From positions 1-64,000 of the forward strand of contig JAJUGU010000004.1 of the NCBI GenBank assembly GCA_029265815.1: a DNA stretch of 64,000 bases, in the 5' to 3' direction. Within the stretch, counting starts at the first letter, position 1. Each line of letters opens with the position of its first letter. Made by a program: the position numbers and the translations under genes. This document shows positions 1-64,000 of this stretch, piece after piece. The DNA is from Anaerolineaceae bacterium. Lineage in GTDB: Bacteria > Chloroflexota > Anaerolineae > Anaerolineales > Anaerolineaceae. The notes under the pieces were generated by a model. It had not been told where the DNA came from. It did no database searches and worked only from the letters and a program-made list of their open reading frames with translations.

Positions 1-179
1 CCCACTTCTAGACAAAATTATATCATTTATTAAACAAAAATCCCGCGCTCTAACCACAGTCCCCTACGGGGATCTTCGAAGCTACGGGCCCCACTTCTAG
101 ACAAAATTATATCATTTATTAAACAAAAATCCCGCGCTTCGCAGAAGCTACGAGCTCCACTTCTAGATAAAAGGATATT
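1..179. repeat. Long direct repeat, two full copies and one partial copy
   Basis: Bases 1-49 and 90-138 are identical over 49 bases, with starts 89 bp apart; a diverged partial copy starting CCACTTCTAGATAAAA begins at 157. A reverse-strand reading frame through the region encodes the same short peptide (SRSGARSF) twice, which shows it is repeat-derived and not a gene. The repeat then runs into a CTTTGCGTCC-type short-word repeat at about 187-211. The first copy starts at the window edge, so the array may extend further left. No protein gene is supported in 1-294. Confidence 0.8.
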
Positions 180-241
180 ATTTTTCTTTGCGTCCTTTGC
201 GTCTTTGCGAGATACGTTCCTGCCCAACTTCCTTCTCCCCC

Positions 242-270
242 TTGACCAACCTCCTGCGCAGGTTTATAAT
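242..270 (+). promoter_or_regulatory. Sigma70-type promoter of the glycan locus
   Basis: TTGACC at 242-247 and TATAAT at 265-270 are separated by 17 bp. Transcription would start near 277, leaving a leader of under 20 nt before the ATG at 295. This rules out the earlier in-frame ATG at 205 as the start of the regulator gene. It is the only strong promoter I see ahead of the long same-strand gene run. Confidence 0.7.
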
Positions 271-294
271 TCACCAATTGAATATTGGAGCTTA

Positions 295-771
295 ATGAAC
301 CTGTCTAATAACATCGAACGCGACCTGATCATTTTGGAACATATCGAACAGGACCCGGATACCTCTCAGGCAGCCCTCGCCTCACAGCTTGAGGTGGCAG
401 TTGGCACCGTGAACTGGCACTTGAAACGCCTAATTGAGAAGGGTTATGTCAAAGTCAGCCGGCTTGAAAGAAAAAAATTGAAATACATCATCACCCCAGA
501 AGGAATTGCCCTGCGCACCCGGTTGACGATGGATTACATCCAGAACTCTTTCAACCTATACCGCCTGGTGCGCGAGCGCGCCACCCGCGCCATCAACGAA
601 GCCAAAGCAGCGGGGTATCACGCTGTTCAGATCGAGGGCAGCGGCGATGTAGCCGAAATCTGCCGTCTCACCTGTCTAGAGCAACAAATAACTGTTGTTA
701 ATGATGGAAAAGCCCCCGTGCTTCACCTGGCGGGATTGAAAGTCATCTTAGAAATGCAGGAGAAATCCTAA
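295..771 (+). CDS. Winged-helix transcriptional regulator of the glycan locus
   Basis: A 158-residue protein. Residues about 9-75 form a winged helix-turn-helix of MarR/ArsR style: a helix-turn-helix around ASQLEVAVGTVNWHLKRL followed by a wing containing KLKYIITPEG. The C-terminal half has a GSGDVAEI segment resembling the glycine-rich nucleotide- or ligand-binding turn of small Rossmann domains, so a sensor role is possible. The ATG at 295 is chosen because GGAG lies 4 nt upstream and the promoter at 242-270 would exclude ATG 205. It ends one base before the next gene. As the first gene of the locus it probably regulates it. DNA binding is a family-level call; the ligand is unknown. Confidence 0.75.
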   Translation: MNLSNNIERDLIILEHIEQDPDTSQAALASQLEVAVGTVNWHLKRLIEKGYVKVSRLERKKLKYIITPEGIALRTRLTMDYIQNSFNLYRLVRERATRAINEAKAAGYHAVQIEGSGDVAEICRLTCLEQQITVVNDGKAPVLHLAGLKVILEMQEKS

Positions 772-1728
<957 letters not shown>

Positions 1729-1730
1729 GT

Positions 1731-2585
1731 ATGGCCACAACCACTCTGGACCTAAAGAAAAAACCTGCCATGGTCGTGATCAAACCCAGCAAGGGATGGG
1801 TTGGTCTTAACCTGAAAGACCTGTGGATCTACCGCGAACTGGTCTATTTCTTGACCTGGCGCGACATAAAAGTGCGTTACAAACAATCCGTGCTGGGAAT
1901 TCTCTGGGCGATCCTCAAGCCATTCATGTCGATGGTAGTGTTCACCATCTTCTTTGGCAACTTCGCCAAGATCCCCTCCGATGGCTTCCCTTACCCGATC
2001 TTTGCCTATACCGCCACCCTTCCAATGGAAATGTTCACCAATGCCATGACGGTTGCCAGCCGTTCGATGGTCGCCAGCGGAAGCATGATCTCCAAGATTT
2101 ACTTCCCGCGCATGATCGTACCACTCGCTTCGGTCATGTCGAGTGTGGTTGATTTCTTTATCGGTTTCGTCATTCTCATTGGCATGATGCTTTTCTACCA
2201 CATCACCCCCACCATCGCCACCCTCTGGCTGCCGCTTTTGATCTTGCTCGCTCTGGTCACAGCGCTGGGGATCGGCTTCTGGGCATCGGCCCTGATGGTT
2301 CGCTACCGCGACGTGGGGTACATCATGCCCTTCTTAAGCAGCCTGTGGACGTACATCACGCCGGTGGTCTACCCCGCCAGCATGATCCCTGAAAAATGGC
2401 GTGTGCTTTATGCTCTCAACCCAATGACGGGTGTCGTTGAGGGATTTCGTTACGCACTACTTGGCTCCACATCATCGCTGTCATTACCCATGATCCTGGC
2501 TTCCTCCGGGATCGCCATTCTCATTCTCATTTCCGGATTGTTTTACTTCCGCCGCATGGAAAAACAGTTCGCAGATATGATCTAA
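1731..2585 (+). CDS. ABC-2 type polysaccharide exporter permease (Wzm-like)
   Basis: A 284-residue membrane protein with about six hydrophobic segments and an N-terminal cytoplasmic region containing DLWIYRELVYFLTWRDIKVRY, the hallmark of Wzm/TagG/KpsM-type permeases. It would form the channel that moves a lipid-linked glycan across the cytoplasmic membrane, powered by the ATPase encoded immediately downstream. It starts 2 bp after the preceding stop and lies 9 bp before the ATPase gene, so the pair is almost certainly co-translated. Confidence 0.88.
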   Translation: MATTTLDLKKKPAMVVIKPSKGWVGLNLKDLWIYRELVYFLTWRDIKVRYKQSVLGILWAILKPFMSMVVFTIFFGNFAKIPSDGFPYPIFAYTATLPMEMFTNAMTVASRSMVASGSMISKIYFPRMIVPLASVMSSVVDFFIGFVILIGMMLFYHITPTIATLWLPLLILLALVTALGIGFWASALMVRYRDVGYIMPFLSSLWTYITPVVYPASMIPEKWRVLYALNPMTGVVEGFRYALLGSTSSLSLPMILASSGIAILILISGLFYFRRMEKQFADMI

Positions 2586-2594
2586 AGGATCCGC

Positions 2595-3857
2595 ATGAGC
2601 AACCTGGCTGTTCGAGTTGAAGACATCGGCAAGCAATATAATATTTTTACTGAAAGCACAAAGTACACCACTCTGCGCGATAAAATCGTCGAAACGATCA
2701 AGAAACCTGTGTCCACACTCTTTAATCCTGCTGGAAGTGAAAAGTTTTGGGCACTCAGGCACGTTTCCTTTACTCTCGAACACGGCCAGGTATTAGGCAT
2801 CATCGGTAAAAATGGGGCGGGTAAAAGCACGCTGCTGAAGATCCTGTCAAGGGTCGTCGAACCCACCGAGGGCATCGCCGAAATTCACGGCAGGGTTGGC
2901 TCTCTGCTCGAAGTTGGTACCGGTTTCCACCCTGAATTGACCGGTCGAGAGAACATCTTCCTCAACGGCGCCATCCTGGGCATGAAAAGAGCCGAGATCA
3001 CACGAAAGTTTGATGAAATCGTGGCATTTTCAGAAATCGAGAAATTCATTGACACACCTGTCAAGCGCTATTCCAGCGGTATGTACATGCGCCTGGCTTT
3101 TGCCGTTTCAGCCCATCTCGAACCAGAAATCCTGGTGGTCGATGAAGTGCTCGCCGTGGGAGACGCCGAATTTCAGCGTAAATGCCTTGGAAAGATGAGC
3201 GACGTGGCCTCCGAAGGACGCACGGTCATGTTTGTCAGCCATAACATGTCTGCCATCCAGCGCCTCACCCAGGAATGTATCATCCTCGATCACGGAAAGA
3301 TGATCATGCGCGCGCCAACCGCGCAGGCTGTCGATTACTACCTGACCAATGATTTCGCTGGAGATGGCGAACGCAAATATTCTGATGATGAAATTCCAAC
3401 GTCTGCCCATCCATTTAAACCAATCGCCATTCGCACCATCGACAAAGCAGGGCATATCACCGACAACCTTGTGTCAACTGATCCGATCACGATCGAGATC
3501 GAATACACCCTGGCACAGGATATTACCGGACTGCGGGTGGGGGTTTACCTGATGACCTCACGCGGCGAATATGTGTTTACCTCTTTCGATACCGACGAAC
3601 CTGAAAGGTTTCAAAAATACAGTGTCCGTAAAGCCGGGCATTACATCAGCCGTTGTATCATTCCAGCAGATATGCTTAATTCAGGTAGATTCGTTATTGG
3701 CATGAACGCCAGTTCATATATGGTTAAACGTTATTTCGCAGATGAGCGAGCAATTAATTTCAATGTCAACGCAACCGGCGCACCAGGAATGCAATGGGTG
3801 GAGTTGCGCCATGGACCGGTCCGTCCGCGCCTGGATTGGACGATCGAAGAAAGGTGA
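2595..3857 (+). CDS. Polysaccharide ABC transporter ATP-binding protein with Wzt carbohydrate-binding domain
   Basis: A 420-residue protein. Residues about 1-250 are an ABC ATPase: Walker A GKNGAGKST (71-79), signature YSSGMYMRLAFAV, Walker B ILVVDEVLAVGD and the H-loop SHN. Residues about 270-420 form a beta-rich C-terminal extension of the Wzt_C type, which in O9a-like systems recognises the terminal modification of the finished glycan before export. The extension implies export of a pre-assembled, end-capped chain instead of Wzx/Wzy polymerisation; no wzx or wzy is seen in the window. It partners the Wzm-like permease just upstream. Confidence 0.9.
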   Translation: MSNLAVRVEDIGKQYNIFTESTKYTTLRDKIVETIKKPVSTLFNPAGSEKFWALRHVSFTLEHGQVLGIIGKNGAGKSTLLKILSRVVEPTEGIAEIHGRVGSLLEVGTGFHPELTGRENIFLNGAILGMKRAEITRKFDEIVAFSEIEKFIDTPVKRYSSGMYMRLAFAVSAHLEPEILVVDEVLAVGDAEFQRKCLGKMSDVASEGRTVMFVSHNMSAIQRLTQECIILDHGKMIMRAPTAQAVDYYLTNDFAGDGERKYSDDEIPTSAHPFKPIAIRTIDKAGHITDNLVSTDPITIEIEYTLAQDITGLRVGVYLMTSRGEYVFTSFDTDEPERFQKYSVRKAGHYISRCIIPADMLNSGRFVIGMNASSYMVKRYFADERAINFNVNATGAPGMQWVELRHGPVRPRLDWTIEER

Positions 3858-3858
3858 T

Positions 3859-5451
3859 ATGAAAACGGGTAAAAAAGAAGCTGTCAAGCGATTACTCGGT
3901 GACATTCCATTAACAGCCGAGATATACTGGCTTGTTCGCCGGTCAGAGAACCCGGCAAATGTGCGTTATAGTCTAAAAGGACTTAAAGGAATCCTTCCAG
4001 AAGCGATTGCTGCTGTAAAATCTGCCAGAAAGAATGCGCCCCCCGGGAAGAAAATTTTCTTGTTTGCATCGATGCATTATTGGCTGGAAGATATTACGAT
4101 GATGGCTTTAGCTCTCTCTGGTCAGGGGCACAATGTCAATCTCGGATACTTCCCTTACGCCAAATGGAACATTAATCAGACAAAATTTGATATCCGCAGG
4201 CAGGCAATTTATACGCGCGATGCGCTGCGGCCGGTTGGCAATCTGGCGAATTTTATCGACTTTTCTGGATGGAATGCTTCTTATCTGGTTGTTCCAGATG
4301 AAATTCAACGGGCAGTCGAAAATGTAACTGATTATGACTACATGTATGCATTTCAGACTGAAGAAGTAGATAGGGCGAATGATTTTTATAAATTTCGTTA
4401 TGAACGGAATTACCGCGCAGCGCAGGTGTTGTTCGATTACCTGAGAACAAATCGTCCTGACTCTGCAATCGTTCCAAATGGAACGATCATGGAAATGGGG
4501 GTCGCATATCGGGTTTTACGATATCTTCAAATTCCAACCACCACCTACGAATTTAGCGATCAAAAAAAGGTGATGTGGGTCGCGCAGAACGATGAAGTCA
4601 TGCTGCAGAATACCGATATTTTATGGAAACAAAATGAAGATTTCACATTAAACGATTCACAGCTCAAAGAAATTCAAACATTAATGTCTTCGCGTCGTAA
4701 CGGAACATTATTCGGCAACTTTTCAAGGCAGTGGCAGAAAATTCCCTCTGAAGGGGCACAGAAAGTAAAAACCAAACTTGGGCTTGATGAGCGTCCGGTA
4801 GTGCTGATGGCAACCAATGTTTTAGGCGACTCGCTCACGCTTGGGCGGCAGGTCTTTTCAAAATCCATGACCGACTGGTTGATTCGAACAATCCAGTATT
4901 TCGTTGAAGTGCCGAAAGTGCAACTGGTCATCCGCATCCATCCTGGTGAGGCGCTTGTCAAACACGGCTCGATCTATGACAAAATACGCGAAACGCTTCC
5001 GGTCTTGCCCGATCACATTCACCTTGTAGCCCCCACTGAGGATATTAACACTTATGATCTAATGGAGTTGACAAGGATAGGACTGGTTTATACCACCACC
5101 GTTGGCTTGGAAATGGCTTTACATGGAATCCCAGTTCTGGTGGCTGGAAAAACGCATTATCGCAACCGAGGGTTTACTCATGATCCCAATACCTGGGTCG
5201 ATTATTTTAAGACACTCAATAAACTGATATCAAACCCTCAGGATTCCATGCTTAGTGAGGAACAGATAAAGTTAGCATGGAAATATGCCTATCTATTTTT
5301 CTATAAATATCCAGTACCGTTCCCATGGCACATGGTGTTTAGAGAAAAAGACTTCAAGGAAGCCTCTATGGCAGAAGTTCTCTCAAAATCAGGGTTAAAG
5401 GCATATAAGAGCACTTTTGACCTCTTAACCTTTCAAACCCGGCTCAGGTAA
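3859..5451 (+). CDS. Capsule-type glycosyltransferase (KpsS/LpsZ-like GT-B fold)
   Basis: A 530-residue protein. The second half carries the pattern of the capsule polysaccharide biosynthesis family (PF05159-like): VLMATNVLG, VIRIHPGE, then VYTTTVGLEMALHGIPVLVAG, the donor-binding loop of this GT-B group. I chose ATG 3859, one base after the Wzt stop and preceded by AAAGG; a longer frame from 3742 would lie inside wzt. A second protein of the same type is encoded at 20781-22391. KpsS-like enzymes add Kdo to lipid acceptors, so a role in starting or extending an acidic glycan is plausible, but the substrate is not shown. Confidence 0.7.
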   Translation: MKTGKKEAVKRLLGDIPLTAEIYWLVRRSENPANVRYSLKGLKGILPEAIAAVKSARKNAPPGKKIFLFASMHYWLEDITMMALALSGQGHNVNLGYFPYAKWNINQTKFDIRRQAIYTRDALRPVGNLANFIDFSGWNASYLVVPDEIQRAVENVTDYDYMYAFQTEEVDRANDFYKFRYERNYRAAQVLFDYLRTNRPDSAIVPNGTIMEMGVAYRVLRYLQIPTTTYEFSDQKKVMWVAQNDEVMLQNTDILWKQNEDFTLNDSQLKEIQTLMSSRRNGTLFGNFSRQWQKIPSEGAQKVKTKLGLDERPVVLMATNVLGDSLTLGRQVFSKSMTDWLIRTIQYFVEVPKVQLVIRIHPGEALVKHGSIYDKIRETLPVLPDHIHLVAPTEDINTYDLMELTRIGLVYTTTVGLEMALHGIPVLVAGKTHYRNRGFTHDPNTWVDYFKTLNKLISNPQDSMLSEEQIKLAWKYAYLFFYKYPVPFPWHMVFREKDFKEASMAEVLSKSGLKAYKSTFDLLTFQTRLR

Positions 5452-5453
5452 GT

Positions 5454-6968
5454 ATGGAACGCGACCCGTATTCCAGGTTACGATTTCGCCGGCAATACAT
5501 CTATGGCCCAAAGGTGGATCAATTCCCCACATGGCCGCATCACCCCATGCCCAATGGCTACGAGGTGGCTGTGCATCCTGACCTGCAATTCACAAGAGCA
5601 GACCATGAGGGTAATTCGCTTATTCTTCTAGGGTATGTTTTCGATATTGATCACCCAGAGATGGATAATCAGCAGGTTATAGACAACTTACTGATCAACT
5701 CCAGAAGTAAATCTCAATTAATCGAAAAACTGGACCGACTCAGCGGGCGTTTTGTGCTTTTCGTTTTCTTGAACGAAGATCAATTTGTTCTCATGGATGC
5801 CGCTGGTATGCGGCAGGCCTTTCACTACCAGAGACCCGATAAAAGTATCTGGCTGTGCTCTCAACCCGGAATTTTGCAGCAAATATTCGATTTGCATTAT
5901 TCAAAAGACGCCGAATCTTTTCTCACATCACCTACCATCCTAGCTTCACATGAACCATGGTGGCCTGGAACAAGCACTCCATTCGCAGAAGTCAGACACC
6001 TGTTGCCAAACCATCTGTTAGACCTGAGAACAGGTGAGGTAAAACGTTATTGGCCGCGTGAGCCGATCACCAGATATAAAATGCACGCCGGGGCTGAAAA
6101 GGCAACCTCGATTTTACGCAAGATCATGATTGCAGCAAACATGCGATTTGATCTCGCAATGGCGTTAACCGGCGGGTATGACAGCCGTATCGTGTTTGCT
6201 GCCTGCAAAGAAATCGTCAAAGACCTGCATGTCTTTTCAATGATTTATCATAAATTATCAGACACATCCCCTGAAATTACGATCGCAAAAGAATTGGCGA
6301 AAATAGCTGGAGTTCCTCATGAGGTCATTAGATGCGATCAACCAATGAGTGAAGATTTTAAAGTCCTTTACGAACACAACCTGGAAAAAAGCTATCAAAG
6401 CTACGGCCACATTGTATATGGTCGTTTTTTGAATTTGGATGAAAAAAAGGTTGTTATAAAGTCAGTTGTAAATGAAATCGCACGTTGTTTTTATTATCGC
6501 ACTGGTGTGTATCCATATAAAATAACCACTGATCTCTTATGTCGTATCTCGAAACTTGGTACACACCCATTTACTTATCGATATTTCTCTGAATGGCTGG
6601 AAGATGCCAAACCTGTTGAAAAACTGGGGTATAAAATCCTTGACTTCTTTTATTGGGAAAACCGAAATGCAAACTGGCAGGCCATGAGTCAGCTTGAGTT
6701 TGACCTGGCTAACGATGAATTCACTCCCTTCGATCACCGTGAGATGTTATCGATTATGCTTGGTGTCGACCACAAACGGCGCTGTATGCCAAAGAATGAA
6801 TTTCAACGCGAAATGGTACGTTGCTCATGGCGCGAATTGGACGACTTTCCGTATAACCCAAACGCAAAAGTGATAAAAAAGCCATTCTATGAGGGTCCCT
6901 GGATGATGTTTGCGCGGTGGGTGAAATACAACTTAATCAAGAGGAAAAACAATGAATTGGACAGATAA
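5454..6968 (+). CDS. Asparagine synthase-like amidotransferase without the N-terminal nucleophile Cys
   Basis: A 504-residue protein. The N-terminal ~200 residues resemble the Ntn glutaminase domain of AsnB and beta-lactam synthetase (LSGRFVLFVF, then an RQAFHYQ strand) but begin MERDPYS, so the Cys2 nucleophile is absent. The ATP-pyrophosphatase PP-loop ALTGGYDSR begins near residue 235. The protein should adenylate a carboxylate, using ammonia or an intramolecular amine. In O-antigen loci such proteins (WbpS type) amidate uronic acids, which fits here. It starts 2 bp after the previous stop, and its 3' end overlaps the next gene by 17 bp. The substrate is unknown. Confidence 0.75.
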   Translation: MERDPYSRLRFRRQYIYGPKVDQFPTWPHHPMPNGYEVAVHPDLQFTRADHEGNSLILLGYVFDIDHPEMDNQQVIDNLLINSRSKSQLIEKLDRLSGRFVLFVFLNEDQFVLMDAAGMRQAFHYQRPDKSIWLCSQPGILQQIFDLHYSKDAESFLTSPTILASHEPWWPGTSTPFAEVRHLLPNHLLDLRTGEVKRYWPREPITRYKMHAGAEKATSILRKIMIAANMRFDLAMALTGGYDSRIVFAACKEIVKDLHVFSMIYHKLSDTSPEITIAKELAKIAGVPHEVIRCDQPMSEDFKVLYEHNLEKSYQSYGHIVYGRFLNLDEKKVVIKSVVNEIARCFYYRTGVYPYKITTDLLCRISKLGTHPFTYRYFSEWLEDAKPVEKLGYKILDFFYWENRNANWQAMSQLEFDLANDEFTPFDHREMLSIMLGVDHKRRCMPKNEFQREMVRCSWRELDDFPYNPNAKVIKKPFYEGPWMMFARWVKYNLIKRKNNELDR

Positions 6969-7959
6969 TGTAATTCTGGTAACCGGTGGCACCGGTTCAT
7001 TTGGAAAGAAATTTATTGAAGTAATGCTCAAGGAGTACCACCCGCGCAAGATCATTGTCTTCAGTCGCGATGAACTGAAACAGCACGAAATGCAGGTGGC
7101 TGGTTTCAAAGATCCATCGCTGCGATACTTCATCGGTGATATCCGTGATCAGCAGCGCTGCCGGCGCGCCTTTGAGGGCGTTGATATCGTCGTTCACGCT
7201 GCAGCCCTGAAACAGGTGCCCGCGTGTGAGTATAACCCAATGGAAGCGATCAAGACCAACATCCTCGGCAGCGGGAATGTGATTGATGCCGCAATCGATG
7301 CCGGTGTAAAGAAAGTTATTGCCCTCAGCACCGACAAGGCAGTAAATCCGGTCAACCTTTACGGAGCCACCAAACTGGCAGCTGAAAAGCTATTCATTCA
7401 ATCCAATGCGTATGCCGGAGCCAAAAACACCCGTTTTTCTTGTGTGCGTTACGGGAATGTTGTGGGCAGCCGCGGATCAGTAGTGCCGGTTTTCCTCAAG
7501 CAGCGCGAGTCTGGCAAGGTCACTGTAACCGATGAACGCATGACCCGTTTCTGGATCAGCCTGGAGGGCGGTGTGCGCTTCGTCATCCGCGCAGTTGAAA
7601 ATATGCATGGCGGTGAAGTGTTCGTTCCCAAAATCCCCAGCATGACCGTTACCGACCTTGCGAAAGCCATCGCGCCTGAAGCCAGCATCGAATACATCGG
7701 TATCAGGCCAGGTGAAAAACTGCATGAGGTGCTTATTTCTGAAGATGAAGCGCGCCAGACAGTGGAATTAGATGACATGTATGTCGTTCAACCCGCAGAA
7801 TCACTCTGGTTTGGACGCGACTGGGAAGCCAAAGGTAAATTACTGGAGGACGGATTTAGGTATGCCTCCAACACGAATACTCAGTGGCTTAATGTGCAGG
7901 AGATCAGCAAAATTATCGCTCCCATTGAAGCTGATTATCTTTCTGGAAAACTCGGATGA
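6952..7959 (+). CDS. UDP-N-acetylglucosamine 4,6-dehydratase (inverting), PseB-like
   Basis: A 335-residue short-chain dehydrogenase-type protein. TGGTGSFGKKF, the FSRDELKQHEMQ segment, GDIRD and the S-T-D-K-A catalytic stretch (ALSTDKAVNPVNLYGATK) are characteristic of PseB/FlaA1-type dehydratases. These convert UDP-GlcNAc to UDP-2-acetamido-2,6-dideoxy-4-ketohexose, inverting C5, the first step toward pseudaminic acid or L-FucNAc-type sugars. It overlaps the upstream gene by 17 bp and the following RmlD-like gene by 4 bp. No PseC aminotransferase follows, contrary to the usual order; see findings. Confidence 0.88.
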   Translation: MNWTDNVILVTGGTGSFGKKFIEVMLKEYHPRKIIVFSRDELKQHEMQVAGFKDPSLRYFIGDIRDQQRCRRAFEGVDIVVHAAALKQVPACEYNPMEAIKTNILGSGNVIDAAIDAGVKKVIALSTDKAVNPVNLYGATKLAAEKLFIQSNAYAGAKNTRFSCVRYGNVVGSRGSVVPVFLKQRESGKVTVTDERMTRFWISLEGGVRFVIRAVENMHGGEVFVPKIPSMTVTDLAKAIAPEASIEYIGIRPGEKLHEVLISEDEARQTVELDDMYVVQPAESLWFGRDWEAKGKLLEDGFRYASNTNTQWLNVQEISKIIAPIEADYLSGKLG

Positions 7960-8873
7960 CACACTTTTTGGTAACCGGAGTAAGCGGATTACTAGGGCTG
8001 AATTTTGCCCTTGCGGTGGATGGCAAGAAACACCAGGTCACCGGTGTGGCCAACACACTGCCCATGGCCTGGGCAAGTTTCAAGAATGTACAGGCAGAGT
8101 TAACCCAAGCAGGAGTGATTGAGCGTTTGATCGAGGAACATAAACCTGACGTGATCCTTCACTGCGCGGCCATTGCCAACGTCGATTTATGTGAATCAGA
8201 GCCAGAGCGGGCAAAATTTGTGAACGCCGATCTGCCAGGCACCATTGCAAAAGCGTGCCTCCGGCATTCTATTAAAATGATCCAAATCTCCACCGATGCC
8301 GTTTTCGACGGTGTTAAAGGCGATTATCAAGAGGATGACCCGACTAACCCTTTGAGCGTTTACGCCCAGACCAAACGCGATGGCGAAAATGCCGTTTTGT
8401 CTGCCAACCCCGACGCGCTGGTGGCCAGAGTTAATTTCTATGGCTGGAGCGCCACCGGTAACCGAAGCCTGGCTGAAGTTTTCTTTAACAACCTCCAGGC
8501 CGGAAATCAAATGAACGGTTTCACCGACGTGACTTTTTGCCCGATGAACATTTTGGATCTATCAGATCTTCTTGTCGAAGCCACAGACTTGCAGTTGAAA
8601 GGTATCTTTCACATGGTTGGGGCAGAACCAATGAGCAAATATCAATTTGGGGTGCGCATTGCAGAAAAATTTGGCTTTGACACCGCACTCATCAAACCGG
8701 TTTCAGTCAGGGATGGTAACCTGAAAGCAGCCCGATCTCCAAATTTAAGCCTTTCTACCGCAAAACTTCAAAAGGCGCTGGGGCACGATCTTCCCGCGTT
8801 TGACGCCGGTCTGCAGAAATTTTATGACCAGTTCCGCCGGGGATACCCGCAATACATCAAGACCCTTATTTGA
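7956..8873 (+). CDS. RmlD-like nucleotide-sugar 4-keto reductase
   Basis: A 305-residue extended SDR. TGVSGLLG at the N-terminus, HCAAIANVDLCE, STDAVFDG and YAQTKRDGE match the RmlD/WcaG-like sugar-nucleotide reductases (RmlD itself makes dTDP-L-rhamnose). No RmlA, RmlB or RmlC is in the window, so its partner is probably the PseB-like dehydratase whose gene it overlaps by 4 bp: it would reduce the 4-keto-6-deoxy-HexNAc product to a 4-hydroxy sugar. That coupling is inference from gene order. Confidence 0.75.
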   Translation: MTHFLVTGVSGLLGLNFALAVDGKKHQVTGVANTLPMAWASFKNVQAELTQAGVIERLIEEHKPDVILHCAAIANVDLCESEPERAKFVNADLPGTIAKACLRHSIKMIQISTDAVFDGVKGDYQEDDPTNPLSVYAQTKRDGENAVLSANPDALVARVNFYGWSATGNRSLAEVFFNNLQAGNQMNGFTDVTFCPMNILDLSDLLVEATDLQLKGIFHMVGAEPMSKYQFGVRIAEKFGFDTALIKPVSVRDGNLKAARSPNLSLSTAKLQKALGHDLPAFDAGLQKFYDQFRRGYPQYIKTLI

Positions 8874-8899
8874 TTTTTTTCAGATCAAGGAGTAAAACA

Positions 8900-9967
8900 A
8901 TGGAAATCAAGATCGGAAAAAACCTTATCGGCCCGGATCACCCCACATATTTCATAGCCGACATTTCGGCTAACCACGATGGAAGCCTTGAACGCGCGCT
9001 CATGCTGATTAACCTGGCAAAAGAAGCCGGGGCAGATGCGGCCAAGTTTCAAAACTTCCGCGCGCCTAAGATCGTCTCTGATTATGGTTTCAAGGCCATG
9101 CAGGGGCAGGTCTCTCACCAGGCGACCTGGAAAAAATCTGTTTTCGAAGTCTATTCCGATGCCTCCATCCCCTTTGACTGGACACCAATTTTGAAAGAAG
9201 AATGTGACAGGGTCGGCATCGATTATTTTTCATCCCCTTACGATTTCGAAGCCGTCGATTACCTCGATCCCTTCGTTCCTGCCCACAAGATTGGTTCAGG
9301 TGATATTGACTGGGTAGAGATGCTGGAATACATCGCGCGCAAAGGCAAACCGGTCATCCTTTCTACTGGTGCAGCCACCATCGGAGATGTTGACCGCGCG
9401 GTGCGCAGCATACTCGCCATTAATCAACAGTTGGTATTAATGCAGTGCAATACCAACTACACGGCCAGCCCGGTTAATTTCGAACATATTCACCTGCGTG
9501 TACTAGACACTTACCGCACGATGTTCCCGGGGGTTGTGTTGGGCCTTTCAGATCACACGCACGGGCATGCCACCGTGCTGGGCTCAGTGGCACTTGGTGC
9601 AAGAGTGATCGAAAAACACTTCACCGACGACACTTCCCGCGTCGGTCCTGACCATCCGTTCTCGATGACCCCCGCCACCTGGCGTGAAATGGTGGATCGC
9701 ACACGCGAGCTTGAAAAGGCGCTCGGCTCTCCGGATAAAAAGATCAGCGGCAACGAGATGGATACCACGATCGTGCAACGGCGCTGCTTAAGAGCTGCCA
9801 GAGACATCAAAGCCGGTGAAGTATTCACCCGCGAAATGATTGATATTCTGCGCCCGGCTACGCCCGGGGCGATTAAGCCATACGAGATACAGGTTGTCAT
9901 CGGCACCCGAGCCCTTCACGACTTACCTGCTGGAAAAGAACTCCGCTGGACCGACCTGGGAGCGTAA
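8900..9967 (+). CDS. NeuB-family nonulosonic acid synthase with C-terminal SAF domain
   Basis: A 355-residue protein of the sialic acid synthase family, which condenses phosphoenolpyruvate with an N-acetylated hexose. Residues about 1-275 form the TIM barrel (ADISANHDGSLERA, GADAAKFQ, KIGSGD, ILSTGAA, LSDHTHG, EKHFT). Residues about 290-355 are the antifreeze-like SAF domain (RRCLRAARDIKAGEVFT). The sequence is nearer the pseudaminic acid synthase (PseI) style than Neu5Ac synthase. ATG 8900 is chosen, with AAGGAG about 8 nt upstream. It ends 1 bp before the TTG start of the next gene. A second, shorter NeuB homologue is at 19909. Confidence 0.85.
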   Translation: MEIKIGKNLIGPDHPTYFIADISANHDGSLERALMLINLAKEAGADAAKFQNFRAPKIVSDYGFKAMQGQVSHQATWKKSVFEVYSDASIPFDWTPILKEECDRVGIDYFSSPYDFEAVDYLDPFVPAHKIGSGDIDWVEMLEYIARKGKPVILSTGAATIGDVDRAVRSILAINQQLVLMQCNTNYTASPVNFEHIHLRVLDTYRTMFPGVVLGLSDHTHGHATVLGSVALGARVIEKHFTDDTSRVGPDHPFSMTPATWREMVDRTRELEKALGSPDKKISGNEMDTTIVQRRCLRAARDIKAGEVFTREMIDILRPATPGAIKPYEIQVVIGTRALHDLPAGKELRWTDLGA

Positions 9968-9968
9968 G

Positions 9969-11063
9969 TTGAAGGTTCTGTATTTTTCGCGCGGGTATTC
10001 TCCTCATGATAAACGCTTTTTAACAGCGCTTTCACGCACCGATCATGAGATTCATTTCCTGCGTCTGGAGGGAAACCAGGCTGTTCAACTCCCGGCCCGG
10101 GTTCATGAGATGCACTTTCTCGATACACCGCGCGGTCTCAACAAAAGCAGAGCCCTTGTGAAGCATTTTCAAGACCTGGTCAAGGTTCTCAAACCTGACC
10201 TCGTGCATGCAGGACCTGTTCACGGCCCGGCATACATTGCAGCGAGAGCCGGATTTCACCCCCTCGTCAGCATGTCCTGGGGTTCTGATATCCTCTATGA
10301 TGCCAGTCATTCGATCAAGGCAAAGTTGAAATGCCAGTATACCCTCAACCACACAGACATTTTTGTCGGTGACTGCCAGGCAGTTGCCGACAGGGCGATA
10401 AGTATGGGAGTTCCTCAGGAACATATTTTCCTCTTCCCCTGGGGTGTGGATTTGCAACATTTTACGCCTGATGGAGGTTCCTCGTGGCGTGAAAAATTGG
10501 GCTGGCAAAAGAATTTTATCTTTCTCAGCAACCGCTCGTTTGAAGAGATCTACGGTGTTGATGTGATCATTCGCGCCTTCGGGCTAGCCATTAAGCGCCG
10601 CCCTGAAATGCGGCTGCTGCTGCTCGGGCGGGGTTCGTTGGAATCCAGGCTTAGAGAATTGATGGATTCCCTCGGCCTCTCTGAATTTGTTCACTTTGCT
10701 GATTTCGCTTCTTTTGAGGGCCTACCGGAGGTATACCGCAGCGCAGATGTTTACCTCAGCGCCTCGCACAGTGACGGCTCATCGGTTTCGTTGATGGAAG
10801 CGCTTGCCTGCGGGACACCGGCTCTGGTATCGAATATCGCCGGCAATCTCGAATGGATCGAGGTTTGTAAAAACGGCTGGACATTCAAAGACAATGACTG
10901 CCACGATCTCGCTGAAAAAATGTGCGCTGCATGTGAAAAGAAAAACCTTGAAAGTATGCGCAAAGCCGCCCGCATTACGGCTGAAAAAAGGGCAAACTGG
11001 GCGATGAATTTTCCTGTCCTCCTCCAGGCTTACCAGGCTGCTTTAGACACGAAAAGAAAGTAA
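9969..11063 (+). CDS. GT4-type glycosyltransferase
   Basis: A 364-residue GT-B glycosyltransferase. The C-terminal donor domain has FPWGVDLQHF, LLLLGRGSLESRL and the acidic motif DVYLSASHSDGSSVSLMEALACGTPALVS typical of GT4. I assign the start to TTG 9969, giving MKVLYFSRGYSPHDKRF, because that is where the family-like N-terminus begins and it lies one base after the synthase stop; translating further upstream only reads through the synthase gene. Close spacing suggests translational coupling. Donor and acceptor are unknown; a CMP-sugar made by neighbouring enzymes is less usual for GT4. Confidence 0.8.
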   Translation: MKVLYFSRGYSPHDKRFLTALSRTDHEIHFLRLEGNQAVQLPARVHEMHFLDTPRGLNKSRALVKHFQDLVKVLKPDLVHAGPVHGPAYIAARAGFHPLVSMSWGSDILYDASHSIKAKLKCQYTLNHTDIFVGDCQAVADRAISMGVPQEHIFLFPWGVDLQHFTPDGGSSWREKLGWQKNFIFLSNRSFEEIYGVDVIIRAFGLAIKRRPEMRLLLLGRGSLESRLRELMDSLGLSEFVHFADFASFEGLPEVYRSADVYLSASHSDGSSVSLMEALACGTPALVSNIAGNLEWIEVCKNGWTFKDNDCHDLAEKMCAACEKKNLESMRKAARITAEKRANWAMNFPVLLQAYQAALDTKRK

Positions 11064-11082
11064 AGAGATCACTGAAGAACCT

Positions 11083-11835
11083 ATGAAAACCATTGCCATC
11101 ATCCAGGCGCGCATGAGTTCCACCCGATTGCCGGGTAAAGTATTAAAGATCGCAGCCGGCCGGCCTCTGCTGGAACGCATGGTCGAACGCGTGCGCCAGG
11201 CAAAACTGGTTGATGAAGTCTGGGTGGCAACAACGGTCGACCCCACCGACGATGAGTTATCATTGTTTTGCGAAGCGCATCAGATCCCGGTCTACCGCGG
11301 CAACCTTCACGATGTTCTCGACCGCTACTATCAACTGGCAAAGCAGCAAAACGCCGATGTGATCGTGCGCCTCACCGGTGATTGCCCGTTGATTGACCCT
11401 GATCTGATCGACGAAGTCATCACCGCTTTTCTGCGAGAGAAGGTCGATTTCGCCTGCAACCGCCTGCCACCGCCTTTCTCACGCACCTATCCTATTGGAT
11501 TGGATATCGAAGTGTGCAGTTTTTCAGCTCTCGAAACCGCCTGGATAAATGCCGTCGAAAAGCATGAACGGGAGCATGTCTTACCATACCTTTATGAGGT
11601 GCCCGGCAGATTCAAAACCTATCAATTGAATTATGGTGAAAATCTTGGCGAGTTAAGGTGGACGGTAGATACCCCTGAAGACCTGGAAGTGATCCGGTCG
11701 ATTTATGATCACTTTAAGGGGCGGAACGATTTTTCGTGGCTCGAAGTGCTGGATCTTTACCGAAACCATCCTGAACTGTTCGAAATTAACGCCGGAATCA
11801 AACACAAGTCATATCTCGATTACGAGAAGAAATAG
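11083..11835 (+). CDS. CMP-sugar synthetase-like cytidylyltransferase (SpsF/PseF type)
   Basis: A 250-residue member of the PF02348 cytidylyltransferase family. The N-terminus has IIQARMSSTRLPGKVL, the P-loop-like nucleotide-binding signature of KdsB/NeuA/SpsF enzymes, followed by RLTGDCPLIDPDLID and, near the end, WTVDTPEDLEVI. It likely activates an acidic sugar with CTP. Its position close to the first NeuB homologue suggests it activates that product. It is one of three cytidylyltransferase genes in the locus. Confidence 0.82.
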   Translation: MKTIAIIQARMSSTRLPGKVLKIAAGRPLLERMVERVRQAKLVDEVWVATTVDPTDDELSLFCEAHQIPVYRGNLHDVLDRYYQLAKQQNADVIVRLTGDCPLIDPDLIDEVITAFLREKVDFACNRLPPPFSRTYPIGLDIEVCSFSALETAWINAVEKHEREHVLPYLYEVPGRFKTYQLNYGENLGELRWTVDTPEDLEVIRSIYDHFKGRNDFSWLEVLDLYRNHPELFEINAGIKHKSYLDYEKK

Positions 11836-11845
11836 GTGTGGATTG

Positions 11846-12703
11846 ATGAAAAACGATACCTTGATCGTATGTCCGCAGTGTCACGCAAAATTCAGCCATA
11901 TTGATGAATCTCATTGGAAATGTGGAAAATGCGGATACTCTGCTCAGGTCATTAACAAAATACCTGTTTTCTCAGATTACCCGGCCAACTTACAGCCTTC
12001 TGAAAAAATTGAAAGGTGCGCTGAACAGGGATCAATCTGGAGACGGTTTAACTGGAAATTCCTTGAACAAACGGCAGCCTATCTCAACCCTGAAGCGGAA
12101 GTGCTTGATATTGGCGCAGGGCGAGGGGATTTTAAGACCATTTTCGCCAGATCTCGATATACAGGATTGGATATCTACCCATACCCGGAACTTGATCTGG
12201 CAGTCGACCTCATCAAGGTGTGTCCATTTAATGAGGAATCATTTGACCTTGTGGTGATGGCGAATGTGATCGAACACGTCTACGACTACCGAACTCTTGT
12301 TGGAAGAGCTGCAAAATTACTGAAACCTGGAGGGAAGTTATTACTCACGGTACCGTTCCTGTTGAAACTTCACCAGGAGCCAGTGGACTTCCATCGTTAC
12401 ACGCGATATGCGCTTGAACAACTCGCGCACGAGAACGGATTGACCGTGGAAGTGCTTGACGGATATTACAACCCCCTGGCAATTCTGGATGAAGGCATTG
12501 GCAATGCCTGGGAATTTGGTTTACCAAAAACCAAAGGGTTTGTCAGGCTCTTAACGAAAACTGGAATATTTATCTCCCAAAAAATATCGAACGGTCTAAA
12601 ACGGGTGCTGGGCAACGGATATCTGGCCCCTGCTTTTTCTGACAAAAATCCCAATGTGTTGGGTTACCATTGTTTGTTTGTTAAAGAAAGTGTAAAACGT
12701 TAA
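11846..12703 (+). CDS. Class I SAM-dependent methyltransferase with N-terminal zinc ribbon
   Basis: A 285-residue protein. Residues 9-30 hold two Cys pairs (CPQC and CGKC) forming a rubredoxin-like zinc ribbon. The methyltransferase core begins near residue 85 with EVLDIGAGRGDF (SAM motif I), then DLVVMANVIEHV and LLKPGGKLLLTVPF. Start ATG 11846 is used because the ribbon begins there; the upstream extension lies inside the previous gene. Such enzymes in glycan loci O- or N-methylate sugars, and terminal methylation would fit the Wzt carbohydrate-binding domain. The substrate is unknown. Confidence 0.78.
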   Translation: MKNDTLIVCPQCHAKFSHIDESHWKCGKCGYSAQVINKIPVFSDYPANLQPSEKIERCAEQGSIWRRFNWKFLEQTAAYLNPEAEVLDIGAGRGDFKTIFARSRYTGLDIYPYPELDLAVDLIKVCPFNEESFDLVVMANVIEHVYDYRTLVGRAAKLLKPGGKLLLTVPFLLKLHQEPVDFHRYTRYALEQLAHENGLTVEVLDGYYNPLAILDEGIGNAWEFGLPKTKGFVRLLTKTGIFISQKISNGLKRVLGNGYLAPAFSDKNPNVLGYHCLFVKESVKR

Positions 12704-12803
12704 TCTGCATCAACCGAGATAAAAAAGGTGCAAATTTAGTTGTAGTAGAATGTGAATCATCAGCAATTAGAAATTCAAACTTATTGAGAAAGGTGGTATT
12801 GGC

Positions 12804-13751
12804 TTGGTTCGAATCGCCATTTTTACCTCTCCAAAACCTTTTGTTGATCCTCATATCACCACCATTCAAAGAAATGCCATCCAAAGCTGGAAAGCGCTTG
12901 GCGATTCAGTTGAAGTGTGGCTTATCGGTGAAGAAACGGGTCTGAAAGAGACCGCAATTGAGCTTGGGGTGAATTACATCCTTGAAGTAGAACGAAACGC
13001 TTATGGAACACCCAGAATTGACTCGATTTTTAATGTAGTGAGATCAAAGAGTTCCGCCGAGTATTGCTGCTATGTCAATTCTGATATTCTCCTCTTCCCA
13101 GATTTATTAAAGACCGTTGATTTGGTCAGAGAAAAATTAGAACGTTTCTTACTGGTGGGTCAACGCTGGGATTTAAATGTAAAGGAAGGTTTGAACATTC
13201 ACGAGAATTGGTCATTTTCATTCCTTAAAAGAACATACAGCGAGGGGAAACTACACGCACCGGCAGGCAGCGATTATTTTATTTTTCCCCGCAATTGTTT
13301 TCAAGAGATCCCTCCGTTTTCAGTTGGGCGTGCCGGATGGGATAACTGGATGATTTTTTACGCCAGACAGGCAGGAATCCCTTGCATCAATGCCACCGGT
13401 GCCATTACAGCTGTGCACCAGAATCATGATTTTAGCCATTTACCTCAAGGCCGTATTCATCGTAAGCAGCCGGAGTCACTTGAGAACATGCAATTAGCAG
13501 GTGGACGTTCACACATGTTCACCCTTGCCGAGGTCAGTCATGTAATTGTCAATTCGCAAATTGTCCGTCCTGCTATTTCTCGAGAACGCTTGATGCGCGA
13601 GATCAGTATCTTCCCGCTGCTTCATATCCGACCGGCATGGTTGGCACAGACTCTTTATTCGATTCTAAGCCCCAGAAGAGCAGCCATGGATAGAAAAAAA
13701 GATCAGAAAATGAAAGATGAGATTACCAAAACGACAGGAGAATCCCTATGA
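12804..13751 (+). CDS. Putative GT-A-fold glycosyltransferase-like protein
   Basis: A 315-residue protein starting at TTG 12804, with AAAGGTGG 7 nt upstream. The first 110 residues alternate strands and helices (VRIAIFTSPKPF, VEVWLIGEETG) and contain CYVNSDILLFPDLL, which looks like the DxD-type nucleotide-sugar motif of GT-A enzymes. GSDYFIFPRN and GRAGWDNWMIFYARQAGI follow, like the acceptor-side motifs of this group. It overlaps the next GT2 gene by 4 bp. It lacks a full classical GT2 signature, so glycosyltransferase function is an inference. Confidence 0.6.
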   Translation: MVRIAIFTSPKPFVDPHITTIQRNAIQSWKALGDSVEVWLIGEETGLKETAIELGVNYILEVERNAYGTPRIDSIFNVVRSKSSAEYCCYVNSDILLFPDLLKTVDLVREKLERFLLVGQRWDLNVKEGLNIHENWSFSFLKRTYSEGKLHAPAGSDYFIFPRNCFQEIPPFSVGRAGWDNWMIFYARQAGIPCINATGAITAVHQNHDFSHLPQGRIHRKQPESLENMQLAGGRSHMFTLAEVSHVIVNSQIVRPAISRERLMREISIFPLLHIRPAWLAQTLYSILSPRRAAMDRKKDQKMKDEITKTTGESL

Positions 13752-14695
13752 GAAAAGGACAGAATCCTGTCAAACAGATGAACAGCGTTGCCAAACCTGA
13801 ATACATTACCGCAGCAGTATTGAACCACATCCCCTTCCTTGAAGGCTTCTATACTGACATGCTCAAAGTGCTGGATACCAGCCTGCGCACGTTGAGAGAG
13901 AACGCGGGAATTCCCTTCGACCTTCTGGTGTTCGATAATGGAAGTTGCAAAGAAGCCCGTGATTACCTCTTGAACGAGTTTGAACAGGGCCGGATCCAGC
14001 AATTGATCCTGTCGGATAAAAATGTGGGAAAGGGCGGAGCCTGGAATGTCATGCTGCAGGCAGCAGCCGGTGAAATCATTGCCTATGCAGATAACGATGT
14101 TATTTATGCTCCGAACTGGTTGAAAGAGTCGGTAAAAGTTCTCGAAACTTATCCAAAAGTGGGTATGGTCACTTCACGGCCATTTCATACCAGGCCAGAG
14201 CTCTACACGGCGGATGTGAAATGGGCAGAATCCAATGCCGAAGCCAGGCTCGAACGGGGTCATTTTATCGAACCGCAATGGATCCGCGAATTTTTATTGA
14301 GTGTTGGACGAACCGAAGATGAAATTCAGCAGGATCTTTCACAGGAAGATGTGAAGATTACCTACAAAGGCGTAACCACTTATGCCGGGGCGTCTCACTG
14401 GCAATTCCTGGCCTGGAAGAAAACCCTGCAGGAGTTCCTGCCCATTGACCTTTCAAAACCGCTCGGTCAGGTTCTTAAACTGGACGAAATGATCGATCAA
14501 AAGGGCTATCTGCGTCTGATGACAGATCAGCCTTACACCATGAACCTGAGCAATTCCCTCGATATTCCCGAGAAGGATGCGACCATAAAAAGATCGAAAG
14601 AGAGAAATATCCGTAAGCGCATTTTTGACATTCCGTTGATCAAGAGCCCACTCATGCGCATTTATAACGCCATCTTTAAGTTGTATTACGATTAA
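13748..14695 (+). CDS. GT2-family glycosyltransferase
   Basis: A 315-residue protein with the GT-A/GT2 layout: an N-terminal nucleotide-binding strand (FDLLVFDNGSCKEARDYL), NVGKGGAWNVMLQAAAGEIIAYADNDVIYAPNWL (DxD-type motif ADND) and a C-terminal acceptor region. The start overlaps the preceding gene by 4 bp (ATGA), and GGAG precedes it. It should transfer one sugar to the growing glycan on the cytoplasmic side. Its C-terminal region has no clear membrane segment. The specificity is unknown. Confidence 0.8.
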   Translation: MRKGQNPVKQMNSVAKPEYITAAVLNHIPFLEGFYTDMLKVLDTSLRTLRENAGIPFDLLVFDNGSCKEARDYLLNEFEQGRIQQLILSDKNVGKGGAWNVMLQAAAGEIIAYADNDVIYAPNWLKESVKVLETYPKVGMVTSRPFHTRPELYTADVKWAESNAEARLERGHFIEPQWIREFLLSVGRTEDEIQQDLSQEDVKITYKGVTTYAGASHWQFLAWKKTLQEFLPIDLSKPLGQVLKLDEMIDQKGYLRLMTDQPYTMNLSNSLDIPEKDATIKRSKERNIRKRIFDIPLIKSPLMRIYNAIFKLYYD

Positions 14696-14712
14696 TTAAG
14701 AGCCCAGCCAAT

Positions 14713-15843
14713 ATGAAAATTTTTTACGCTTCGTGCAGGTATAACCCCTTCGATCGCGATGCCGGCAGTGGAGTGGATTTCAATCTCTACGAATCCTTCC
14801 AGAAAATCGGATGTGAACTGAAGACCATTGGCCCGTTTGCAGATCACCCGGGGTTTTATGAGCGAATTTATCGTAAAGTCCACCGCCTCTTTTCTCGGAA
14901 GAGAACTGCGAAATTTTCAGAAGCATACCTGCATGATTGCGCACAGAAAGTAGATCAGGAAGCAGAAGAATATCAGCCTGATGCCATCTTTACCCATAAT
15001 TTAATTCCACTGGTATACAGCCGGTCATCCATCCCCGTAATCTATAAAACAGACGCCATCCTCTACAATATGCACGAGCAGTGGCCGACATATTCAAAGC
15101 TGGAGTTCCACCGCATGCTGCGCTGGGAAGAAAAAGCGCTCAAGAGGAGCATGCTGGTCATCACAGCCAGCAACTGGGCGAAGCAGGCGCTGGTGGAGCA
15201 TTATCGTATCCCTGAACCACGCATCCTGGTGCTGCCCATCCCTTCATCTTTGCCCGCTGAGGTGGTACCGGTGGCGTTGAGCGAAAAAAACCTCTCACGC
15301 GATGAGCTGCACCTTCTGGCGGTAGCCAAAGATTTTCACCTCAAAGGTATCGATATCGCTGTTGAGACCACCCGCCAGCTACGCGCCGCGGGCGTCAACG
15401 CCATGTTGCGTGTGGTCGGGCAGGATGGCAAGAATGAGGATGGCATTGAATTCATGGGCTTATATAAGAAAGCCGACCCTGAGCAATTGAAGACATATGT
15501 ATCTCACTACCAGTGGGCGCATCTGTTAATTCACCCCGCGCGGTACGAGGCCGCAGGCATCGTCTGTGGAGAAGCGGCTTCCTTTGGCGTGCCAACGATC
15601 ACAAACGCCGCAGGGGGGTTGGCCACCACAGTGAAAGACGGTGTTTCAGGGGTTGTGCTGCCCAGAGGAAGCGGTCCTGAACAATATGTCGAGGTGGTGG
15701 AGCAATTCCTCGCTTCACCAGAGCAATATCAGAGGTTAAGGATCAGCACGCGAAAGCGATTCGAGGATGAATTAAACTGGGACGCTGCAGGAAAAAAGAT
15801 CATTGAAAAATTCACCTTGCTGTCAGGTCACAGATCATCTTGA
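14713..15843 (+). CDS. GT4-type glycosyltransferase
   Basis: A 376-residue GT-B glycosyltransferase. The N-terminal acceptor domain begins MKIFYASCRYNPFDRDAGSG; the donor domain contains HLLAVAKDFHLKGIDIA and LLIHPARYEAAGIVCGEAASFGVPTI, the conserved E-x7-E type signature of GT4. It starts 17 bp after the preceding GT2 stop and ends before a 99-bp gap that contains only an isolated TATAAT at 15871. Donor and acceptor are unknown. Confidence 0.82.
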   Translation: MKIFYASCRYNPFDRDAGSGVDFNLYESFQKIGCELKTIGPFADHPGFYERIYRKVHRLFSRKRTAKFSEAYLHDCAQKVDQEAEEYQPDAIFTHNLIPLVYSRSSIPVIYKTDAILYNMHEQWPTYSKLEFHRMLRWEEKALKRSMLVITASNWAKQALVEHYRIPEPRILVLPIPSSLPAEVVPVALSEKNLSRDELHLLAVAKDFHLKGIDIAVETTRQLRAAGVNAMLRVVGQDGKNEDGIEFMGLYKKADPEQLKTYVSHYQWAHLLIHPARYEAAGIVCGEAASFGVPTITNAAGGLATTVKDGVSGVVLPRGSGPEQYVEVVEQFLASPEQYQRLRISTRKRFEDELNWDAAGKKIIEKFTLLSGHRSS

Positions 15844-15942
15844 ACCAATCGTTCGTTATTACTGGTGGTTTATAATGCAAAGATTAGTAGAAAATTTCTG
15901 GGTTAAAGATCTATCATTCAGCAATAAGATTCCAGGCACAAA

Positions 15943-16791
15943 ATGTTAAATGAATTTTTAAAAAAAATCGAAGTAAAAAAAGAAGATCTGATCGGAAGTA
16001 TTCGCCATAATCGAATAGAAACTTTCTGGTTTAATCAGGTGCCGAATGCGGGAGATTTAGTCACACCTTTCTTATTGAAAAAAATGGGGTTTACACCGAT
16101 CCTCACTGATCCCCAACGCTCTAGAGTGATCGTGTGTGGAAGTTTAATGCAAAGGCTCGATGAGAATTATACAAATTATATTTTGGGCACAGGTTTTCTC
16201 AATGAAGGTCCTTCAATAAGGTTGAACAAAGCAAAAATTTTAGCAGTACGAGGAAAATATACGCGAGACAGAATAAACGCGCCGGTTGATACCGCACTTG
16301 GTGATCCAGGTTTATTAATGGCCATGTATCTGCCTCGACGGGAGAAGAAAAAGTCCTTGATTGGGATTGTTCCCCATTATACAGAAAAGAACGATCCCTG
16401 GTTGAGGGACTTTTTAGCCCAGAACCCAAAGGAAATAAAACTCATCGATATTCAAAAAAGACCACTTGATGTTCTAAGACAAATCGATCAATGCCAATAC
16501 ATTTTGTCATCTTCACTGCACGGCCTCGTTTTTGCTGATTCACTTTTAGTTCCAAATATATGGATTTCTTTGTTAAACTCAAAGAGTTCAAAGATCTATA
16601 AATTTAATGACTATTATTCTGCATATACTGATGAGTATCAGCGCCCTTACGAATTAACACCTGGAACCAAAATTGATCATGTCCTTACAAAGGCTCAATC
16701 CATAAGTGAAGAAAAATTAAGAACAATTACCAATCAACTGATCACTGCTTTTCATTTTCTGGTCGAGAATGAATTGTCTGGGCAAATATAG
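15943..16791 (+). CDS. Polysaccharide pyruvyl transferase family protein
   Basis: A 282-residue protein resembling the PF04230 family: NQVPNAGDLVTPFLL near residue 25, GTGFLNEG, AVRGKYTRDRI, GDPGLLMA and the C-terminal SSSLHGLVFADSL, the family's best-conserved motif. These enzymes ketalise sugars with pyruvate from PEP, adding negative charge to the glycan. The gene is visibly AT-richer than its neighbours and is separated on both sides by short gaps (99 and 45 bp), suggesting later acquisition into the locus. Confidence 0.75.
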   Translation: MLNEFLKKIEVKKEDLIGSIRHNRIETFWFNQVPNAGDLVTPFLLKKMGFTPILTDPQRSRVIVCGSLMQRLDENYTNYILGTGFLNEGPSIRLNKAKILAVRGKYTRDRINAPVDTALGDPGLLMAMYLPRREKKKSLIGIVPHYTEKNDPWLRDFLAQNPKEIKLIDIQKRPLDVLRQIDQCQYILSSSLHGLVFADSLLVPNIWISLLNSKSSKIYKFNDYYSAYTDEYQRPYELTPGTKIDHVLTKAQSISEEKLRTITNQLITAFHFLVENELSGQI

Positions 16792-16836
16792 ATACTCGTT
16801 TATTATGAATGCAATTATGGATTATGCAGGATGTGT

Positions 16837-17820
16837 ATGAAAACTCTCATTGCCGGTTTCGGTTCCATTGGCAGACGCCACCTCAACAACCTGCGCGCGC
16901 TGGGTGAAAATGACCTCATCCTTTACCGCACCCACCATTCCACGCTTTCTGAAGATGAAATCAAGGAAATTCCGGTCGAAACCGATCTCAACGCAGCTCT
17001 CGCCCACAAGCCCGACGCGGTGATCATCGCCAACCCCACCGCGCTGCACCTGGATGTCGCCATCCCCTGTGCTGAGGCGGGATGTTCCATATTAATGGAA
17101 AAACCGATTTCGCACTCTATGGCAAGATTAGAAGAACTGCAGCAAGCCCTGCAAAAAGGCGGCGGTCAATTCCTCACCGGTTTCCAGTTTCGCTTTCACC
17201 CTGCCCTCAGACAGATCAAACGCTGGCTTTCGGCGGAAAAAATCGGAACCGTTACCTCTGTTAAATCTCACTGGGGCGAGTACCTGCCCAACTGGCACCC
17301 CTGGGAAGACTACCGCAACAGTTACAGCGCGCGCCCCGACCTGGGAGGCGGCGTGGTGAACACCCTCAGCCACCCCTTTGATTACCTGAGATGGCTGATG
17401 GGTGACGTTTCCAGCCTGTTTGCCATCACCTCCAGCAAAGGATTGAACCTTGCGGTGGAAGACACAGCCGATATCCTGCTTCACTTCACATCTGGCCCGT
17501 GCGGCAACCTTCACCTCGATTATCTACAGCGCCCACCACAGCACACCCTCGAAATCATCGGAACCCTGGGAAGCATCTTTTGGGATAATGCCACCGCCAG
17601 AGCCAGATGTTACAATTCAACGCACGATGTCTGGGAAGAATACACTCCCCCCGCAGGTTTCGAGCGTAACCAACTATTTTTAGAAGAGATGGCTCATTTC
17701 ATTCGAGTAGTAACAAAAAAGGAAACCCCTCTTTGTACTCTCGAGGACGGGATCGCGGCGTTGAAAATTGCGCTGGCAGTGCACCGTTCAGCGCAAGAAG
17801 GATGTCTGGTAAAATTCTAA
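16837..17820 (+). CDS. Gfo/Idh/MocA-family sugar oxidoreductase
   Basis: A 327-residue NAD(P)-dependent oxidoreductase. The Rossmann motif GFGSIGRRHLNNLRAL is at the N-terminus, then ANPTALHLDVA and EKPISHS (the conserved EKP lysine), and the mixed sheet domain with GGGVVNTLSHPFDYLRWLMG. I prefer ATG 16837 to the ATG two codons earlier, since AGGA lies 5 nt before it. It heads a four-gene run (oxidoreductase, SDR, CMP-synthetase/phosphatase, NeuB), an arrangement reminiscent of the ptmF/ptmA genes that accompany legionaminic acid synthesis in Campylobacter. A role in making the hexosamine precursor is inferred. Confidence 0.78.
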   Translation: MKTLIAGFGSIGRRHLNNLRALGENDLILYRTHHSTLSEDEIKEIPVETDLNAALAHKPDAVIIANPTALHLDVAIPCAEAGCSILMEKPISHSMARLEELQQALQKGGGQFLTGFQFRFHPALRQIKRWLSAEKIGTVTSVKSHWGEYLPNWHPWEDYRNSYSARPDLGGGVVNTLSHPFDYLRWLMGDVSSLFAITSSKGLNLAVEDTADILLHFTSGPCGNLHLDYLQRPPQHTLEIIGTLGSIFWDNATARARCYNSTHDVWEEYTPPAGFERNQLFLEEMAHFIRVVTKKETPLCTLEDGIAALKIALAVHRSAQEGCLVKF

Positions 17821-17838
17821 AAATCATTTGGAGGCAGC

Positions 17839-18660
17839 ATGTCGGAGATTTTCGAAAAGTTTTCTCTCAAGGGGAGAGTCGCACTGGTTACCGGAGGCGC
17901 GGGTTTGCTGGGCAAAGAGTTTTGCCTCACCCTCGCTCAGGCCGGCGCAATCGTGTATGCGGCTGACTTGAATGAGAACGCTGCCCGGTTCGTAGCAGAA
18001 GATCTCTGCCGGCAGGGATTCGAAGCGTATGGCATTCGTCTGGATGTCACCGATCCCACCTCGGCGCGCACTGTTGTGGATGAAATCGTTGACCGTTCAA
18101 AACGCCTTGACATCCTGGTGAACAGCGCAGCCATGGATCCCAAGTTCGACCCGCAGCATGCACAGACAGCCAGCAACGCATTCGAAGATTATCCGCTGAA
18201 ATCGTGGCAAGACGCGGTCAATGTCAACCTCACCGGGCCCTTCCTGGTTTCTCAGGCTGCCGCCAGGCAGATGGTGAAACAAAATAAGGGCTCGATTATT
18301 AATATTTGTTCCACTTACGGTCTGGGTGGCCCAGACCAGCGCATATATGAAAAACCCGGCAAGCCAAAAACCTACAAACCCGTCTATTACACGGTAACCA
18401 AGGCGGGCATTCTCGGGTTGACCAAATACATGGCAACTTATTACGCAGGCACCGATATTCGCGTAAACGCTCTCACCCCCGGAGGCGTATTCAACGGGCA
18501 CGATGACGAGTTTGTTCGCAACTATTCAGCGCGCACGGTCATCGGACGCATGGCGCACAAGGATGAAATGAACGGTGGTTTATTATTCCTTGCTTCTGAT
18601 GCCTCTTCATATATGACAGGCAGCAACTTGATTATTGACGGAGGTTGGACAGCGTGGTAA
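17839..18660 (+). CDS. Short-chain dehydrogenase/reductase (PtmA-like)
   Basis: A 273-residue classical SDR: TGGAGLLGKEF cofactor loop, NSAA, and a catalytic Ser-Tyr-Lys set in NICSTYG and YYTVTKAGILGLTKYM. GGAGG lies 9 nt upstream of ATG 17839. The 3' end contains the ribosome site of the next gene and overlaps its GTG start. With the adjacent Gfo/Idh protein it may catalyse an oxidation-reduction pair on a sugar or sugar phosphate that feeds the downstream NeuB. The substrate is inferred, not shown. Confidence 0.78.
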   Translation: MSEIFEKFSLKGRVALVTGGAGLLGKEFCLTLAQAGAIVYAADLNENAARFVAEDLCRQGFEAYGIRLDVTDPTSARTVVDEIVDRSKRLDILVNSAAMDPKFDPQHAQTASNAFEDYPLKSWQDAVNVNLTGPFLVSQAAARQMVKQNKGSIINICSTYGLGGPDQRIYEKPGKPKTYKPVYYTVTKAGILGLTKYMATYYAGTDIRVNALTPGGVFNGHDDEFVRNYSARTVIGRMAHKDEMNGGLLFLASDASSYMTGSNLIIDGGWTAW

Positions 18661-19886
18661 ACAAACCCGAAGTACTGGCTGTCATTCCTGCCCGAGGCGG
18701 CTCCAAGGGTATCCCGCGCAAGAATATTAAGCTCTTCGCCGGGTATCCATTGATCAGTTACAGCATCACCGCCGGTTTGCAATCAAAATATGTGACGCGC
18801 ACCATCGTCTCTACTGACGACGAAGAAATTGCGCAGGTGGCCCGTGAGTGGGGGGCTGAAACCCCTTTTCTGCGCCCGGCAGAACTGGCGCAGGACCATA
18901 CAACCGACCTGCCTGTTTTCCAACATGTCCTAAACTGGCTGAAAGAACACGACGGATATATACCCGATCTGGTGATCCAACTGCGGCCGACCTCTCCCAT
19001 TCGTCCGCGCACGTGTATTGATGACGCGGTGGAATTGCTGCTAGCCCACCCTGAAGCAGATTCCGTTCGCGGAGTGGTCTCTAGCGGTCAAAATCCATAT
19101 AAAATGTGGCGTTTGAATGGCTCTGACCAACCGATGACCCCCCTTTTGACTCTTGAAGGCGTTGCGGAGCCCTACAATTCGCCGCGGCAGATTCTGCCGC
19201 CCACTTACTGGCAAACCGGCCATATTGATGTGATCAGACCAAAAGTGATCACTGAACAAAACAGCATGAGTGGTAAAACCATTCTGCCTTATGTCATCGA
19301 TTCGCGTTACACAGTCGATATCGACACCCCCTTCGATTGGGAACGTTACGAATGGCTGGTGCGCAACGGCGGCCTAGACATGGTCGATCCAGCCAGTAAA
19401 CGGCGAAAACTCCCGCAAAAGATCTCACTGGTGGTGATGGATTTTGACGGGGTCATCACTGATAACCGTGTATGGGTGGATGAACAGGGGTTTGAACGCG
19501 TGGCTTCTTCACGGGGTGACAGTATGGGAATACATCTGGTTCGCAAAGCTCTTCCCGTCGAATTCATGGTAATATCCACTGAAACCAACCCCGTGGTCAC
19601 AGCACGCTGCAAAAAGATCGGCGTGGAAGTCTACCAGGGTATCTGGCAGAAAGTGGATGTGCTGCGTGAAGCTCTGCAGCAGAAGAACATTCCACCTGAA
19701 GAGGTCGTTTTCATTGGAAACGATGTCAATGATCTGGGTTGTTTTCGCGAAGTCGGATATGCAGTAGCACCAGCTGACGCTGAAGATGAAGTCAAGCGAA
19801 GCGCTGACCTGGTTCTCCATCGCAATGGAGGCAACGGCGCGGTGAGAGAATTTTGCGATTTGATCCTTCAAACCTATCTGAAATAG
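18654..19886 (+). CDS. Fused acylneuraminate cytidylyltransferase and KdsC-like HAD phosphatase
   Basis: A 410-residue two-domain protein. Residues 1-235 are a CMP-sialate synthetase domain (VIPARGGSKGIPRKNIK, QLRPTSPIRP, YVIDSRYTVDIDTPFDWERYE). Residues about 255-410 are a HAD phosphatase of the KdsC type with all motifs apparent: MDFDGVITD, ISTE, and GNDVNDLGCF. GTG 18654 is chosen over TTG 18645 because GGAGG sits 9 nt before it. The domain order matches vertebrate CMAS, where the phosphatase is degenerate; here it looks intact. It could dephosphorylate a 9-phosphate and then activate the free acid, which is inference. Confidence 0.85.
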   Translation: MVNKPEVLAVIPARGGSKGIPRKNIKLFAGYPLISYSITAGLQSKYVTRTIVSTDDEEIAQVAREWGAETPFLRPAELAQDHTTDLPVFQHVLNWLKEHDGYIPDLVIQLRPTSPIRPRTCIDDAVELLLAHPEADSVRGVVSSGQNPYKMWRLNGSDQPMTPLLTLEGVAEPYNSPRQILPPTYWQTGHIDVIRPKVITEQNSMSGKTILPYVIDSRYTVDIDTPFDWERYEWLVRNGGLDMVDPASKRRKLPQKISLVVMDFDGVITDNRVWVDEQGFERVASSRGDSMGIHLVRKALPVEFMVISTETNPVVTARCKKIGVEVYQGIWQKVDVLREALQQKNIPPEEVVFIGNDVNDLGCFREVGYAVAPADAEDEVKRSADLVLHRNGGNGAVREFCDLILQTYLK

Positions 19887-19908
19887 ACTCTAATATTTGG
19901 AGATTGAC

Positions 19909-20784
19909 ATGAGCCAAGAAGTTCGCATTGGTAACAAACTTGTGGGAGCCGGCCATCCGGCTTACATTGTGGCAGAAATCGGCATCAATCATAATGGTGA
20001 TCTCGGTATTGCCAAGGACCTCATGCAGGCGGCCAAACACGCCGGCGTTGATGCGGTGAAATTTCAAAAACGTACCCCCGAGTTATGCGTTCCGCCTGAA
20101 CAGCGCAACCAGATGCGCGAGACCCCCTGGGGTTACATCACCTACCTGGATTACCGTAATAAGATCGAATTTACCGAAAAAGATTACGATGAAATCGACC
20201 GTTACTCAAAAGAAATTGGCATGGATTGGTTTGCATCGGTGTGGGATGAGCCTTCGGTGGATTTCCTGGAAAAATACAATCCCATCGCATACAAAGTCCC
20301 ATCGGCATCGTTAACCGACCATTCTCTTTTATTACACTTGCGTAAAACCGGGCGCCCTTTGATTCTTTCCACTGGAATGTCAACCTTCGAACAGATCAAA
20401 TCGGCTGTCAAATTGATCGGTGAAGAAAATCTGGTTATCACCCACGCCACGAGTTCTTATCCATGCGACCCCAGTGAACTAAATCTAAGCATGATAAAGA
20501 CCTTAAAAGACACTTTCAACTGTCCGATCGGTTATTCGGGTCATGAGGTAGGCCTGGTCACCTCTGCCGTGGCAGTCGGCCTGGGTGCGTGCATGGTTGA
20601 ACGCCATATCACTCTTGACCGGGCACTCTGGGGTTCCGACCAGGCGGCTTCGGTTGAACCTGGTGGTTTCGAACGCCTGGTAAAATACATCCGCGTGACC
20701 GAAATGGCCATCGGTGACGGTGTGAAAAGAGTGTACGAGAGTGAAATGTCATCATTGAGAAAGTTGAGACGAATTCAGGATTGA
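19909..20784 (+). CDS. NeuB-family nonulosonic acid synthase lacking the SAF domain
   Basis: A 291-residue protein covering only the TIM barrel: VAEIGINHNGD, VDAVKFQKR, KVPSASLTDHSLL, ILSTGMST, HATSSYPCDP, IGYSGHEVGL and ERHITLDRALWGSDQAAS. The C-terminal antifreeze-like domain of the typical ~345-residue NeuB is missing, and the stop is followed at once by the next gene, so this is a natural short form and not a frameshift visible here. ATG 19909 has GGAG 6 nt upstream. It follows the synthetase/phosphatase fusion, suggesting these two make and activate one acid, distinct from that of the 8900-9967 synthase. Confidence 0.85.
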   Translation: MSQEVRIGNKLVGAGHPAYIVAEIGINHNGDLGIAKDLMQAAKHAGVDAVKFQKRTPELCVPPEQRNQMRETPWGYITYLDYRNKIEFTEKDYDEIDRYSKEIGMDWFASVWDEPSVDFLEKYNPIAYKVPSASLTDHSLLLHLRKTGRPLILSTGMSTFEQIKSAVKLIGEENLVITHATSSYPCDPSELNLSMIKTLKDTFNCPIGYSGHEVGLVTSAVAVGLGACMVERHITLDRALWGSDQAASVEPGGFERLVKYIRVTEMAIGDGVKRVYESEMSSLRKLRRIQD

Positions 20785-22391
20785 ATGATCTGATCAAAAG
20801 GGTTGAGCAAGGAATAAAACGGCGCTGGGAGCACCAAAAAGGCAACTGGCGCTGGCAGTCGTTAACCAAAGAAATTGAAAAGAGCGTAAAAACTGATCCC
20901 AACCAGCGTCCAGTAATCCTGTTCAATGCCTCCACCCGACTGCAGAGTATGAGCCAAAACGCTGCGTACTCGATGCTGACAGCAATGAGCCTGCGGATGC
21001 AAGGGGTGCCGGTGATTCAATTTGCGTGTCGTTCCGGATTGTCGCGCTGCGTTCTTGGCAGCAACCGTAATGATTTCTCAAAAACGCCACCCTGTGCATT
21101 GTGCATTAAACAAAGTTTAGCCGTCTTCAAGAATATGAATACGGTTTGGTTCGAGCGGTCTGATGACCCTGTGGTGGCGGCCGAAATTGAGAACCTAACA
21201 ATCGACCAGCTGCAAAAATATCAGCATCAAGGCGAACCGCTTGGTTTTTGGGCGGCAAACTCTCTGCGCTGGTTTATGCGCAGACACCATTTGAAAGACA
21301 GCGACCTCAATCGCCAGTTTTTCAAAGCCTTCATTCTCTCGGGATGGAATGTCTACCAGCAGTTCAGCAAGTTAGTTAATAAAACGAACCCTCAGGCAGT
21401 TGTGCTTTTCAACGGAATGTTCTACCCTGAGGCCGCCGCAAGACAGGTGTGCCTCGAAAAAGGGATCCGGGTGATCACGCACGAAGTTGGATTACGCCCC
21501 TTCACTGCGTTTTTCACCACCGGTGAAGCAACAGCCTATCCGATGAAGATCGACGACGGTTTTCAGCTTACCCCGCAGATGAACGACATTCTGGATGAAT
21601 ACCTTTCTTCGCGGTTCAAAGGTAATTTTTCAATGGCCGGAATTCGTTTCTGGCCTGAAATGAACTCTCTGGATGAGACAATCCTTGCCAGAGTTTCGCA
21701 ATTTAAAAAGCTTGTGCCCGTTTTTACCAACGTGATCTTTGATACCAGCCAGGTGCATGCCAATACCATATTCCCTCACATGTTTGCCTGGCTGGACAAT
21801 GTTCAAAAAACAGCGCAAGAACACCCCGATGTACTCTTTGTCATACGCGCTCATCCAGATGAATGTCGGCCAGGCAAAGAGAGCCTGGAGAGCGTAGCAG
21901 GATGGGTGAAAGAATCGGGCATCAGCGAACTTCCGAATGTCCTCTTCATCGATGCCAATCAATACATCAGTTCCTACGAACTGATCAGACGCGCTCATCT
22001 GGTGATGGTCTACAATTCGACCATCGGACTTGAAGCGACCCTTCTGGGAAAACCTGTTCTGGCTGGCGGGAAGGCGAGATTCACTCAACTTGCCACTGCT
22101 TTTTACCCTTCGTCTGTTGAAGAATATCGTGCTCAATTGAAAAAGATGCTCGATGCGGAAGAAATACCGCTTCCACCAGAATTTATTCGCAACGCCAGAC
22201 GTTTTCTTTATTTCCAACTTTACGCCACTTCACTCGATTTCAGTCATTTCTTGAAAGAAGACAATTTCTGGAAAGGCTATGTCATCGCCAGGTCTTTTCC
22301 GATCAATGATCTGTGCCCAGAGAAATCCACAACCATCAAGGTTTTAATCGATGGGATTTTACACGAAGGTGATTTTTACTACCCACTATGA
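20781..22391 (+). CDS. Capsule-type glycosyltransferase (KpsS-like), second copy
   Basis: A 536-residue protein of the same general type as the one at 3859-5451. It has VFTNVIFDTSQ, a VIRAHPDECRPGKES segment and VYNSTIGLEATLLGKPVLAGG, the donor-site pattern of capsule synthesis GT-B enzymes. The likely start is TTG 20781, overlapping the NeuB stop by 4 bp; the AGGA immediately before it is too close to be an ideal ribosome site, so the start is uncertain. The N-terminal 100 residues contain several cysteines (CALCIKQ). Its place after the NeuB gene suggests it uses a CMP-nonulosonate, which is inference. Confidence 0.65.
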   Translation: MNDLIKRVEQGIKRRWEHQKGNWRWQSLTKEIEKSVKTDPNQRPVILFNASTRLQSMSQNAAYSMLTAMSLRMQGVPVIQFACRSGLSRCVLGSNRNDFSKTPPCALCIKQSLAVFKNMNTVWFERSDDPVVAAEIENLTIDQLQKYQHQGEPLGFWAANSLRWFMRRHHLKDSDLNRQFFKAFILSGWNVYQQFSKLVNKTNPQAVVLFNGMFYPEAAARQVCLEKGIRVITHEVGLRPFTAFFTTGEATAYPMKIDDGFQLTPQMNDILDEYLSSRFKGNFSMAGIRFWPEMNSLDETILARVSQFKKLVPVFTNVIFDTSQVHANTIFPHMFAWLDNVQKTAQEHPDVLFVIRAHPDECRPGKESLESVAGWVKESGISELPNVLFIDANQYISSYELIRRAHLVMVYNSTIGLEATLLGKPVLAGGKARFTQLATAFYPSSVEEYRAQLKKMLDAEEIPLPPEFIRNARRFLYFQLYATSLDFSHFLKEDNFWKGYVIARSFPINDLCPEKSTTIKVLIDGILHEGDFYYPL

Positions 22392-23338
22392 AGAAACCAC
22401 ATTGCTCTATCATTGTCCGGGCATATAACGAAGAAAAACACATCGGCCGCCTGATGCAGGGTATTCTAGAGCAATCCATAAAAGATGTGCAAATCATCCT
22501 GGTCGATTCTGGATCAACAGATAAAACCCGTGAAATTGCTTCTCAATACCCTGTGGATATCGTCGAGATTCAACCACAGGATTTCACCTTTGGTCGATCA
22601 TTGAACATGGGAATTGCACAGGCCAGATCAGATTTGGTCGTCATGGCCAGCGCTCATGTCTACCCGGTTTATCCCGACTGGCTCGAGACACTGCTTGAAC
22701 CTTTCAATGATCAAAAAACAGGGCTCACCTACGGAAAACAACGCGGCGCAGAGACAACCCACTTTTCAGAAAATCAAATCTTCCATCACTGGTACCCAGA
22801 TGAATCGGTTCGAAATCAACGCACACCTTTCTGCAATAACGCCAATTCGGCGATCCGCAGGGAATTATGGGAACGGCACAACTATGACGAATCGCTCCCG
22901 GGGCTCGAAGATCTGGAATGGGGCAAATGGGTGCAAGAACAGGGCTACAACATTTCTTATTGCGCGGATGCTGAAGTGATTCACGTACACAACGAATCTC
23001 TGGCCGGCATCTTCAACCGATACAAACGTGAAGCAATGGCATTCAAGCACATCTACCCGCACGAAACCTTCCGTAAGCGTGACCTGATCCGATTGTTCAC
23101 CCAGAACGTTAGGAGCGATTGGAAAGAAGCCCTCCGCCAGGGGGTTTTTACCAAAAACTGGCTTAAGATTGTCGGTTTCCGCTGGAGGCAGTTTTATGGC
23201 ACCTACCGCGGATACCAGCAATCTGGCCCGCTAACCTGGCAATTAAAAAAGGCCTTTTATTATCCTGGAGGAGCACGTGACAGTGAAAAAGCTCCGCGGC
23301 GGCGCAATGTAGAACCAATTCAGTATAATAAGATGTAA
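22388..23338 (+). CDS. GT2-family glycosyltransferase
   Basis: A 316-residue GT-A enzyme: SIIVRAYNEEKHIGRLM, LVDSGSTDKTREIA, the FGRSLNMGIAQARSDLVVMASAHVYP stretch (the acidic pair of DxD appears as SAH, as in many rhamnosyltransferase-like GT2s) and GLEDLEWGKW, the ED-type catalytic motif. It overlaps the preceding gene by 4 bp. It likely acts at the membrane inner face. The specificity is unknown. Confidence 0.82.
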   Translation: MKKPHCSIIVRAYNEEKHIGRLMQGILEQSIKDVQIILVDSGSTDKTREIASQYPVDIVEIQPQDFTFGRSLNMGIAQARSDLVVMASAHVYPVYPDWLETLLEPFNDQKTGLTYGKQRGAETTHFSENQIFHHWYPDESVRNQRTPFCNNANSAIRRELWERHNYDESLPGLEDLEWGKWVQEQGYNISYCADAEVIHVHNESLAGIFNRYKREAMAFKHIYPHETFRKRDLIRLFTQNVRSDWKEALRQGVFTKNWLKIVGFRWRQFYGTYRGYQQSGPLTWQLKKAFYYPGGARDSEKAPRRRNVEPIQYNKM

Positions 23339-23350
23339 ATCAGGAATCCT

Positions 23351-23638
23351 ATGATCCAAATTGTGGTGGAGTTTACCGGTCTCGCTAAAGCCATTGCTGG
23401 AAAACAGGAAATCACCCTGTCAATTCCAGAGGGAACGACCTACCGCGAGGTTGTTCGCAGGCTCGGAGAGATGTATCCTGGCTTAATTGGAATCCTGATT
23501 GCTGAAGACGGGGAAACCTTTCTCAGTTCTAACATGTTTGTCATCGACGGTGATCTTGCCAATCCCGTGATGATCATGGACCAAAAACCAAAAAATGGTG
23601 AGCATATTCACCTGATGTCGGTAATTACCGGCGGATAG
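23351..23638 (+). CDS. MoaD/ThiS-family sulfur-carrier-like protein with C-terminal Gly-Gly
   Basis: A 95-residue beta-grasp protein. It opens with IVVEFTGLAKAIAGKQEITL and includes the SIPEGTTYREVVRRLGEMYP helix region, both typical of MoaD/ThiS, and ends exactly in VITGG. The terminal Gly-Gly is the residue pair adenylated by an E1-like enzyme and converted to a thiocarboxylate, so the carrier looks functional. No MoeB/ThiF, MoaE or ThiG gene is in the window; the activating enzyme must be elsewhere. Its position, 12 bp after a glycosyltransferase and 24 bp before a CMP-sugar synthetase, suggests sulfur supply or protein tagging within glycan synthesis. That role is not established. Confidence 0.8.
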   Translation: MIQIVVEFTGLAKAIAGKQEITLSIPEGTTYREVVRRLGEMYPGLIGILIAEDGETFLSSNMFVIDGDLANPVMIMDQKPKNGEHIHLMSVITGG

Positions 23639-23662
23639 ACAATAAAAAATTCTGGAGCAGGT

Positions 23663-24340
23663 ATGAAACCAATGATCACGGCTCTCGTGCCAATGAGACA
23701 TCATTCGCAACGTGTGCCTGGTAAAAACTACCGGTTGCTTGATGGCAAGCCGCTTTACCAGCACATCCTTTCCACCCTGCTGCAAGTGCCTGAAATCAGC
23801 CAGATTATGGTGGATACCGACAGCCCGGAGATCATCAAAGGATTGGAGCAGTCCTTCCCTGAAGTGATGGTGATCAATCGGCCTGAATCACTGCGCGCAG
23901 ACACCATTTCGATGAATGACATCCTTTTATATGATATTTCACAGGTTCAGGCTGATCTCTACCTGCAAACCCACTCCACCAACCCGCTATTAACAGCCGC
24001 TACCATCAGCCGCGCCATCCAGACATTGATAGCCGCATTACCAGAAAAAGATTCTTTGTTTTCGGTCACACGGCTGCAAACACGGCTTTATGATTGCAAC
24101 GGCAAAGCGATCAATCACGACCCAAAAGTTCTCATTCAAACTCAGGATCTTCCTCCGGTGTACGAGGAAAATTCCTGTATTTATATCTTTCCACCAGAAA
24201 CTTTGAAAAGGAACCGTACCCGCATCGGCGAACGGCCTATCCTCTTCGAGACCGATCCAGATGAATCCTGGGATATCGATGAAGAGATCGACTTCAAGCT
24301 GGTCGAATTAATCTTGACTGCCAGAAAGCAAATGAAGTAG
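23663..24340 (+). CDS. CMP-sugar synthetase-like cytidylyltransferase, third in locus
   Basis: A 225-residue PF02348-type protein: ALVPMRHHSQRVPGKNYR replaces the more usual ARxGSKR loop but keeps the basic and Gly pattern, followed by LQTHSTNPLLTAATI and a C-terminal SWDIDEEIDFKLVE typical of acylneuraminate cytidylyltransferases. GGAGCAGGT lies upstream of ATG 23663. It stands 4 bp before the next gene. Three such enzymes in one locus imply at least two different activated acids, or that one member has diverged. Confidence 0.78.
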   Translation: MKPMITALVPMRHHSQRVPGKNYRLLDGKPLYQHILSTLLQVPEISQIMVDTDSPEIIKGLEQSFPEVMVINRPESLRADTISMNDILLYDISQVQADLYLQTHSTNPLLTAATISRAIQTLIAALPEKDSLFSVTRLQTRLYDCNGKAINHDPKVLIQTQDLPPVYEENSCIYIFPPETLKRNRTRIGERPILFETDPDESWDIDEEIDFKLVELILTARKQMK

Positions 24341-24344
24341 AAAC

Positions 24345-26429
24345 ATGCGCTGGAAGAATCTGATAGGACAGATTGGGATCTTTTTTCTTGGGTTTTGCGG
24401 CAGTTTGTATGTTGCGTTAACCCCGGCCAATAGCATGATGAACTGGTACAGTATAGACGACGCCTTTTATTATTATAAAGTGGCGCAAAATGTCCTATCG
24501 GGGTATGGCTTTTCTTTTGATCAAATCAACCTGACGAACGGCTTTCACCCGCTTTGGATGATCATTTGCCTGTGTGTATTCGGTTTAAGCAAAGTTAACC
24601 TCTTACTACCGTTACGCGTTCTGATTCTTGTCAGTGGAACACTCAACGGTCTCACCGGTGTTTTTCTTTACGGTCTCTTGAAAAAATACCTCCATCCTGC
24701 CGCGGCGGTGCTTGGCGCAGTGGTGTGGATGATGCTGCCATCCGTGTACAACACAACGGCTGTTCACGGTATGGAAGCGATCATCAGCGCGTTTTTTCTG
24801 GTGCTTTTTCTTTCGCAGTGTGTCAATTTGATTCAATCCCCCTCCCAATCCAAATCGAAACGGATCTTAAGCCTGCTGCTGGCAGGGCTGCTGGCTTCAT
24901 TATTTATCCTCAGCCGCCTCGACAATGTTTTTGTGGCATTCGTGGTCGGAATGTTCCTGATTCTGAGAGTTCAGCGCATGAACCGGCTGCTGGTTTTTGA
25001 TATGGTAGCAATCTTGATCGCAGCAATCCTCGCCTGGATCATGCGGTTCGGTGCCAATCCCAATACCTTAAATACTTACTCAATGTACCCCTTGTTGCTC
25101 ATTGGGTTATTGACCAAACCGGTGATCCTATTTTTCATGGGCTTCTATTCACCATCGATCAAGGATAGTCTGCTAAAGTTCATCCTTCGACTGGGAATAT
25201 CGAGCCTGTTATTCGTGGGGGTTGAATTTTTACTGCAGCTCTTGCTGCGAAACCTGGGGTTTAACCTCCTTGTGTCGCGTTCGGTGATTCTGCTGGATGC
25301 CATCGTCTCAATTGCACTGATCGGTCTTCTGCGGTTATTCTATTTTCCAAAACAATCCGTTTCTCAAATCCCGTCATCGCCCTGGCAATCGTTTCGAAAT
25401 TGGCTCAAACGCGATCTGGGTAGAATCTTCGCAGATGGGTTGGTTTTTGCTGCCCCGGTGATTCTGATTATCGGTACATACCTGGGAATAAACAAGCTCC
25501 TTTTTGGCACCTTTGCCCCCGTCAGCGGCCAGATTAAAGCATGGTGGGGTGTGCTCTCTAATACCGTTTATACCGAAACCCATACGCTTGTGGATCTGCT
25601 TGGTCTAAGTCCCTCAAGCGGAAACGGCCCATGGTCGCTGCTGACCTCTCCCATCGCAAAAATCTCGCTCGCAATAGTAAATTTTGATGGGCCAGAGACC
25701 AAAGCACTGCCCACAAGGCTCTTCCTGTCTCTCACTTTGATCATTTTTATTCTACTGGTATTCCTCCTTTCCAGAAAAAACGGCCTTCTGGCACGAAAAT
25801 CCTTTACCCTGTTGGTTCCAGCGCTGATTATTGGCTGTTTCTTACAGATCACCAATTACACAGCCCGCAGCTATGCCCATACGCGCTTCTGGTACTGGAT
25901 CGTGGAAAGTTTCGTACTCGTGCTGCTGGGAGCCATTTTTAGTTCATACTTTTTTGAAAAACTCAGGTCGTGGACAAAATCAGAAGTGACTAACCTGGTT
26001 CTTTTGATGCTGGGAACCTTCCTGGTTATCTTTTTGCATACCCGGTTCATCTTAAACTTATCTCCGCAGTATGTGGCGCCAGAACACGAAGACGATTATC
26101 TGCTGGCTATCAGGGAACTTGAGAAATACACTGATGAGGGTTCACTGATTGGAATGACCGGTGGTGGAACAACAGCGTATTTCATTCAAAACCGCACAAT
26201 CGTTAACCTGGATGGTCTGATCAACAGCGCGGAATATTTTCAGGCGATGAAAACAGGAACTGCCGGAGAATTTCTGGATAAGCTGCCACTGGATTATGTA
26301 TATGGCAAACCCTATGCCCTGTATGAGACCGAACCTTACGCTGAAATTTTTGCAGACCGCCTTGAACCGGTGGGGTTCATCCACGGAGGAGAGGCTTTCA
26401 CGCTTTATAAATACATCTCGGTTCGATAA
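24345..26429 (+). CDS. Polytopic membrane glycosyltransferase-like protein (GT-C fold)
   Basis: A 694-residue protein with about a dozen hydrophobic segments and a C-terminal extracytoplasmic portion of roughly 110 residues. The first loop carries YSIDDAFYYYKVAQN (residues 35-49), whose Asp pair is in the place of the catalytic acidic residues of GT-C enzymes such as ArnT/PMT. GT-C enzymes use lipid-phosphate sugars on the outer membrane face. It is therefore likely to decorate the glycan or a surface acceptor after export. No close family is recognised. Confidence 0.6.
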   Translation: MRWKNLIGQIGIFFLGFCGSLYVALTPANSMMNWYSIDDAFYYYKVAQNVLSGYGFSFDQINLTNGFHPLWMIICLCVFGLSKVNLLLPLRVLILVSGTLNGLTGVFLYGLLKKYLHPAAAVLGAVVWMMLPSVYNTTAVHGMEAIISAFFLVLFLSQCVNLIQSPSQSKSKRILSLLLAGLLASLFILSRLDNVFVAFVVGMFLILRVQRMNRLLVFDMVAILIAAILAWIMRFGANPNTLNTYSMYPLLLIGLLTKPVILFFMGFYSPSIKDSLLKFILRLGISSLLFVGVEFLLQLLLRNLGFNLLVSRSVILLDAIVSIALIGLLRLFYFPKQSVSQIPSSPWQSFRNWLKRDLGRIFADGLVFAAPVILIIGTYLGINKLLFGTFAPVSGQIKAWWGVLSNTVYTETHTLVDLLGLSPSSGNGPWSLLTSPIAKISLAIVNFDGPETKALPTRLFLSLTLIIFILLVFLLSRKNGLLARKSFTLLVPALIIGCFLQITNYTARSYAHTRFWYWIVESFVLVLLGAIFSSYFFEKLRSWTKSEVTNLVLLMLGTFLVIFLHTRFILNLSPQYVAPEHEDDYLLAIRELEKYTDEGSLIGMTGGGTTAYFIQNRTIVNLDGLINSAEYFQAMKTGTAGEFLDKLPLDYVYGKPYALYETEPYAEIFADRLEPVGFIHGGEAFTLYKYISVR

Positions 26430-26500
26430 TTTACAGGTCGGTATTCCCGGTTAGAGACGGTTATAATTAGGCAGCAAAATCGAATTTTAAGAGGTGAACG

Positions 26501-27469
26501 ATGCCTGTTGTCCTATTAACCGCTCCTTACATGATCCCATTCTCGGATCGTTTTATTCCCGTTCTTTCACATTTCGGTGTAGAAGCGATCTGCCCGGCAG
26601 TGAACGAACGATTGGAAGAACAGGATTTATTGCAGTATGCCGGAAAGTTCGATGGTACCATCTGCGGTGATGACCGCTATACGCGCAGAGTGCTTGAAGC
26701 ATGCAGCCCGCGGTTGAAAGTGATCGCAAAATGGGGCACTGGCACCGATTCAATTGACCACACAGCCTGCGCAGATCTGGGGATACAGATCAGGAACACT
26801 CCTAACGCCTTTACGCTCCCGGTTGCCGATAGTGTAATGGGCTATATTCTTGCTTTTGCACGCCGTCAACCCTGGATGGACAGGGCTATGAAATCAGGCG
26901 AGTGGAAGAAAATCCCTGGCCGGTCGCTTTCAGAATCTACCCTGGGTGTGATTGGGGTAGGAAACATCGGAAAGGCCGTTTTGCGGCGGGCGAGAGCCTT
27001 TGGGATGACGCTTCTTGGAAACGATATCGTTCCTATCCCGAGAGATTTCTTACTCGAAAACAATGTAAAAAGCGTATCGCTTGAAGAACTCGTCAGCCAG
27101 GCTGATTTTGTGAGTGTCAATTGTGATTTGAACCCCACTTCGTATCACCTGATCAATAAAAGGGTGCTTGACCTGATGAAACCTGATGCGGTGTTGATCA
27201 ACACAGCGCGGGGGCCAATTGTGGATGAAAGTGCGCTGGTGGATGCGCTGCTTGAAAAAAAGATTGCTGGAGCGGCAATGGATGTGTTCGAGCAAGAACC
27301 GCTCCCGGCTTCTTCACCCTTAATGAAAATGGATAACGTCATGCTTGCCCCGCACAATTCAAATTCGAGCCCGGCGGCATGGGAAAATGTCCACTGGAAC
27401 ACGATCCGCAATCTCTTGATCGGACTGCAGATCGATCCTTCTGACCTTGAAATAATTCGCAATCAATGA
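26501..27469 (+). CDS. D-isomer-specific 2-hydroxyacid dehydrogenase (SerA-like)
   Basis: A 322-residue NAD-dependent dehydrogenase. The nucleotide-binding loop GVIGVGNIGKAVLRRA, the catalytic Arg in INTARGPIVDE, Glu in EQEPLP and His in LAPHNSNSS are all present. AAGAGGTGAACG precedes ATG 26501. In the context of sugar synthesis it might supply a keto- or hydroxy-acid or a glycerate-derived substituent; the sequence alone only supports a D-2-hydroxyacid substrate. A 71-bp gap upstream carries a TATAAT at 26462-26467 without a good -35. Confidence 0.8.
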   Translation: MPVVLLTAPYMIPFSDRFIPVLSHFGVEAICPAVNERLEEQDLLQYAGKFDGTICGDDRYTRRVLEACSPRLKVIAKWGTGTDSIDHTACADLGIQIRNTPNAFTLPVADSVMGYILAFARRQPWMDRAMKSGEWKKIPGRSLSESTLGVIGVGNIGKAVLRRARAFGMTLLGNDIVPIPRDFLLENNVKSVSLEELVSQADFVSVNCDLNPTSYHLINKRVLDLMKPDAVLINTARGPIVDESALVDALLEKKIAGAAMDVFEQEPLPASSPLMKMDNVMLAPHNSNSSPAAWENVHWNTIRNLLIGLQIDPSDLEIIRNQ

Positions 27470-27487
27470 CGAGGAGTGATTAAAACA

Positions 27488-28252
27488 ATGATTGAGAATA
27501 AGCGAACGGTATTAATCACCGGCAGTGCTGGCGGAATTGGCAGAGCATGTGTGGCTCTGTTTGCCAGAATGGGATGGAGAGTCATCGGGGTAGATAAGAA
27601 TGAGTTTGGTCAGGGCTTCCCTGAAGACGGGCTTTTTATCAAAGCAGACATCTCCAAAGCCGATGAGTTTCCTGAAATCCTTAATAAAGTGAATTCCTTT
27701 ACCAAAGTCCTGAATGCCCTGGTAAACAATGCGGCAGTTCAGGTTTCAAAACCATTAATTGAAACCAGTGTCGAAGAATGGGATGAGGTGATCGCAACCA
27801 ATCTACGTCCTGCTTTCTTAAACGCCCGTTACTTTCAGCCGCTGCTCGTAAAAGCCGGCCAGGCCGCGATTGTGAATATGTCTTCTGTTCACGCAGTGCA
27901 AACCTCAGCGAATATCGCCGCGTATGCTGCCAGCAAAGGGGGGATTCTGGCGCTGACCCGCGCTGTCGCCATTGAATTTGCCCCTTACAATATTCGCGTG
28001 AATGCTGTCTTGCCCGGAGCGGTCGATACCCCTATGCTGCGCAGCGGGTTGAACCGCGGACACTTAAGCGGACCAACCGAACAGGAGCGTCTTGATAACC
28101 TGGCACGCAAGACCGTGAACGGCCGCATCGGCCAGCCGGAAGAAATCGCACACGCTGTCTATTTTCTTGCTGATGCCGAGCAATCTTCCTTCATGACCGG
28201 CCAGGCTCTAATTGTGGATGGCGGCGCTACTGCCAGATTAAGCACGGAGTAA
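27488..28252 (+). CDS. Short-chain dehydrogenase/reductase
   Basis: A 254-residue classical SDR: GSAGGIGRA, the NNAA motif, and catalytic residues within NMSSVHAVQ and YAASKGG, then the substrate-side LPGAVDTPM. I use ATG 27488 with GAGGAG about 11 nt upstream; an in-frame GTG lies at 27476 inside that ribosome site. It follows the 2-hydroxyacid dehydrogenase by 18 bp, so the two oxidoreductases may act in sequence. The substrate is unknown. Confidence 0.78.
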   Translation: MIENKRTVLITGSAGGIGRACVALFARMGWRVIGVDKNEFGQGFPEDGLFIKADISKADEFPEILNKVNSFTKVLNALVNNAAVQVSKPLIETSVEEWDEVIATNLRPAFLNARYFQPLLVKAGQAAIVNMSSVHAVQTSANIAAYAASKGGILALTRAVAIEFAPYNIRVNAVLPGAVDTPMLRSGLNRGHLSGPTEQERLDNLARKTVNGRIGQPEEIAHAVYFLADAEQSSFMTGQALIVDGGATARLSTE

Positions 28253-28257
28253 GCGTG

Positions 28258-29064
28258 ATGCGTGAGACGATCAAAAAGAACCTGCCTTCACCGGTGATTC
28301 ACGCGCTCAAAACCGCATTGGATTACAGCAAAATCGCCCGTGAATGGCCGTCAGCACGTTTTCATCCATGGCGCGTCGATTCGATCCGTAAACTTGAATT
28401 ACTGCATAATTCACACGCCGGTGAGCGTTGCGTGATCATCGGCAATGGACCAAGTTTGAAAAACACCGACCTTCAGAAATTGCGCAATGTCTTCACATTT
28501 GGCATGAACCGTTTTTATATGGCGTTTCCTGATCTGGGGTTTACCACCTCTACCCTGGTGACGGTAAATAGCCTGGTGATCGAGCAATGCGCAGCAGACC
28601 TTCAGTCACTGCCGATTCCAACGTTCATTTCCTGGCGCGGACGCAAATTTATTCAGCCTGCACCCAACATTCATTATTTGTACACGTCTTACATCCTGCC
28701 AGGGTTCAACGGCAATGCCACCGGCAGGCTTTGGGAAAGCTCGACAGTAACTTATGTGGCCATGCAATTGGCTTATTTCATGGGGTTCAAGCAGGTCATC
28801 CTGATCGGCGTGGATCACAGTTTCACCACCAAGGGCACCGCCAATACCACTGTCGTGTCCACTGGAGATGACCCCAACCACTTCCATCCCGGATACTTTG
28901 GAAAAGGATTCCGTTGGCAGCTACCGGATCTGGAGACATCAGAGATCGGTTATGCCATGGCCAAAGAAGCTTTCGAGAAAGACGGACGAGAGATTCTTGA
29001 CGCTACTGTGGGAGGAAAACTGCAAATCTTCCCCAAAGTAAATTTCGATTCGATTATCTCATGA
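28258..29064 (+). CDS. DUF115/Maf-like protein with sialyltransferase-like (GT42) motifs
   Basis: A 268-residue protein. RCVIIGNGPSLKNTDLQKL near residue 50, FTFGMNRFYM, and later STVTYVAMQLAYFMGFKQVILIGVDHSF match the order of motifs in DUF115 proteins and in the Campylobacter Cst-type GT42 sialyltransferases, whose N-terminus carries a GNGPSLK loop binding CMP-sialate. DUF115 also occurs in Maf proteins linked to transfer of pseudaminic acid to flagellin. In a locus making CMP-nonulosonates this is the best candidate for the transferase that uses them. ATG 28258 is preferred to GTG 28255, with GGAG 8 nt upstream. The role is inferred. Confidence 0.65.
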   Translation: MRETIKKNLPSPVIHALKTALDYSKIAREWPSARFHPWRVDSIRKLELLHNSHAGERCVIIGNGPSLKNTDLQKLRNVFTFGMNRFYMAFPDLGFTTSTLVTVNSLVIEQCAADLQSLPIPTFISWRGRKFIQPAPNIHYLYTSYILPGFNGNATGRLWESSTVTYVAMQLAYFMGFKQVILIGVDHSFTTKGTANTTVVSTGDDPNHFHPGYFGKGFRWQLPDLETSEIGYAMAKEAFEKDGREILDATVGGKLQIFPKVNFDSIIS

Positions 29065-30005
29065 ATTCTTATCCACTCGTTTCCATCATCACGCCTTCTT
29101 ATAACCAGGCTCAGTTCCTTGAGAAAACCATGCTCTCGGTTCTCGAGCAGGACTATCCGAACATTGAATACCTCGTCGCTGACGGCGGGTCGACTGATGG
29201 AAGTGTGGAGATTATCCGAAAATATGAAGATCGCCTCGCCTGGTGGGTTTCAGAGAAAGATCGCGGTCAGGCGGATGCGATCAACAAAGGTTTCAGCCAT
29301 GCAAAGGGTGAGTTCATCGCCTGGGTAAACTCAGATGACTATTATCTTCCGGGAGCGATTAGCCAGGCGGTAAAGGCACTGCAGGAAAACCCTGAAGCCG
29401 GGCTTGTGTATGGCAATGTGCAGGTTGTGGATAAGGATGAGGAAATTATCAACACGCTCACCTATGGCGACTGGCAGCTGCCTGATTTAATGACTTTTCA
29501 CATTATCGGACAGCCGGCTGTTTTCATGCGGCGTGACATATTAGAAAAAGCTGGCTACCTTGATTTGAGTTATCACTTCTTGCTTGACCACCAGTTATGG
29601 CTGAGGATTGGTCTCGCTGCTCAATATGATTACGTTCCCGCTCTATGGGCAAGAGCGCATTACCATGAAGGCTGCAAGAACCTGGCTCAAGCCGCGGAGT
29701 TTGGTAAGGAAGCCCATCGGATCGTGGAATGGATAAAATCGGAGCCCGCATTTGAGCCTTACCTCCAAAAAAACCAGCGGAAGGTTGATGCGGGTGCAGA
29801 GCGCCTGAACGCTTTTTATCTACTGGATGCAGGGGAATATCGTGCCTCTTTCAGGGCATATTGTCGCAGCCTACGGCTTGATCCGGCTGCCGTCTTGCCT
29901 GAATGGTATCGTATGGTGTATGCCCTTTTTGCACCGCTAGGGTTGGAAAAATGGAAAGAATCTTACCTGCAAAGGCGCAGGAAGAAATGGAAAACTACAC
30001 ATTGA
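29061..30005 (+). CDS. GT2-family glycosyltransferase
   Basis: A 314-residue GT-A protein: SIITPSYNQAQFLEKTMLSV, YLVADGGSTDGSVEII, WVNSDDYYLPGAI (DxD-type SDD) and HFLLDHQLWLRIGL. It overlaps the previous gene by 4 bp (ATGA). It shares high similarity in its first 100 residues with the protein at 31570-32349, pointing to a duplication. The specificity is unknown. Confidence 0.83.
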   Translation: MNSYPLVSIITPSYNQAQFLEKTMLSVLEQDYPNIEYLVADGGSTDGSVEIIRKYEDRLAWWVSEKDRGQADAINKGFSHAKGEFIAWVNSDDYYLPGAISQAVKALQENPEAGLVYGNVQVVDKDEEIINTLTYGDWQLPDLMTFHIIGQPAVFMRRDILEKAGYLDLSYHFLLDHQLWLRIGLAAQYDYVPALWARAHYHEGCKNLAQAAEFGKEAHRIVEWIKSEPAFEPYLQKNQRKVDAGAERLNAFYLLDAGEYRASFRAYCRSLRLDPAAVLPEWYRMVYALFAPLGLEKWKESYLQRRRKKWKTTH

Positions 30006-30017
30006 TCGAGGTGAAAG

Positions 30018-31559
30018 ATGTCGGTTGAGCAAAATGAAGGCACCATTTTATTCATGAAACCTAAAAAAGCATTCGTGATTATTGCATTGATCATTCTGCT
30101 CCTTGGGGGTTTCGCCGTCAGACTGATCGATTTCACCGACCTGCCATTGGATACCGCGGTCACGCGTGGATTGCACTCTTTTTTGCTGGCGCGGCAATAT
30201 TATTACGAAATGGATACCCCAGAGACGAACGCCCTGCCGCAGGACCAGCGCGAATTTGGCATCAAAGCAGGCCAAAGAGAACCGTCCATCGAACCTCCGA
30301 TCATGGAATACCTGGTTGCCTATACCTACCGCATGATCGGCGGTGAAAACATGCAGGTTCCAAGGCTGTACTCCATTTTCTTCTGGGTCATTGGCGGGCT
30401 TGGTTTGTTCCTTCTATCGCGCAAACTCATGCCATTAATGGGCGCCTATGCTGCTCTGGCTTTTTACCTCTTTACCCCACAGGCAGCCATTTACAGCCGC
30501 AACTTTCAACCTGACCCGTTAATGGTCATGTTGATCATCTGGGCATTATATTTTCAATACCAGTGGTGGGAAAAAGACACCACACGCAACGCAATTCTCG
30601 CCGGGTTGGTCACAGGTCTAGCCATTCTGGTCAAAGCTCCTGCAGCTTTCTTTGTTGGTTTTCCGATGGCTGGGCTGGTTTTACTAAAGGGGTTTCGAAA
30701 AACTCTCAAGAACTGGCGCGTCTATCTAATCGCTGCTCTCGCTCTGCTGCCGCCGGTAATTTTCTATGTCCTCAGTGCCACTGTGGGTGGAAATTCCGGC
30801 TCAATATTTGGCGCACGCTGGTTCCCCAACCTTTTTATCAGCCCTAGATGGTATCTATCCTGGCTGAAGCTGGCAACAGCGATGGTTCCAGTGTTTCCAT
30901 TTGTCCTTGCGCTGCTGGGATTCCTTTTCTTCCGCAAGAAGAGCAACAGGGTCTTTTACTTTTGCATGTGGCTGGGATACGTGCTCTACGGGTACATGTT
31001 CGCCTATCACATCTATACGCATAGTTATTACCACCTGCCGCTCATACCAATCGTTGCGCTTGGATTTGGGACAGTGATCAACGCCTTATACGAAAAAATT
31101 GCTGAATCACCAAAAAATTGGCTATCGCAAGCGGTTGTGATCGTTTTAATATTATTCTCGCTGGCCCTCGCCGTGCAGCGTATCCGTGGAGTGCTGGTGG
31201 CCAAAGATTACCGTCATGAAGCTCAATACTGGGCAGACCTGGCTGATGAACTGGGCCATAACACGTCAGTAATCGCCCTGACCCACGATTACGGCTATCG
31301 CCTGAGTTACTGGGGGTTCATCAACGCTGAAATCTGGCCCACCGAAGGGGACCAAACCGTCAAGGAACTTCAAGGGTCTACCGATCCCGCTTTTAAACAG
31401 TACTTCGATTTGAAGACTGAAAATATGAATTATTTTCTGGTAACCCTGTTGAGCGAATTTGAAAATCAACCCGAACTTCACGATTATCTCTTTGCAAACT
31501 ATCCATACAAAGAAGGCGACGGGTATTATATATTTGATCTCATGAATCCATTAAATTGA
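30018..31559 (+). CDS. ArnT/PMT-like GT-C membrane glycosyltransferase (GT39/GT83 style)
   Basis: A 513-residue polytopic membrane protein. An extracytoplasmic loop after the first membrane segment holds REPSIEPPIMEYLVAYTYR and is followed by RLYSIFFWVIGG and YSRNFQPDPLMVMLII, the pattern of the PMT_2/ArnT family, which transfer sugars from polyprenyl phosphates. GAGGTG is 5 nt before ATG 30018. It sits between the two similar GT2 genes. Such proteins modify lipids or glycans on the outer face. Confidence 0.75.
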   Translation: MSVEQNEGTILFMKPKKAFVIIALIILLLGGFAVRLIDFTDLPLDTAVTRGLHSFLLARQYYYEMDTPETNALPQDQREFGIKAGQREPSIEPPIMEYLVAYTYRMIGGENMQVPRLYSIFFWVIGGLGLFLLSRKLMPLMGAYAALAFYLFTPQAAIYSRNFQPDPLMVMLIIWALYFQYQWWEKDTTRNAILAGLVTGLAILVKAPAAFFVGFPMAGLVLLKGFRKTLKNWRVYLIAALALLPPVIFYVLSATVGGNSGSIFGARWFPNLFISPRWYLSWLKLATAMVPVFPFVLALLGFLFFRKKSNRVFYFCMWLGYVLYGYMFAYHIYTHSYYHLPLIPIVALGFGTVINALYEKIAESPKNWLSQAVVIVLILFSLALAVQRIRGVLVAKDYRHEAQYWADLADELGHNTSVIALTHDYGYRLSYWGFINAEIWPTEGDQTVKELQGSTDPAFKQYFDLKTENMNYFLVTLLSEFENQPELHDYLFANYPYKEGDGYYIFDLMNPLN

Positions 31560-31569
31560 GGATGCCCAG

Positions 31570-32349
31570 GTGCAATCCAGTCCGTTAGTTTCCATCATTA
31601 CGCCCTCTTTCAACCAGGGCAACTATTTAGAAGCAACCATCCTTTCAGTGCTTGAACAGGATTATGAAAACATTGAATATATCATCATTGACGGCGGTTC
31701 CAGCGACAATAGCGTAGAAATCATCCGGAAATACGCTGATCGAATTGCTTACTGGGTTTCAGAAAAAGACCGCGGGCAAACCGACGCGATCAATAAGGGT
31801 TTCAGCGCAGCCCATGGCAGCATCCTCGCCTGGCTGAACTCCGATGATACCTACAATCCTGGCGCTGTCAGCGAAGCGGTTGAGTATCTGACTACGCATC
31901 CAGATGTCGGGCTGGTCTATGGCGATCTGAACTTCATCGATGAAAAAGGTCGAATTGTTGGGACATTTGCCGCAGCCCAGACCGATCTACGCAGGCTGCG
32001 ACGGGGATATGTTCACATTCCCCAGCCTGCCGCCTTCTTCCGGATGGCCGATTGGCAGAAGGTTGGTCCTCTTGACCCGTCATTTTACTTTGCCATGGAC
32101 TACGATTTGTGGGTCAGGCTCGCGAAAATCACGCAGATCAAATACAAACCCGGCAAAGCCTGGGCGAATTTTCGCTTACATTACGGCGGGAAGACAATCG
32201 TTGCAGATGACCGGTGTTGGCCCGAAATGCTGCGTGTGCATTACCGCGACGGTGGCAGCCCTCTGTCAGCGATTGTTGCCAAATACTATATCCGCAAGAT
32301 CGTTTCCCCGCTCATCAACTGGAAGCGTAGACGCATGTTCAATCCATAA
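31570..32349 (+). CDS. GT2-family glycosyltransferase, last gene of the glycan locus
   Basis: A 259-residue GT-A enzyme: SIITPSFNQGNYLEATILSV, YIIIDGGSSDNSVEII, WLNSDDTYNPGAV and YFAMDYDLWVRLA. The start is GTG 31570, 8 nt after GAGG; no ATG fits. It is a close paralogue of 29061-30005 in its N-terminal domain but about 55 residues shorter at the C-terminus. A terminator hairpin follows immediately. Confidence 0.83.
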   Translation: MQSSPLVSIITPSFNQGNYLEATILSVLEQDYENIEYIIIDGGSSDNSVEIIRKYADRIAYWVSEKDRGQTDAINKGFSAAHGSILAWLNSDDTYNPGAVSEAVEYLTTHPDVGLVYGDLNFIDEKGRIVGTFAAAQTDLRRLRRGYVHIPQPAAFFRMADWQKVGPLDPSFYFAMDYDLWVRLAKITQIKYKPGKAWANFRLHYGGKTIVADDRCWPEMLRVHYRDGGSPLSAIVAKYYIRKIVSPLINWKRRRMFNP

Positions 32350-32351
32350 TT

Positions 32352-32386
32352 AAAGGCTGGCAGAGATCAATCTTCGCCAGCCTTTT
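32352..32386. terminator. Bidirectional rho-independent terminator
   Basis: A perfect 10-bp inverted repeat, AAAGGCTGGC (32352-32361) and GCCAGCCTTT (32376-32385), with a 14-base loop. It lies between the convergent last glycosyltransferase gene and kbl and has A and T runs on both sides, so it should work in both directions. Confidence 0.85.
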
Positions 32387-32402
32387 GATTGATTGGAGAT
32401 GT

Positions 32403-33584
32403 TTAGATCACTTTAAGTTTCTTGCCAACCTTCTTAAAGGCTGCCAATCCCTGATCCAGATCCTCACGTGAATGTGCGGCAGAGATCATCACGCGGATGC
32501 GTGCCTTGCCCTGCGGAACGGTGGGGAACCCAAGCGACATGGCGAAAACACCTTCCTCGAAGAGTTCGCGGCTGAATTGCTGGGCGAGCGGGGCTTCACC
32601 GAGCATGACCGGTGTAATCGGGGTCACACTCTGCCCGGTGTTGAATCCCATATCTCGCATCTGAGCTTTGAAATAGTTGGCATTTTCCCACAGTCTGTCG
32701 ACCAATTCGGTAGAAGTTTCTAACAGATCTACCGCAGCAATACAGGCTGCCACGTCGGCAGGCGGGGTGGCAGAAGAAAACAGGAACGGGCGAGCCCGCT
32801 GACGCAGCCACTCAATGATCTGGGAATTACCGGCCACCAGTCCCCCCACTACACCAAACGCTTTTGAAAGCGTTCCGACTTCAACATCAACCTTGCCATG
32901 CAGTCCGTAATGATCCACAATTCCACGTCCGCCGCGGCCAACCACACCTTCACCGTGCGCATCATCAACCATGAGCATCACATCGTAACGATTGGTAACT
33001 TCATAGATCTTATCCAGCGGTGCCAGATCTCCATCCATACTGAATACACCATCGGTGATAGCCAGTCCTCTGCGGTATGTGCCAGCATTCTGGCGAATGA
33101 CACGCTCAAGATCAGCGGCATCTGCGTGGGCAAACTTTTCAATGCGCGCGCCCGAAAGCCGGCAGCCGTCAATAATACTGGCGTGATTGAGTTCATCCGA
33201 GAAGATGACGTCATCTTTGCCTACCAGGGCAGGGATGGTAGCCACGTTGGCGTTAAACCCTGATTGAAAAGTGATCGCTGCCTCAACCCCTTTGAACTTA
33301 GCCAGCCTTTGTTCCAGTTCGAGATGCAGATCCATCGTACCGGCAATGGAACGCACCGCACCAGGACCCACTCCATACTTTAGCAGCGTTTCTCTGGCTG
33401 CTTCCACAAGTTTAGGGTGGTTTGCCAAACCAAGGTAATTATTGGAGCAAAAATTCAACACTTTCCTGCCATCCACGATGAGCCAGGCTCCCTGCGCCGA
33501 CCCCAGTGTGCGGATACGGTTATATAACCCAGATGCCTTTAGAGAATCAAGCTCTTCCTGGACCCAATCTAACCTTTTACCCAT
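32403..33584 (-). CDS. kbl: Glycine C-acetyltransferase (2-amino-3-ketobutyrate CoA ligase)
   Basis: A 393-residue PLP-dependent alpha-oxoamine synthase. [25 protein letters not shown] and the PLP lysine in [12 protein letters not shown] are clear. The enzyme interconverts 2-amino-3-ketobutyrate plus CoA with glycine plus acetyl-CoA in threonine breakdown. The ATG at 33584 (AGAGG 5 nt upstream) is preferred to a GTG two codons earlier. The closely related 8-amino-7-oxononanoate synthase cannot be fully excluded, but no biotin genes are near. No threonine dehydrogenase gene is adjacent. It appears to have its own promoter (33630-33657). Confidence 0.85.
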
Positions 33585-33629
33585 GTTCACCTCTGAAAAA
33601 ATATTAGTGGAATTTCACTCACCATTGTG

Positions 33630-33657
33630 ATTATAACCCCGGTTCAACCTGTGCCAA
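33630..33657 (-). promoter_or_regulatory. Promoter for the kbl gene
   Basis: Read on the minus strand, TTGGCA (33652-33657) and TATAAT (33630-33635) are 16 bp apart. It lies over the last codons and stop of the upstream minus-strand gene and would start transcription near 33623, about 40 nt before the kbl ATG. Confidence 0.5.
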
Positions 33658-35268
33658 AATGCCCAATTCAGCTAACAATCGCTGCGCAGTTTCTCTACTC
33701 TCACGATGAATCAGAATGGTTCGTGAGTTGAGCACTTCTGCGATCAGACGTGCTGCCCGAGATTCACGGGTGAATAAGGCGCAGGCTTCTTCTGAAACAA
33801 ACCTTAACAGCACGCCTGTGGTGAATTGGGCTTCTAAACCATGTTCCTGCCAGCGTTGTGCCAATCGCTTGAGTGGCGCAGGAATTGGTTTTGAAGAGTG
33901 GTTTTCTAATAATTGAACCAATTGACCGATATTCAATCCCTGTGCTGTTGCTTTTTCAAGTGAAGCAGGAGTTAATAAATAAGAACTTTCATCCGCAGTT
34001 ACAGATGATAATTCGTAAAACCTTCCCACCTGGTAACGTAATTCACGAAATGTGCCATTCGGTATGATGATTTCTGTGCTGCTTTTGAACTCCAATACTC
34101 TTGACTCTTCTATGGTCAGTTGATTTACTTTTCCAGCCATCAAGTTATGAGCCGTTTCGGTTAATTGAAATGCAGTGAATTTACCTTCGGCTTCTTTACG
34201 CGCCAGATTTAATATCCCCAACCAGTGCAGCGGGCCAGTCAAGACAAAGTAAAGAAGCCGACCCTCAACCTCATCCCAGTGATTGAATCCCCGCAGGTAA
34301 TTCTCCGTTCCAGCCTGCCGAATAAACCATGAGTCATAATCTCCGGCAGACCGTTGAAAATCAGGTGTCTGTTCTTTGATGGTTGAGAGGAGAGAAGAAA
34401 TGCTCCACCAGGTTCGCTGTCCAAGACCTGAAAGAATCTCAACTAATAACCGGCGCGCTGGAAGCGGATCATTTTCCCAGGCACCTTCACACACCAATTC
34501 AGGCAGCATGTGCAGCTCGTTGATCTCTTTCGAAGTTAACCACGTGCAGTAGAACGAGGACAGGATCTTGCCCCGATCTTGTTGGAAAAAGCGTTTTAGA
34601 GATTCAGGAATTGGACGCCCGTTATGGTCAGTTAAACCACAGGCAAATAGCAAACCTGCTAGAAAAGACCGAGGCATTTTCCAGACAGAAAAGATACTAT
34701 CCGGAAGGGTGCGCGACATGCGCAGCGCTGCCAGCAGATCAGTAAGGTGATCCAATAGAGAAGTTCCGGCCAGTTGGATAAACCTGGGGTTCTGGCTCAC
34801 TGCCGGTCGGATGGAAACCAGGCGGGGTTCTATTTTCGGTGCTGAGATCGCAGCAAGAATTTCGTCAGGGATGTATACGGTTTCCACAAGATCTGATGAT
34901 ATTTTTAAAAAAGCTTTCCCGATTAAACCCGAATACCATAAAGATTCAGAGGCAGAAATCGGATTTTGATCCGGGTTCTCACGCTCGCGGCTTGCAGGTC
35001 CAAAATCACGTATATCGCCAAATTTACGGCTGAACACCGCCCAGGGCATCTTCCCGCCTTTTGAAACCAAATCCTGCCAGGCGAGCCGCACTGCTTGAGG
35101 AAGCTGTTCAAGAACAGTTAACAAATGTTCGCGATTGGTCATACAGGCGAAAAGGTCATCACTGGCGCTTTGAACATCGCGCTGGCTGATTTCAACTTTC
35201 CATAAACGCGCAGTACGGTTTAAAAAATCCAGATCGTGGTTGGCTAATGTGGCACGTATTCCTGGCAT
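33631..35268 (-). CDS. Helicase-associated (XPB/Ssl2-like) domain protein without helicase motor
   Basis: A 545-residue soluble protein. No Walker motifs are present. The N-terminal region (LPQAVRLAWQDLVSKGGKMPWAVF) and the C-terminal region (RFVSEEACALFTR through TILIHRESRETAQRLLAELG) resemble the actinobacterial/Chloroflexi Helicase_C_3 (PF13625-like) proteins, which look like repeated winged-helix units. The cellular role of this family is not established; a nucleic-acid-binding accessory function is likely. It is transcribed toward kbl, 46 bp upstream of the kbl start. Confidence 0.55.
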   Translation of the reverse strand: MPGIRATLANHDLDFLNRTARLWKVEISQRDVQSASDDLFACMTNREHLLTVLEQLPQAVRLAWQDLVSKGGKMPWAVFSRKFGDIRDFGPASRERENPDQNPISASESLWYSGLIGKAFLKISSDLVETVYIPDEILAAISAPKIEPRLVSIRPAVSQNPRFIQLAGTSLLDHLTDLLAALRMSRTLPDSIFSVWKMPRSFLAGLLFACGLTDHNGRPIPESLKRFFQQDRGKILSSFYCTWLTSKEINELHMLPELVCEGAWENDPLPARRLLVEILSGLGQRTWWSISSLLSTIKEQTPDFQRSAGDYDSWFIRQAGTENYLRGFNHWDEVEGRLLYFVLTGPLHWLGILNLARKEAEGKFTAFQLTETAHNLMAGKVNQLTIEESRVLEFKSSTEIIIPNGTFRELRYQVGRFYELSSVTADESSYLLTPASLEKATAQGLNIGQLVQLLENHSSKPIPAPLKRLAQRWQEHGLEAQFTTGVLLRFVSEEACALFTRESRAARLIAEVLNSRTILIHRESRETAQRLLAELGILAQVEPGL

Positions 35269-35346
35269 GGATCACTTTCTATTGAGACACAATTAAGATT
35301 ATACTAAACTTGATTATGCTACGCGCTGTAGACAAGACCGATTTAA

Positions 35347-35376
35347 TTGACGCGGTTTTGGCTTGTACAGTATAAT
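35347..35376 (+). promoter_or_regulatory. Sigma70-type promoter of the DUF4388/GTPase module
   Basis: TTGACG (35347-35352) and a perfect TATAAT (35371-35376) with an 18-bp spacer, about 36 bp before the start codon at 35413. The intergenic stretch 35269-35412 is divergent and also carries a reverse TATAAT (complement of 35298-35303) that may serve the minus-strand gene. Confidence 0.6.
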
Positions 35377-35412
35377 TTCTTGAAGCCAGATTAACTTTCC
35401 GCAGGTTATTTA

Positions 35413-36228
35413 ATGACCCTCAAGGGTAATCTAAAAGAGTTTTCCTTCATTCAATTATTGAATCTGATCAACCTGGCAAAGAAATCAGGTGCTCTTTATA
35501 TTGAACGGCCTGATGTAACTTGCAGGATGATCTTTAGAGAGGGAAAACTGGCCTTTGCGGAGCTAGGGAACGAGCAACTTCCATTAATCACTATCCTATA
35601 CGAAGCCGGTCTCATTTCAACAGCACAAAAAGAATTATTAAGTATACGCACAGCAGCGATGAACGAGAAGGCAGCCGGTATCTTCCTGATAAGCGCAAAC
35701 TATGTTGACCAGACTCAGGTTTCTACCCTTCTAATGACCAGGTTCTCTGAAGTTGTGCGAAAAATTTTCGCCTGGGAAGATGGCTTTTTCCGCTTTGAAG
35801 CCGGTGAATTGATTCCCGACGGACGCATACCGGTGCACATGGACCTGGAAAACCTGATCGTAGAAGGGGCTCGAAGACTGCAGGAAATCGAAGAACTGAA
35901 ATCAGAAATCCCTAGCTTGAACATGGCTTTAAAATTCACCGATCGTCCAGACGCTGAAATGCGCAATTTCAACCTCAGTGTGGAAGAATGGCGTGTGATC
36001 AATTACATCGATCCTAAGAACACGATCCAACAGATCGCAGCTGCTGTTAAAATGGATGAGATTCAAATTCGGCGTGTGGTTTACACACTGTTGCAGGCTG
36101 GTTTGATCGAAATTGTCAGGCCTGGTGGAATGCCCCTCAGGCTGCCAGAAAAGATGTTCCCAACTCAAAATCCTGATGAGCAGAAATCCCTGGTGAATCG
36201 CTTGATCCACCGCATCCGCTCCATCTGA
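35413..36228 (+). CDS. DUF4388 (PATAN-like) regulatory protein
   Basis: A 271-residue protein. Residues about 1-110 are a DUF4388 domain (LKGNLKEFSFIQLLNLINLAKKSGALYIE, then IFREGKLAFAELG), an effector-type domain often linked to surface motility and two-component signalling. The C-terminal 80 residues look like a winged helix (SVEEWRVINYIDPKNTIQQIAAAVKMDEIQIRRVVYTLLQAGLIEI). It is followed by a small GTPase 19 bp downstream and a V4R-like protein, so it is probably the adaptor or regulator of a GTPase switch. Confidence 0.75.
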   Translation: MTLKGNLKEFSFIQLLNLINLAKKSGALYIERPDVTCRMIFREGKLAFAELGNEQLPLITILYEAGLISTAQKELLSIRTAAMNEKAAGIFLISANYVDQTQVSTLLMTRFSEVVRKIFAWEDGFFRFEAGELIPDGRIPVHMDLENLIVEGARRLQEIEELKSEIPSLNMALKFTDRPDAEMRNFNLSVEEWRVINYIDPKNTIQQIAAAVKMDEIQIRRVVYTLLQAGLIEIVRPGGMPLRLPEKMFPTQNPDEQKSLVNRLIHRIRSI

Positions 36229-36247
36229 ACAAAAAGGACGCTGAATC

Positions 36248-36811
36248 ATGCAAACACAGACCGTCAAAATTGTCGTCACAGGGCCGTTCAACTCAGGGAA
36301 AACCGAGTTTATCCGGTCTGTGAGTGAAATCGACGTAGTCTCAACTGAGAAGAAAATTACCGCTGAAGCTGAGAAGATCAAAGAATCTACTACAGTTGCC
36401 ATGGATTTTGGCCGCATCACAGTTGATGATGATCTCGTGCTCTTCCTTTTCGGCACCCCCGGGCAGAAACGCTTCGACTTCATGTGGGAAATCTTATCGG
36501 AAGGGATGCTCGGTTTCATTGTCATGGTCGATAGTACCCGTCCTGAAACATTCAAAGAAGCTCGGAGTATTTTGGAAACTTTCCGCGCCTACGCGCCAAC
36601 TCCTTATCTGGTTGCTGCTAATAAACAAGATTCGATTGACGCCTGGGATGTGGAAGACATGCGTGTGGCGTTAAGACTCGATCCATCCATTAAAATCTTG
36701 CCCTGTGTCGCGAAAAAGAAAAGCGCTGTGAAAACCGTCCTGCTCGAATTATTATACGGAATCCTTGAAGAGATGGATGCGGCTCAATCCAGATCAGATG
36801 AGGGTGCCTGA
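36248..36811 (+). CDS. Small Ras/Arf-like GTPase
   Basis: A 187-residue GTPase: P-loop GPFNSGKT (residues 12-19), switch II FGTPGQKRFDFMW with the catalytic Gln, and a NKQD guanine-specificity motif around residue 121. Proteins of this MglA/Rup/CvnD-like group are bacterial switches, typically paired with roadblock/LC7 or DUF4388 proteins. No roadblock gene is present; the neighbouring DUF4388 protein is the likely partner. It ends 2 bp before the next start, so the three genes form one operon. Confidence 0.82.
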   Translation: MQTQTVKIVVTGPFNSGKTEFIRSVSEIDVVSTEKKITAEAEKIKESTTVAMDFGRITVDDDLVLFLFGTPGQKRFDFMWEILSEGMLGFIVMVDSTRPETFKEARSILETFRAYAPTPYLVAANKQDSIDAWDVEDMRVALRLDPSIKILPCVAKKKSAVKTVLLELLYGILEEMDAAQSRSDEGA

Positions 36812-36813
36812 TC

Positions 36814-37323
36814 ATGGCTGAAAAAACTACAGATTTTCCTTCAAAAGTCAACCATTTTTTCGAAGGACTGATTGAAATTCTGGGTGAACAGAACGCCAAT
36901 CTGTTTCTGACTTCACGACAAGAAAGGCAGAGTGACCCACAAACTCGCGGCATTTTGATCAAGGCGGGCCGCGCAGGTTTTTACTACTGGTTGCGACAAA
37001 GCCTGGATGCTGTGGGGTGGAACGATCCGTTGTTTCGGCTGCGCCCGGTAAAAATGAAGATAGCTTCAGGGTTGAAAGACATTTGCCAGAATCTTGAAAG
37101 AGAAAGTGAACTGTCAATATCGCTTGAAGACTCACCAAAAATTTGGCAGCTCAACCTCAGTAATTCACCAAAATCTCTGCCCTGCAGCTACATCTGGGGA
37201 TTCGTACAGGAATACACCCGCTGGGCCGGCAATGGCAGATTCTACGAAGTGCGAGAAAAATCCTGCCAATTGAATGGAAACGATCAGTGTGAACTCGTGA
37301 TTAAGAAAGAACCACAGGATTGA
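36814..37323 (+). CDS. V4R-like small-molecule-sensing domain protein
   Basis: A 169-residue soluble protein. The last 50 residues, SYIWGFVQEYTRWAGNG then EKSCQLNGNDQCELVI, resemble the closing segment of V4R/heme-NO-type domains, where two Cys are separated by a GND-type turn. The N-terminal half (GILIKAGRAGFYYWLRQ) fits the helical start of the same fold. It lies 2 bp after the GTPase gene. A ligand sensor feeding the GTPase is a reasonable guess, no more. Confidence 0.55.
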   Translation: MAEKTTDFPSKVNHFFEGLIEILGEQNANLFLTSRQERQSDPQTRGILIKAGRAGFYYWLRQSLDAVGWNDPLFRLRPVKMKIASGLKDICQNLERESELSISLEDSPKIWQLNLSNSPKSLPCSYIWGFVQEYTRWAGNGRFYEVREKSCQLNGNDQCELVIKKEPQD

Positions 37324-37365
37324 TTCAATCCCTTTATTCCTCCCAATTTATGAAAGAATTAATGA

Positions 37366-37923
37366 ATGACTGAAGAAACTTTTATCTGTGTAGACGTAGA
37401 AACCGCCGGACCAAACCCCGGCCAGTATTCCATGCTTTCCATCGGAGCCTGCCCGGTGTTTGATACCGGAACGACCTTTTATATTGAACTTAAACCCGAC
37501 CGCGACGAATTTCAGCCCGAAGCCCTGGCTATCAGTGGTTTGAATATGGAAGAACTAAAGAAGAATGGAGAAGACCCCGCTGAAGCCCTTAGAAAATTTT
37601 CAGCCTGGATCAAGAAAGTAGTCCCTGAAGGGTCGCGTGCTGTATTTGTGGCACTGAATGCCCCTTTTGATTGGATGTTTGTAAACGATTACTTCCACCG
37701 CTACCTGGGTGAAAATCCTTTTGGTCATAGTGCCCTGGATATCAAAGCCTATTTCATGGGTCAGACCGGAGTGGACTGGTCTGAAACTTCAATGAAACAC
37801 CTTTCCAGCCATTTTCTTGAAGAACGACGCCTCACCCATAACGCGCTGCGTGACGCGCAAGACCAGGCAGAGATTTTTCAAATGATCCTTAAACAAAATC
37901 CAAGGTTTTCCCAGCAGGAATAA
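37366..37923 (+). CDS. DEDDh-family 3'-5' exonuclease
   Basis: A 185-residue protein of the RNase T/DnaQ superfamily: Exo I FICVDVETAG (D-x-E), Exo II VALNAPFDWMFV, and Exo III in HNALRDAQDQAEIF with the catalytic His and Asp. It is a stand-alone exonuclease domain without polymerase or UvrC-like parts, and would remove nucleotides from single-stranded DNA or RNA 3' ends. It starts 42 bp after the V4R gene. The specific substrate is not evident. Confidence 0.8.
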   Translation: MTEETFICVDVETAGPNPGQYSMLSIGACPVFDTGTTFYIELKPDRDEFQPEALAISGLNMEELKKNGEDPAEALRKFSAWIKKVVPEGSRAVFVALNAPFDWMFVNDYFHRYLGENPFGHSALDIKAYFMGQTGVDWSETSMKHLSSHFLEERRLTHNALRDAQDQAEIFQMILKQNPRFSQQE

Positions 37924-37939
37924 GTACAACAAAACCTTA

Positions 37940-37967
37940 TTGTTTTTGCTATACTGATTTCTATAAT
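37940..37967 (+). promoter_or_regulatory. Promoter before the putative nucleotidyltransferase
   Basis: TTGTTT (37940-37945) and TATAAT (37962-37967), spacer 16 bp, in the 77-bp gap before GTG 38001. The position suits initiation near 37975. Confidence 0.5.
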
Positions 37968-38000
37968 GTGTTTTTGACTCTTTGCATCAGGGAGGCAAAT

Positions 38001-39332
38001 GTGGCACAGAAGAAAGATGTACAGCAGGCAGACCTGGAACGCATCATGGAATCTGCCAGGCGTTTGGGCGTTGAAGTCGAAGAAGATGACGCGCTTCAAT
38101 GGCTTGCAAGCATGGCGGCTCACAAAGGAAGCGAACAAATCACAATGGATACGCGCAGCGGGGTGTTTGGTCATAACATCACCATGCTGGATTTCAGCGA
38201 CAGGGAACTCGAATATTTTCGCCGTGTGGGCAAAATTGTTGAGTTTGAAGATATCCCCGGTAAAGTGGAAACCGCGCTGGCGCTCTCTGGATCTTCCGCC
38301 CAATCGAAAATTCAGACCTATCCGGGCGATTGTGATTATTTTGAACGCATCAATATCATCGCCCCCACACGCGCAGAAGCCTGTAGCATCCTGGCTGAAA
38401 TCATGCGCAAGAAAGCCCTCGACGCACTTCAGGGTCCAACCTATCAGTTGATCGAGGTCAAATTCGGATCACATCCGAAAGACATCGTTATCGGCAATCG
38501 TGAATATCGAGCTGGTTCGCCCATCTCCTGGAAGCCCGATCAGATCAAAGCCGGTAAGATCGAAGGGTTTACGAAGGATGGCGCACAGATTAGTGTCAGC
38601 TGGGATGAAGTAAAAAACGATCCTGGCTGGTGTAAATTAGATTGGGTGGTTGCAGATCCGATCCGCCGACAACTGGCCAATGCGAGCAACATGCTGGATG
38701 TTACCTGGGAAGCACCGAATGGAGAGATCACCCCATTGGATGGCTATCTTGATCCCTATTTTCAAGAAGTTTATCTAGAAGCCGCTTCAGTACCAATCTT
38801 CTCCAAACTTGCACAACACGTGTCAGCCAATGCGCTGGATGAATATGTGGCAGCGCTCGAAAGGGAAGTTTATAAATACCTGACCAAAGACCTGAATTAT
38901 GGCAAGGTAGCGAAGCGTATGTACAATATTTTCCGCCTGACAGGCAGGTATGAAGAAGCTGCATTCTTGCGCGAACTTTTCGACGAACCATCCACAATCC
39001 TGTATCAGATCTGGTCACTGATCCGCACTATTGACGACGCCTATATCCCGGGTTCATCTATTACCCACGAGCAGATGGTAGCTTCAGCTGACAATCTCAT
39101 CATCGAGGTTATCCGCGTGCTCGAAGGCGATGAAGAAACAGAAATCGTTAAGCACCTTTTGAAATTGCGTGATGCGCTATCACAGCCTGAAGCCCATGAA
39201 ATGCTCACCACAGAAGCCGAAGCCGCACGGGATATGGTGATCAATATTGTTAATAACTTCTTTTACGATAAATTGACCGCCATGCCCACCATCAAAGCCT
39301 ACATGGAAAATATGCAGTCAGGAAATCATTAA
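38001..39332 (+). CDS. Putative nucleotidyltransferase-fold protein of unknown function
   Basis: A 443-residue protein starting at GTG 38001, 5 nt after GGGAGG. I do not recognise a named family. Residues 97-112 read GSSAQSKIQTYPGDCD, and IEVKFG follows at 151-156; this spacing resembles the polymerase-beta nucleotidyltransferase signature (G-S, then D-x-D, then a third acid), as in poly(A)-polymerase-like proteins. The C-terminal 200 residues are helical (LEREVYKYLTKDLNYGKVAKRMYNIFRL). The next gene encodes a 2H phosphoesterase, so RNA-end processing would be a consistent but unproven role. Confidence 0.45.
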   Translation: MAQKKDVQQADLERIMESARRLGVEVEEDDALQWLASMAAHKGSEQITMDTRSGVFGHNITMLDFSDRELEYFRRVGKIVEFEDIPGKVETALALSGSSAQSKIQTYPGDCDYFERINIIAPTRAEACSILAEIMRKKALDALQGPTYQLIEVKFGSHPKDIVIGNREYRAGSPISWKPDQIKAGKIEGFTKDGAQISVSWDEVKNDPGWCKLDWVVADPIRRQLANASNMLDVTWEAPNGEITPLDGYLDPYFQEVYLEAASVPIFSKLAQHVSANALDEYVAALEREVYKYLTKDLNYGKVAKRMYNIFRLTGRYEEAAFLRELFDEPSTILYQIWSLIRTIDDAYIPGSSITHEQMVASADNLIIEVIRVLEGDEETEIVKHLLKLRDALSQPEAHEMLTTEAEAARDMVINIVNNFFYDKLTAMPTIKAYMENMQSGNH

Positions 39333-39364
39333 GGGTTGAACTTCACCATCGAGGATGGCTGAAG

Positions 39365-39928
39365 ATGGAAAAAATGGTCAATCATAACCGGAGTTTCCCC
39401 GAAGGACTTGCAGTTGAATTTTATTTCGACCAGGAAACCGAAGAAAAGGTTTTTGCTTTTCGCGAAGCTCTTTACAGGCAGGGAATCAGCCGAATCCAAG
39501 GACTGTTGAATGACAAGCCGCACATCAGCCTGGGGGTTCTCCCCAAGAACAACAGTGAAAAATTGATCAAACTGACTGAGGAATTTTCGCAATCCATTGA
39601 CAGTTTCCAAATCCAATTGAATGCGGTGGGGGTATTCCCAACACCTGAGAACGTGTTTTTCCTCATTCCCATCCCAAATCGCAAGTTGTTATCTATTCAT
39701 GCCAGGTTCCATAGATTGTTAAAGAAAGAGAGACTGCCAGTATCCGATTATTACCTTCCAGGTAAATGGGTACCGCATTGCACACTCGAGTTTAATTTGC
39801 CAGACGAGGATCTGAGCCGGGCAATTTTGCTGAGTAAAGCACAATTCAAGCCAATAACAGGTACAATCAAACAAATCGGTGTCGTGGCGTTCAGACCTAT
39901 TGAATACCTGGCACACTTTGACTTATAG
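39365..39928 (+). CDS. 2'-5' RNA ligase-like 2H phosphoesterase
   Basis: A 187-residue protein with the two His-x-Ser/Thr motifs of the 2H superfamily: KPHISLG near residue 52 and VPHCTLEF near residue 141, the expected distance apart. Members hydrolyse or form 2'-5' or cyclic phosphodiester bonds in RNA or nucleotides. It begins 32 bp after the putative nucleotidyltransferase and probably shares its transcript. ATG 39374 is an alternative start. Confidence 0.8.
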   Translation: MEKMVNHNRSFPEGLAVEFYFDQETEEKVFAFREALYRQGISRIQGLLNDKPHISLGVLPKNNSEKLIKLTEEFSQSIDSFQIQLNAVGVFPTPENVFFLIPIPNRKLLSIHARFHRLLKKERLPVSDYYLPGKWVPHCTLEFNLPDEDLSRAILLSKAQFKPITGTIKQIGVVAFRPIEYLAHFDL

Positions 39929-39941
39929 GACAAATTTACAA

Positions 39942-40388
39942 ATGACAGATTCCCCTTTTACACCCTCGGATGAACAGATTAATGACGCACTCAATCGCTC
40001 TCGCAACCGGGCCGAGGAATATCTGCATGATGCAGAGAAATCAAGACTATTACTGGAAGAAGCGGTAAAAAAAGCCAACCAGCATAAAGATACCCGTATT
40101 CCGCAAACTGATTTCTGGTCGCATCTTAAAGCATTTTTCAGATTGCTAAAATCTTATACCACGCATCGATACACGGTTATCCCTTGGGGATCGATCGTGA
40201 TGATCACGGGAGCCATTATTTACTTCGTTACCCCCATCGATCTGATTCTGGATTGGATACCATTGCTGGGTTTCATTGATGACGCCGCTGTGGTTGTTTT
40301 TGTGATTCGTCAAATCCGTTCTGACCTGGATAAATTCCTTGAATGGGAAGCAAACCAGGACGCATCAAAACAGATTATTGATTTGTAA
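39942..40388 (+). CDS. DUF1232 (YkvA-like) small membrane protein
   Basis: A 148-residue protein. The C-terminal part contains one or two hydrophobic segments and the DUF1232 hallmark YFVTPIDLILDWIPLLGFIDDAAVV. The N-terminal 60 residues are charged and helical. ATG 39942 is chosen because the longer frame from 39879 overlaps the phosphoesterase. DUF1232 proteins are widespread and of unknown function; they are thought to be membrane associated. Confidence 0.78.
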   Translation: MTDSPFTPSDEQINDALNRSRNRAEEYLHDAEKSRLLLEEAVKKANQHKDTRIPQTDFWSHLKAFFRLLKSYTTHRYTVIPWGSIVMITGAIIYFVTPIDLILDWIPLLGFIDDAAVVVFVIRQIRSDLDKFLEWEANQDASKQIIDL

Positions 40389-40461
40389 ACAGAGAGCACT
40401 TCTAAAGGCTCGAATCTTCTTTCTAGGATGGTTTTCTTAAACAGATCTTGTGGAGGAGATG

Positions 40462-40842
40462 ATGAAAAAACGAATTCTGGCAATCCCAATCATCATTGTG
40501 ACCTTAGTTTTCTCGCTGACAGCATGCGGCGTAGTTAACGACCTCAAGGCTGTCGGTGATACAGGGAAGGCATTCATGTCTGCGCTGGAAACGGGTGACA
40601 ACGCAACCTCATGGTCTCTACTGGCTCCCAACATTCAGGACGAGGTCGGCAGCGAATCAGCCTGGGCAGAATGGACCAGCATCCGCAACTTCCCAAAATG
40701 GTCATTCTATAATACTGAGGTCAATGGCAATTCCGCTCAGATGGATGGCACTGCGGAACTGGATAATTATGAATATGCGGTTACGTTGATATTTGAAAAG
40801 ATAGACGAGGTCTGGCTGATAACGGGTATCAACTTCGAATAA
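40462..40842 (+). CDS. Small lipoprotein, NTF2-like/DUF4878-style
   Basis: A 126-residue predicted lipoprotein. The signal peptide MKKRILAIPIIIVTLVFS is followed by the lipobox LTAC. The mature part (FMSALETGDNATSWSLLAP, then WSFYNTEVNGNSAQMDGTAEL and VWLITGINF) resembles the cystatin/NTF2-like DUF4878 fold of secreted proteins. ATG 40462 is preferred, 5 nt after GGAGG. It would be anchored on the outer face of the cell membrane. The function is unknown. Confidence 0.7.
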   Translation: MKKRILAIPIIIVTLVFSLTACGVVNDLKAVGDTGKAFMSALETGDNATSWSLLAPNIQDEVGSESAWAEWTSIRNFPKWSFYNTEVNGNSAQMDGTAELDNYEYAVTLIFEKIDEVWLITGINFE

Positions 40843-40882
40843 ACTCGAAAAGATCCACTGTAACCACATAAGGTCTTAGAGG

Positions 40883-40906
40883 GGAGGTAGTATCCTCCAC
40901 CTTTTA
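40883..40906 (+). terminator. Weak hairpin, possible terminator
   Basis: GGAGG (40883-40887) and CCTCC (40894-40898) form a 5-bp stem with a 6-base loop, followed by a short T run. It lies after the lipoprotein stop and just before the next gene. Confidence 0.35.
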
Positions 40907-40922
40907 TGCACAAATCGGAGTT

Positions 40923-41615
40923 ATGATATCCAGAGTTGGTTTTTTTCAGGTTATTCGCGGAATACTTTATTTCTTTGGCATTCCCGCCATTCTACTGCTG
41001 GCCAGCGGAGATATCCAATGGTGGCAGGCATGGGTATATATCGGATTTTCATATCTGGCTGTCATTATCAGCCGCATCCTGGTTGCCCGGAAAAATCCTG
41101 ATCTGCTCGCAGAAAGGGCAGAAAGTTCCAAAAAGCAGGGTACCAAACCATGGGATAAGCTGCTATTGCCACTATCCGCTTTATGGATACCCATCCTTTA
41201 CTTCATCACCGCCGGCCTTGATAGACGCTGGCAGTGGTCACCGGTAATTCCCCTCTGGATTACACTGACTGCCTTGATCATCGGACTCGCCGGGTTTGCG
41301 TTTTCTACCTGGGCAATGGTGGAAAACAAGTTTTTTTCAGCCGTAGTGCGCATCCAACAGGATCGCGGCCACAAGGTGGTAGAGAGTGGACCTTACCGAT
41401 TGGTACGTCATCCTGGCTACGCTGGCGGGCTGCTTGCTGCTCTGATGTTCCCTTTGATCACTAACTCGTTATGGGCGTTCATACCGGTCTCCCTGAATAT
41501 CGTAGTTCTGATCATGCGCACAGATCTTGAAGATAAGACCTTGGTTGCTGAACTTCCCGGCTATCGAGAATACACCGAGAAAACCCGTTACCGGCTGCTG
41601 CCAGGGGTCTGGTAG
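40923..41615 (+). CDS. Isoprenylcysteine carboxyl methyltransferase-family membrane protein
   Basis: A 230-residue membrane protein with about five hydrophobic segments. The C-terminus has the ICMT/PEMT-like SAM-binding pattern: ESGPYRLVRHPGYAGGLL, then DLEDKTLVAELPGYREYTEKTRYRLLPGVW. Bacterial members methylate unknown membrane substrates. It is preceded by a weak hairpin, and the true ribosome site (GGAG) is about 5 nt upstream of the ATG. Confidence 0.78.
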   Translation: MISRVGFFQVIRGILYFFGIPAILLLASGDIQWWQAWVYIGFSYLAVIISRILVARKNPDLLAERAESSKKQGTKPWDKLLLPLSALWIPILYFITAGLDRRWQWSPVIPLWITLTALIIGLAGFAFSTWAMVENKFFSAVVRIQQDRGHKVVESGPYRLVRHPGYAGGLLAALMFPLITNSLWAFIPVSLNIVVLIMRTDLEDKTLVAELPGYREYTEKTRYRLLPGVW

Positions 41616-41686
41616 AACCTATTTTTCTGCCTTTTCTCGTTAATACATAAGTTATCCAACCCAATCAAGGAATGAAGAGGTGATCA

Positions 41687-42349
41687 ATGATCGACCACAG
41701 CCAGAAATGTCCATCTTGCGGTGCAGAAATACGAGAAAATGATCAATTATGCGCGAAATGCGGTCACATTGTTACACGAGATCCCTCCACGATCGTCCCT
41801 CCCCCCATCCCAATCCCCCCACTCCCCGGTTCAATCCCAGCGAAAAATGTTCCGCCGCCGATTCCCAATATACAGATTCCACCAACACCCCCAGCCAGTC
41901 AAGAAAGAGCGATCTGTGTCGTGGGCAAGGTCAGCCTCAAAACCGGTGTGTTCTCGTCCGACCTTTACCACATGGTCATCACCGAAAAACGCCTGATCTT
42001 TGCCAGACAGACCAAAGAGATGCAGACAGCAGATGCTCAACGTGCCCGCGAAAAAGCAAAACAGCAGGGAAAGAATCTGCTTGGTCAAATCGGAGCCCAG
42101 ATATCCACGGGGTCCGGCGAGAAATACCTGGTAATGGCTCCTGATTTGATCTTAAGTGAAAACCCGCAGAACTTCGCCATCCCCCTGGATGAGGTAATAC
42201 GGATCAACACCTACCATGCAGGTTTTGACGACAATTCACCAGACACAATGGAAGTAATCACCCCGTTGGGTAATTGGAAATTTCAGATCGCGAACTACTA
42301 TAAAGTGCAGCAGCAATTGAAAGAGGTATTAGGCTCAAAGGTGCGTTGA
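41687..42349 (+). CDS. Zinc-ribbon protein with proline-rich linker
   Basis: A 220-residue protein. Residues 8-26 form a double zinc ribbon (CPSC ... CAKCG); residues about 34-72 are a proline/isoleucine-rich linker (PPPIPIPPLPGS); residues about 75-215 form a beta-rich domain with VVGKVSLKTG and VITEKRLIFARQTK, resembling PH-like/bPH or GRAM-type domains. GAGGTGATCA precedes ATG 41687. It is likely cytoplasmic. The function is unknown. Confidence 0.65.
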   Translation: MIDHSQKCPSCGAEIRENDQLCAKCGHIVTRDPSTIVPPPIPIPPLPGSIPAKNVPPPIPNIQIPPTPPASQERAICVVGKVSLKTGVFSSDLYHMVITEKRLIFARQTKEMQTADAQRAREKAKQQGKNLLGQIGAQISTGSGEKYLVMAPDLILSENPQNFAIPLDEVIRINTYHAGFDDNSPDTMEVITPLGNWKFQIANYYKVQQQLKEVLGSKVR

Positions 42350-42372
42350 ACCCGGTTTCTCGAAGGTTGATA

Positions 42373-42885
42373 ATGACTTCATCCATGAAAATGAAAAGGG
42401 ATTGGGAGCGTTCTACCAGGGTGTGCGATTACGCACAACTGCGACCCCAGTTAAAGCAGGCAATAGATACCGCTGTGGCTGAAATGGCTGAATCTATGGA
42501 ATTTGTCTTTTGCATCGAAACCACTTCTGCCAGAGTCAAACCCGGGGGTATTTTCAGTAGCAGGAGAAGATCACTGATTCACGCGGTCGTCCTGACTCCA
42601 CATTGGCTGATCCAGGCCATCGACCCCGAAGATGGAAAAACAAATCCTCTGGTAGTTTTCAATAATTATGAAAAAATGGAAATCAGGGATGATACGGTGA
42701 ATGAATTAAAAAAGCACGGCATCGAAGATTACGGCATCGATATCCTTTCGCAAACCAGCCGTGATAGAGCAATCGGTAGTTATTTTATCGGTCTGGAACA
42801 TAACGCCGCTGCAAGGCAATTCCTCGTTACCCTCAGGTTATTCATCCGATCTGCTAATTTGCCGCCAAGAATCAGTAGAGAATAA
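42373..42885 (+). CDS. Hypothetical protein, PH-like
   Basis: A 170-residue protein with no recognised family. It has no signal peptide or membrane segment. VVLTPHWLIQAIDPEDGKTNPLVVF and the preceding IFSSRRRSLIHA suggest a small beta-rich domain that may resemble the one in the gene upstream. ATG 42373 (AAGG 6 nt before) is preferred to a TTG overlapping the previous stop. It is probably co-transcribed with the zinc-ribbon gene and ends at a strong terminator. Confidence 0.6.
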   Translation: MTSSMKMKRDWERSTRVCDYAQLRPQLKQAIDTAVAEMAESMEFVFCIETTSARVKPGGIFSSRRRSLIHAVVLTPHWLIQAIDPEDGKTNPLVVFNNYEKMEIRDDTVNELKKHGIEDYGIDILSQTSRDRAIGSYFIGLEHNAAARQFLVTLRLFIRSANLPPRISRE

Positions 42886-42896
42886 ATTTTCAAAAA

Positions 42897-42942
42897 CCAA
42901 AAGGCCACAGTATCCATGCAACAAGATACCGTGGCCTTTTTT
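42897..42942. terminator. Strong bidirectional rho-independent terminator
   Basis: AAGGCCAC (42901-42908) plus GTATC (42910-42914) pair with GATAC (42925-42929) plus GTGGCC (42931-42936), leaving a 10-base loop, flanked by A-rich sequence on the left and six T on the right. It separates the convergent hypothetical gene and the ABC exporter gene. Confidence 0.9.
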
Positions 42943-42952
42943 ATTTCAGAGG

Positions 42953-44851
42953 CTAATAAAGATCAGCCTCTTCAAACTGACTGTTGTAAAGGTTGGCATA
43001 AAAGCCGCCCTTCGCCAGCAATTCCTCATGGCTGCCTTGCTCCACGATATCGCCATTGTTCATGACCAGAATGCGATCTGCATTGCGAATGGTAGAGAGG
43101 CGGTGAGCAATAATAAACGAAGTGCGGTTGCGCATCAGCGAATCCATGGCTTTCTGGATCAGCACCTCGGTACGGGTATCTACTGAAGAAGTGGCCTCGT
43201 CAAGGATGAGAATCTTAGGGTCAGAGAGTACCGCCCTGGCGATGGTGAGCAGCTGCTTCTGCCCCTGCGAAATATTTGAAGTCTCCTCATCTAATACCAT
43301 GTTGTATCCATCAGGCAGCGTGCGGATGAAATGGTCGACGTTGGCAGTTTTAGCAGCGCGGATGACATCTTCATCAGATGCGTTCAGGTTGCCATAGCGG
43401 ATGTTCTCCATGATGCTGGCGTTGTAGAGCCAGGCATCCTGCAGCACCATGCCAAATTTATCACGCAATCCTTCGCGGGTGAATTCGCAAATGTCATGCC
43501 CATCGACCAGAATCGCTCCGCCCTGGATATCATAAAAACGCATCAACAGCTTGACCATCGTGGTCTTGCCGGCACCGGTCGGCCCAACAATCGCGATCTT
43601 TTGCCCCGGCTGGATATCGGCGGAAAAATCTTTGATGATGGTCTTTTCAGGAAGGTATCCAAAACGCACATGCCTGAACTCGACATGCCCGCTCACGGTG
43701 GTGGGCAGCAGCGGGTTGGGGGTTTCAGGCAGTTCTTCTTCTTCCTGGAGAAACTCGAAGACACGCTCTGCCGCGGCAGCGGTCTGCTGCAGCGTATTGG
43801 AGATGTTGGCAATCTGCGTGATCGGCTGGGTGAATGAACGAATATACTGGATGAATGCCTGAATGTCGCCCACGGTGATCATCCCGCGGAATGCCAACCA
43901 GCCGCCCAGGATCGCAGAGGCCACGTATCCGAGGTTGCCAATGAAGTTCATGACCGGCATCATCAATCCCGATAGGAATTGAGATTTCCAGGCTGATCCG
44001 TAGAGCGTGTTGTTCAGTTTATTAAATTCCTCCACACTCCTTTTTTCACCGTTGAAAGCCTTCATCACGATGTGCCCGCTGAACATCTCTTCAACGTGCC
44101 CGTTGACATGCCCCAGGTAATCTTGCTGCTGTTTGAAATACTTTTGCGAGCGCTTGACGATGAAGCGGATGAAGATGGTGGAAAGCGGCAGAATAATGAG
44201 CGTGATCAGGGTCATGATCCAGCTGATGGAAAGCATCATCACCAGCACCCCCAGCATCGTAATCACCGAGCTGATGATCTGGGTCATACTCTGATTGAGC
44301 GTCTGGCTCACGGTATCTACATCGTTAGTAACCCGTGAAAGCACTTCACCCTGGTTTGTGGTATCAAAATAGCGCAGCGGCAGGCGGTTGATCTTTTCGG
44401 AGATCTCCTTCCGGAATCCGTAAGTCACCTTCATTGAGACATTGTTCAAGATCCACCCCTGAATGAGACTGAACCCGGCCGAAACGATATACAACCCGCC
44501 AACGAGAAGCAGAATGTTCCCGATGCCGACAAAATCGAACCCGCTTCCCGTGCCAGAAATCTGGGCCATCACGCCCTCAAATAGTTTTGTGGTTGCCTTT
44601 CCAAGGATCTTGGGACCAACAATAGTAAAAATCGTCGCAGCAACCGCAAAAATCACCACAATGATAAATGACCATTTATAAGGGGCCAGGTAACGCAGCA
44701 GCTTTGACATCGTCCCTTTAAAATCGTGGGCTTTTTCTCCACCGCGCAGCATTCCCGGAGGCCCACCCATCGGTCCTCCGCCGGGTCTTACTGGCGGCTG
44801 GATCGGAGATCCAGCACGAGGTTGAAATTGAGAGGATCCTGCGTGTGTCAT
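42953..44851 (-). CDS. Multidrug-type ABC exporter half-transporter, second subunit
   Basis: A 632-residue type IV ABC exporter: an N-terminal Gly/Pro-rich cytoplasmic tail, six membrane segments, then a nucleotide-binding domain with GPTGAGKTT, signature ISQGQKQLLTIARA and Walker B ILILDEATSSVD with the catalytic Glu. It overlaps the upstream exporter gene by 4 bp (ATGA), and the two proteins should form a heterodimer of the TmrAB/BmrCD type. It is the last gene of the MarR-controlled operon. The substrates are not predictable from sequence. Confidence 0.88.
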   Translation of the reverse strand: MTHAGSSQFQPRAGSPIQPPVRPGGGPMGGPPGMLRGGEKAHDFKGTMSKLLRYLAPYKWSFIIVVIFAVAATIFTIVGPKILGKATTKLFEGVMAQISGTGSGFDFVGIGNILLLVGGLYIVSAGFSLIQGWILNNVSMKVTYGFRKEISEKINRLPLRYFDTTNQGEVLSRVTNDVDTVSQTLNQSMTQIISSVITMLGVLVMMLSISWIMTLITLIILPLSTIFIRFIVKRSQKYFKQQQDYLGHVNGHVEEMFSGHIVMKAFNGEKRSVEEFNKLNNTLYGSAWKSQFLSGLMMPVMNFIGNLGYVASAILGGWLAFRGMITVGDIQAFIQYIRSFTQPITQIANISNTLQQTAAAAERVFEFLQEEEELPETPNPLLPTTVSGHVEFRHVRFGYLPEKTIIKDFSADIQPGQKIAIVGPTGAGKTTMVKLLMRFYDIQGGAILVDGHDICEFTREGLRDKFGMVLQDAWLYNASIMENIRYGNLNASDEDVIRAAKTANVDHFIRTLPDGYNMVLDEETSNISQGQKQLLTIARAVLSDPKILILDEATSSVDTRTEVLIQKAMDSLMRNRTSFIIAHRLSTIRNADRILVMNNGDIVEQGSHEELLAKGGFYANLYNSQFEEADLY

Positions 44852-47091
44852 GAGAGCAACTCCTCTCTCGAAAGCTGTGAAGAAACCATTTCGCGGTAGG
44901 TTTCACAGGTATTCATCAGCTCAGTGTGTGTTCCCTTACCGACGATCTGTCCTTCATCAATGACGATGATTTGTTCTGCGTTTCGAATGGTCGAAACGCG
45001 CTGTGTAACGATGATCATGGTGCTGTTTTCGGTCTCTTTCTTAAGCGCGCGCCGCAGAGCTGCATCCGTCTTGAAATCCAGCGCTGAAAGCGCGTCGTCG
45101 AAAATATATATGGGAGGCTTCTTGACCAGCGCGCGGGCAATGGCCAGGCGCTGCTTTTGCCCGCCTGAGACGTTGGTTCCGCCCTGTGAGATGGGCGCGC
45201 TCATTCCTCCTTCCATACCGGCAATGAAATCTGAAGCCTGCGCGATTTCGACCGCTTTTTGCAGTTCTTCTGGGGTGGCGTTCTCATCGGCATAGCGCAG
45301 ATTGCTCTCAACCGTGCCCGAAAAGAGCATGCCGCGCTGTGGAATATACCCGATGCGGTCGCGCAGGTCTGATTGAGAAACCTCTCTTACATCACATCCG
45401 TCCACCAGCACAGACCCCTCAGTAACATCAAAGAAGCGTGGAATCAGGTTGACCACAGTTGACTTGCCAGACCCGGTGGAACCGATGATGGCGGTGGTCT
45501 CGCCGGGGCGGGCCGTGAAACTGATATTGCACAGCACGTTTTCTTCAGCGCCCGGGTAGCGGAAGGAAACATTGCGGAACTCGACCTGACCGCGCAGTTT
45601 CTCATCAAACTTTTTCGGGTGTTCAGGGTCTTTGATGGCAGGCTCAACTTCTAACACCTCGCTCACCCGCCGCAGCGAAACAAAAGCACGCGGCAGGATG
45701 ATGAACATGAGCGAGATCATCAAGAAGGAAAAGACCACATGCATCGCGTATTGCAGAAAGGCCATCATATCGCCCACCTGGATTACACTGTTGGCCACCA
45801 GATGCCCTCCCACCCAGATAATCAACAGCTGCAGACCGCTCATGATAAAGGTCATTAATGGGCTCACAGCCACCATAACCCTGCCGATAAAGAGCATATT
45901 GCCGGTGAGATCCTGGTTTGCTTTATCGAACCGTTCGAGTTCAAATTTTTGGGTATTGAACGCTCGAATGACCATCAAACCCGAGAGGTTTTCACGAGTG
46001 ACCAGGTTCAAACGGTCGATGAGTTTTTGAACGCGTTGAAATTTTGGTAACGCGATCGAAAACACGGTGACGATCAATGAAAGCAGCACCACCACACCCA
46101 GGCCAATGATCCAGGTCATCGACGGGCTGTTTTGCACAGCGCGGATGATCGCACCGATGCCCATCATGGGTGCAAAAAAGACCATACGCAGCGACATCAC
46201 GATCATTCCCTGGATCTGGGTGATGTCATTCGTGCAGCGGGTGATAAGCGAGGCCGTGGAAAAACCTTCGAACTCGGTCTTAGAGAAACTTTCCACCTTG
46301 GTGAAAACCTCCCGCCGCATGTCGCGCGCCACACCGGCCGCAATGCGTGAAGAAAGCAGCGAGATGATGATGACACAGACCGCGATCAGCAGGGTGAAGA
46401 GCAGCATGATCCCGCCAATGCGCAGCACGTATGCGGTTTGCAGGCTGGCTTCACTGCCGCCCACTGCAACGTATTCAGCGCGCACCGCTGCAGCGGCCGA
46501 CTGGGTGATCATCGAGTTATCCATTGAGGAGAATTTCTGATCGATGGCGTTCTTCATTGCGGCGAATTGCTCGACGGGCAGGCTTTTGAGCAGGCTATAC
46601 GCGTCTGTGCCCGGCGGCAGTTTCGATAGATCAAATCCAAACTGGCCGGCCATTGCAGATGCCTTTTCAGGGTTCGCTGCCAGGTCATCAATCGTGAAAA
46701 CGACGAGGAGCGCTTTTCCGATTACGGGATTCAGTGCCTCGATCTTTTCGTCAGTAAGATCGTTCAACACATAAACGGCTTCCGATTCAAGCAGCGGGTA
46801 GCGCTTCACCAGACGTGAATAATCCGGCGAGGTTTGATCCACCAGGGTGTATGCCCCCAGCACCGATTGGCGCTCTTCATCGGTCATGAACATGGTTAAT
46901 TTTTCCATCTGTGAGGTGCGAACAGCCTGCGGCACAGCGTTTTCTACGCCGCCCTGCTGGATGCCAACATTGACAATGTCTGACATGTAATTGGGCAGTG
47001 AAAGTTCTGACATGGCCTGCACAAAAAGCAACGCGATCACCGCAAGCACCGATATCCAATAGGGTTTCAAAAATTTAATCATGCGCAACAT
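44848..47091 (-). CDS. Multidrug-type ABC exporter half-transporter with degenerate ATP site and large external loop
   Basis: A 747-residue type IV ABC exporter. Between the first and second membrane segments there is an insertion of roughly 170 residues (about 40-215) predicted outside the cell. The ATPase domain has GSTGSGKST and VSGGQKQRLAIARA, but Walker B reads IYIFDDALSALD: the catalytic Glu is Asp, the usual mark of the degenerate subunit in heterodimeric exporters. ATG 47091 follows GGAG by about 12 nt. The gene lies 23 bp after the marR-like gene. Confidence 0.88.
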   Translation of the reverse strand: MLRMIKFLKPYWISVLAVIALLFVQAMSELSLPNYMSDIVNVGIQQGGVENAVPQAVRTSQMEKLTMFMTDEERQSVLGAYTLVDQTSPDYSRLVKRYPLLESEAVYVLNDLTDEKIEALNPVIGKALLVVFTIDDLAANPEKASAMAGQFGFDLSKLPPGTDAYSLLKSLPVEQFAAMKNAIDQKFSSMDNSMITQSAAAAVRAEYVAVGGSEASLQTAYVLRIGGIMLLFTLLIAVCVIIISLLSSRIAAGVARDMRREVFTKVESFSKTEFEGFSTASLITRCTNDITQIQGMIVMSLRMVFFAPMMGIGAIIRAVQNSPSMTWIIGLGVVVLLSLIVTVFSIALPKFQRVQKLIDRLNLVTRENLSGLMVIRAFNTQKFELERFDKANQDLTGNMLFIGRVMVAVSPLMTFIMSGLQLLIIWVGGHLVANSVIQVGDMMAFLQYAMHVVFSFLMISLMFIILPRAFVSLRRVSEVLEVEPAIKDPEHPKKFDEKLRGQVEFRNVSFRYPGAEENVLCNISFTARPGETTAIIGSTGSGKSTVVNLIPRFFDVTEGSVLVDGCDVREVSQSDLRDRIGYIPQRGMLFSGTVESNLRYADENATPEELQKAVEIAQASDFIAGMEGGMSAPISQGGTNVSGGQKQRLAIARALVKKPPIYIFDDALSALDFKTDAALRRALKKETENSTMIIVTQRVSTIRNAEQIIVIDEGQIVGKGTHTELMNTCETYREMVSSQLSREELLS

Positions 47092-47114
47092 TCAGCGATC
47101 ATTCTCCTTTGCAA

Positions 47115-47669
47115 TCAAAAATCATCTTCGTGAGGAACATGAATCTGGCGCACCAGACTCGTACGCAGTTTATCCAGCAACACGAGCAGCTGGTCTTTTT
47201 CTTCGCTGGTGAGTGCAGAAACAGCCTGATTCATGAATTCAAAGCGTTCTGGAGCGGTCGATTTCACCAGTTCCCGCCCGGCACGCGTGATACGCAGGCG
47301 GCATCCGCGCTTATCGGCCGGGTCAACCGAGCGTTCCAACAGACCCTGCTCTTCGAGTCCGCTGATGAGAGCAGAAATGGTGTTCTTTTTAACATTCTGC
47401 ATGTGGCTCAGGTGGGTGGGGTTAATTCCGGCTGTGTTTCCGCTATCTTCCTCTGCCATCAACCGCAGCAGAATGCCCAGACGAGGCTCTGAAAGCTCGC
47501 TGGGAGATTGCCTCACCGCCAGATCAAAGAAACGGGTGAGCATGCGGATCATTCCTGCGATTTCAAGCCCGCGGATATCCTGTCCATCCGACATTTCTTC
47601 CAGACTCTTGATCCATTGCAAATGTCTCCGGTCAAAATCTGCCTGGTTACACGCACGCCCAAAATTCAT
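47115..47669 (-). CDS. MarR-family transcriptional regulator
   Basis: A 184-residue winged-helix protein: a central HTH (HLSHMQNVKKNTISALISGLEEQGLLER), the wing RSVDPADKRGCRLRITRAG with the conserved D-x-R-G motif, and dimerisation helices at both ends. ATG 47669 is chosen, with GGGAG 7 nt upstream; TTG 47687 is an alternative. A palindrome over its own promoter (47691-47708) makes autoregulation likely, so it should repress itself and the two ABC exporter genes until a ligand binds. Confidence 0.87.
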   Translation of the reverse strand: MNFGRACNQADFDRRHLQWIKSLEEMSDGQDIRGLEIAGMIRMLTRFFDLAVRQSPSELSEPRLGILLRLMAEEDSGNTAGINPTHLSHMQNVKKNTISALISGLEEQGLLERSVDPADKRGCRLRITRAGRELVKSTAPERFEFMNQAVSALTSEEKDQLLVLLDKLRTSLVRQIHVPHEDDF

Positions 47670-47690
47670 AGAGTCACTCCCGGTCAAAAT

Positions 47691-47708
47691 TAGTTCGATG
47701 GCGAACTA
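47691..47708. promoter_or_regulatory. Operator palindrome for the MarR regulator
   Basis: TAGTTCG (47691-47697), ATGG, CGAACTA (47702-47708): a perfect 7-bp inverted repeat with a 4-bp centre. It covers the end of the -10 box and the expected start point of the minus-strand promoter, so a bound dimer would block initiation. Size and symmetry are typical of MarR operators. Confidence 0.8.
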
Positions 47709-47733
47709 TACTCTCATATCAAGATCATGTCAA
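47705..47733 (-). promoter_or_regulatory. Promoter of the MarR/ABC exporter operon
   Basis: On the minus strand, a perfect TTGACA (complement of 47728-47733) and TATAGT (complement of 47705-47710) are separated by 17 bp. Near-consensus strength fits a tightly repressed operon. Confidence 0.8.
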
Positions 47734-47906
47734 GGAAAACCTTGCATATCTCGACAATTGTGCACAATTCTCTCCATACCTAATTAAAAGTTTTAGCGTT
47801 GATTTTGCGTGTATCATACATAGGAATTGACATATCACGAGGAACCTGGGAGGCAGTCGTATCGTCTATGATGAAGGATCGTATTTCTTCCGCGAGGTCA
47901 GAGCGT

Positions 47907-48644
47907 ATGAAGCGAAAATTGATTGTCATGTACCTTCTGCCCGCCTGCGCCCTTCTGGCAGGCTGCGGCGTTTTCCAGAACGCTGCCCCAACAGCCACCG
48001 CAACCTACCCGCCGCCAGTCACCACCGAACCCGCCCCGCCAACCAACACCCCCCTGCCCAGCGCTACACCCATTCCGCCAACCCCCACCATTTACCAGCC
48101 CATCACAGGCAAGATTCTGTTCGATGACATGCGCCTGCGCCACGGGCCGGGGTTCCTGTTCGAAACCATCCAGGTATACCCGATCGACCAGACTATCGAA
48201 TTGCTGGGTTACGCGCCGGGCGGAAACTGGTATTTGGTGCGCACGGCGGACGGCCTCACCGGCTGGATGAAGAAAGAGGGCATCGACCTGGAAGGCAACA
48301 TGTACGACGCCCCCGAAGTTGCTTTCGATGATGCCGTAGTGGTGCACGGGCGCGTCTCTGCCCCCAATGGTTCGCCCGCTTCTGAGATCGGGGTCGCCAT
48401 CCAGCCCGAGGGAGACGATAATCCATCCAGGCAGGATGTAGGCGTTACAGATGTAATGGGCCGTTTTTACATTTACTTACCCCCGGGCACCAGCGGTAAC
48501 TGGATCCTTGCCGCCAGCTCCTACGGCTGCGCAGGCAGCAACGTAGACCGCACCTGCAGCCTGATCGGGCACTTCCCCGACGCGCAGGTGATCACGCTGC
48601 CCGAAGCAGCCAGCGCCCCCATTGAAATCAAGATCCTGCCGTGA
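47907..48644 (+). CDS. SH3-domain lipoprotein
   Basis: A 245-residue predicted lipoprotein. The signal peptide ends in lipobox LAGC (Cys20); a Thr/Pro-rich linker (about 28-65) follows; residues about 68-135 form a bacterial SH3 domain (MRLRHGPGFLFETIQVYP, then NWYLVRTADGLTGWMKKEGI); residues about 145-245 form a beta-sandwich like a carboxypeptidase-regulatory/Cna-B domain (GRVSAPNGSPASEIGVAI, VMGRFYIYLPPG). ATG 47907 is used because the signal peptide begins there. It is probably surface anchored and binds cell-wall or glycan components. A paralogue follows in tandem. Confidence 0.75.
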   Translation: MKRKLIVMYLLPACALLAGCGVFQNAAPTATATYPPPVTTEPAPPTNTPLPSATPIPPTPTIYQPITGKILFDDMRLRHGPGFLFETIQVYPIDQTIELLGYAPGGNWYLVRTADGLTGWMKKEGIDLEGNMYDAPEVAFDDAVVVHGRVSAPNGSPASEIGVAIQPEGDDNPSRQDVGVTDVMGRFYIYLPPGTSGNWILAASSYGCAGSNVDRTCSLIGHFPDAQVITLPEAASAPIEIKILP

Positions 48645-48736
48645 TCCCCGGGTTCTTCCGCTCTGACGCACGCGCCCGCTGTGATTTACCTGTAAAATTA
48701 ATGATCCAAACCATCCTCCATTGAATGCGAGAGGGT

Positions 48737-49486
48737 ATGAAAAAATCAATTATCCTTGTCGTCGTGATCATCATTCTAACGTTCACCGCTGCCTGCTCTG
48801 TGCGCGAAACGCCCGCCGCGCCGCCCACCGCCACTCTGCCGCTGCTGCCGACCGCCACTAAGGTGATCGCCACCGCCACCCCGCAGCCCACAGCAGCCCT
48901 GCCCACGCTGCAGCCCACCCTCACCGCCTCTCCCACCCCCAGGCCCGTGCTGCCCATCCCTGCCACAGTAACCTTTGACAACTTTATCCTCCGCGAGGGT
49001 CCGGGGCGGTTGTTCGACCGGGTGGACATGTACGATTCCGGCAGCCAGGTAACCGTTCTGGGAAGAGTGATGGGCGATAACTGGGTGCTGGTGCAGACTG
49101 CTGATCACTGCGCGGGATGGATGAACACCTCGGGGCTGGACCATCTGGGTAATTTTGATTCGCTGCCGCTCTATCACGCTCAGGGGGCGATCATGCTCAG
49201 TGGGCATGTCTGGAGCGCAAACCGGTCGCCGGTATCGGGCATCACCGTGGCCGTCTTCCCGGCGGGCAGCAGCGATAACAACCTGCGCGAAGACGTGACC
49301 ACCGGCGCCGACGGCACCTGGTACGCCTACCTGCCCGGCAACTCCAAAGGCGATTGGGAAGTGCAGGTCGTTTCATGCCCGGCGGCGATGGATCTGGAGA
49401 CCTGCCGTGAAACCCTGCCTGCGGGGCAGGTGGTTACTCTGCCCAACGCGTCAGAGGTCAGCATTGAAATGAGCTTCAGGCCGTGA
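48737..49486 (+). CDS. SH3-domain lipoprotein, tandem paralogue
   Basis: A 249-residue predicted lipoprotein with the same layout as its upstream neighbour: signal peptide with lipobox TAAC (Cys20), a longer Thr/Pro/Ala linker (PTATLPLLPTATK), SH3 domain (FILREGPGRLFDRVDMYD, then NWVLVQTADHCAGWMNTSGL) and a C-terminal beta-sandwich (GHVWSANRSPVSGITVAVFP, ADGTWYAYLPGNS). GAGAGGG precedes ATG 48737. The two genes are 92 bp apart and clearly arose by duplication, then diverged. Confidence 0.75.
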   Translation: MKKSIILVVVIIILTFTAACSVRETPAAPPTATLPLLPTATKVIATATPQPTAALPTLQPTLTASPTPRPVLPIPATVTFDNFILREGPGRLFDRVDMYDSGSQVTVLGRVMGDNWVLVQTADHCAGWMNTSGLDHLGNFDSLPLYHAQGAIMLSGHVWSANRSPVSGITVAVFPAGSSDNNLREDVTTGADGTWYAYLPGNSKGDWEVQVVSCPAAMDLETCRETLPAGQVVTLPNASEVSIEMSFRP

Positions 49487-49549
49487 CCGCTGGCCGCGCG
49501 CCAGATCCCCGGCGGCAGAGTCAGTTTCACGGCCGTTGGCCTTCTCTTA

Positions 49550-49571
49550 ATTCTGAATTTTCGTGCATAAT
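49550..49571. repeat. Left 22-bp direct repeat of the DUF488 cassette
   Basis: Starts ATTCTGAATTTTCGTGCATA and ends two bases later. An identical 22-bp copy is at 50968-50989, and no other copy is seen in the window. Its last eight bases, TGCATAAT, look like an extended -10 box that could drive the gene at 49616. Confidence 0.9.
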
Positions 49572-49615
49572 ATTAAAAGAATTCATATAACATCGACATC
49601 TACTAGGGAGGGAAA

Positions 49616-50413
49616 ATGTCACAGTATCATGAAGAAAGGCTTTTAATTCTCACAAAAACTTATCCAACACCGAGTAAAAGTTACCGAGAAACTGTATGCG
49701 TTGCAGCTAATAATGAGCAATATCAATTACGCCGTTTGTATCCAATAAAGTATAGATACCTTGATGGCAACCAGCAATTTAAGAAATGGCAATGGATAAA
49801 CGCGAAAATTTGCAAGTCAAGTGATAAGAGACCTGAAAGTTACAACCTTGACAATGATTCAATAAAGTTGGATCAGGTTATTAGTGCTTCAGATGGCTGG
49901 ATGAAGCGAACATCCTGGATTGACCACCATATTTATGAGAATTTCTCAGAACTTGAAAAATCAAGGGTCGAATCAGGAATTTCTCTTGGTTTCATTAAAC
50001 CAAAGGATTTCTCATTAGAAATAATCCCCGCTAAGGAAAAGGAGTGGTCCCAGGATCAACTTATTGCATTAAAAAAGGATGGTCTTTTCGATTCTGCCCA
50101 ATCTGCATCAAAGCCTTTAGTGAAAAAATTACCATACGATATCTATTATCGATACACAACAACAAATGATCCAAACAGATATAAACATTTAGTTACTGAT
50201 TGGGAGGTTGGAGCACTGTTTTGGAGATGCCAAAGAGAATATGGTGAAAATTGGGAGAGATACTTTCGAATGAAATTGGAAGAAGAATTCTCTAGAAAGA
50301 ACCTCTTATTCCTCATGGGCACAATTCATCGATTTCAATATCAATGGCTGATAATTGGTCTCGTATATCCCCCACAAAAGAACCAGCAATACCCCTTGTT
50401 TCCAACAATCTAA
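49616..50413 (+). CDS. Hypothetical protein of the DUF488 cassette
   Basis: A 265-residue soluble protein, not recognised. It starts MSQYHEERLLILTKTYPTPS and contains RRLYPIKYRYLDG and, near the C-terminus, GTIHRFQYQWLIIGLVYPP. It has no signal peptide or membrane span. The gene is much more AT-rich than the flanking DNA and has AGGGAGGG before its ATG. Its 3' end overlaps the convergent DUF488 gene by 101 bp, and both lie between the two 22-bp direct repeats, so they probably travel and work together. The function is unknown. Confidence 0.6.
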   Translation: MSQYHEERLLILTKTYPTPSKSYRETVCVAANNEQYQLRRLYPIKYRYLDGNQQFKKWQWINAKICKSSDKRPESYNLDNDSIKLDQVISASDGWMKRTSWIDHHIYENFSELEKSRVESGISLGFIKPKDFSLEIIPAKEKEWSQDQLIALKKDGLFDSAQSASKPLVKKLPYDIYYRYTTTNDPNRYKHLVTDWEVGALFWRCQREYGENWERYFRMKLEEEFSRKNLLFLMGTIHRFQYQWLIIGLVYPPQKNQQYPLFPTI

Positions 50414-50843
50414 TATCAGAGATGATCAAACCATTAAGATATCTTCTTTCAAGGATTAGAGACACATAAGACCGATGGCATCGTAGATAATTTTCTTCAT
50501 AACACATTAAACATGAGGTCTCAGTAGACACTATCGTAGACAACTCTATGAGTGATTCCTGTTGTCCACTGAGATAATGGAAGAAATTTACCGTATACGT
50601 AAGCCAATCACCATCATTTCGATATTTATGTCGAATGTCTTTCGGACATCCTAGCTTAGGGATATGCCAATATGTAATCCCGTTGTGTTCAACAATGGTT
50701 TTAAGTGCTTTTTTTGAAAATCCAGCTTTTCGGCTTACCGGATACTCACGAATATCAATCAATTGCTTGATTGAATACGATTTTAAAATCCCCATAAATG
50801 TATCAATATCTAATCCTTCATATCCAATAGTAAATAGATTCAT
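50313..50843 (-). CDS. DUF488 family protein
   Basis: A 176-residue protein: LFTIGYEGLDIDTFMGIL at the N-terminus, IDIREYPVSRKAGFSKKAL, HIPKLGCPKD and the signature LMCYEENYLRCHRSYV with its Cys-x-Glu and Cys-His-Arg, all diagnostic for DUF488. Family function is not established; the conserved Cys/His/Arg set suggests a catalytic or nucleic-acid-related role. It is AT-rich, like its convergent partner, and overlaps that gene's 3' end by 101 bp. ATG 50843 has no strong ribosome site upstream. Confidence 0.82.
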   Translation of the reverse strand: MNLFTIGYEGLDIDTFMGILKSYSIKQLIDIREYPVSRKAGFSKKALKTIVEHNGITYWHIPKLGCPKDIRHKYRNDGDWLTYTVNFFHYLSGQQESLIELSTIVSTETSCLMCYEENYLRCHRSYVSLILERRYLNGLIISDIRLLETRGIAGSFVGDIRDQLSAIDIEIDELCP

Positions 50844-50967
50844 TTGCTTAACCCAATTTCCATATTTTTTATCTCTTTATCAAAATTATACAGGAAATAA
50901 TGAACAAAACAAAAGATTCATAAGCTTGAATCAAACAGTTTACCCTCTTATTTGTTCAGTTAGCTCG

Positions 50968-50989
50968 ATTCTGAATTTTCGTGCATAAT
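50968..50989. repeat. Right 22-bp direct repeat of the DUF488 cassette
   Basis: Identical to 49550-49571. The bases beyond each copy differ, so the repeat ends are sharp. This copy lies 18 bp before the methyltransferase remnant's ATG and supplies the same TGCATAAT promoter-like end. Confidence 0.9.
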
Positions 50990-51007
50990 CAAGCGGGGAG
51001 CGATGAC

Positions 51008-51406
51008 ATGAACACACTTTACTACGGCGACAATCTCAACATCCTGCGTGAATACATTAAAGACGAGTCAGTGGACCTGATCTACCTCGACCCGCCTTTC
51101 AACAGCAACCGCTCGTACAACGTGCTTTTCAAAGACGAGAGCGGGCTGGCCTCCGACGCGCAGATCGGCATCTTCCTCACCCTCGAAGAGCCCAGCAAAG
51201 ACATGCTCAGCGAAGCCGCCAGCGCCGGTTTCTACCATTCCGCGCTGTGGCAGAAAGATTACCCGCGGGTGCAGATCGTCACCGTGGAAGAGCTGCTCAA
51301 CGGCGCTGAAGTGAAGGTGCCACCCACGCCCAAAGGGTTCGAGGCGTTCAAAAAAGCCGAGAAAGCCCAGAAGAAAGGCCCCAGGCAGGGCGAGCTGGGA
51401 ATATGA
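51008..51406 (+). pseudogene. DNA methyltransferase with large in-frame internal deletion
   Basis: A 132-residue reading frame. Residues 1-58 match the N-terminus of type III/beta-class site-specific DNA methyltransferases, including YYGDNLNILREYI and the catalytic DPPF motif (LIYLDPPFNSNRSYN). From about residue 59 (IGIFLTLEEPSKDMLSEAA) the sequence matches the far C-terminal part of the same family. The middle, including the FxGxG SAM-binding motif, is missing, yet the frame is kept. Full-length relatives are several hundred residues long. GGGGAG precedes ATG 51008. It cannot be an active methylase as it stands; it is a remnant or possibly an assembly deletion. Confidence 0.75.
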
Positions 51407-51422
51407 CCCTCCTCCCGGAGAA

Positions 51423-51538
51423 ATTATAGCGTTTTAAGACTATTATTTATTATTATAGCGTTTTTAGACTATTGTTTAGCATTATAGCGTTATCAGGCTA
51501 TAATTTGTCATTATAGCGTTTTTTTGCTATAATGTGCA
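51423..51538. repeat. Four 29-bp tandem repeats, each a dyad
   Basis: Units start at 51423, 51452, 51481 and 51510, exactly 29 bp apart. Each begins ATTATAGC, then an 8-base centre, then a right arm. In units 3 and 4 the right arm is a perfect GCTATAAT (8-8-8 dyad); in units 1 and 2 it is ACTATTAT and ACTATTGT. The gap to the next unit is 5 bp. No unique spacers occur, so it is not CRISPR. The array ends 18 bp before the SatD-family start codon, which marks it as a probable multi-site operator. Confidence 0.9.
51505..51533 (+). promoter_or_regulatory. Promoter inside the last repeat units, for the SatD-DUF3307 pair
   Basis: TTGTCA (51505-51510) and TATAAT (51528-51533) with a 17-bp spacer; the -10 is the right arm of dyad 4. 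The same geometry gives a weaker promoter one unit upstream (TTAGCA at 51476-51481, TATAAT at 51499-51504). A protein binding the dyads would control initiation directly. Confidence 0.7.
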
Positions 51539-51556
51539 GGAAAAGAGGATCTTCCG

Positions 51557-52240
51557 ATGAAAGATCAAATCCTGTCCTGCGCCGCCGTGCTCACCGGCGA
51601 CATTGTCAGGTCATCCAGCCTGCCCACCGATCGGCGCCTTGCGCTCTTTCAATCTTTGCAAGACCTCTCCGCCCTGCTCAAACACCAGTACCCTGACGCC
51701 GTGCGCTGCGACCTCGCTAAATTCCGCGGCGACGGCTGGCAGCTCGTCATCGACCGTCCGCAGAAATTCTTTGAAATCAGCCTCTATATCCGCACCTACA
51801 TCCGAATGCGGTTCAGTGAAGAGGAACTTGATACGCGCATCGCGGCCGCCGTTGGCAGCGTGGAATTCGTTCCTGAAGACAACGTCTCGGCCGGGTTCGG
51901 GCAGGCTTTCACCGAATCAGGTAAGAAACTGGATGAATTGAAGCAGTACCGCATGGGAATTTCCCTCGCCCTCGAAAACGCAGCCCGCTACGCGCGGTTG
52001 TTCGATGCCCTGCTCAAAAGCTACGATACGATCATCACGGCGTGGACGGCGCTCCAATCTCAGGCCGTGCACCTCGCTCTGCAGGGGTTGACACAGGCAG
52101 AAGTTGGCCGCCGGTGGCAGCCCCAGCCGATCGAGCAGGTCACGGTGAACCGGCACCTGAGCGCCGCAAAATGGGGGTTGATCAAAGAAGGGATAGAAAT
52201 ATTTGAATCAGAAACCACAAGGATCATTCAAGGGGGCTAA
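51557..52240 (+). CDS. SatD-family protein with C-terminal helix-turn-helix
   Basis: A 227-residue protein. The N-terminal 150 residues show the SatD pattern (AAVLTGDIVRSSSL, then AKFRGDGWQLVI and RIAAAVGSVEF), reminiscent of nucleotide-cyclase-like folds. The last 60 residues look like a DNA-binding HTH (LALQGLTQAEVGRRW, TVNRHLSAAKW). GAGG is 8 nt before ATG 51557. SatD is named from the Streptococcus mutans sat operon; its biochemical function is not known. With its HTH it is the obvious candidate to bind the four dyads upstream. The next gene follows after 2 bp. Confidence 0.78.
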   Translation: MKDQILSCAAVLTGDIVRSSSLPTDRRLALFQSLQDLSALLKHQYPDAVRCDLAKFRGDGWQLVIDRPQKFFEISLYIRTYIRMRFSEEELDTRIAAAVGSVEFVPEDNVSAGFGQAFTESGKKLDELKQYRMGISLALENAARYARLFDALLKSYDTIITAWTALQSQAVHLALQGLTQAEVGRRWQPQPIEQVTVNRHLSAAKWGLIKEGIEIFESETTRIIQGG

Positions 52241-52242
52241 AC

Positions 52243-52992
52243 ATGTCTTCCACAGCCATCCAACTGGGCATCGTCCTTCTCCTCGCGCACCTGGTAAGCG
52301 ATTTTCTCCTGCAGCCGCATGCGCTTTTGAAACACAAAAAGCGGGTATGCGGGCTGGCCATCCACAGCCTGATCAACGGAGCCGCCGCCTACCTGCTGCT
52401 GGCAAACTGGAGCGAATGGCTGGTGCCGGTGCTCATCGCTGCCAGCCATTTCTTGATCGATTTCGCCAAGCAGCGCCTGAGAAGGCACACGCAGGTCATC
52501 TTCGCTCTTGACCAGCTGCTGCATCTGACGGTGATCGCTCTGGTGATCGGGTACAGCCTGCTGCCGCGCGGCATCACTCCCGGCTGGTTCAGCATCCTGC
52601 CGCTCGGTGCGGATAAGGTTTTTGCATACGCTGCGGCGGTCATTCTGCTCATCCCGGCCGGCGGCATTGTGGTGGGGCTGCTCGTACAGCCGTTTCAACA
52701 GCAGATCAAAGACCACTACCTCAAAAAACAAAAAGAACCGGTGGAAGGACTGGAAAATGGCGGAAAGGTCATTGGCTGGCTCGAACGCGCGCTGATTGCG
52801 GTGTTCATCCTGGCCAACCAGTATGCGGGCATCGGCTTCTTGATCGCGGCGAAATCAATCTTCCGCTTTGGCGAATTCAAAGAAAGCGAGAACCGCAAAG
52901 AAGCGGAATACATCATCATCGGCACCTTCGCCAGTTTCCTTTACGCGATCCTGGTCAGTCTATCGTTGAAGTGGGTGCTGGGCAAATTATAG
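52243..52992 (+). CDS. DUF3307 membrane protein
   Basis: A 249-residue polytopic membrane protein with about six hydrophobic segments. The N-terminus LLLAHLVSDFLLQPHALLKHKKR and the following HSLINGAAAYLL are the DUF3307 signature; FLIDFAKQRL and FALDQLLHLTVIALVI supply its conserved Asp/His residues. It is translationally linked to the SatD-family gene (2 bp spacing). The pairing of a membrane protein with a potential intracellular sensor/regulator suggests a two-component-like unit, an inference. Confidence 0.8.
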   Translation: MSSTAIQLGIVLLLAHLVSDFLLQPHALLKHKKRVCGLAIHSLINGAAAYLLLANWSEWLVPVLIAASHFLIDFAKQRLRRHTQVIFALDQLLHLTVIALVIGYSLLPRGITPGWFSILPLGADKVFAYAAAVILLIPAGGIVVGLLVQPFQQQIKDHYLKKQKEPVEGLENGGKVIGWLERALIAVFILANQYAGIGFLIAAKSIFRFGEFKESENRKEAEYIIIGTFASFLYAILVSLSLKWVLGKL

Positions 52993-52999
52993 GGGATAG

Positions 53000-53019
53000 G
53001 GGCGTATGGCCATACGCCC
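53000..53019. repeat. REP-like palindrome upstream of the transposase
   Basis: GGGCGTATGGCCATACGCCC is a perfect 20-bp palindrome just after the DUF3307 stop and 40 bp before the transposase ATG. Its core differs from that of the palindrome at 53694-53721, but both carry the same GGGGC/GCCCC-type ends, which relates them. Confidence 0.85.
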
Positions 53020-53058
53020 AACGCTACCGGCCGGCCGCCCCAACAACCAGAGGGGAAA

Positions 53059-53697
53059 ATGAAAATTCATCACCGCCGTTCCATCCGATTGCCGGGATAC
53101 GATTACACCAGCGAGGGGGCGTATTTCGTCACCCTCGTCACGCACCGCCGTGAACGGTTGTTCGGCAAGATCGTTGATGACGAAATGGTGTTAAACGAAT
53201 TCGGAAAGATCGTTTATTTCACGTGGAATGACTTGCCAAATCACAATCCAGATATCGGATTGGACGAATTTATCATTATGCCAAATCATATTCATTTCAT
53301 CGTCTATTTGTTCAACCCCGCGCATACCGTAGGGGCAGGTTCACAACCTGCCCCCGTTGATCCAACGGTCAACGATATCCCGGCGGGTTTGGAACCCCGG
53401 GTGGATTTGGAATCCCGGGCGGGTTTGGAACCCGCCCCTACGAAAAAACGAACATCATTGTCGGAAATTGTTCGGCAATTCAAAACATTTTCTGCACGGT
53501 GCATCAACACATCGCGCGGAACCCCCGGCGCGCCGGTATGGCAGCGCAATGATTACGACCCCTCTCGCAAAGAACGCTCGGGGGTGCAAAAACCGCGACA
53601 CATCATTTCCACCGACCGCGAACACGAAACCATTGCGGCGTATATTGCCAATAATCCATCCAACTGGATAAACGACAACGAACGCAATCCATGGTAG
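53059..53697 (+). mobile_element. REP-associated tyrosine transposase (RAYT, IS200-like)
   Basis: A 212-residue Y1-type transposase. The HUH motif is in FIIMPNHIHFIVYL; SEIVRQFKTFSARCIN and HIISTDREHETIAAYIANNPSNW are the usual downstream blocks. Two in-frame insertions interrupt the standard fold: about 35 residues (about 92-127) encoded by palindromes and three 18-bp repeats (53329-53442), and about 14 residues between VWQRNDY and HIIST (around 53557-53598). AGGGG precedes ATG 53059. RAYTs mobilise or maintain REP palindromes; here the repeats sit inside and around the gene. Activity is doubtful with these insertions. Confidence 0.8.
53329..53442. repeat. Palindromes and 18-bp tandem repeats inside the transposase gene
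   Basis: GGGGCAGGTT (53332-53341) pairs with AACCTGCCCC (53345-53354). Three tandem units of 18 bp follow at 53382, 53400 and 53418, each of the form GGCGGGTTTGGAACCCCG with small changes, encoding GLEP/DLES/GLEP. GGGCGGGTT (53417-53425) pairs with AACCCGCCC (53429-53437), and the block ends in CCCCTACG. The GTAGGGG and CCCCTAC ends match the free-standing palindrome at 53694. Confidence 0.85.
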
Positions 53698-53721
53698 GGG
53701 CGAACGGCCGTTCGCCCCTAC
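53694..53721. repeat. Perfect 28-bp REP-like palindrome at the transposase stop
   Basis: The half-site is GTAGGGGCGAACGG (53694-53707), followed at once by its exact reverse complement. The transposase stop codon TAG (53695-53697) lies inside it, so element and gene end are joined. Confidence 0.9.
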
Positions 53722-53808
53722 GACGACGTCCTGAAAAATCGTTGGGCGCATGAAAATACGCTTGGTTGGAGTATGGCGCTCCGTGCCCCGGCGCGTCCAC
53801 CATCATCC

Positions 53809-53835
53809 AAAAACTTGCCAGATTGGCAAGTTTTT
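53809..53835. terminator. Perfect 12-bp hairpin terminator before the phage module
   Basis: AAAAACTTGCCA (53809-53820), GAT, TGGCAAGTTTTT (53824-53835). It is bidirectional by sequence. The 53698-53935 gap otherwise holds the REP palindrome and a TTGACA at 53863-53868 without a clear -10. The hairpin isolates the phage module from upstream transcription. Confidence 0.85.
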
Positions 53836-53935
53836 CGCTTTAAAACCTTCCCCAGGGGTAAGTTGACAAATCGCCCGATCAGTGAGAAGATGTTTATAGA
53901 AATATAGAACAATTTTTCTAACTCAAAGGAGGAAC

Positions 53936-54271
53936 ATGCCGCGAAAGAAAACACCAACGCCCGCCCTGCCTAAACCAACTCCACCTGCCGTCCCCGATAC
54001 CACCGAAGGACTGGACCGCGAGATCGCCATCCTGCGCGATCTGATCCGCAAAGCGGCCGCCAGGCAAACCGCCGACCTCAGCCTTGACGAGCAGCTTGAA
54101 CTGCTGGAAACGGTGGGTAAAACCGCCCCCGCCCTCGCCCGCCTGCTGAAAGCGCGCCGCGACCTGGCCAACGCCGAACTCGATCCCGCCGCCCTGCTGC
54201 GCCAGGCACTCATCGAACTCGAACAAGAATGGCCCGAATTAAAGAAGTTTGGAGAGCAATTTGTGAAATAG
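53936..54271 (+). CDS. Small phage-module protein, possible terminase small-subunit role
   Basis: A 111-residue, helical, charged protein: a Pro/Lys-rich N-terminal tail (KKTPTPALPKPTPPAV) and a long helix pair (DREIAILRDLIRKAAARQ, EQLELLETVGKTAPALARLLKARRDL). AAAGGAGGAAC before ATG 53936 is the best ribosome site in the module. It is first in the module and directly precedes the large terminase, where the small terminase subunit is usually encoded; no HTH signature confirms that. Confidence 0.5.
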   Translation: MPRKKTPTPALPKPTPPAVPDTTEGLDREIAILRDLIRKAAARQTADLSLDEQLELLETVGKTAPALARLLKARRDLANAELDPAALLRQALIELEQEWPELKKFGEQFVK

Positions 54272-54369
54272 AGACCGCGAACCAGATTGTAGAGAACAGA
54301 GAAAAAGCTGAAAGCAGACTGCCGAAGAACATCATGAATCCCTTTTCATGCTCTCATCTCCGAGGAACC

Positions 54370-55899
54370 ATGACCCAATTCATCCCACACTACAAATGGC
54401 TTCTGAGCGACCCTGAACGCTTTGCAAAGAACGCCTCAGGGATCACCCTGCGCAAATATCAGCGCGGGGTGCTCGCTGCCATCTTCGATTCAGTGCTCAA
54501 CCAGCGTGGGTTGTGCTTCGTGGTCATCTTTCCGCGCCAGAGCGGCAAGAACGAACTGCAGGCGCAGCTCGAAACCTACCTGCTCACCCTCTTTTCAAGA
54601 TACCCGGTCGAGATGGTGAAAGTCTCGCCAACCCTCAAGCCGCAGGCGCTCAACGCCATGCGCCGCCTCGAACGCACGGTCAAGAAGAACACGCTCACCC
54701 GGCGTATATGGGTCAAAGAATCTGGTTCGATCTACCGTGTGGGAGAAGCGCGCATCACCTTCCTTTCTGCCGCGCCTGAAAGCAGCATCGTCGGCGCCAC
54801 CGCTTCTGCACTGCTTGAAGTAGACGAAGCGCAGGATGTGTTAAGCCTCAAGTACGAAAAGGACGTGGCACCGATGGGCGCTTCAACCAACGCCACGCGC
54901 GTCTTCTGGGGTACCTCGTGGACCAGCCAGACGCTGCTGGCGCAGCAAATGCGGTGCGCGCTGGAAGAAGAAAAGCGCGACGGCGTCCGGCGCGTCTTCC
55001 GCCTCACCGCTGATGACGTGGCCGCCGAGATCACCGCCTATCGCAGGCACGTGGAAGAAACCATCCAGCGCCTGGGTCGCGATCACCCGACCGTGCGCAC
55101 GCAATACTTTTCCGAAGAGATCGATGGTGAAGGCGGTTTGTTCCCACCGCGCCGGTTGGAGCGCATGCGCAGCGGTGAACCCGCACCGCATGGCCCGCAG
55201 GAGGGCAGGCTTTACGCCCTGCTGCTGGATGTGGCGGGTGAAGACGAAGGTGTGCGCGGCATCGAAGGTGCGCTCTCTCCTTCCAACCCGCTGCGCGACG
55301 CGAACGCGCTCACTATTGTGGAAATAAAAATCTCCGACGCCAGTCACCACCTGCCGGTCTACACCGCCGTCTGGCGCGCGCAGTGGAAAGGAGTCAGTCA
55401 CACGCAGCTGCACCATGAAGTGCGCGATATTGCGCTGGCGTGGAACGCGCGCGCCGTGGTGGTGGATGCCACCGGGGTTGGAGCCGGGCTGGCTTCCTTC
55501 CTCGACCGTTCACTTCCTGGGCGCGTGACGCCCTTCACCTTCAACACCGCTTCCAAATCCAACCTGGGCTGGGATTTCGTGGGTATCGTCGATTCCGGCC
55601 GCTGGCGTGAACCGCTGTTCGACCCCGAACGCCAGCCGCAGCAGGCTTTCATGCAGCAGGAATTCTTCGCCCAGCTGCGCGCCTGCCAGTTCCAGGTGAA
55701 TGAAGGCCCCGAGCGGCGCATGAAATGGGGAGTGCCCGAAACCGCACGCAGCCCCGAAAATGGCGAGCTGCTGCACGATGATTGGATCCTCTCCGCCGCG
55801 CTGAGCGCTGTTTTAGAAAAAGTCGACTGGCACACCACCGCCCCGGCACTGATCGTGCCCGCACCCGACCCGCTGCAGGGCATGGAGGGAAAGTTCTAA
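54370..55899 (+). CDS. Phage terminase large subunit
   Basis: A 509-residue DNA-packaging motor. Walker A-like FPRQSGKNE (residues 54-62), Walker B ALLEVDEAQD with the catalytic Glu (148-156), and motif III GTSWT. The C-terminal RNase H-like nuclease has YALLLDVAG and VVVDATGVGAGLASFLDR. ATG 54370 with GAGGA upstream is used; the in-frame extension back to 54229 overlaps the preceding gene and lacks family-like sequence. It would cut and pump DNA into the capsid through the portal encoded two genes downstream. Confidence 0.87.
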   Translation: MTQFIPHYKWLLSDPERFAKNASGITLRKYQRGVLAAIFDSVLNQRGLCFVVIFPRQSGKNELQAQLETYLLTLFSRYPVEMVKVSPTLKPQALNAMRRLERTVKKNTLTRRIWVKESGSIYRVGEARITFLSAAPESSIVGATASALLEVDEAQDVLSLKYEKDVAPMGASTNATRVFWGTSWTSQTLLAQQMRCALEEEKRDGVRRVFRLTADDVAAEITAYRRHVEETIQRLGRDHPTVRTQYFSEEIDGEGGLFPPRRLERMRSGEPAPHGPQEGRLYALLLDVAGEDEGVRGIEGALSPSNPLRDANALTIVEIKISDASHHLPVYTAVWRAQWKGVSHTQLHHEVRDIALAWNARAVVVDATGVGAGLASFLDRSLPGRVTPFTFNTASKSNLGWDFVGIVDSGRWREPLFDPERQPQQAFMQQEFFAQLRACQFQVNEGPERRMKWGVPETARSPENGELLHDDWILSAALSAVLEKVDWHTTAPALIVPAPDPLQGMEGKF

Positions 55900-56025
55900 C
55901 GAAAAGAAGTGAATATCAGCGAATGGTGATTGGAGATCAAAGAAAGAACATGAATTTCACACCGCCCATCTTCACTGACTTCAGATCACCACTCTCGATT
56001 TACCCAACACGAAAGGAAATGCATT

Positions 56026-56673
56026 ATGTTATTTGGCATCGACGTCAGCTACCATCAAGGATTGATCGACTGGCCCAGAGTGAGAACCAGCGGCGTGCGC
56101 TTTGCGATCATCAAAGCCAGCGAAGGGGAAGGATACACCGACCCGATGTTCGAGCAGAACATGCTCGGCGCGGCAGAAGCTGAAATCGTCGCCGGCACGT
56201 ATCACTTCTTCCTGCCCAGGTATGACCCGCTTGCGCAGGCACGCCACTACGTCAAGACACTGCAGGAACTGGGCGGCGGCAAGCCCACCCTGCCCCCCTG
56301 CGTGGATATCGAAACGCCGGGGCCGGGCAAATCCGCGTACAACCAGTCATTGAAAGTGTTCCTCGAAGAAATCTTCAGGCTCACCGGCCGCACGGCCATG
56401 ATCTACGTCTCGCCCGGCTTCTGGAACAGCTACCTGCCAGTTCCGGTCTATTCCGGCTACAAACTGCAGCGTTCAGGGGTCGATTGGGCGGCGGAATATC
56501 CGCTGTGGGTGGCGCATTACACCACGGGCTGGCCACACCAGGTGTACCCCTGGGCGGGCTGGGCATTCTGGCAATACTCCAGTTCGGGAAAGATCGCGGG
56601 CATTACCACCCGCGTGGATCTTAACCTGTTCAGCGGCACAGCGCAAGAATTGGCCGCGCTGGTGGAATCATGA
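56026..56673 (+). CDS. GH25-family lysozyme (muramidase)
   Basis: A 215-residue single-domain glycoside hydrolase 25: GIDVSYHQGLIDWPRV at the start, FAIIKASEGEGY, GTYHFF, CVDIETPG (catalytic acidic pair D-x-E), IYVSPGFW and the C-terminal WQYSSSGKIAGITTRVDLN. It cleaves peptidoglycan. It has no signal peptide, so release would need the holin-like peptide. It is unusual to find the endolysin gene between terminase and portal. AAAGGAAATGCATT precedes ATG 56026; the 126-bp gap before it shows no other gene. Confidence 0.88.
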   Translation: MLFGIDVSYHQGLIDWPRVRTSGVRFAIIKASEGEGYTDPMFEQNMLGAAEAEIVAGTYHFFLPRYDPLAQARHYVKTLQELGGGKPTLPPCVDIETPGPGKSAYNQSLKVFLEEIFRLTGRTAMIYVSPGFWNSYLPVPVYSGYKLQRSGVDWAAEYPLWVAHYTTGWPHQVYPWAGWAFWQYSSSGKIAGITTRVDLNLFSGTAQELAALVES

Positions 56674-58082
56674 GCAGCATCGGAACGCGTCTGTTCGATC
56701 GCATCTTCCAGCGTCGCATCCGTGAAGGCGTGCGCGCTGCACTGACAGCCTACACTGAAACCGATGCCACCTTCGCCATTGGCAGCCGCCCGGGTGAAGC
56801 CCCCTTTGACCGCTGCGCCCCTGACCGCAGCGAGATCCTGCGTCAGGCGCTGGAAGCCTGGCGCGTCAACCCTCTCGCCCGGCGCATCGTGGGTCTGACC
56901 TCGCAGTACGTGGTCGGCGGGGGTATTAACTACTCATGTCCGCACGCGCCCACAGCTGCCTTTCTGCGCGCTTTCTGGGAGCACCCCCTCAACCGCATGG
57001 CGGTGCGCGTCTATGAATGGTGTGATGAGCTCACACGCAGCGGCAACCTCTTTCTGTTGCTCTCCACCGATGCCGCCGGCATGAGTTACCTGCGGCCGGT
57101 GCCTTCAGCGCAGGTCAAAACCATCCACTCGCGCACCAATGATCTCGACCAGGAACTCGCGTACGAAATGTACCCCGACCTGGATTGCACCTGTGATCCG
57201 CCAACCTGGCCGGCATACGATGCGTGTAAAGATGACCTCACAGACGGTTCATTTCCCACCGTCATGCTGCACTACGCCGTCAACCGTCCAGTTGGTGCGC
57301 AGTGGGGTGAATCTGACCTGGCCCCGGTGCTGCGCTGGTTGAGCCGTTATGCCGCCTGGCTGGAAGACCGCGCCCGGCTCAACCGTTTTAGAACCGCCTT
57401 TCTCTACATCGTGCGCGCGCGTTTCACCAGCGAGGCAGAACGCCGCGCGCGCCAGTCTGCGCTGAACGCTGCCCCGCCTTCTCCGGGGTCAATTCTGGTG
57501 GCTGACGAGAGCGAGACCTGGGAAGCCCTGCATCCACGCCTTGAATCCGACGACGCCGGAGAAGACGGTCTGGCTCTAAAGAAAATGCTGGCCGCAGGAG
57601 CGGGCATTCCCATGCACTTTTTGGCTGAGCCTGAAGGCTCCACGCGCACCACGGCTGAGGCCGCCGGAGGCCCCACCTACCGCCATTTCGAACAGCGCCA
57701 GCGCTTCTTTTTGTGGATGCTGGGTGATGTCTTGCGGGCGGTGGTGAACAGACGCGCCAGGGTAGATTGCCGCGTCTCACGCCGGGCAGAAATCACCCTG
57801 CACGGCGCAGACATCTCTGCGCGCGACAACGTCTCGCTGGCCATGGCTGCCAGCAACATCGCTTCGGTGGTACGCGACGCGCGCGACCGCGGTCTGATCG
57901 ACGACGCTGAATATCTGCGCCTGCTCTATCGGTTTTGCGGCGAGAGCGTAAACATCGAAGAAATGCTGGAACGCGGTAGAGCCGCCGGAACCCGCAAACC
58001 TGCCCCCCGCGGTAGAGTCATGCCGCAGCCGGTCAAGATTGACCTTGAAACCGGAGAGGAAAAAGGAGGAGCACTTGAATAA
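56670..58082 (+). CDS. Phage portal protein
   Basis: A 470-residue protein with the portal pattern: a DRSEILRQALEAWRVNPLARRIVGLTSQYVVGGG start, the RVYEWCDELTRSGNLFLLLSTD strand region, VMLHYAVNRPVGAQWGESDLAPVLRWL and the C-terminal helices with SARDNVSLAMAASNIASVVRDARDRGLIDD. It would form the dodecameric DNA channel at the capsid vertex. It overlaps the lysozyme stop by 4 bp and the capsid gene start by 8 bp. Confidence 0.8.
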   Translation: MSSIGTRLFDRIFQRRIREGVRAALTAYTETDATFAIGSRPGEAPFDRCAPDRSEILRQALEAWRVNPLARRIVGLTSQYVVGGGINYSCPHAPTAAFLRAFWEHPLNRMAVRVYEWCDELTRSGNLFLLLSTDAAGMSYLRPVPSAQVKTIHSRTNDLDQELAYEMYPDLDCTCDPPTWPAYDACKDDLTDGSFPTVMLHYAVNRPVGAQWGESDLAPVLRWLSRYAAWLEDRARLNRFRTAFLYIVRARFTSEAERRARQSALNAAPPSPGSILVADESETWEALHPRLESDDAGEDGLALKKMLAAGAGIPMHFLAEPEGSTRTTAEAAGGPTYRHFEQRQRFFLWMLGDVLRAVVNRRARVDCRVSRRAEITLHGADISARDNVSLAMAASNIASVVRDARDRGLIDDAEYLRLLYRFCGESVNIEEMLERGRAAGTRKPAPRGRVMPQPVKIDLETGEEKGGALE

Positions 58083-59973
58083 GAATTTGACTGTTGCGCA
58101 TCGTGCCCGCTTCTCGGCGGCAGGCTGCCAGTTGGAGGACGGCACGATTGAAATTATCGCCATCACAGCCGGAAGCGGCAACGGCTGGGAGTTCAACGCG
58201 GGGGTGCTGCAAACCTCACTAAGCCTGTGGGATGGGGTGGAAAGTTACATCGACCACACCTGGCAGCAGCGCTCGGTGCGAGATCTGGCGGGTGTGTGTT
58301 CCAATCCGCGCTGGGATGAAGACATACGCGGCATTCGGCTCACCCTCACCCCGCTCGGTCCTTCGGCTGATTTGCTGCGCCAGATTTCTAAAGACGCGCT
58401 CAATTGCAGCCCCACCCCGCATATCGGATTTTCTGCTGATCTGATCTTTGCCGCCGCCGGAAAATGCGTGACGCGCATCGAGAAAGTGCTGTCGGTAGAC
58501 CTGGTGGCTAACCCCGCGCGTGGAGGAATGTTCATTCACAGCGGAGCACAGAAGCACCCCGCGCAATCAGACCCAACCCACTTTACCCTGCAGGAGGAAA
58601 ACTTTCAAATGGAATCAACGATCGAGAATCACACCACCGTTTTAGAAGAATCCAGCACTCAAAAAACGGATCATATTCAACTTTGCGCCAGTCTGCTCGA
58701 TGCCAGTCTGGCTGCAGCCCATCTGCCCGAAGCGGCTGAAAAAAGCCTGCGCGCGCGTTTTGCCGCGAAAGTCTTTGAACCTGCAGCCCTGCAGAACGCC
58801 ATTCAAGAGGCGCGCGACCTGGTCAGTGATCTGAGCGCAGGAAGCGTGATCCAGGGAGCCGGGCGCATCAGCGAGATAACAGCACCAGAAGACCAGATCA
58901 GCGCTGCGTTACACGACTTGCTGGGTGCCGCCCGCCCCAAAGAACTGGAAAACCTGCAAACCGCCCGCCTGAGCGGCATCCGCGAACTGTACACATTGAT
59001 GACCGGTGATACAGGCTTCAACGGTGGTTACCACCGCGAGCGCGCACAATTCGCCGCCACCACCAACCTGCCCGGTTTGCTGAAGAATGCTTTGAACAAG
59101 CTGATCATCAACCAGTGGGAGGAACTTGGACGCTCTGGTTACCGCTGGTGGGAACCGCTGGTGCAGGTGGAACACTTCAACAGCCTGCAGGAGATCACCG
59201 GCGTGCTGGTGGGTGAAGTCACCGTGCTGCCATCTGTGGCTGAAGGCGGCGCATATACCGAACTGGCGGTCAAAGACAGCGCCGAAACCGGAACCTGGGG
59301 CAAGTACGGCGGCTACGTGGGGTTAACCCTTGAAATGTTTGAGCGCGATGAAACCCACAAGCTGCGCCAGTACCCGCGCAAGCTGGCGTCAGCTGCCCTG
59401 CGGCGCATCTCGTCGCTGGTGGGCGGCATCTTCACCGACAACAGCGGCATTGGGCCTGTTATGGCTGATTCTTATAACGTGTTTGAAGCCGCGCACCATG
59501 CCAACCTGGGCACGAGCGCCCTTTCTTCGAGCGCGTGGGAAGCCGCCGGTAAAGCCATCTACAACCAGCCTATGGCGGTGGGCAGCGGCGGCACGGCACC
59601 CCGCCTGGCCCTCGACGCCCGCTACCTGGTCGTGCCGCGCGACCTGCGCCTGACGGCTATGAACCTGCTCTATCCTTCCTTTGCTCACGAATCCTATATC
59701 TTCTCCGAGAACATGCAGAAAGGGCAGATGGGCGATGTGATCACCTGCCCCGAGTTCAGTGACCCCGATAACTGGGCTGCGGTTGCCGATCCGCGCCTCG
59801 CTCCGGGCATCATTCTTGGCGAGCGCTTCGGCTTGCTGCCTGAGATTGTCATTGCCGACGGCGAAACCAATGGCGCACTTTTCACCAATGATGAGATCCG
59901 CATGAAAGTGCGGCACTGGGTGAGTGTTTTCGTGGCCGATTATCGTCCGCTCTACAAAGCCAACGTAGCTTAA
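58075..59973 (+). CDS. Fused prohead protease, scaffold and major capsid protein
   Basis: A 632-residue polyprotein starting at TTG 58075, 5 nt after GGAGG. Residues 1-155 resemble a prohead protease, with candidate catalytic His61 (SYIDHTW) and Ser120 (HIGFSADL) and the closing VLSVDLVANPARGG. Residues about 170-290 are helical, scaffold-like. Residues about 300-632 resemble a major head protein of the Mu gpT/HK97 kind (YNVFEAAHHANLGTS, LALDARYLVVPRDLRLTAMNLL). Protease and capsid are normally separate genes. Self-cleavage during capsid maturation is the natural inference; no frameshift or stop separates the parts. Confidence 0.78.
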   Translation: MNKNLTVAHRARFSAAGCQLEDGTIEIIAITAGSGNGWEFNAGVLQTSLSLWDGVESYIDHTWQQRSVRDLAGVCSNPRWDEDIRGIRLTLTPLGPSADLLRQISKDALNCSPTPHIGFSADLIFAAAGKCVTRIEKVLSVDLVANPARGGMFIHSGAQKHPAQSDPTHFTLQEENFQMESTIENHTTVLEESSTQKTDHIQLCASLLDASLAAAHLPEAAEKSLRARFAAKVFEPAALQNAIQEARDLVSDLSAGSVIQGAGRISEITAPEDQISAALHDLLGAARPKELENLQTARLSGIRELYTLMTGDTGFNGGYHRERAQFAATTNLPGLLKNALNKLIINQWEELGRSGYRWWEPLVQVEHFNSLQEITGVLVGEVTVLPSVAEGGAYTELAVKDSAETGTWGKYGGYVGLTLEMFERDETHKLRQYPRKLASAALRRISSLVGGIFTDNSGIGPVMADSYNVFEAAHHANLGTSALSSSAWEAAGKAIYNQPMAVGSGGTAPRLALDARYLVVPRDLRLTAMNLLYPSFAHESYIFSENMQKGQMGDVITCPEFSDPDNWAAVADPRLAPGIILGERFGLLPEIVIADGETNGALFTNDEIRMKVRHWVSVFVADYRPLYKANVA

Positions 59974-59986
59974 CCGATCAGAAGAA

Positions 59987-60113
59987 TGTCATTGCGAGAT
60001 GCATCCTTTGCATCGAAGCAACCCTCAATTCGTGCCAACGATGAGCAATCTGAAGAACTTTCGAAAAATTGGGTGTCGAGGTGCTTCGCCCAGAGTCAGG
60101 GCTCGCAATGACA
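59987..60113. repeat. MITE-like palindromic element
   Basis: A 127-bp element with 12-bp perfect terminal inverted repeats, TGTCATTGCGAG (59987-59998) and CTCGCAATGACA (60102-60113), plus subterminal GAAGCAA and TGCTTCG pairing. This end sequence is a common dispersed palindromic repeat in many bacterial genomes. It fills most of the 222-bp gap between the capsid gene and the holin-like gene and encodes nothing. Confidence 0.85.
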
Positions 60114-60195
60114 ATCCATGACGCGCAATACAACAAGAACTGCATCGGTAAACCGTGCATGAACAGGAATAACGATAAGAACTCAAGGAGACAAA

Positions 60196-60396
60196 ATGAC
60201 CTTTCTGGAACAAATGCAAAAGATTCTGCGCTCACGCAAATTCTGGGTACTCGCTGCGGCTGTGCTTGCCACACTGGCAGCCTACATGACGCAGGAGATC
60301 GACGTCTGGCAGGCGCTGCAGGCGCTCCTGGCCGCGCTGGCAGTCTATTCCACCGGCATCGCCATTGAGGATAACGGTTATGGCAGCCGCAAGTAA
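60196..60396 (+). CDS. Holin-like small membrane protein
   Basis: A 66-residue protein with two closely spaced hydrophobic helices (FWVLAAAVLATLAAYM and ALQALLAALAVYSTGIAI) and a charged C-terminal tail (DNGYGSRK). AAGGAG lies 8 nt before ATG 60196. Size, topology and phage context fit a holin or a head-associated membrane peptide. It overlaps the next gene by 17 bp. Confidence 0.55.
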   Translation: MTFLEQMQKILRSRKFWVLAAAVLATLAAYMTQEIDVWQALQALLAALAVYSTGIAIEDNGYGSRK

Positions 60397-60748
60397 CGAA
60401 CAGCGCCTTGCGTCTCACCTTGCCGCGCCTTTCACTCAGCCAGGGCGCGGCAGGCAACCCCTCTCTTACCGCCTGCTGCCAGAAGGCGGCATGGTGGTCA
60501 TCAGCGCGGATGGGCGTAAACTGTGGTTCACGCTTGACGAGGTCAACGCCGCGCGCGCCGCCCTGAAGATGCCGCAGGCCAGTCCACCTCCAAAACCACC
60601 GGAACACAAAGAGGAGGATCGAAAATTAAACAGCGCTCTCTCAGGCCCACTGCCCCGCACCCGCGACGGACAATCGGAGATGATCGTCTTGCCGCCGGAC
60701 CTGAAGCATCTGGAGGAAAAGATCAATGTCAAAATTCGCCGACCTTGA
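60380..60748 (+). CDS. Hypothetical phage-module protein
   Basis: A 122-residue protein, not recognised. LSYRLLPEGGMVVISADGRKLWFTLDEVNAAR is a compact beta-alpha start, followed by a Pro/Lys/Glu-rich linker (PPPKPPEHKEED) and a C-terminal LPPDLKHLEEKINVKIRRP. It starts inside the holin-like gene (ATG 60380, GAGG 10 nt upstream) and overlaps the following gene by 23 bp, so translation in the module is tightly linked. Confidence 0.55.
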   Translation: MAAASNEQRLASHLAAPFTQPGRGRQPLSYRLLPEGGMVVISADGRKLWFTLDEVNAARAALKMPQASPPPKPPEHKEEDRKLNSALSGPLPRTRDGQSEMIVLPPDLKHLEEKINVKIRRP

Positions 60749-61361
60749 AACGCGTGTGCGCGCCCTGCTGGAAGATCAAGATGCCCGGCGTTTCAGCACC
60801 TCTTTGCTGGCGGCCGCCCTGCGCCGTGCGCTGGATGAAATCGATAACCAATTACCGAACATCTCCGAATGGCAGGTGACTGTGGATGCGGCTGGTAGCG
60901 ACCTGGCACTGACCGGTCTGGAAGGCTGCCGCTTCATCATCGATATCACCATCGAAAACCGCGTGCTTGAACCAGAAACAGGTTTTACCTACTTCCTCAA
61001 GAACGGTGTTCCAACGCTGCACTTCGCTGGCAATGACTTCCCGCAGGCAGGAGAGATGCTTCTGGTGCGTTTTGCGAGTGGTTACACAATAGAAGGATTT
61101 GAAGGAGAGGAAACTAATACCCTGCCCGCATCTTTTGAGAGCGCGCTGGTCAACGGCACCGCTGCTGAAGCCTGCTTTTTACGCGCTGGCAGCCTTACGG
61201 AAAGATATGGCACGCGTCCTGCCGATCCTGGCCGGTTGATGGAGACCGGTCACCTCTTACGCCAAACTTTTATCCGCAATTTGAGCGCCTTGAAAGCCGT
61301 TCAGGATTTTGGTTTTCCACCTGGTTTTGCTCTTGACTTTTGGGATAGGAGGCATCCATGA
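60726..61361 (+). CDS. Putative phage head-tail adaptor protein
   Basis: A 211-residue protein. The N-terminus FADLETRVRALLEDQDARRFSTSLLAAALRRALDEIDNQLP follows the helical pattern of gp6-like head completion/adaptor proteins, which dock under the portal. The rest is beta-rich (MLLVRFASGYTIEGF) with a final helical segment. GGAGG precedes ATG 60726. It overlaps the next gene by 4 bp. The role rests on the N-terminal pattern and gene order. Confidence 0.5.
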   Translation: MSKFADLETRVRALLEDQDARRFSTSLLAAALRRALDEIDNQLPNISEWQVTVDAAGSDLALTGLEGCRFIIDITIENRVLEPETGFTYFLKNGVPTLHFAGNDFPQAGEMLLVRFASGYTIEGFEGEETNTLPASFESALVNGTAAEACFLRAGSLTERYGTRPADPGRLMETGHLLRQTFIRNLSALKAVQDFGFPPGFALDFWDRRHP

Positions 61362-61864
61362 CCCCCACCATTGGTGTAGATTGTCATCTCATTCTTTCTC
61401 ACGCGGATATCGATGCCGGCGCGGAGTATGGTTTCATCTGCCCCAAAGACGACAGCCACCGGGAATGTGGGGTTCAATTCGTGCGTGAGGTCGTATCAGA
61501 GTCCACCGTAGAAACCGATACCACCAAAGGTACAAAACTTTACTGTCATTTTGACCTCATCCTTGCCGATGATCTCATCGCCCCCAACGGTGCACCCCAC
61601 ACCCGCACCCGCGCACAAGACTACGCGAAACTGCTTGAATTTCTCGCCAAACCTTCCGGCATCGCCCTTACTTCACCCGCCGGTACCCTTGTCAACCTGG
61701 GTGCCCTCGGATGGTCCGCAGACGAACGCCACATGCCGCATCATTCGATCATCAAGGTGCAGCTCAACAACGTGGGCTTTTACTTCCCGCCTGCTGACCC
61801 CGATGTCCTCGCTGCTTCTGTGTGGGATGGCGTATACACGTGGGAGACCTCCTACTGGCATTGA
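61358..61864 (+). CDS. Phage-module structural protein, unassigned
   Basis: A 168-residue soluble protein, no family recognised. VDCHLILSHADIDAGAEYGFICPKDD opens it; LYCHFDLILADDLIAPNG and IIKVQLNNVGFYFPPADPDV suggest a beta-rich structural protein. It overlaps the adaptor-like gene by 4 bp and is followed by a fibre-like protein, so a connector or tail-tip role is possible. Confidence 0.45.
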   Translation: MTPTIGVDCHLILSHADIDAGAEYGFICPKDDSHRECGVQFVREVVSESTVETDTTKGTKLYCHFDLILADDLIAPNGAPHTRTRAQDYAKLLEFLAKPSGIALTSPAGTLVNLGALGWSADERHMPHHSIIKVQLNNVGFYFPPADPDVLAASVWDGVYTWETSYWH

Positions 61865-61882
61865 TTTTTTGAAAGGGGATCC

Positions 61883-62638
61883 ATGACTTACCCGCTCTCC
61901 TCTGATGTTTCTTCCGGGCAGCCCACCGCTTCAGCCCACTATAACAACCTGCGCAAAGACGCGCTCTATTTCGGTCAGGCCGCCACGGATTCGCTCTCCC
62001 TGGGCTCCTACCTGTCCCGCCATGCCGCCAACATAAAGCTGGAATACCTGGCCACCAATCGCATCCGTGTAGTCTACAATCCCTACCATCCGGCTGCGGT
62101 CATGGTCGGCGGCTGCATGCTAAAAGCCACAGCAAATATCGACCTCCCCACCGGATACTTTTCCGGTGCGGCTTCTCTGTTCTACATCCATGCGGTCAGA
62201 ACGGCGGGCTCCACCACCTTCACCCTGGGTGCAAACACCACCCCCGTGGAGAGTGACACCTCCCGCGTGATCGGCACCTGCTACTGGGATGGTACATCTC
62301 TCAGCAACATTATTTCTTTTTACCCCGCTAATGGCTTCCCACTCGCAGATTATGACAGCGGGTGGTTTGCCTGCGCTTACAACAACACCTACACCCTCAC
62401 CCACAACCTTTCAGGCGTCCCCCGCCTGGTCATTCTCTTTCATGCCACCGATGCGGCCGGCACCAGTGAATGGATCCCGGTCTACGCCGTGTATGGAGAT
62501 TCAGCCACGAAAGGCAATATCGGATTTACTTCTTCGCTCATCTACGTGGTTGCAGCCAATGGATCAACGCAGGGCTGTGTTTACAGCTTCCGCCGTTCTT
62601 CGGGTTCCGGCTATTACCGCGTTCTTGCCTGGTTATAG
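61883..62638 (+). CDS. Fibre/tip-like phage structural protein
   Basis: A 251-residue Ser/Thr/Gly/Tyr-rich protein. The N-terminus YPLSSDVSSGQPTASAHYNNLRKDAL is the start pattern seen in phage fibre or tip proteins (a set-up segment before an N-N-L-R-x-D-A helix), and the C-terminal 90 residues are beta-strand-rich with NTYTLTHNLSGVPRLVILF, as in receptor-binding domains. GAAAGGGGATCC precedes its ATG. The call is by pattern only. Confidence 0.55.
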   Translation: MTYPLSSDVSSGQPTASAHYNNLRKDALYFGQAATDSLSLGSYLSRHAANIKLEYLATNRIRVVYNPYHPAAVMVGGCMLKATANIDLPTGYFSGAASLFYIHAVRTAGSTTFTLGANTTPVESDTSRVIGTCYWDGTSLSNIISFYPANGFPLADYDSGWFACAYNNTYTLTHNLSGVPRLVILFHATDAAGTSEWIPVYAVYGDSATKGNIGFTSSLIYVVAANGSTQGCVYSFRRSSGSGYYRVLAWL

Positions 62639-62649
62639 AAAGGTGTTTT

Positions 62650-63048
62650 ATGATCACACTCATTAGATCAAAAGATGGAACGATCAAGACCTTTTCCCCC
62701 CGCCCGTTCGAAGGGTATAACCTTGCCCTGGGGGAATCCATCGAGTTAGTTGATACCACATTCGAGGAGTTCGCTCAGCGCTTCGTGGTGTCTTGCATGG
62801 GAGTTACCGGCGAGACCCTCAGTGTCAAGCAGGGCAGCCCTGATCTGATCGTCAACATCACCGCCCCCGGGCAGACTACCGTAGATGTGGATATCAACGG
62901 CTCTATTGAGACTCTCACCCCCATAGATGGGGGTTTTCAGGTCATACTTGGAACGGATGTACCCGGTGTGTTCGTCATTCAGCCCGCCGAACGCAAGAAA
63001 TTCTGCGCTGCCGGCCAGGGTTTATTAGTTATTGAGGTGAATCCATGA
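62650..63048 (+). CDS. Phage-module protein, beta-rich
   Basis: A 132-residue protein, not recognised. Strand-rich stretches (LIVNITAPGQTTVDVDINGSIE) suggest a small immunoglobulin-like or trimeric decoration domain. ATG 62650, right after AGGTG, is used; an upstream in-frame stretch from 62470 lies inside the fibre-like gene in another frame. It overlaps the next small gene by 4 bp. Confidence 0.55.
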   Translation: MITLIRSKDGTIKTFSPRPFEGYNLALGESIELVDTTFEEFAQRFVVSCMGVTGETLSVKQGSPDLIVNITAPGQTTVDVDINGSIETLTPIDGGFQVILGTDVPGVFVIQPAERKKFCAAGQGLLVIEVNP

Positions 63049-63218
63049 GCAAAGTGATCAAGAAGAACGGCAAATTCATCCTAGAACCTGATGCAAAAAA
63101 CCTTGCCCGCGCTGAACATGCCGCGGACAAGGAAAGGTTGAATCAGAAACTTTCAGACGAGCAATTGAGGGCGCTGCTTCAGCGCGTCTTGGATCGGCTT
63201 GCAGCGCTCGAAGGTTGA
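63045..63218 (+). CDS. Small 57-residue phage-module protein
   Basis: ATG 63045 overlaps the previous stop (ATGA), and GAGG lies about 9 nt upstream. The 57-residue product starts MSKVIKKNGKFILEPDAK, is highly charged and ends in a helix (QLRALLQRVLDRLAALEG) with leucine heptads, a likely oligomerising coiled coil. Small coiled-coil proteins of this kind often end tail-fibre gene sets, as chaperones or linkers. It is the last gene of the tightly overlapping block. Confidence 0.65.
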   Translation: MSKVIKKNGKFILEPDAKNLARAEHAADKERLNQKLSDEQLRALLQRVLDRLAALEG

Positions 63219-63304
63219 TCGGATCAAAACGGCTTCAGTCTCTTTTCAACAAGCACATTGCTTTTTCGGTTACAATTATTATTAAGAGTCTATCTGGAGC
63301 CGCA

Positions 63305-63997
63305 ATGCCCGTAAAAATACTTGTTCCCTTCAAAGCCGTCTCCGAAGTGGCCGGCAGCACCCTTGTGATCGATCATCCGAGCCGCTGTTCAATTTGCGGA
63401 AACGAATCAGCTAATTATTACGAAACGCACCGCCTGCCGCTGCGTGCCGGGCGAAAACGCCCCGGGCTTTACAGAGCCAAGTACCAGATCAATAAAAAAT
63501 ACCGGTTGAAAATCAAGGTTTGCGAAACCTGCTACCTGGCCGGGTATCTCACCGACCCCGACGCTTTCGATTACGATCCTACCCCGTTAGGCAGGCTGGC
63601 GCGTCTGATCTCCACCGGTTACACGATCGGGGCGGTCATCGCTGCCGCCGGGCTGCTTTTCTTGAGCGGCCTTCTTCCTGATGTGGGCCTGTCTGGGGAA
63701 TTCGAAAACTATTGGAAGTTTCTGGCTGGAATTGGTTTGTTGATCATTGTCTGCATGTGGCTGCTGCAAAAACAGCGCCAGAACAAAATCAGAACAGAAT
63801 TGCAGGCCAAAGGCTTGAACCTGCAGAAACCTTACCGTGCGGATATCTTCACCCCGGTGGTTGAAACCATTGACAATCCACAGGCCGTAGCCCTCACCAT
63901 CGGCCTCGCCAATGATCAATGGGCGCAGGATTGTGCGAAACATTTCGGCTGGGAAAGCCAGCCGTATGAACCAGGAGAAAAAAGAGGAATTGAATAA
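63305..63997 (+). CDS. Membrane protein with N-terminal zinc-binding domain
   Basis: A 230-residue protein. Residues about 18-85 hold two Cys pairs (CSIC near 23 and CETC near 77) with His/Arg-rich sequence between them, like a zinc finger. Two hydrophobic helices follow (TIGAVIAAAGLLFLSGLLP and FLAGIGLLIIVCMWLL), then a charged C-terminal cytoplasmic domain with VALTIGLANDQWAQDCAKHFGW. ATG 63305 with GGAG upstream is used. It does not look phage-related and probably marks the return to host genes. Another ATG follows the stop directly at 63998, at the window edge. Confidence 0.6.
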   Translation: MPVKILVPFKAVSEVAGSTLVIDHPSRCSICGNESANYYETHRLPLRAGRKRPGLYRAKYQINKKYRLKIKVCETCYLAGYLTDPDAFDYDPTPLGRLARLISTGYTIGAVIAAAGLLFLSGLLPDVGLSGEFENYWKFLAGIGLLIIVCMWLLQKQRQNKIRTELQAKGLNLQKPYRADIFTPVVETIDNPQAVALTIGLANDQWAQDCAKHFGWESQPYEPGEKRGIE

Positions 63998-64000
63998 ATG

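Follow-up and report, generated by a model that had tools for sequence, protein, structure and literature searches.

Upstream of a small two-gene unit in the window, the 64-kb stretch of Anaerolineaceae DNA analysed here, stands a row of four dyads, which raises the question of which protein reads this row and what the two genes do under its control. The first gene encodes a SatD-like protein and the second a membrane protein of the DUF3307 family. The answer that we regard as probable is a self-regulated operon, in which dimers of the SatD-like protein on the dyad array would control both their own gene and the DUF3307 gene, with a link to nucleotides through the palm domain of the regulator.

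Putative Operator Array and Promoter-Like Sites

The array consists of four 29-bp units, each built on a dyad of the form ATTATAGC-N8-GCTATAAT:

51423–51451, + strand: operator unit 1 (putative operator), 29 bp, dyad at 51423–51446 with 2 mismatches
51452–51480, + strand: operator unit 2 (putative operator), 29 bp, dyad at 51452–51475 with 3 mismatches
51481–51509, + strand: operator unit 3 (putative operator), 29 bp, perfect dyad at 51481–51504
51510–51538, + strand: operator unit 4 (putative operator), 29 bp, perfect dyad at 51510–51533

From 51423 onwards the direct-repeat spacing is exactly 29, with unit starts at 51423, 51452, 51481 and 51510, and Tandem Repeats Finder places the same repeat (period 29, 3.4 copies, 51423–51522, score 137) at the top of its seven rows for the window. 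Both results confirm the four 29-bp dyad units that the first-pass annotation had described in front of the SatD-like gene, and its last two dyads are indeed the perfect ones. The array had also been said to run up to the SatD start codon; its position just upstream of the gene holds, but it stops 18 bp short of the ATG at 51557. Units 3 and 4 are the only two places in the 2.58-Mb genome that carry the exact dyad. When up to three mismatches are allowed, the whole genome contains 19 sites against 13 for a backwards control, with the array accounting for four of them; a single site outside the array has two mismatches (C13:34833), and the best dyads of the genome lie within 51423–51538. A protein that recognises this array would appear to serve this operon alone.

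Two promoter-like sites overlap the array:

51476–51504, + strand: sigma-70-like promoter TTAGCA-17-TATAAT, 10 of 12 positions, −10 box identical with the right arm of dyad 3 (consensus match only)
51505–51533, + strand: sigma-70-like promoter TTGTCA-17-TATAAT, 11 of 12 positions with an extended −10, −10 box identical with the right arm of dyad 4 (consensus match only)

On both strands together the array region has four promoter-like sites, compared with 0.9 ± 0.9 in shuffled sequences. In both perfect dyads the right arm matches a −10 box, with a −35 box at 17 bp, as had been noticed earlier. Of the double role then given to the array, operator and tandem promoter at once, the overlap with promoter-like sites stands, and the role as operator is only probable.

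The SatD-Like Protein

The first gene and its two regions are as follows:

51557–52240, + strand: SatD-like protein, 227 aa, nucleotide-cyclase-like palm and C-terminal HTH
51557–51982, + strand: palm domain, residues 1–142, with metal-type aspartates D15 and D59 (RGDxxQ motif)
52043–52174, + strand: HTH region, residues 163–206, recognition helix at about 192–203, residue 195 showing the strongest half-site covariation

The Pfam family SatD (PF16264) matches the window protein at 16.1 bits (E 0.0087), below the curated cut-off of 29 bits, and the protein is therefore called SatD-like. Among 85 aligned relatives, the window protein included, 61 match PF16264 at E ≤ 0.1, the best at 2.8e-13. 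The SatD-family identity proposed before thus applies to the relatives and falls short for the window protein itself. The PF16264 profile gave no match in the window's own genome or in 14 controls, and NCBIfam yielded no match close to a cut-off. The C-terminal HTH is present as described, and 34 of the 85 aligned proteins match a sigma-70 region 4 family. The earlier description of the regulator as a SatD-family protein with an HTH was right as far as it went; the palm with its cyclase fold had been missed.

The AlphaFold2 model, made on the 85-protein alignment, has a pLDDT of 95.9, and its N-terminal domain is predicted to be a nucleotide-cyclase palm of the class III-type fold. The best Foldseek match of this domain is the bacterial cUMP synthase 7r65 (E 1.2e-5), with TM-scores that are modest, about 0.4–0.47 of the query in general and about 0.42 for 7r65. 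The VIA Z of the palm against class III nucleotide cyclases is 10–11, mostly over 140–150 aligned residues with an rmsd of 2.8–4.0 Å; GTP cyclohydrolase III and GGDEF domains match it at similar VIA Z. Palms of this kind are also kin to CRISPR-type palms. By sequence profile against the PDB, the best match is the cyclase Ma1120 (E 3e-4). Many residues of the palm are invariant; D15 is kept in 84 of 85 proteins, with one gap, and D59 in 85 of 85, and in Ma1120 the two align with the DIxxS and GDG motifs, whose aspartates we take to bind metal. The Ma1120 profile alignment stops short of the positions of the catalytic asparagine and arginine, which were placed by a visual comparison with the motif of class III cyclases; so placed, position 119 (asparagine) is variable, mostly Q, R, V or I with asparagine outside the six commonest residues, and position 123 (arginine) is R in 40 of the 85 proteins, the window protein having K there. 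With both aspartates kept and the other two positions variable, the palm likely carries a metal or nucleotide site, and its active site probably differs from the canonical class III site, other catalytic residues being apparently not conserved.

The DUF3307 Membrane Protein

The second gene begins after a gap of 2 bp:

52243–52992, + strand: membrane protein of the DUF3307 family, 249 aa, long form, conserved motifs AAKSxxRF and EYxxIGT at the C-terminus

The DUF3307 family (PF11750) matches at 69.3 bits against a cut-off of 23, so that the family assignment is clear; the coupling to a membrane protein had been noticed at the first reading. The protein has many invariant residues, and its model is all-helical with a pLDDT of 92.7. 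A sequence search for a solved relative gave one match only, at E 0.75; Foldseek with the model gave no structural match (best E 1.7), and a second structural comparison reached a best Z of 5.7, with helical bundles. Kinship to the membrane protein YdjM is unsupported, with an hhalign probability of 0.2 for the one sequence tried. The two C-terminal motifs go with the pair: both are present in 95 of 96 DUF3307 ORFs that have a SatD-like gene, and in one of 15 plus-strand DUF3307 ORFs that have none.

Distribution of the Pair

The window SatD-like protein, used as a query, finds only itself in 301 Chloroflexota genomes and has no match in the genome contig collection, the viral contigs or the phages. 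The genome-contig search with this protein overlooked even a relative of 48% identity (L053). Plasmids gave 14 records at 26–37% identity. An annotated DUF3307 gene adjoins the SatD-like gene in five of the six plasmid records examined, and the sixth, which is unannotated, has a DUF3307 ORF downstream by HMM. The pair is the sole cargo of a 3.77-kb plasmid beside Rop, MobA and a 51-aa ORF, adjoins genes annotated as a Pycsar effector and cyclase on a Sphingomonas plasmid, and is found on two haloarchaeal plasmids, where the regulator is annotated as "SatD family protein" and is followed by DUF3307.

A profile of the long DUF3307 form has at least 588 matching places in the species-genome collection. 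In all of the best 80 of these a SatD-like ORF lies upstream, a count that is conditional on the long form, because the profile was built from pairs. A SatD-like ORF also lies upstream at seven of eight DUF3307 loci in viral contigs. DUF3307 occurs in 29 of the 301 Chloroflexota genomes, with an adjacent SatD-like gene in five of the 29 (window included, both strands). Counted as far as the earliest ATG in the DUF3307 frame, the gap between the two genes has a median of 2 bp and is 60 bp or less in 69 of 89 cases. The two-gene unit occurs in many bacteria and in some archaea. The DUF3307 gene of the pair is present in 118 of 118 genomes of the genus of a Chryseobacterium locus (L091), 115 copies being full-length and three fragments, in 92 of 149 genomes of the family of a Cellulophaga locus (L109) and in 27 of 149 of the family of a Rhodobacter locus (L107), always as a single copy. 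The pair is thus nearly universal in the Chryseobacterium genus group and patchy elsewhere, and is carried on small plasmids as well.

No third gene appears to travel with it. Among 110 neighbouring ORFs, thinned from 153 candidates by excluding repeats from related loci and short ORFs, no Pfam family recurs more than three times, and the largest clusters among 316 neighbouring ORFs have eight members and come from related Flavobacteriaceae loci; gene calls for neighbours are heuristic. A shared third partner finds no support in these neighbours, and the system looks self-contained, as had been supposed. The set of compared loci excludes L069, L121 and L056, in which the SatD-like frame is cut at a contig edge, and L005, which is the window; L123 has no SatD-like gene, and L082 was included by hand. 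Start codons at the other loci are guessed as the nearest start before the conserved motif.

Arrays Upstream of Other Pairs

If the array belongs to the pair, dyads of the same spacing should stand before other pairs, as the first-pass annotation had suggested searching for. Repeats were scored by 40-bp autocorrelation at lags of 16–60, a locus passing when it exceeded all 20 of its dinucleotide shuffles, which sets a chance pass rate of about 5%. Tandem repeats pass upstream of 62 of the 92 SatD-like loci with enough upstream DNA (the short L041 being left out); the best lag is 28 in 25 of them, 29 in 30 and another in seven. Averaged over loci, the autocorrelation has a clear excess at lags 28, 29, 56 and 58. 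By comparison, the 200 bp downstream of DUF3307 pass in seven of 91 cases and the regions upstream of neighbouring genes in 14 of 272, with scattered lags in both. For a three-dyad score restricted to periods 28 and 29, 59 of 93 loci lie above the highest value from 186 mononucleotide shuffles. As the loci are mostly from Bacteroidota and their relatives, these counts, like the permutations given below, are not made up of independent events.

The same pattern is seen in further loci. In the Rhodobacter family, 12 of 20 previously unused loci (taken from 26 further matches) pass, 11 at lags of 28–30 and one at 56. A scan for strong dyads in 20 weaker or more distant loci, made without a shuffle control, found two or more dyads 28–29 bp apart in five: Vibrio lentus has spacings of 28 and 28, near-identical plasmids of Haloplanus and Halorientalis have dyads 29 bp apart, a Tsukamurella plasmid has them 29 bp apart and L106 has them 28 bp apart. 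On the haloarchaeal plasmids the next dyad is 47 bp off, and that array is therefore not uniform. A consensus of the Chryseobacterium group, from the best-scoring 30 of 118 species, has three conserved dyads at 29 bp, with a major-base frequency of 0.95 in the arms, 0.81 in the spacers and 0.87 in the linkers, against 0.44–0.46 further upstream. Single species of this group can have a worn unit, as at L161.

No repeat signal is found by the autocorrelation test in 30 of the 92 loci. All ten of the delta-proteobacterial, acidobacterial and verrucomicrobial loci tested fail, and so do both nearest Anaerolineales relatives, L048 and L053; at L053, whose SatD-like protein is 48% identical to that of the window, there is one strong window-like dyad (TTATAGC...GGCTATAA) and no passing array. 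By the three-dyad criterion, a co-directional upstream gene lies within 60 bp in seven of 26 array-less loci and in three of 56 array loci. Array-less loci thus stand more often close behind another gene, and some of them may be transcribed from elsewhere. The search thus largely bears out the expectation, with repeats at 62 of the 92 pairs and no signal at 30. The array in front of the SatD-like/DUF3307 pair is real, and arrays of this kind are not confined to the window.

Recognition of the Array

The arm sequences differ from locus to locus (TATAAGC, TATCG, CAACC, TATAACC, GCAAG, GTTCG and others), which allows the half-sites to be compared with the proteins encoded beside them. This was done for 48 of the 59 array loci, ten with whole-base centres having been dropped and L034 lying outside the alignment. 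Similarity of half-sites follows identity of the recognition helix when the palm is partialled out (r 0.43, reached in 0 of 999 permutations) and does not follow identity of the palm when the HTH is partialled out (r −0.02, 560 of 999). In the 484 pairs with palm identity below 32%, half-site similarity has an r of 0.41 with the recognition helix and −0.14 with the palm. Of 190 columns, the one that covaries most with the half-site is residue 195 (z 12.9), while 196 is fifth and 199 sixth; residues 146, 125 and 208 hold ranks two to four. The mean z is 4.22 for the recognition helix and 2.68 for the palm (p 0.049), in a setting where ancestry lifts many columns. Because half-sites covary with the recognition helix and not with the palm, each array is very likely bound by the HTH of the SatD-like protein encoded behind it. 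Half-sites and helix residues 195, 196 and 199 may be considered together as a candidate DNA code.

Spacing of the Units

The cause of the pitch may lie in the promoter or in the protein. In the window the period of 29 equals 6 + 17 + 6 bp of a promoter. A period set by promoters is disfavoured as a general cause because arrays with a 28-bp period, the GC-rich arrays of the Rhodobacter family and the dyad pairs of haloarchaea have nearly the same pitch. Promoter boxes of another type stand at three phases relative to the arrays and not at a single one. Of 49 arrays, 34 have a TAnnTTTG box, which we take to be the Bacteroidota −7 consensus, no more than 110 bp from the start codon. In 16 of them the box begins inside a right arm, at +6.5 or +8.5 relative to the dyad centre; in nine it begins at most half a base away from a centre position, mostly one unit beyond the array, in six near −11 and in three elsewhere. 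Array and promoter thus meet, but not always at the same phase. That the pitch stays nearly constant while the promoters differ speaks for packing of the protein as the reason. With 10.5 bp per turn, 28–29 bp are 2.7–2.8 turns, and adjacent dimers would wind round the helix instead of sharing one face.

Proposed Mechanism and Alternative Explanations

In the proposed operon, the SatD-like protein, with its palm and C-terminal HTH, would bind each dyad as a dimer upstream of its own gene. Since the array overlaps the promoter, its occupancy would control, and most likely repress, transcription of the satD-like and DUF3307 genes. The way in which neighbouring SatD-like dimers pack on the DNA, and not the geometry of the promoter, would set the 28–29 bp pitch. 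A nucleotide and metal are the most likely ligands of the palm, and through them it would change DNA binding or the filling of the array, and DUF3307 would be the output of this nucleotide-linked signal. A wider version can be put forward tentatively and with considerable doubt: a one-component module common to bacteria and archaea, neither Pycsar nor toxin-antitoxin, in which a palm that senses or makes a nucleotide sets the stacking of dimers and, with it, a stepwise output of DUF3307. In such a module the stack at the 28–29 bp pitch (2.7–2.8 turns) would be helical and not one-faced.

What the array itself does could be explained without the SatD-like protein. Another regulator might read it, or it might be a generic AT-rich tandem promoter with no dedicated protein; the arms contain promoter hexamers, so that some similarity is built in, and ancestry alone makes many protein columns covary. 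We consider this very unlikely, as the arms vary from locus to locus together with the recognition helix of the SatD-like protein, GC-richer arms (GCAAG, GTTCG) occur elsewhere at a similar pitch, and neighbouring promoters are generally without an array (14 of 272). It is hardly credible that the dyads are RNA hairpins of a leader-attenuation system instead of DNA operators. A transcript from the upstream promoter-like site would include unit 4, which could fold, but the best promoter-like −10 box lies inside the last dyad, which puts the array outside that transcript, and the fixed pitch and the covariation with the helix fit DNA binding.

Two further explanations concern the pair as a whole. 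In a toxin-antitoxin-like or guard pair, free DUF3307 would harm the membrane, and the SatD-like protein would both repress the operon and neutralise DUF3307. The gene order, regulator first and membrane protein second, with a median gap of 2 bp (60 bp or less in 69 of 89), the putative multi-dyad operator over the promoter and the carriage of the pair on small plasmids agree with this, as does the reported standing of Streptococcus pyogenes satD as the sole accessory gene in the highest essentiality quarter (PMC11323703). Against it, a near-universal single copy in a genus would be unusual for an addiction module, and invariant residues are numerous in DUF3307 as well as in the palm; the explanation appears unlikely. 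Less probable again is a Pycsar-like immune module, in which a triggered palm would make a cyclic or linear nucleotide that opens a DUF3307 effector, with the array serving only for autoregulation. The cUMP synthase 7r65 as best Foldseek match, the conservation of both metal-type aspartates (D15 in 84 of 85 proteins with one gap, D59 in all 85), the annotated Pycsar effector and cyclase genes beside the pair on the Sphingomonas plasmid and the pair as sole cargo of the 3.77-kb plasmid (beside Rop, MobA and the 51-aa ORF) all speak for it. However, by eye the class III catalytic asparagine position is variable and the arginine is present in 40 of 85. No PADLOC family matches the window pair (E ≤ 1) or a Segatella pair, and the PADLOC matches of an E. 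coli plasmid protein are confined to its HTH region. Among the 110 neighbours no PADLOC family occurs more than three times, while 86 families match at least one, counts that come without a background rate. Defence genes are patchy, whereas the pair is single-copy, full-length in 115 of 118 genomes of one genus and present in 92 of 149 of one family.

Comparison with Known Systems

The proposed self-regulated operon resembles several known systems in part. Streptococcal SatD, from the sat genes, is connected through PF16264, which 61 of 85 relatives match and under whose name the haloarchaeal members are annotated, followed by DUF3307; the window protein, in contrast, is below the cut-off (16.1 against 29 bits). 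HipB binds several operators of the form TATCC-N8-GGATA in the autoregulated hipBA operon. There, too, an HTH regulator comes first and its partner second, several inverted repeats lie over the promoter, and the spacer of the window dyad is likewise 8 bp; but the partner is a kinase in hipBA and a membrane protein in the window, the SatD-like regulator carries a cyclase-like palm, and the 28–29 bp pitch recurs in several phyla. Pycsar, with its PycC cyclase and a membrane or TIR effector, also has a cyclase-fold protein encoded beside a membrane protein, and 7r65 is the top Foldseek match; the SatD-like pair differs in its C-terminal HTH, its array, catalytic residues that are apparently not conserved, the lack of a PADLOC match and its near-core status in some genera. 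Some actinobacterial regulators combine a cyclase-homology domain with a LuxR-type HTH in one protein, which is the same general architecture; the SatD-like HTH instead resembles sigma-70 region 4 (34 of 85), and the partner is DUF3307.

In the open literature searched, DUF3307 is named in one paper, where it stands in a phage gene table, "SatD family" appears in one annotation paper, and no paper found there describes an operator array or palm fold of SatD. The earlier statement that no function is described comes close, as this literature contains no established function; it passes over the naming of the family after the streptococcal sat genes and the reported essentiality of satD. According to PMC11323703, S. 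pyogenes satD is present in 178 of 249 genomes, and no other accessory gene falls into the highest essentiality quarter; otherwise satD appears in a few streptococcal lists in the literature searched. Should S. pyogenes satD stand at the head of such a pair, the operon proposed here could also explain the essential score of an accessory gene. The pair, single-copy and near-universal in a genus and also carried on archaeal and tiny bacterial plasmids, is without an established function in the open literature searched. The array points to its regulator and offers a ready reporter, and the palm fold suggests nucleotides and metal as candidate ligands.

Genes around the SatD-like/DUF3307 pair in the window

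The open reading frames that surround the four-unit dyad array and the pair of SatD-like and DUF3307 membrane-protein genes are listed here by window coordinates.

Features flanking the array and the gene pair
47799-49486, two adjoining ORFs with weak SH3_3 matches, below the cut-off
50981-51406, ORF immediately 5' of the array with weak DNA-methyltransferase matches
52995-53725, Y1-type transposase-like ORF, PF01797 match below the cut-off
54229-58082, prophage-like segment with Terminase_6C and GH25 lysozyme matches
54229-55899, Terminase_6C match, slightly below the cut-off
56026-56673, GH25 lysozyme, clear match

The matches of the ORF next to the array (Cons_hypoth95 and D12) fall below the cut-off and are confined to the first 60 residues, and its sequence is perhaps that of a methyltransferase remnant. 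Directly 3' of the DUF3307 gene, the transposase-like ORF is flanked on both sides by GC-rich palindromes, GGGCGTATGGCCATACGCCC and GTAGGGGCGAACGGCCGTTCGCCCCTAC, recognized by eye, and together they look like a REP/RAYT element. The prophage-like segment also includes a 470-aa ORF without a match, which from its position may be a portal gene. The two SH3_3-like ORFs are similar to each other on reading and may be copies of one lipoprotein gene duplicated in tandem.

The pair and DUF3307 in other genomes

In some Bacteroidota-type loci (L071, L087, L094 and L118), an ABC-type ATPase gene lies directly 5' of the pair; these upstream genes form one cluster of four, and the upstream DNA of these four loci gives no signal of an array. 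An annotated ABC-F gene is likewise 5' of the pair in Salinivibrio. Short DUF3307 genes without a SatD-like gene (L014-L032; open frames of 107-173 aa) come in the majority from a single family, f28, among the 301 Chloroflexota genomes compared. Plasmids from E. coli and Klebsiella, 3.77 and 4.4 kb in size (L038, L132), also carry the pair, and imperfect AACC...GGTT dyads are seen by eye 5' of it.
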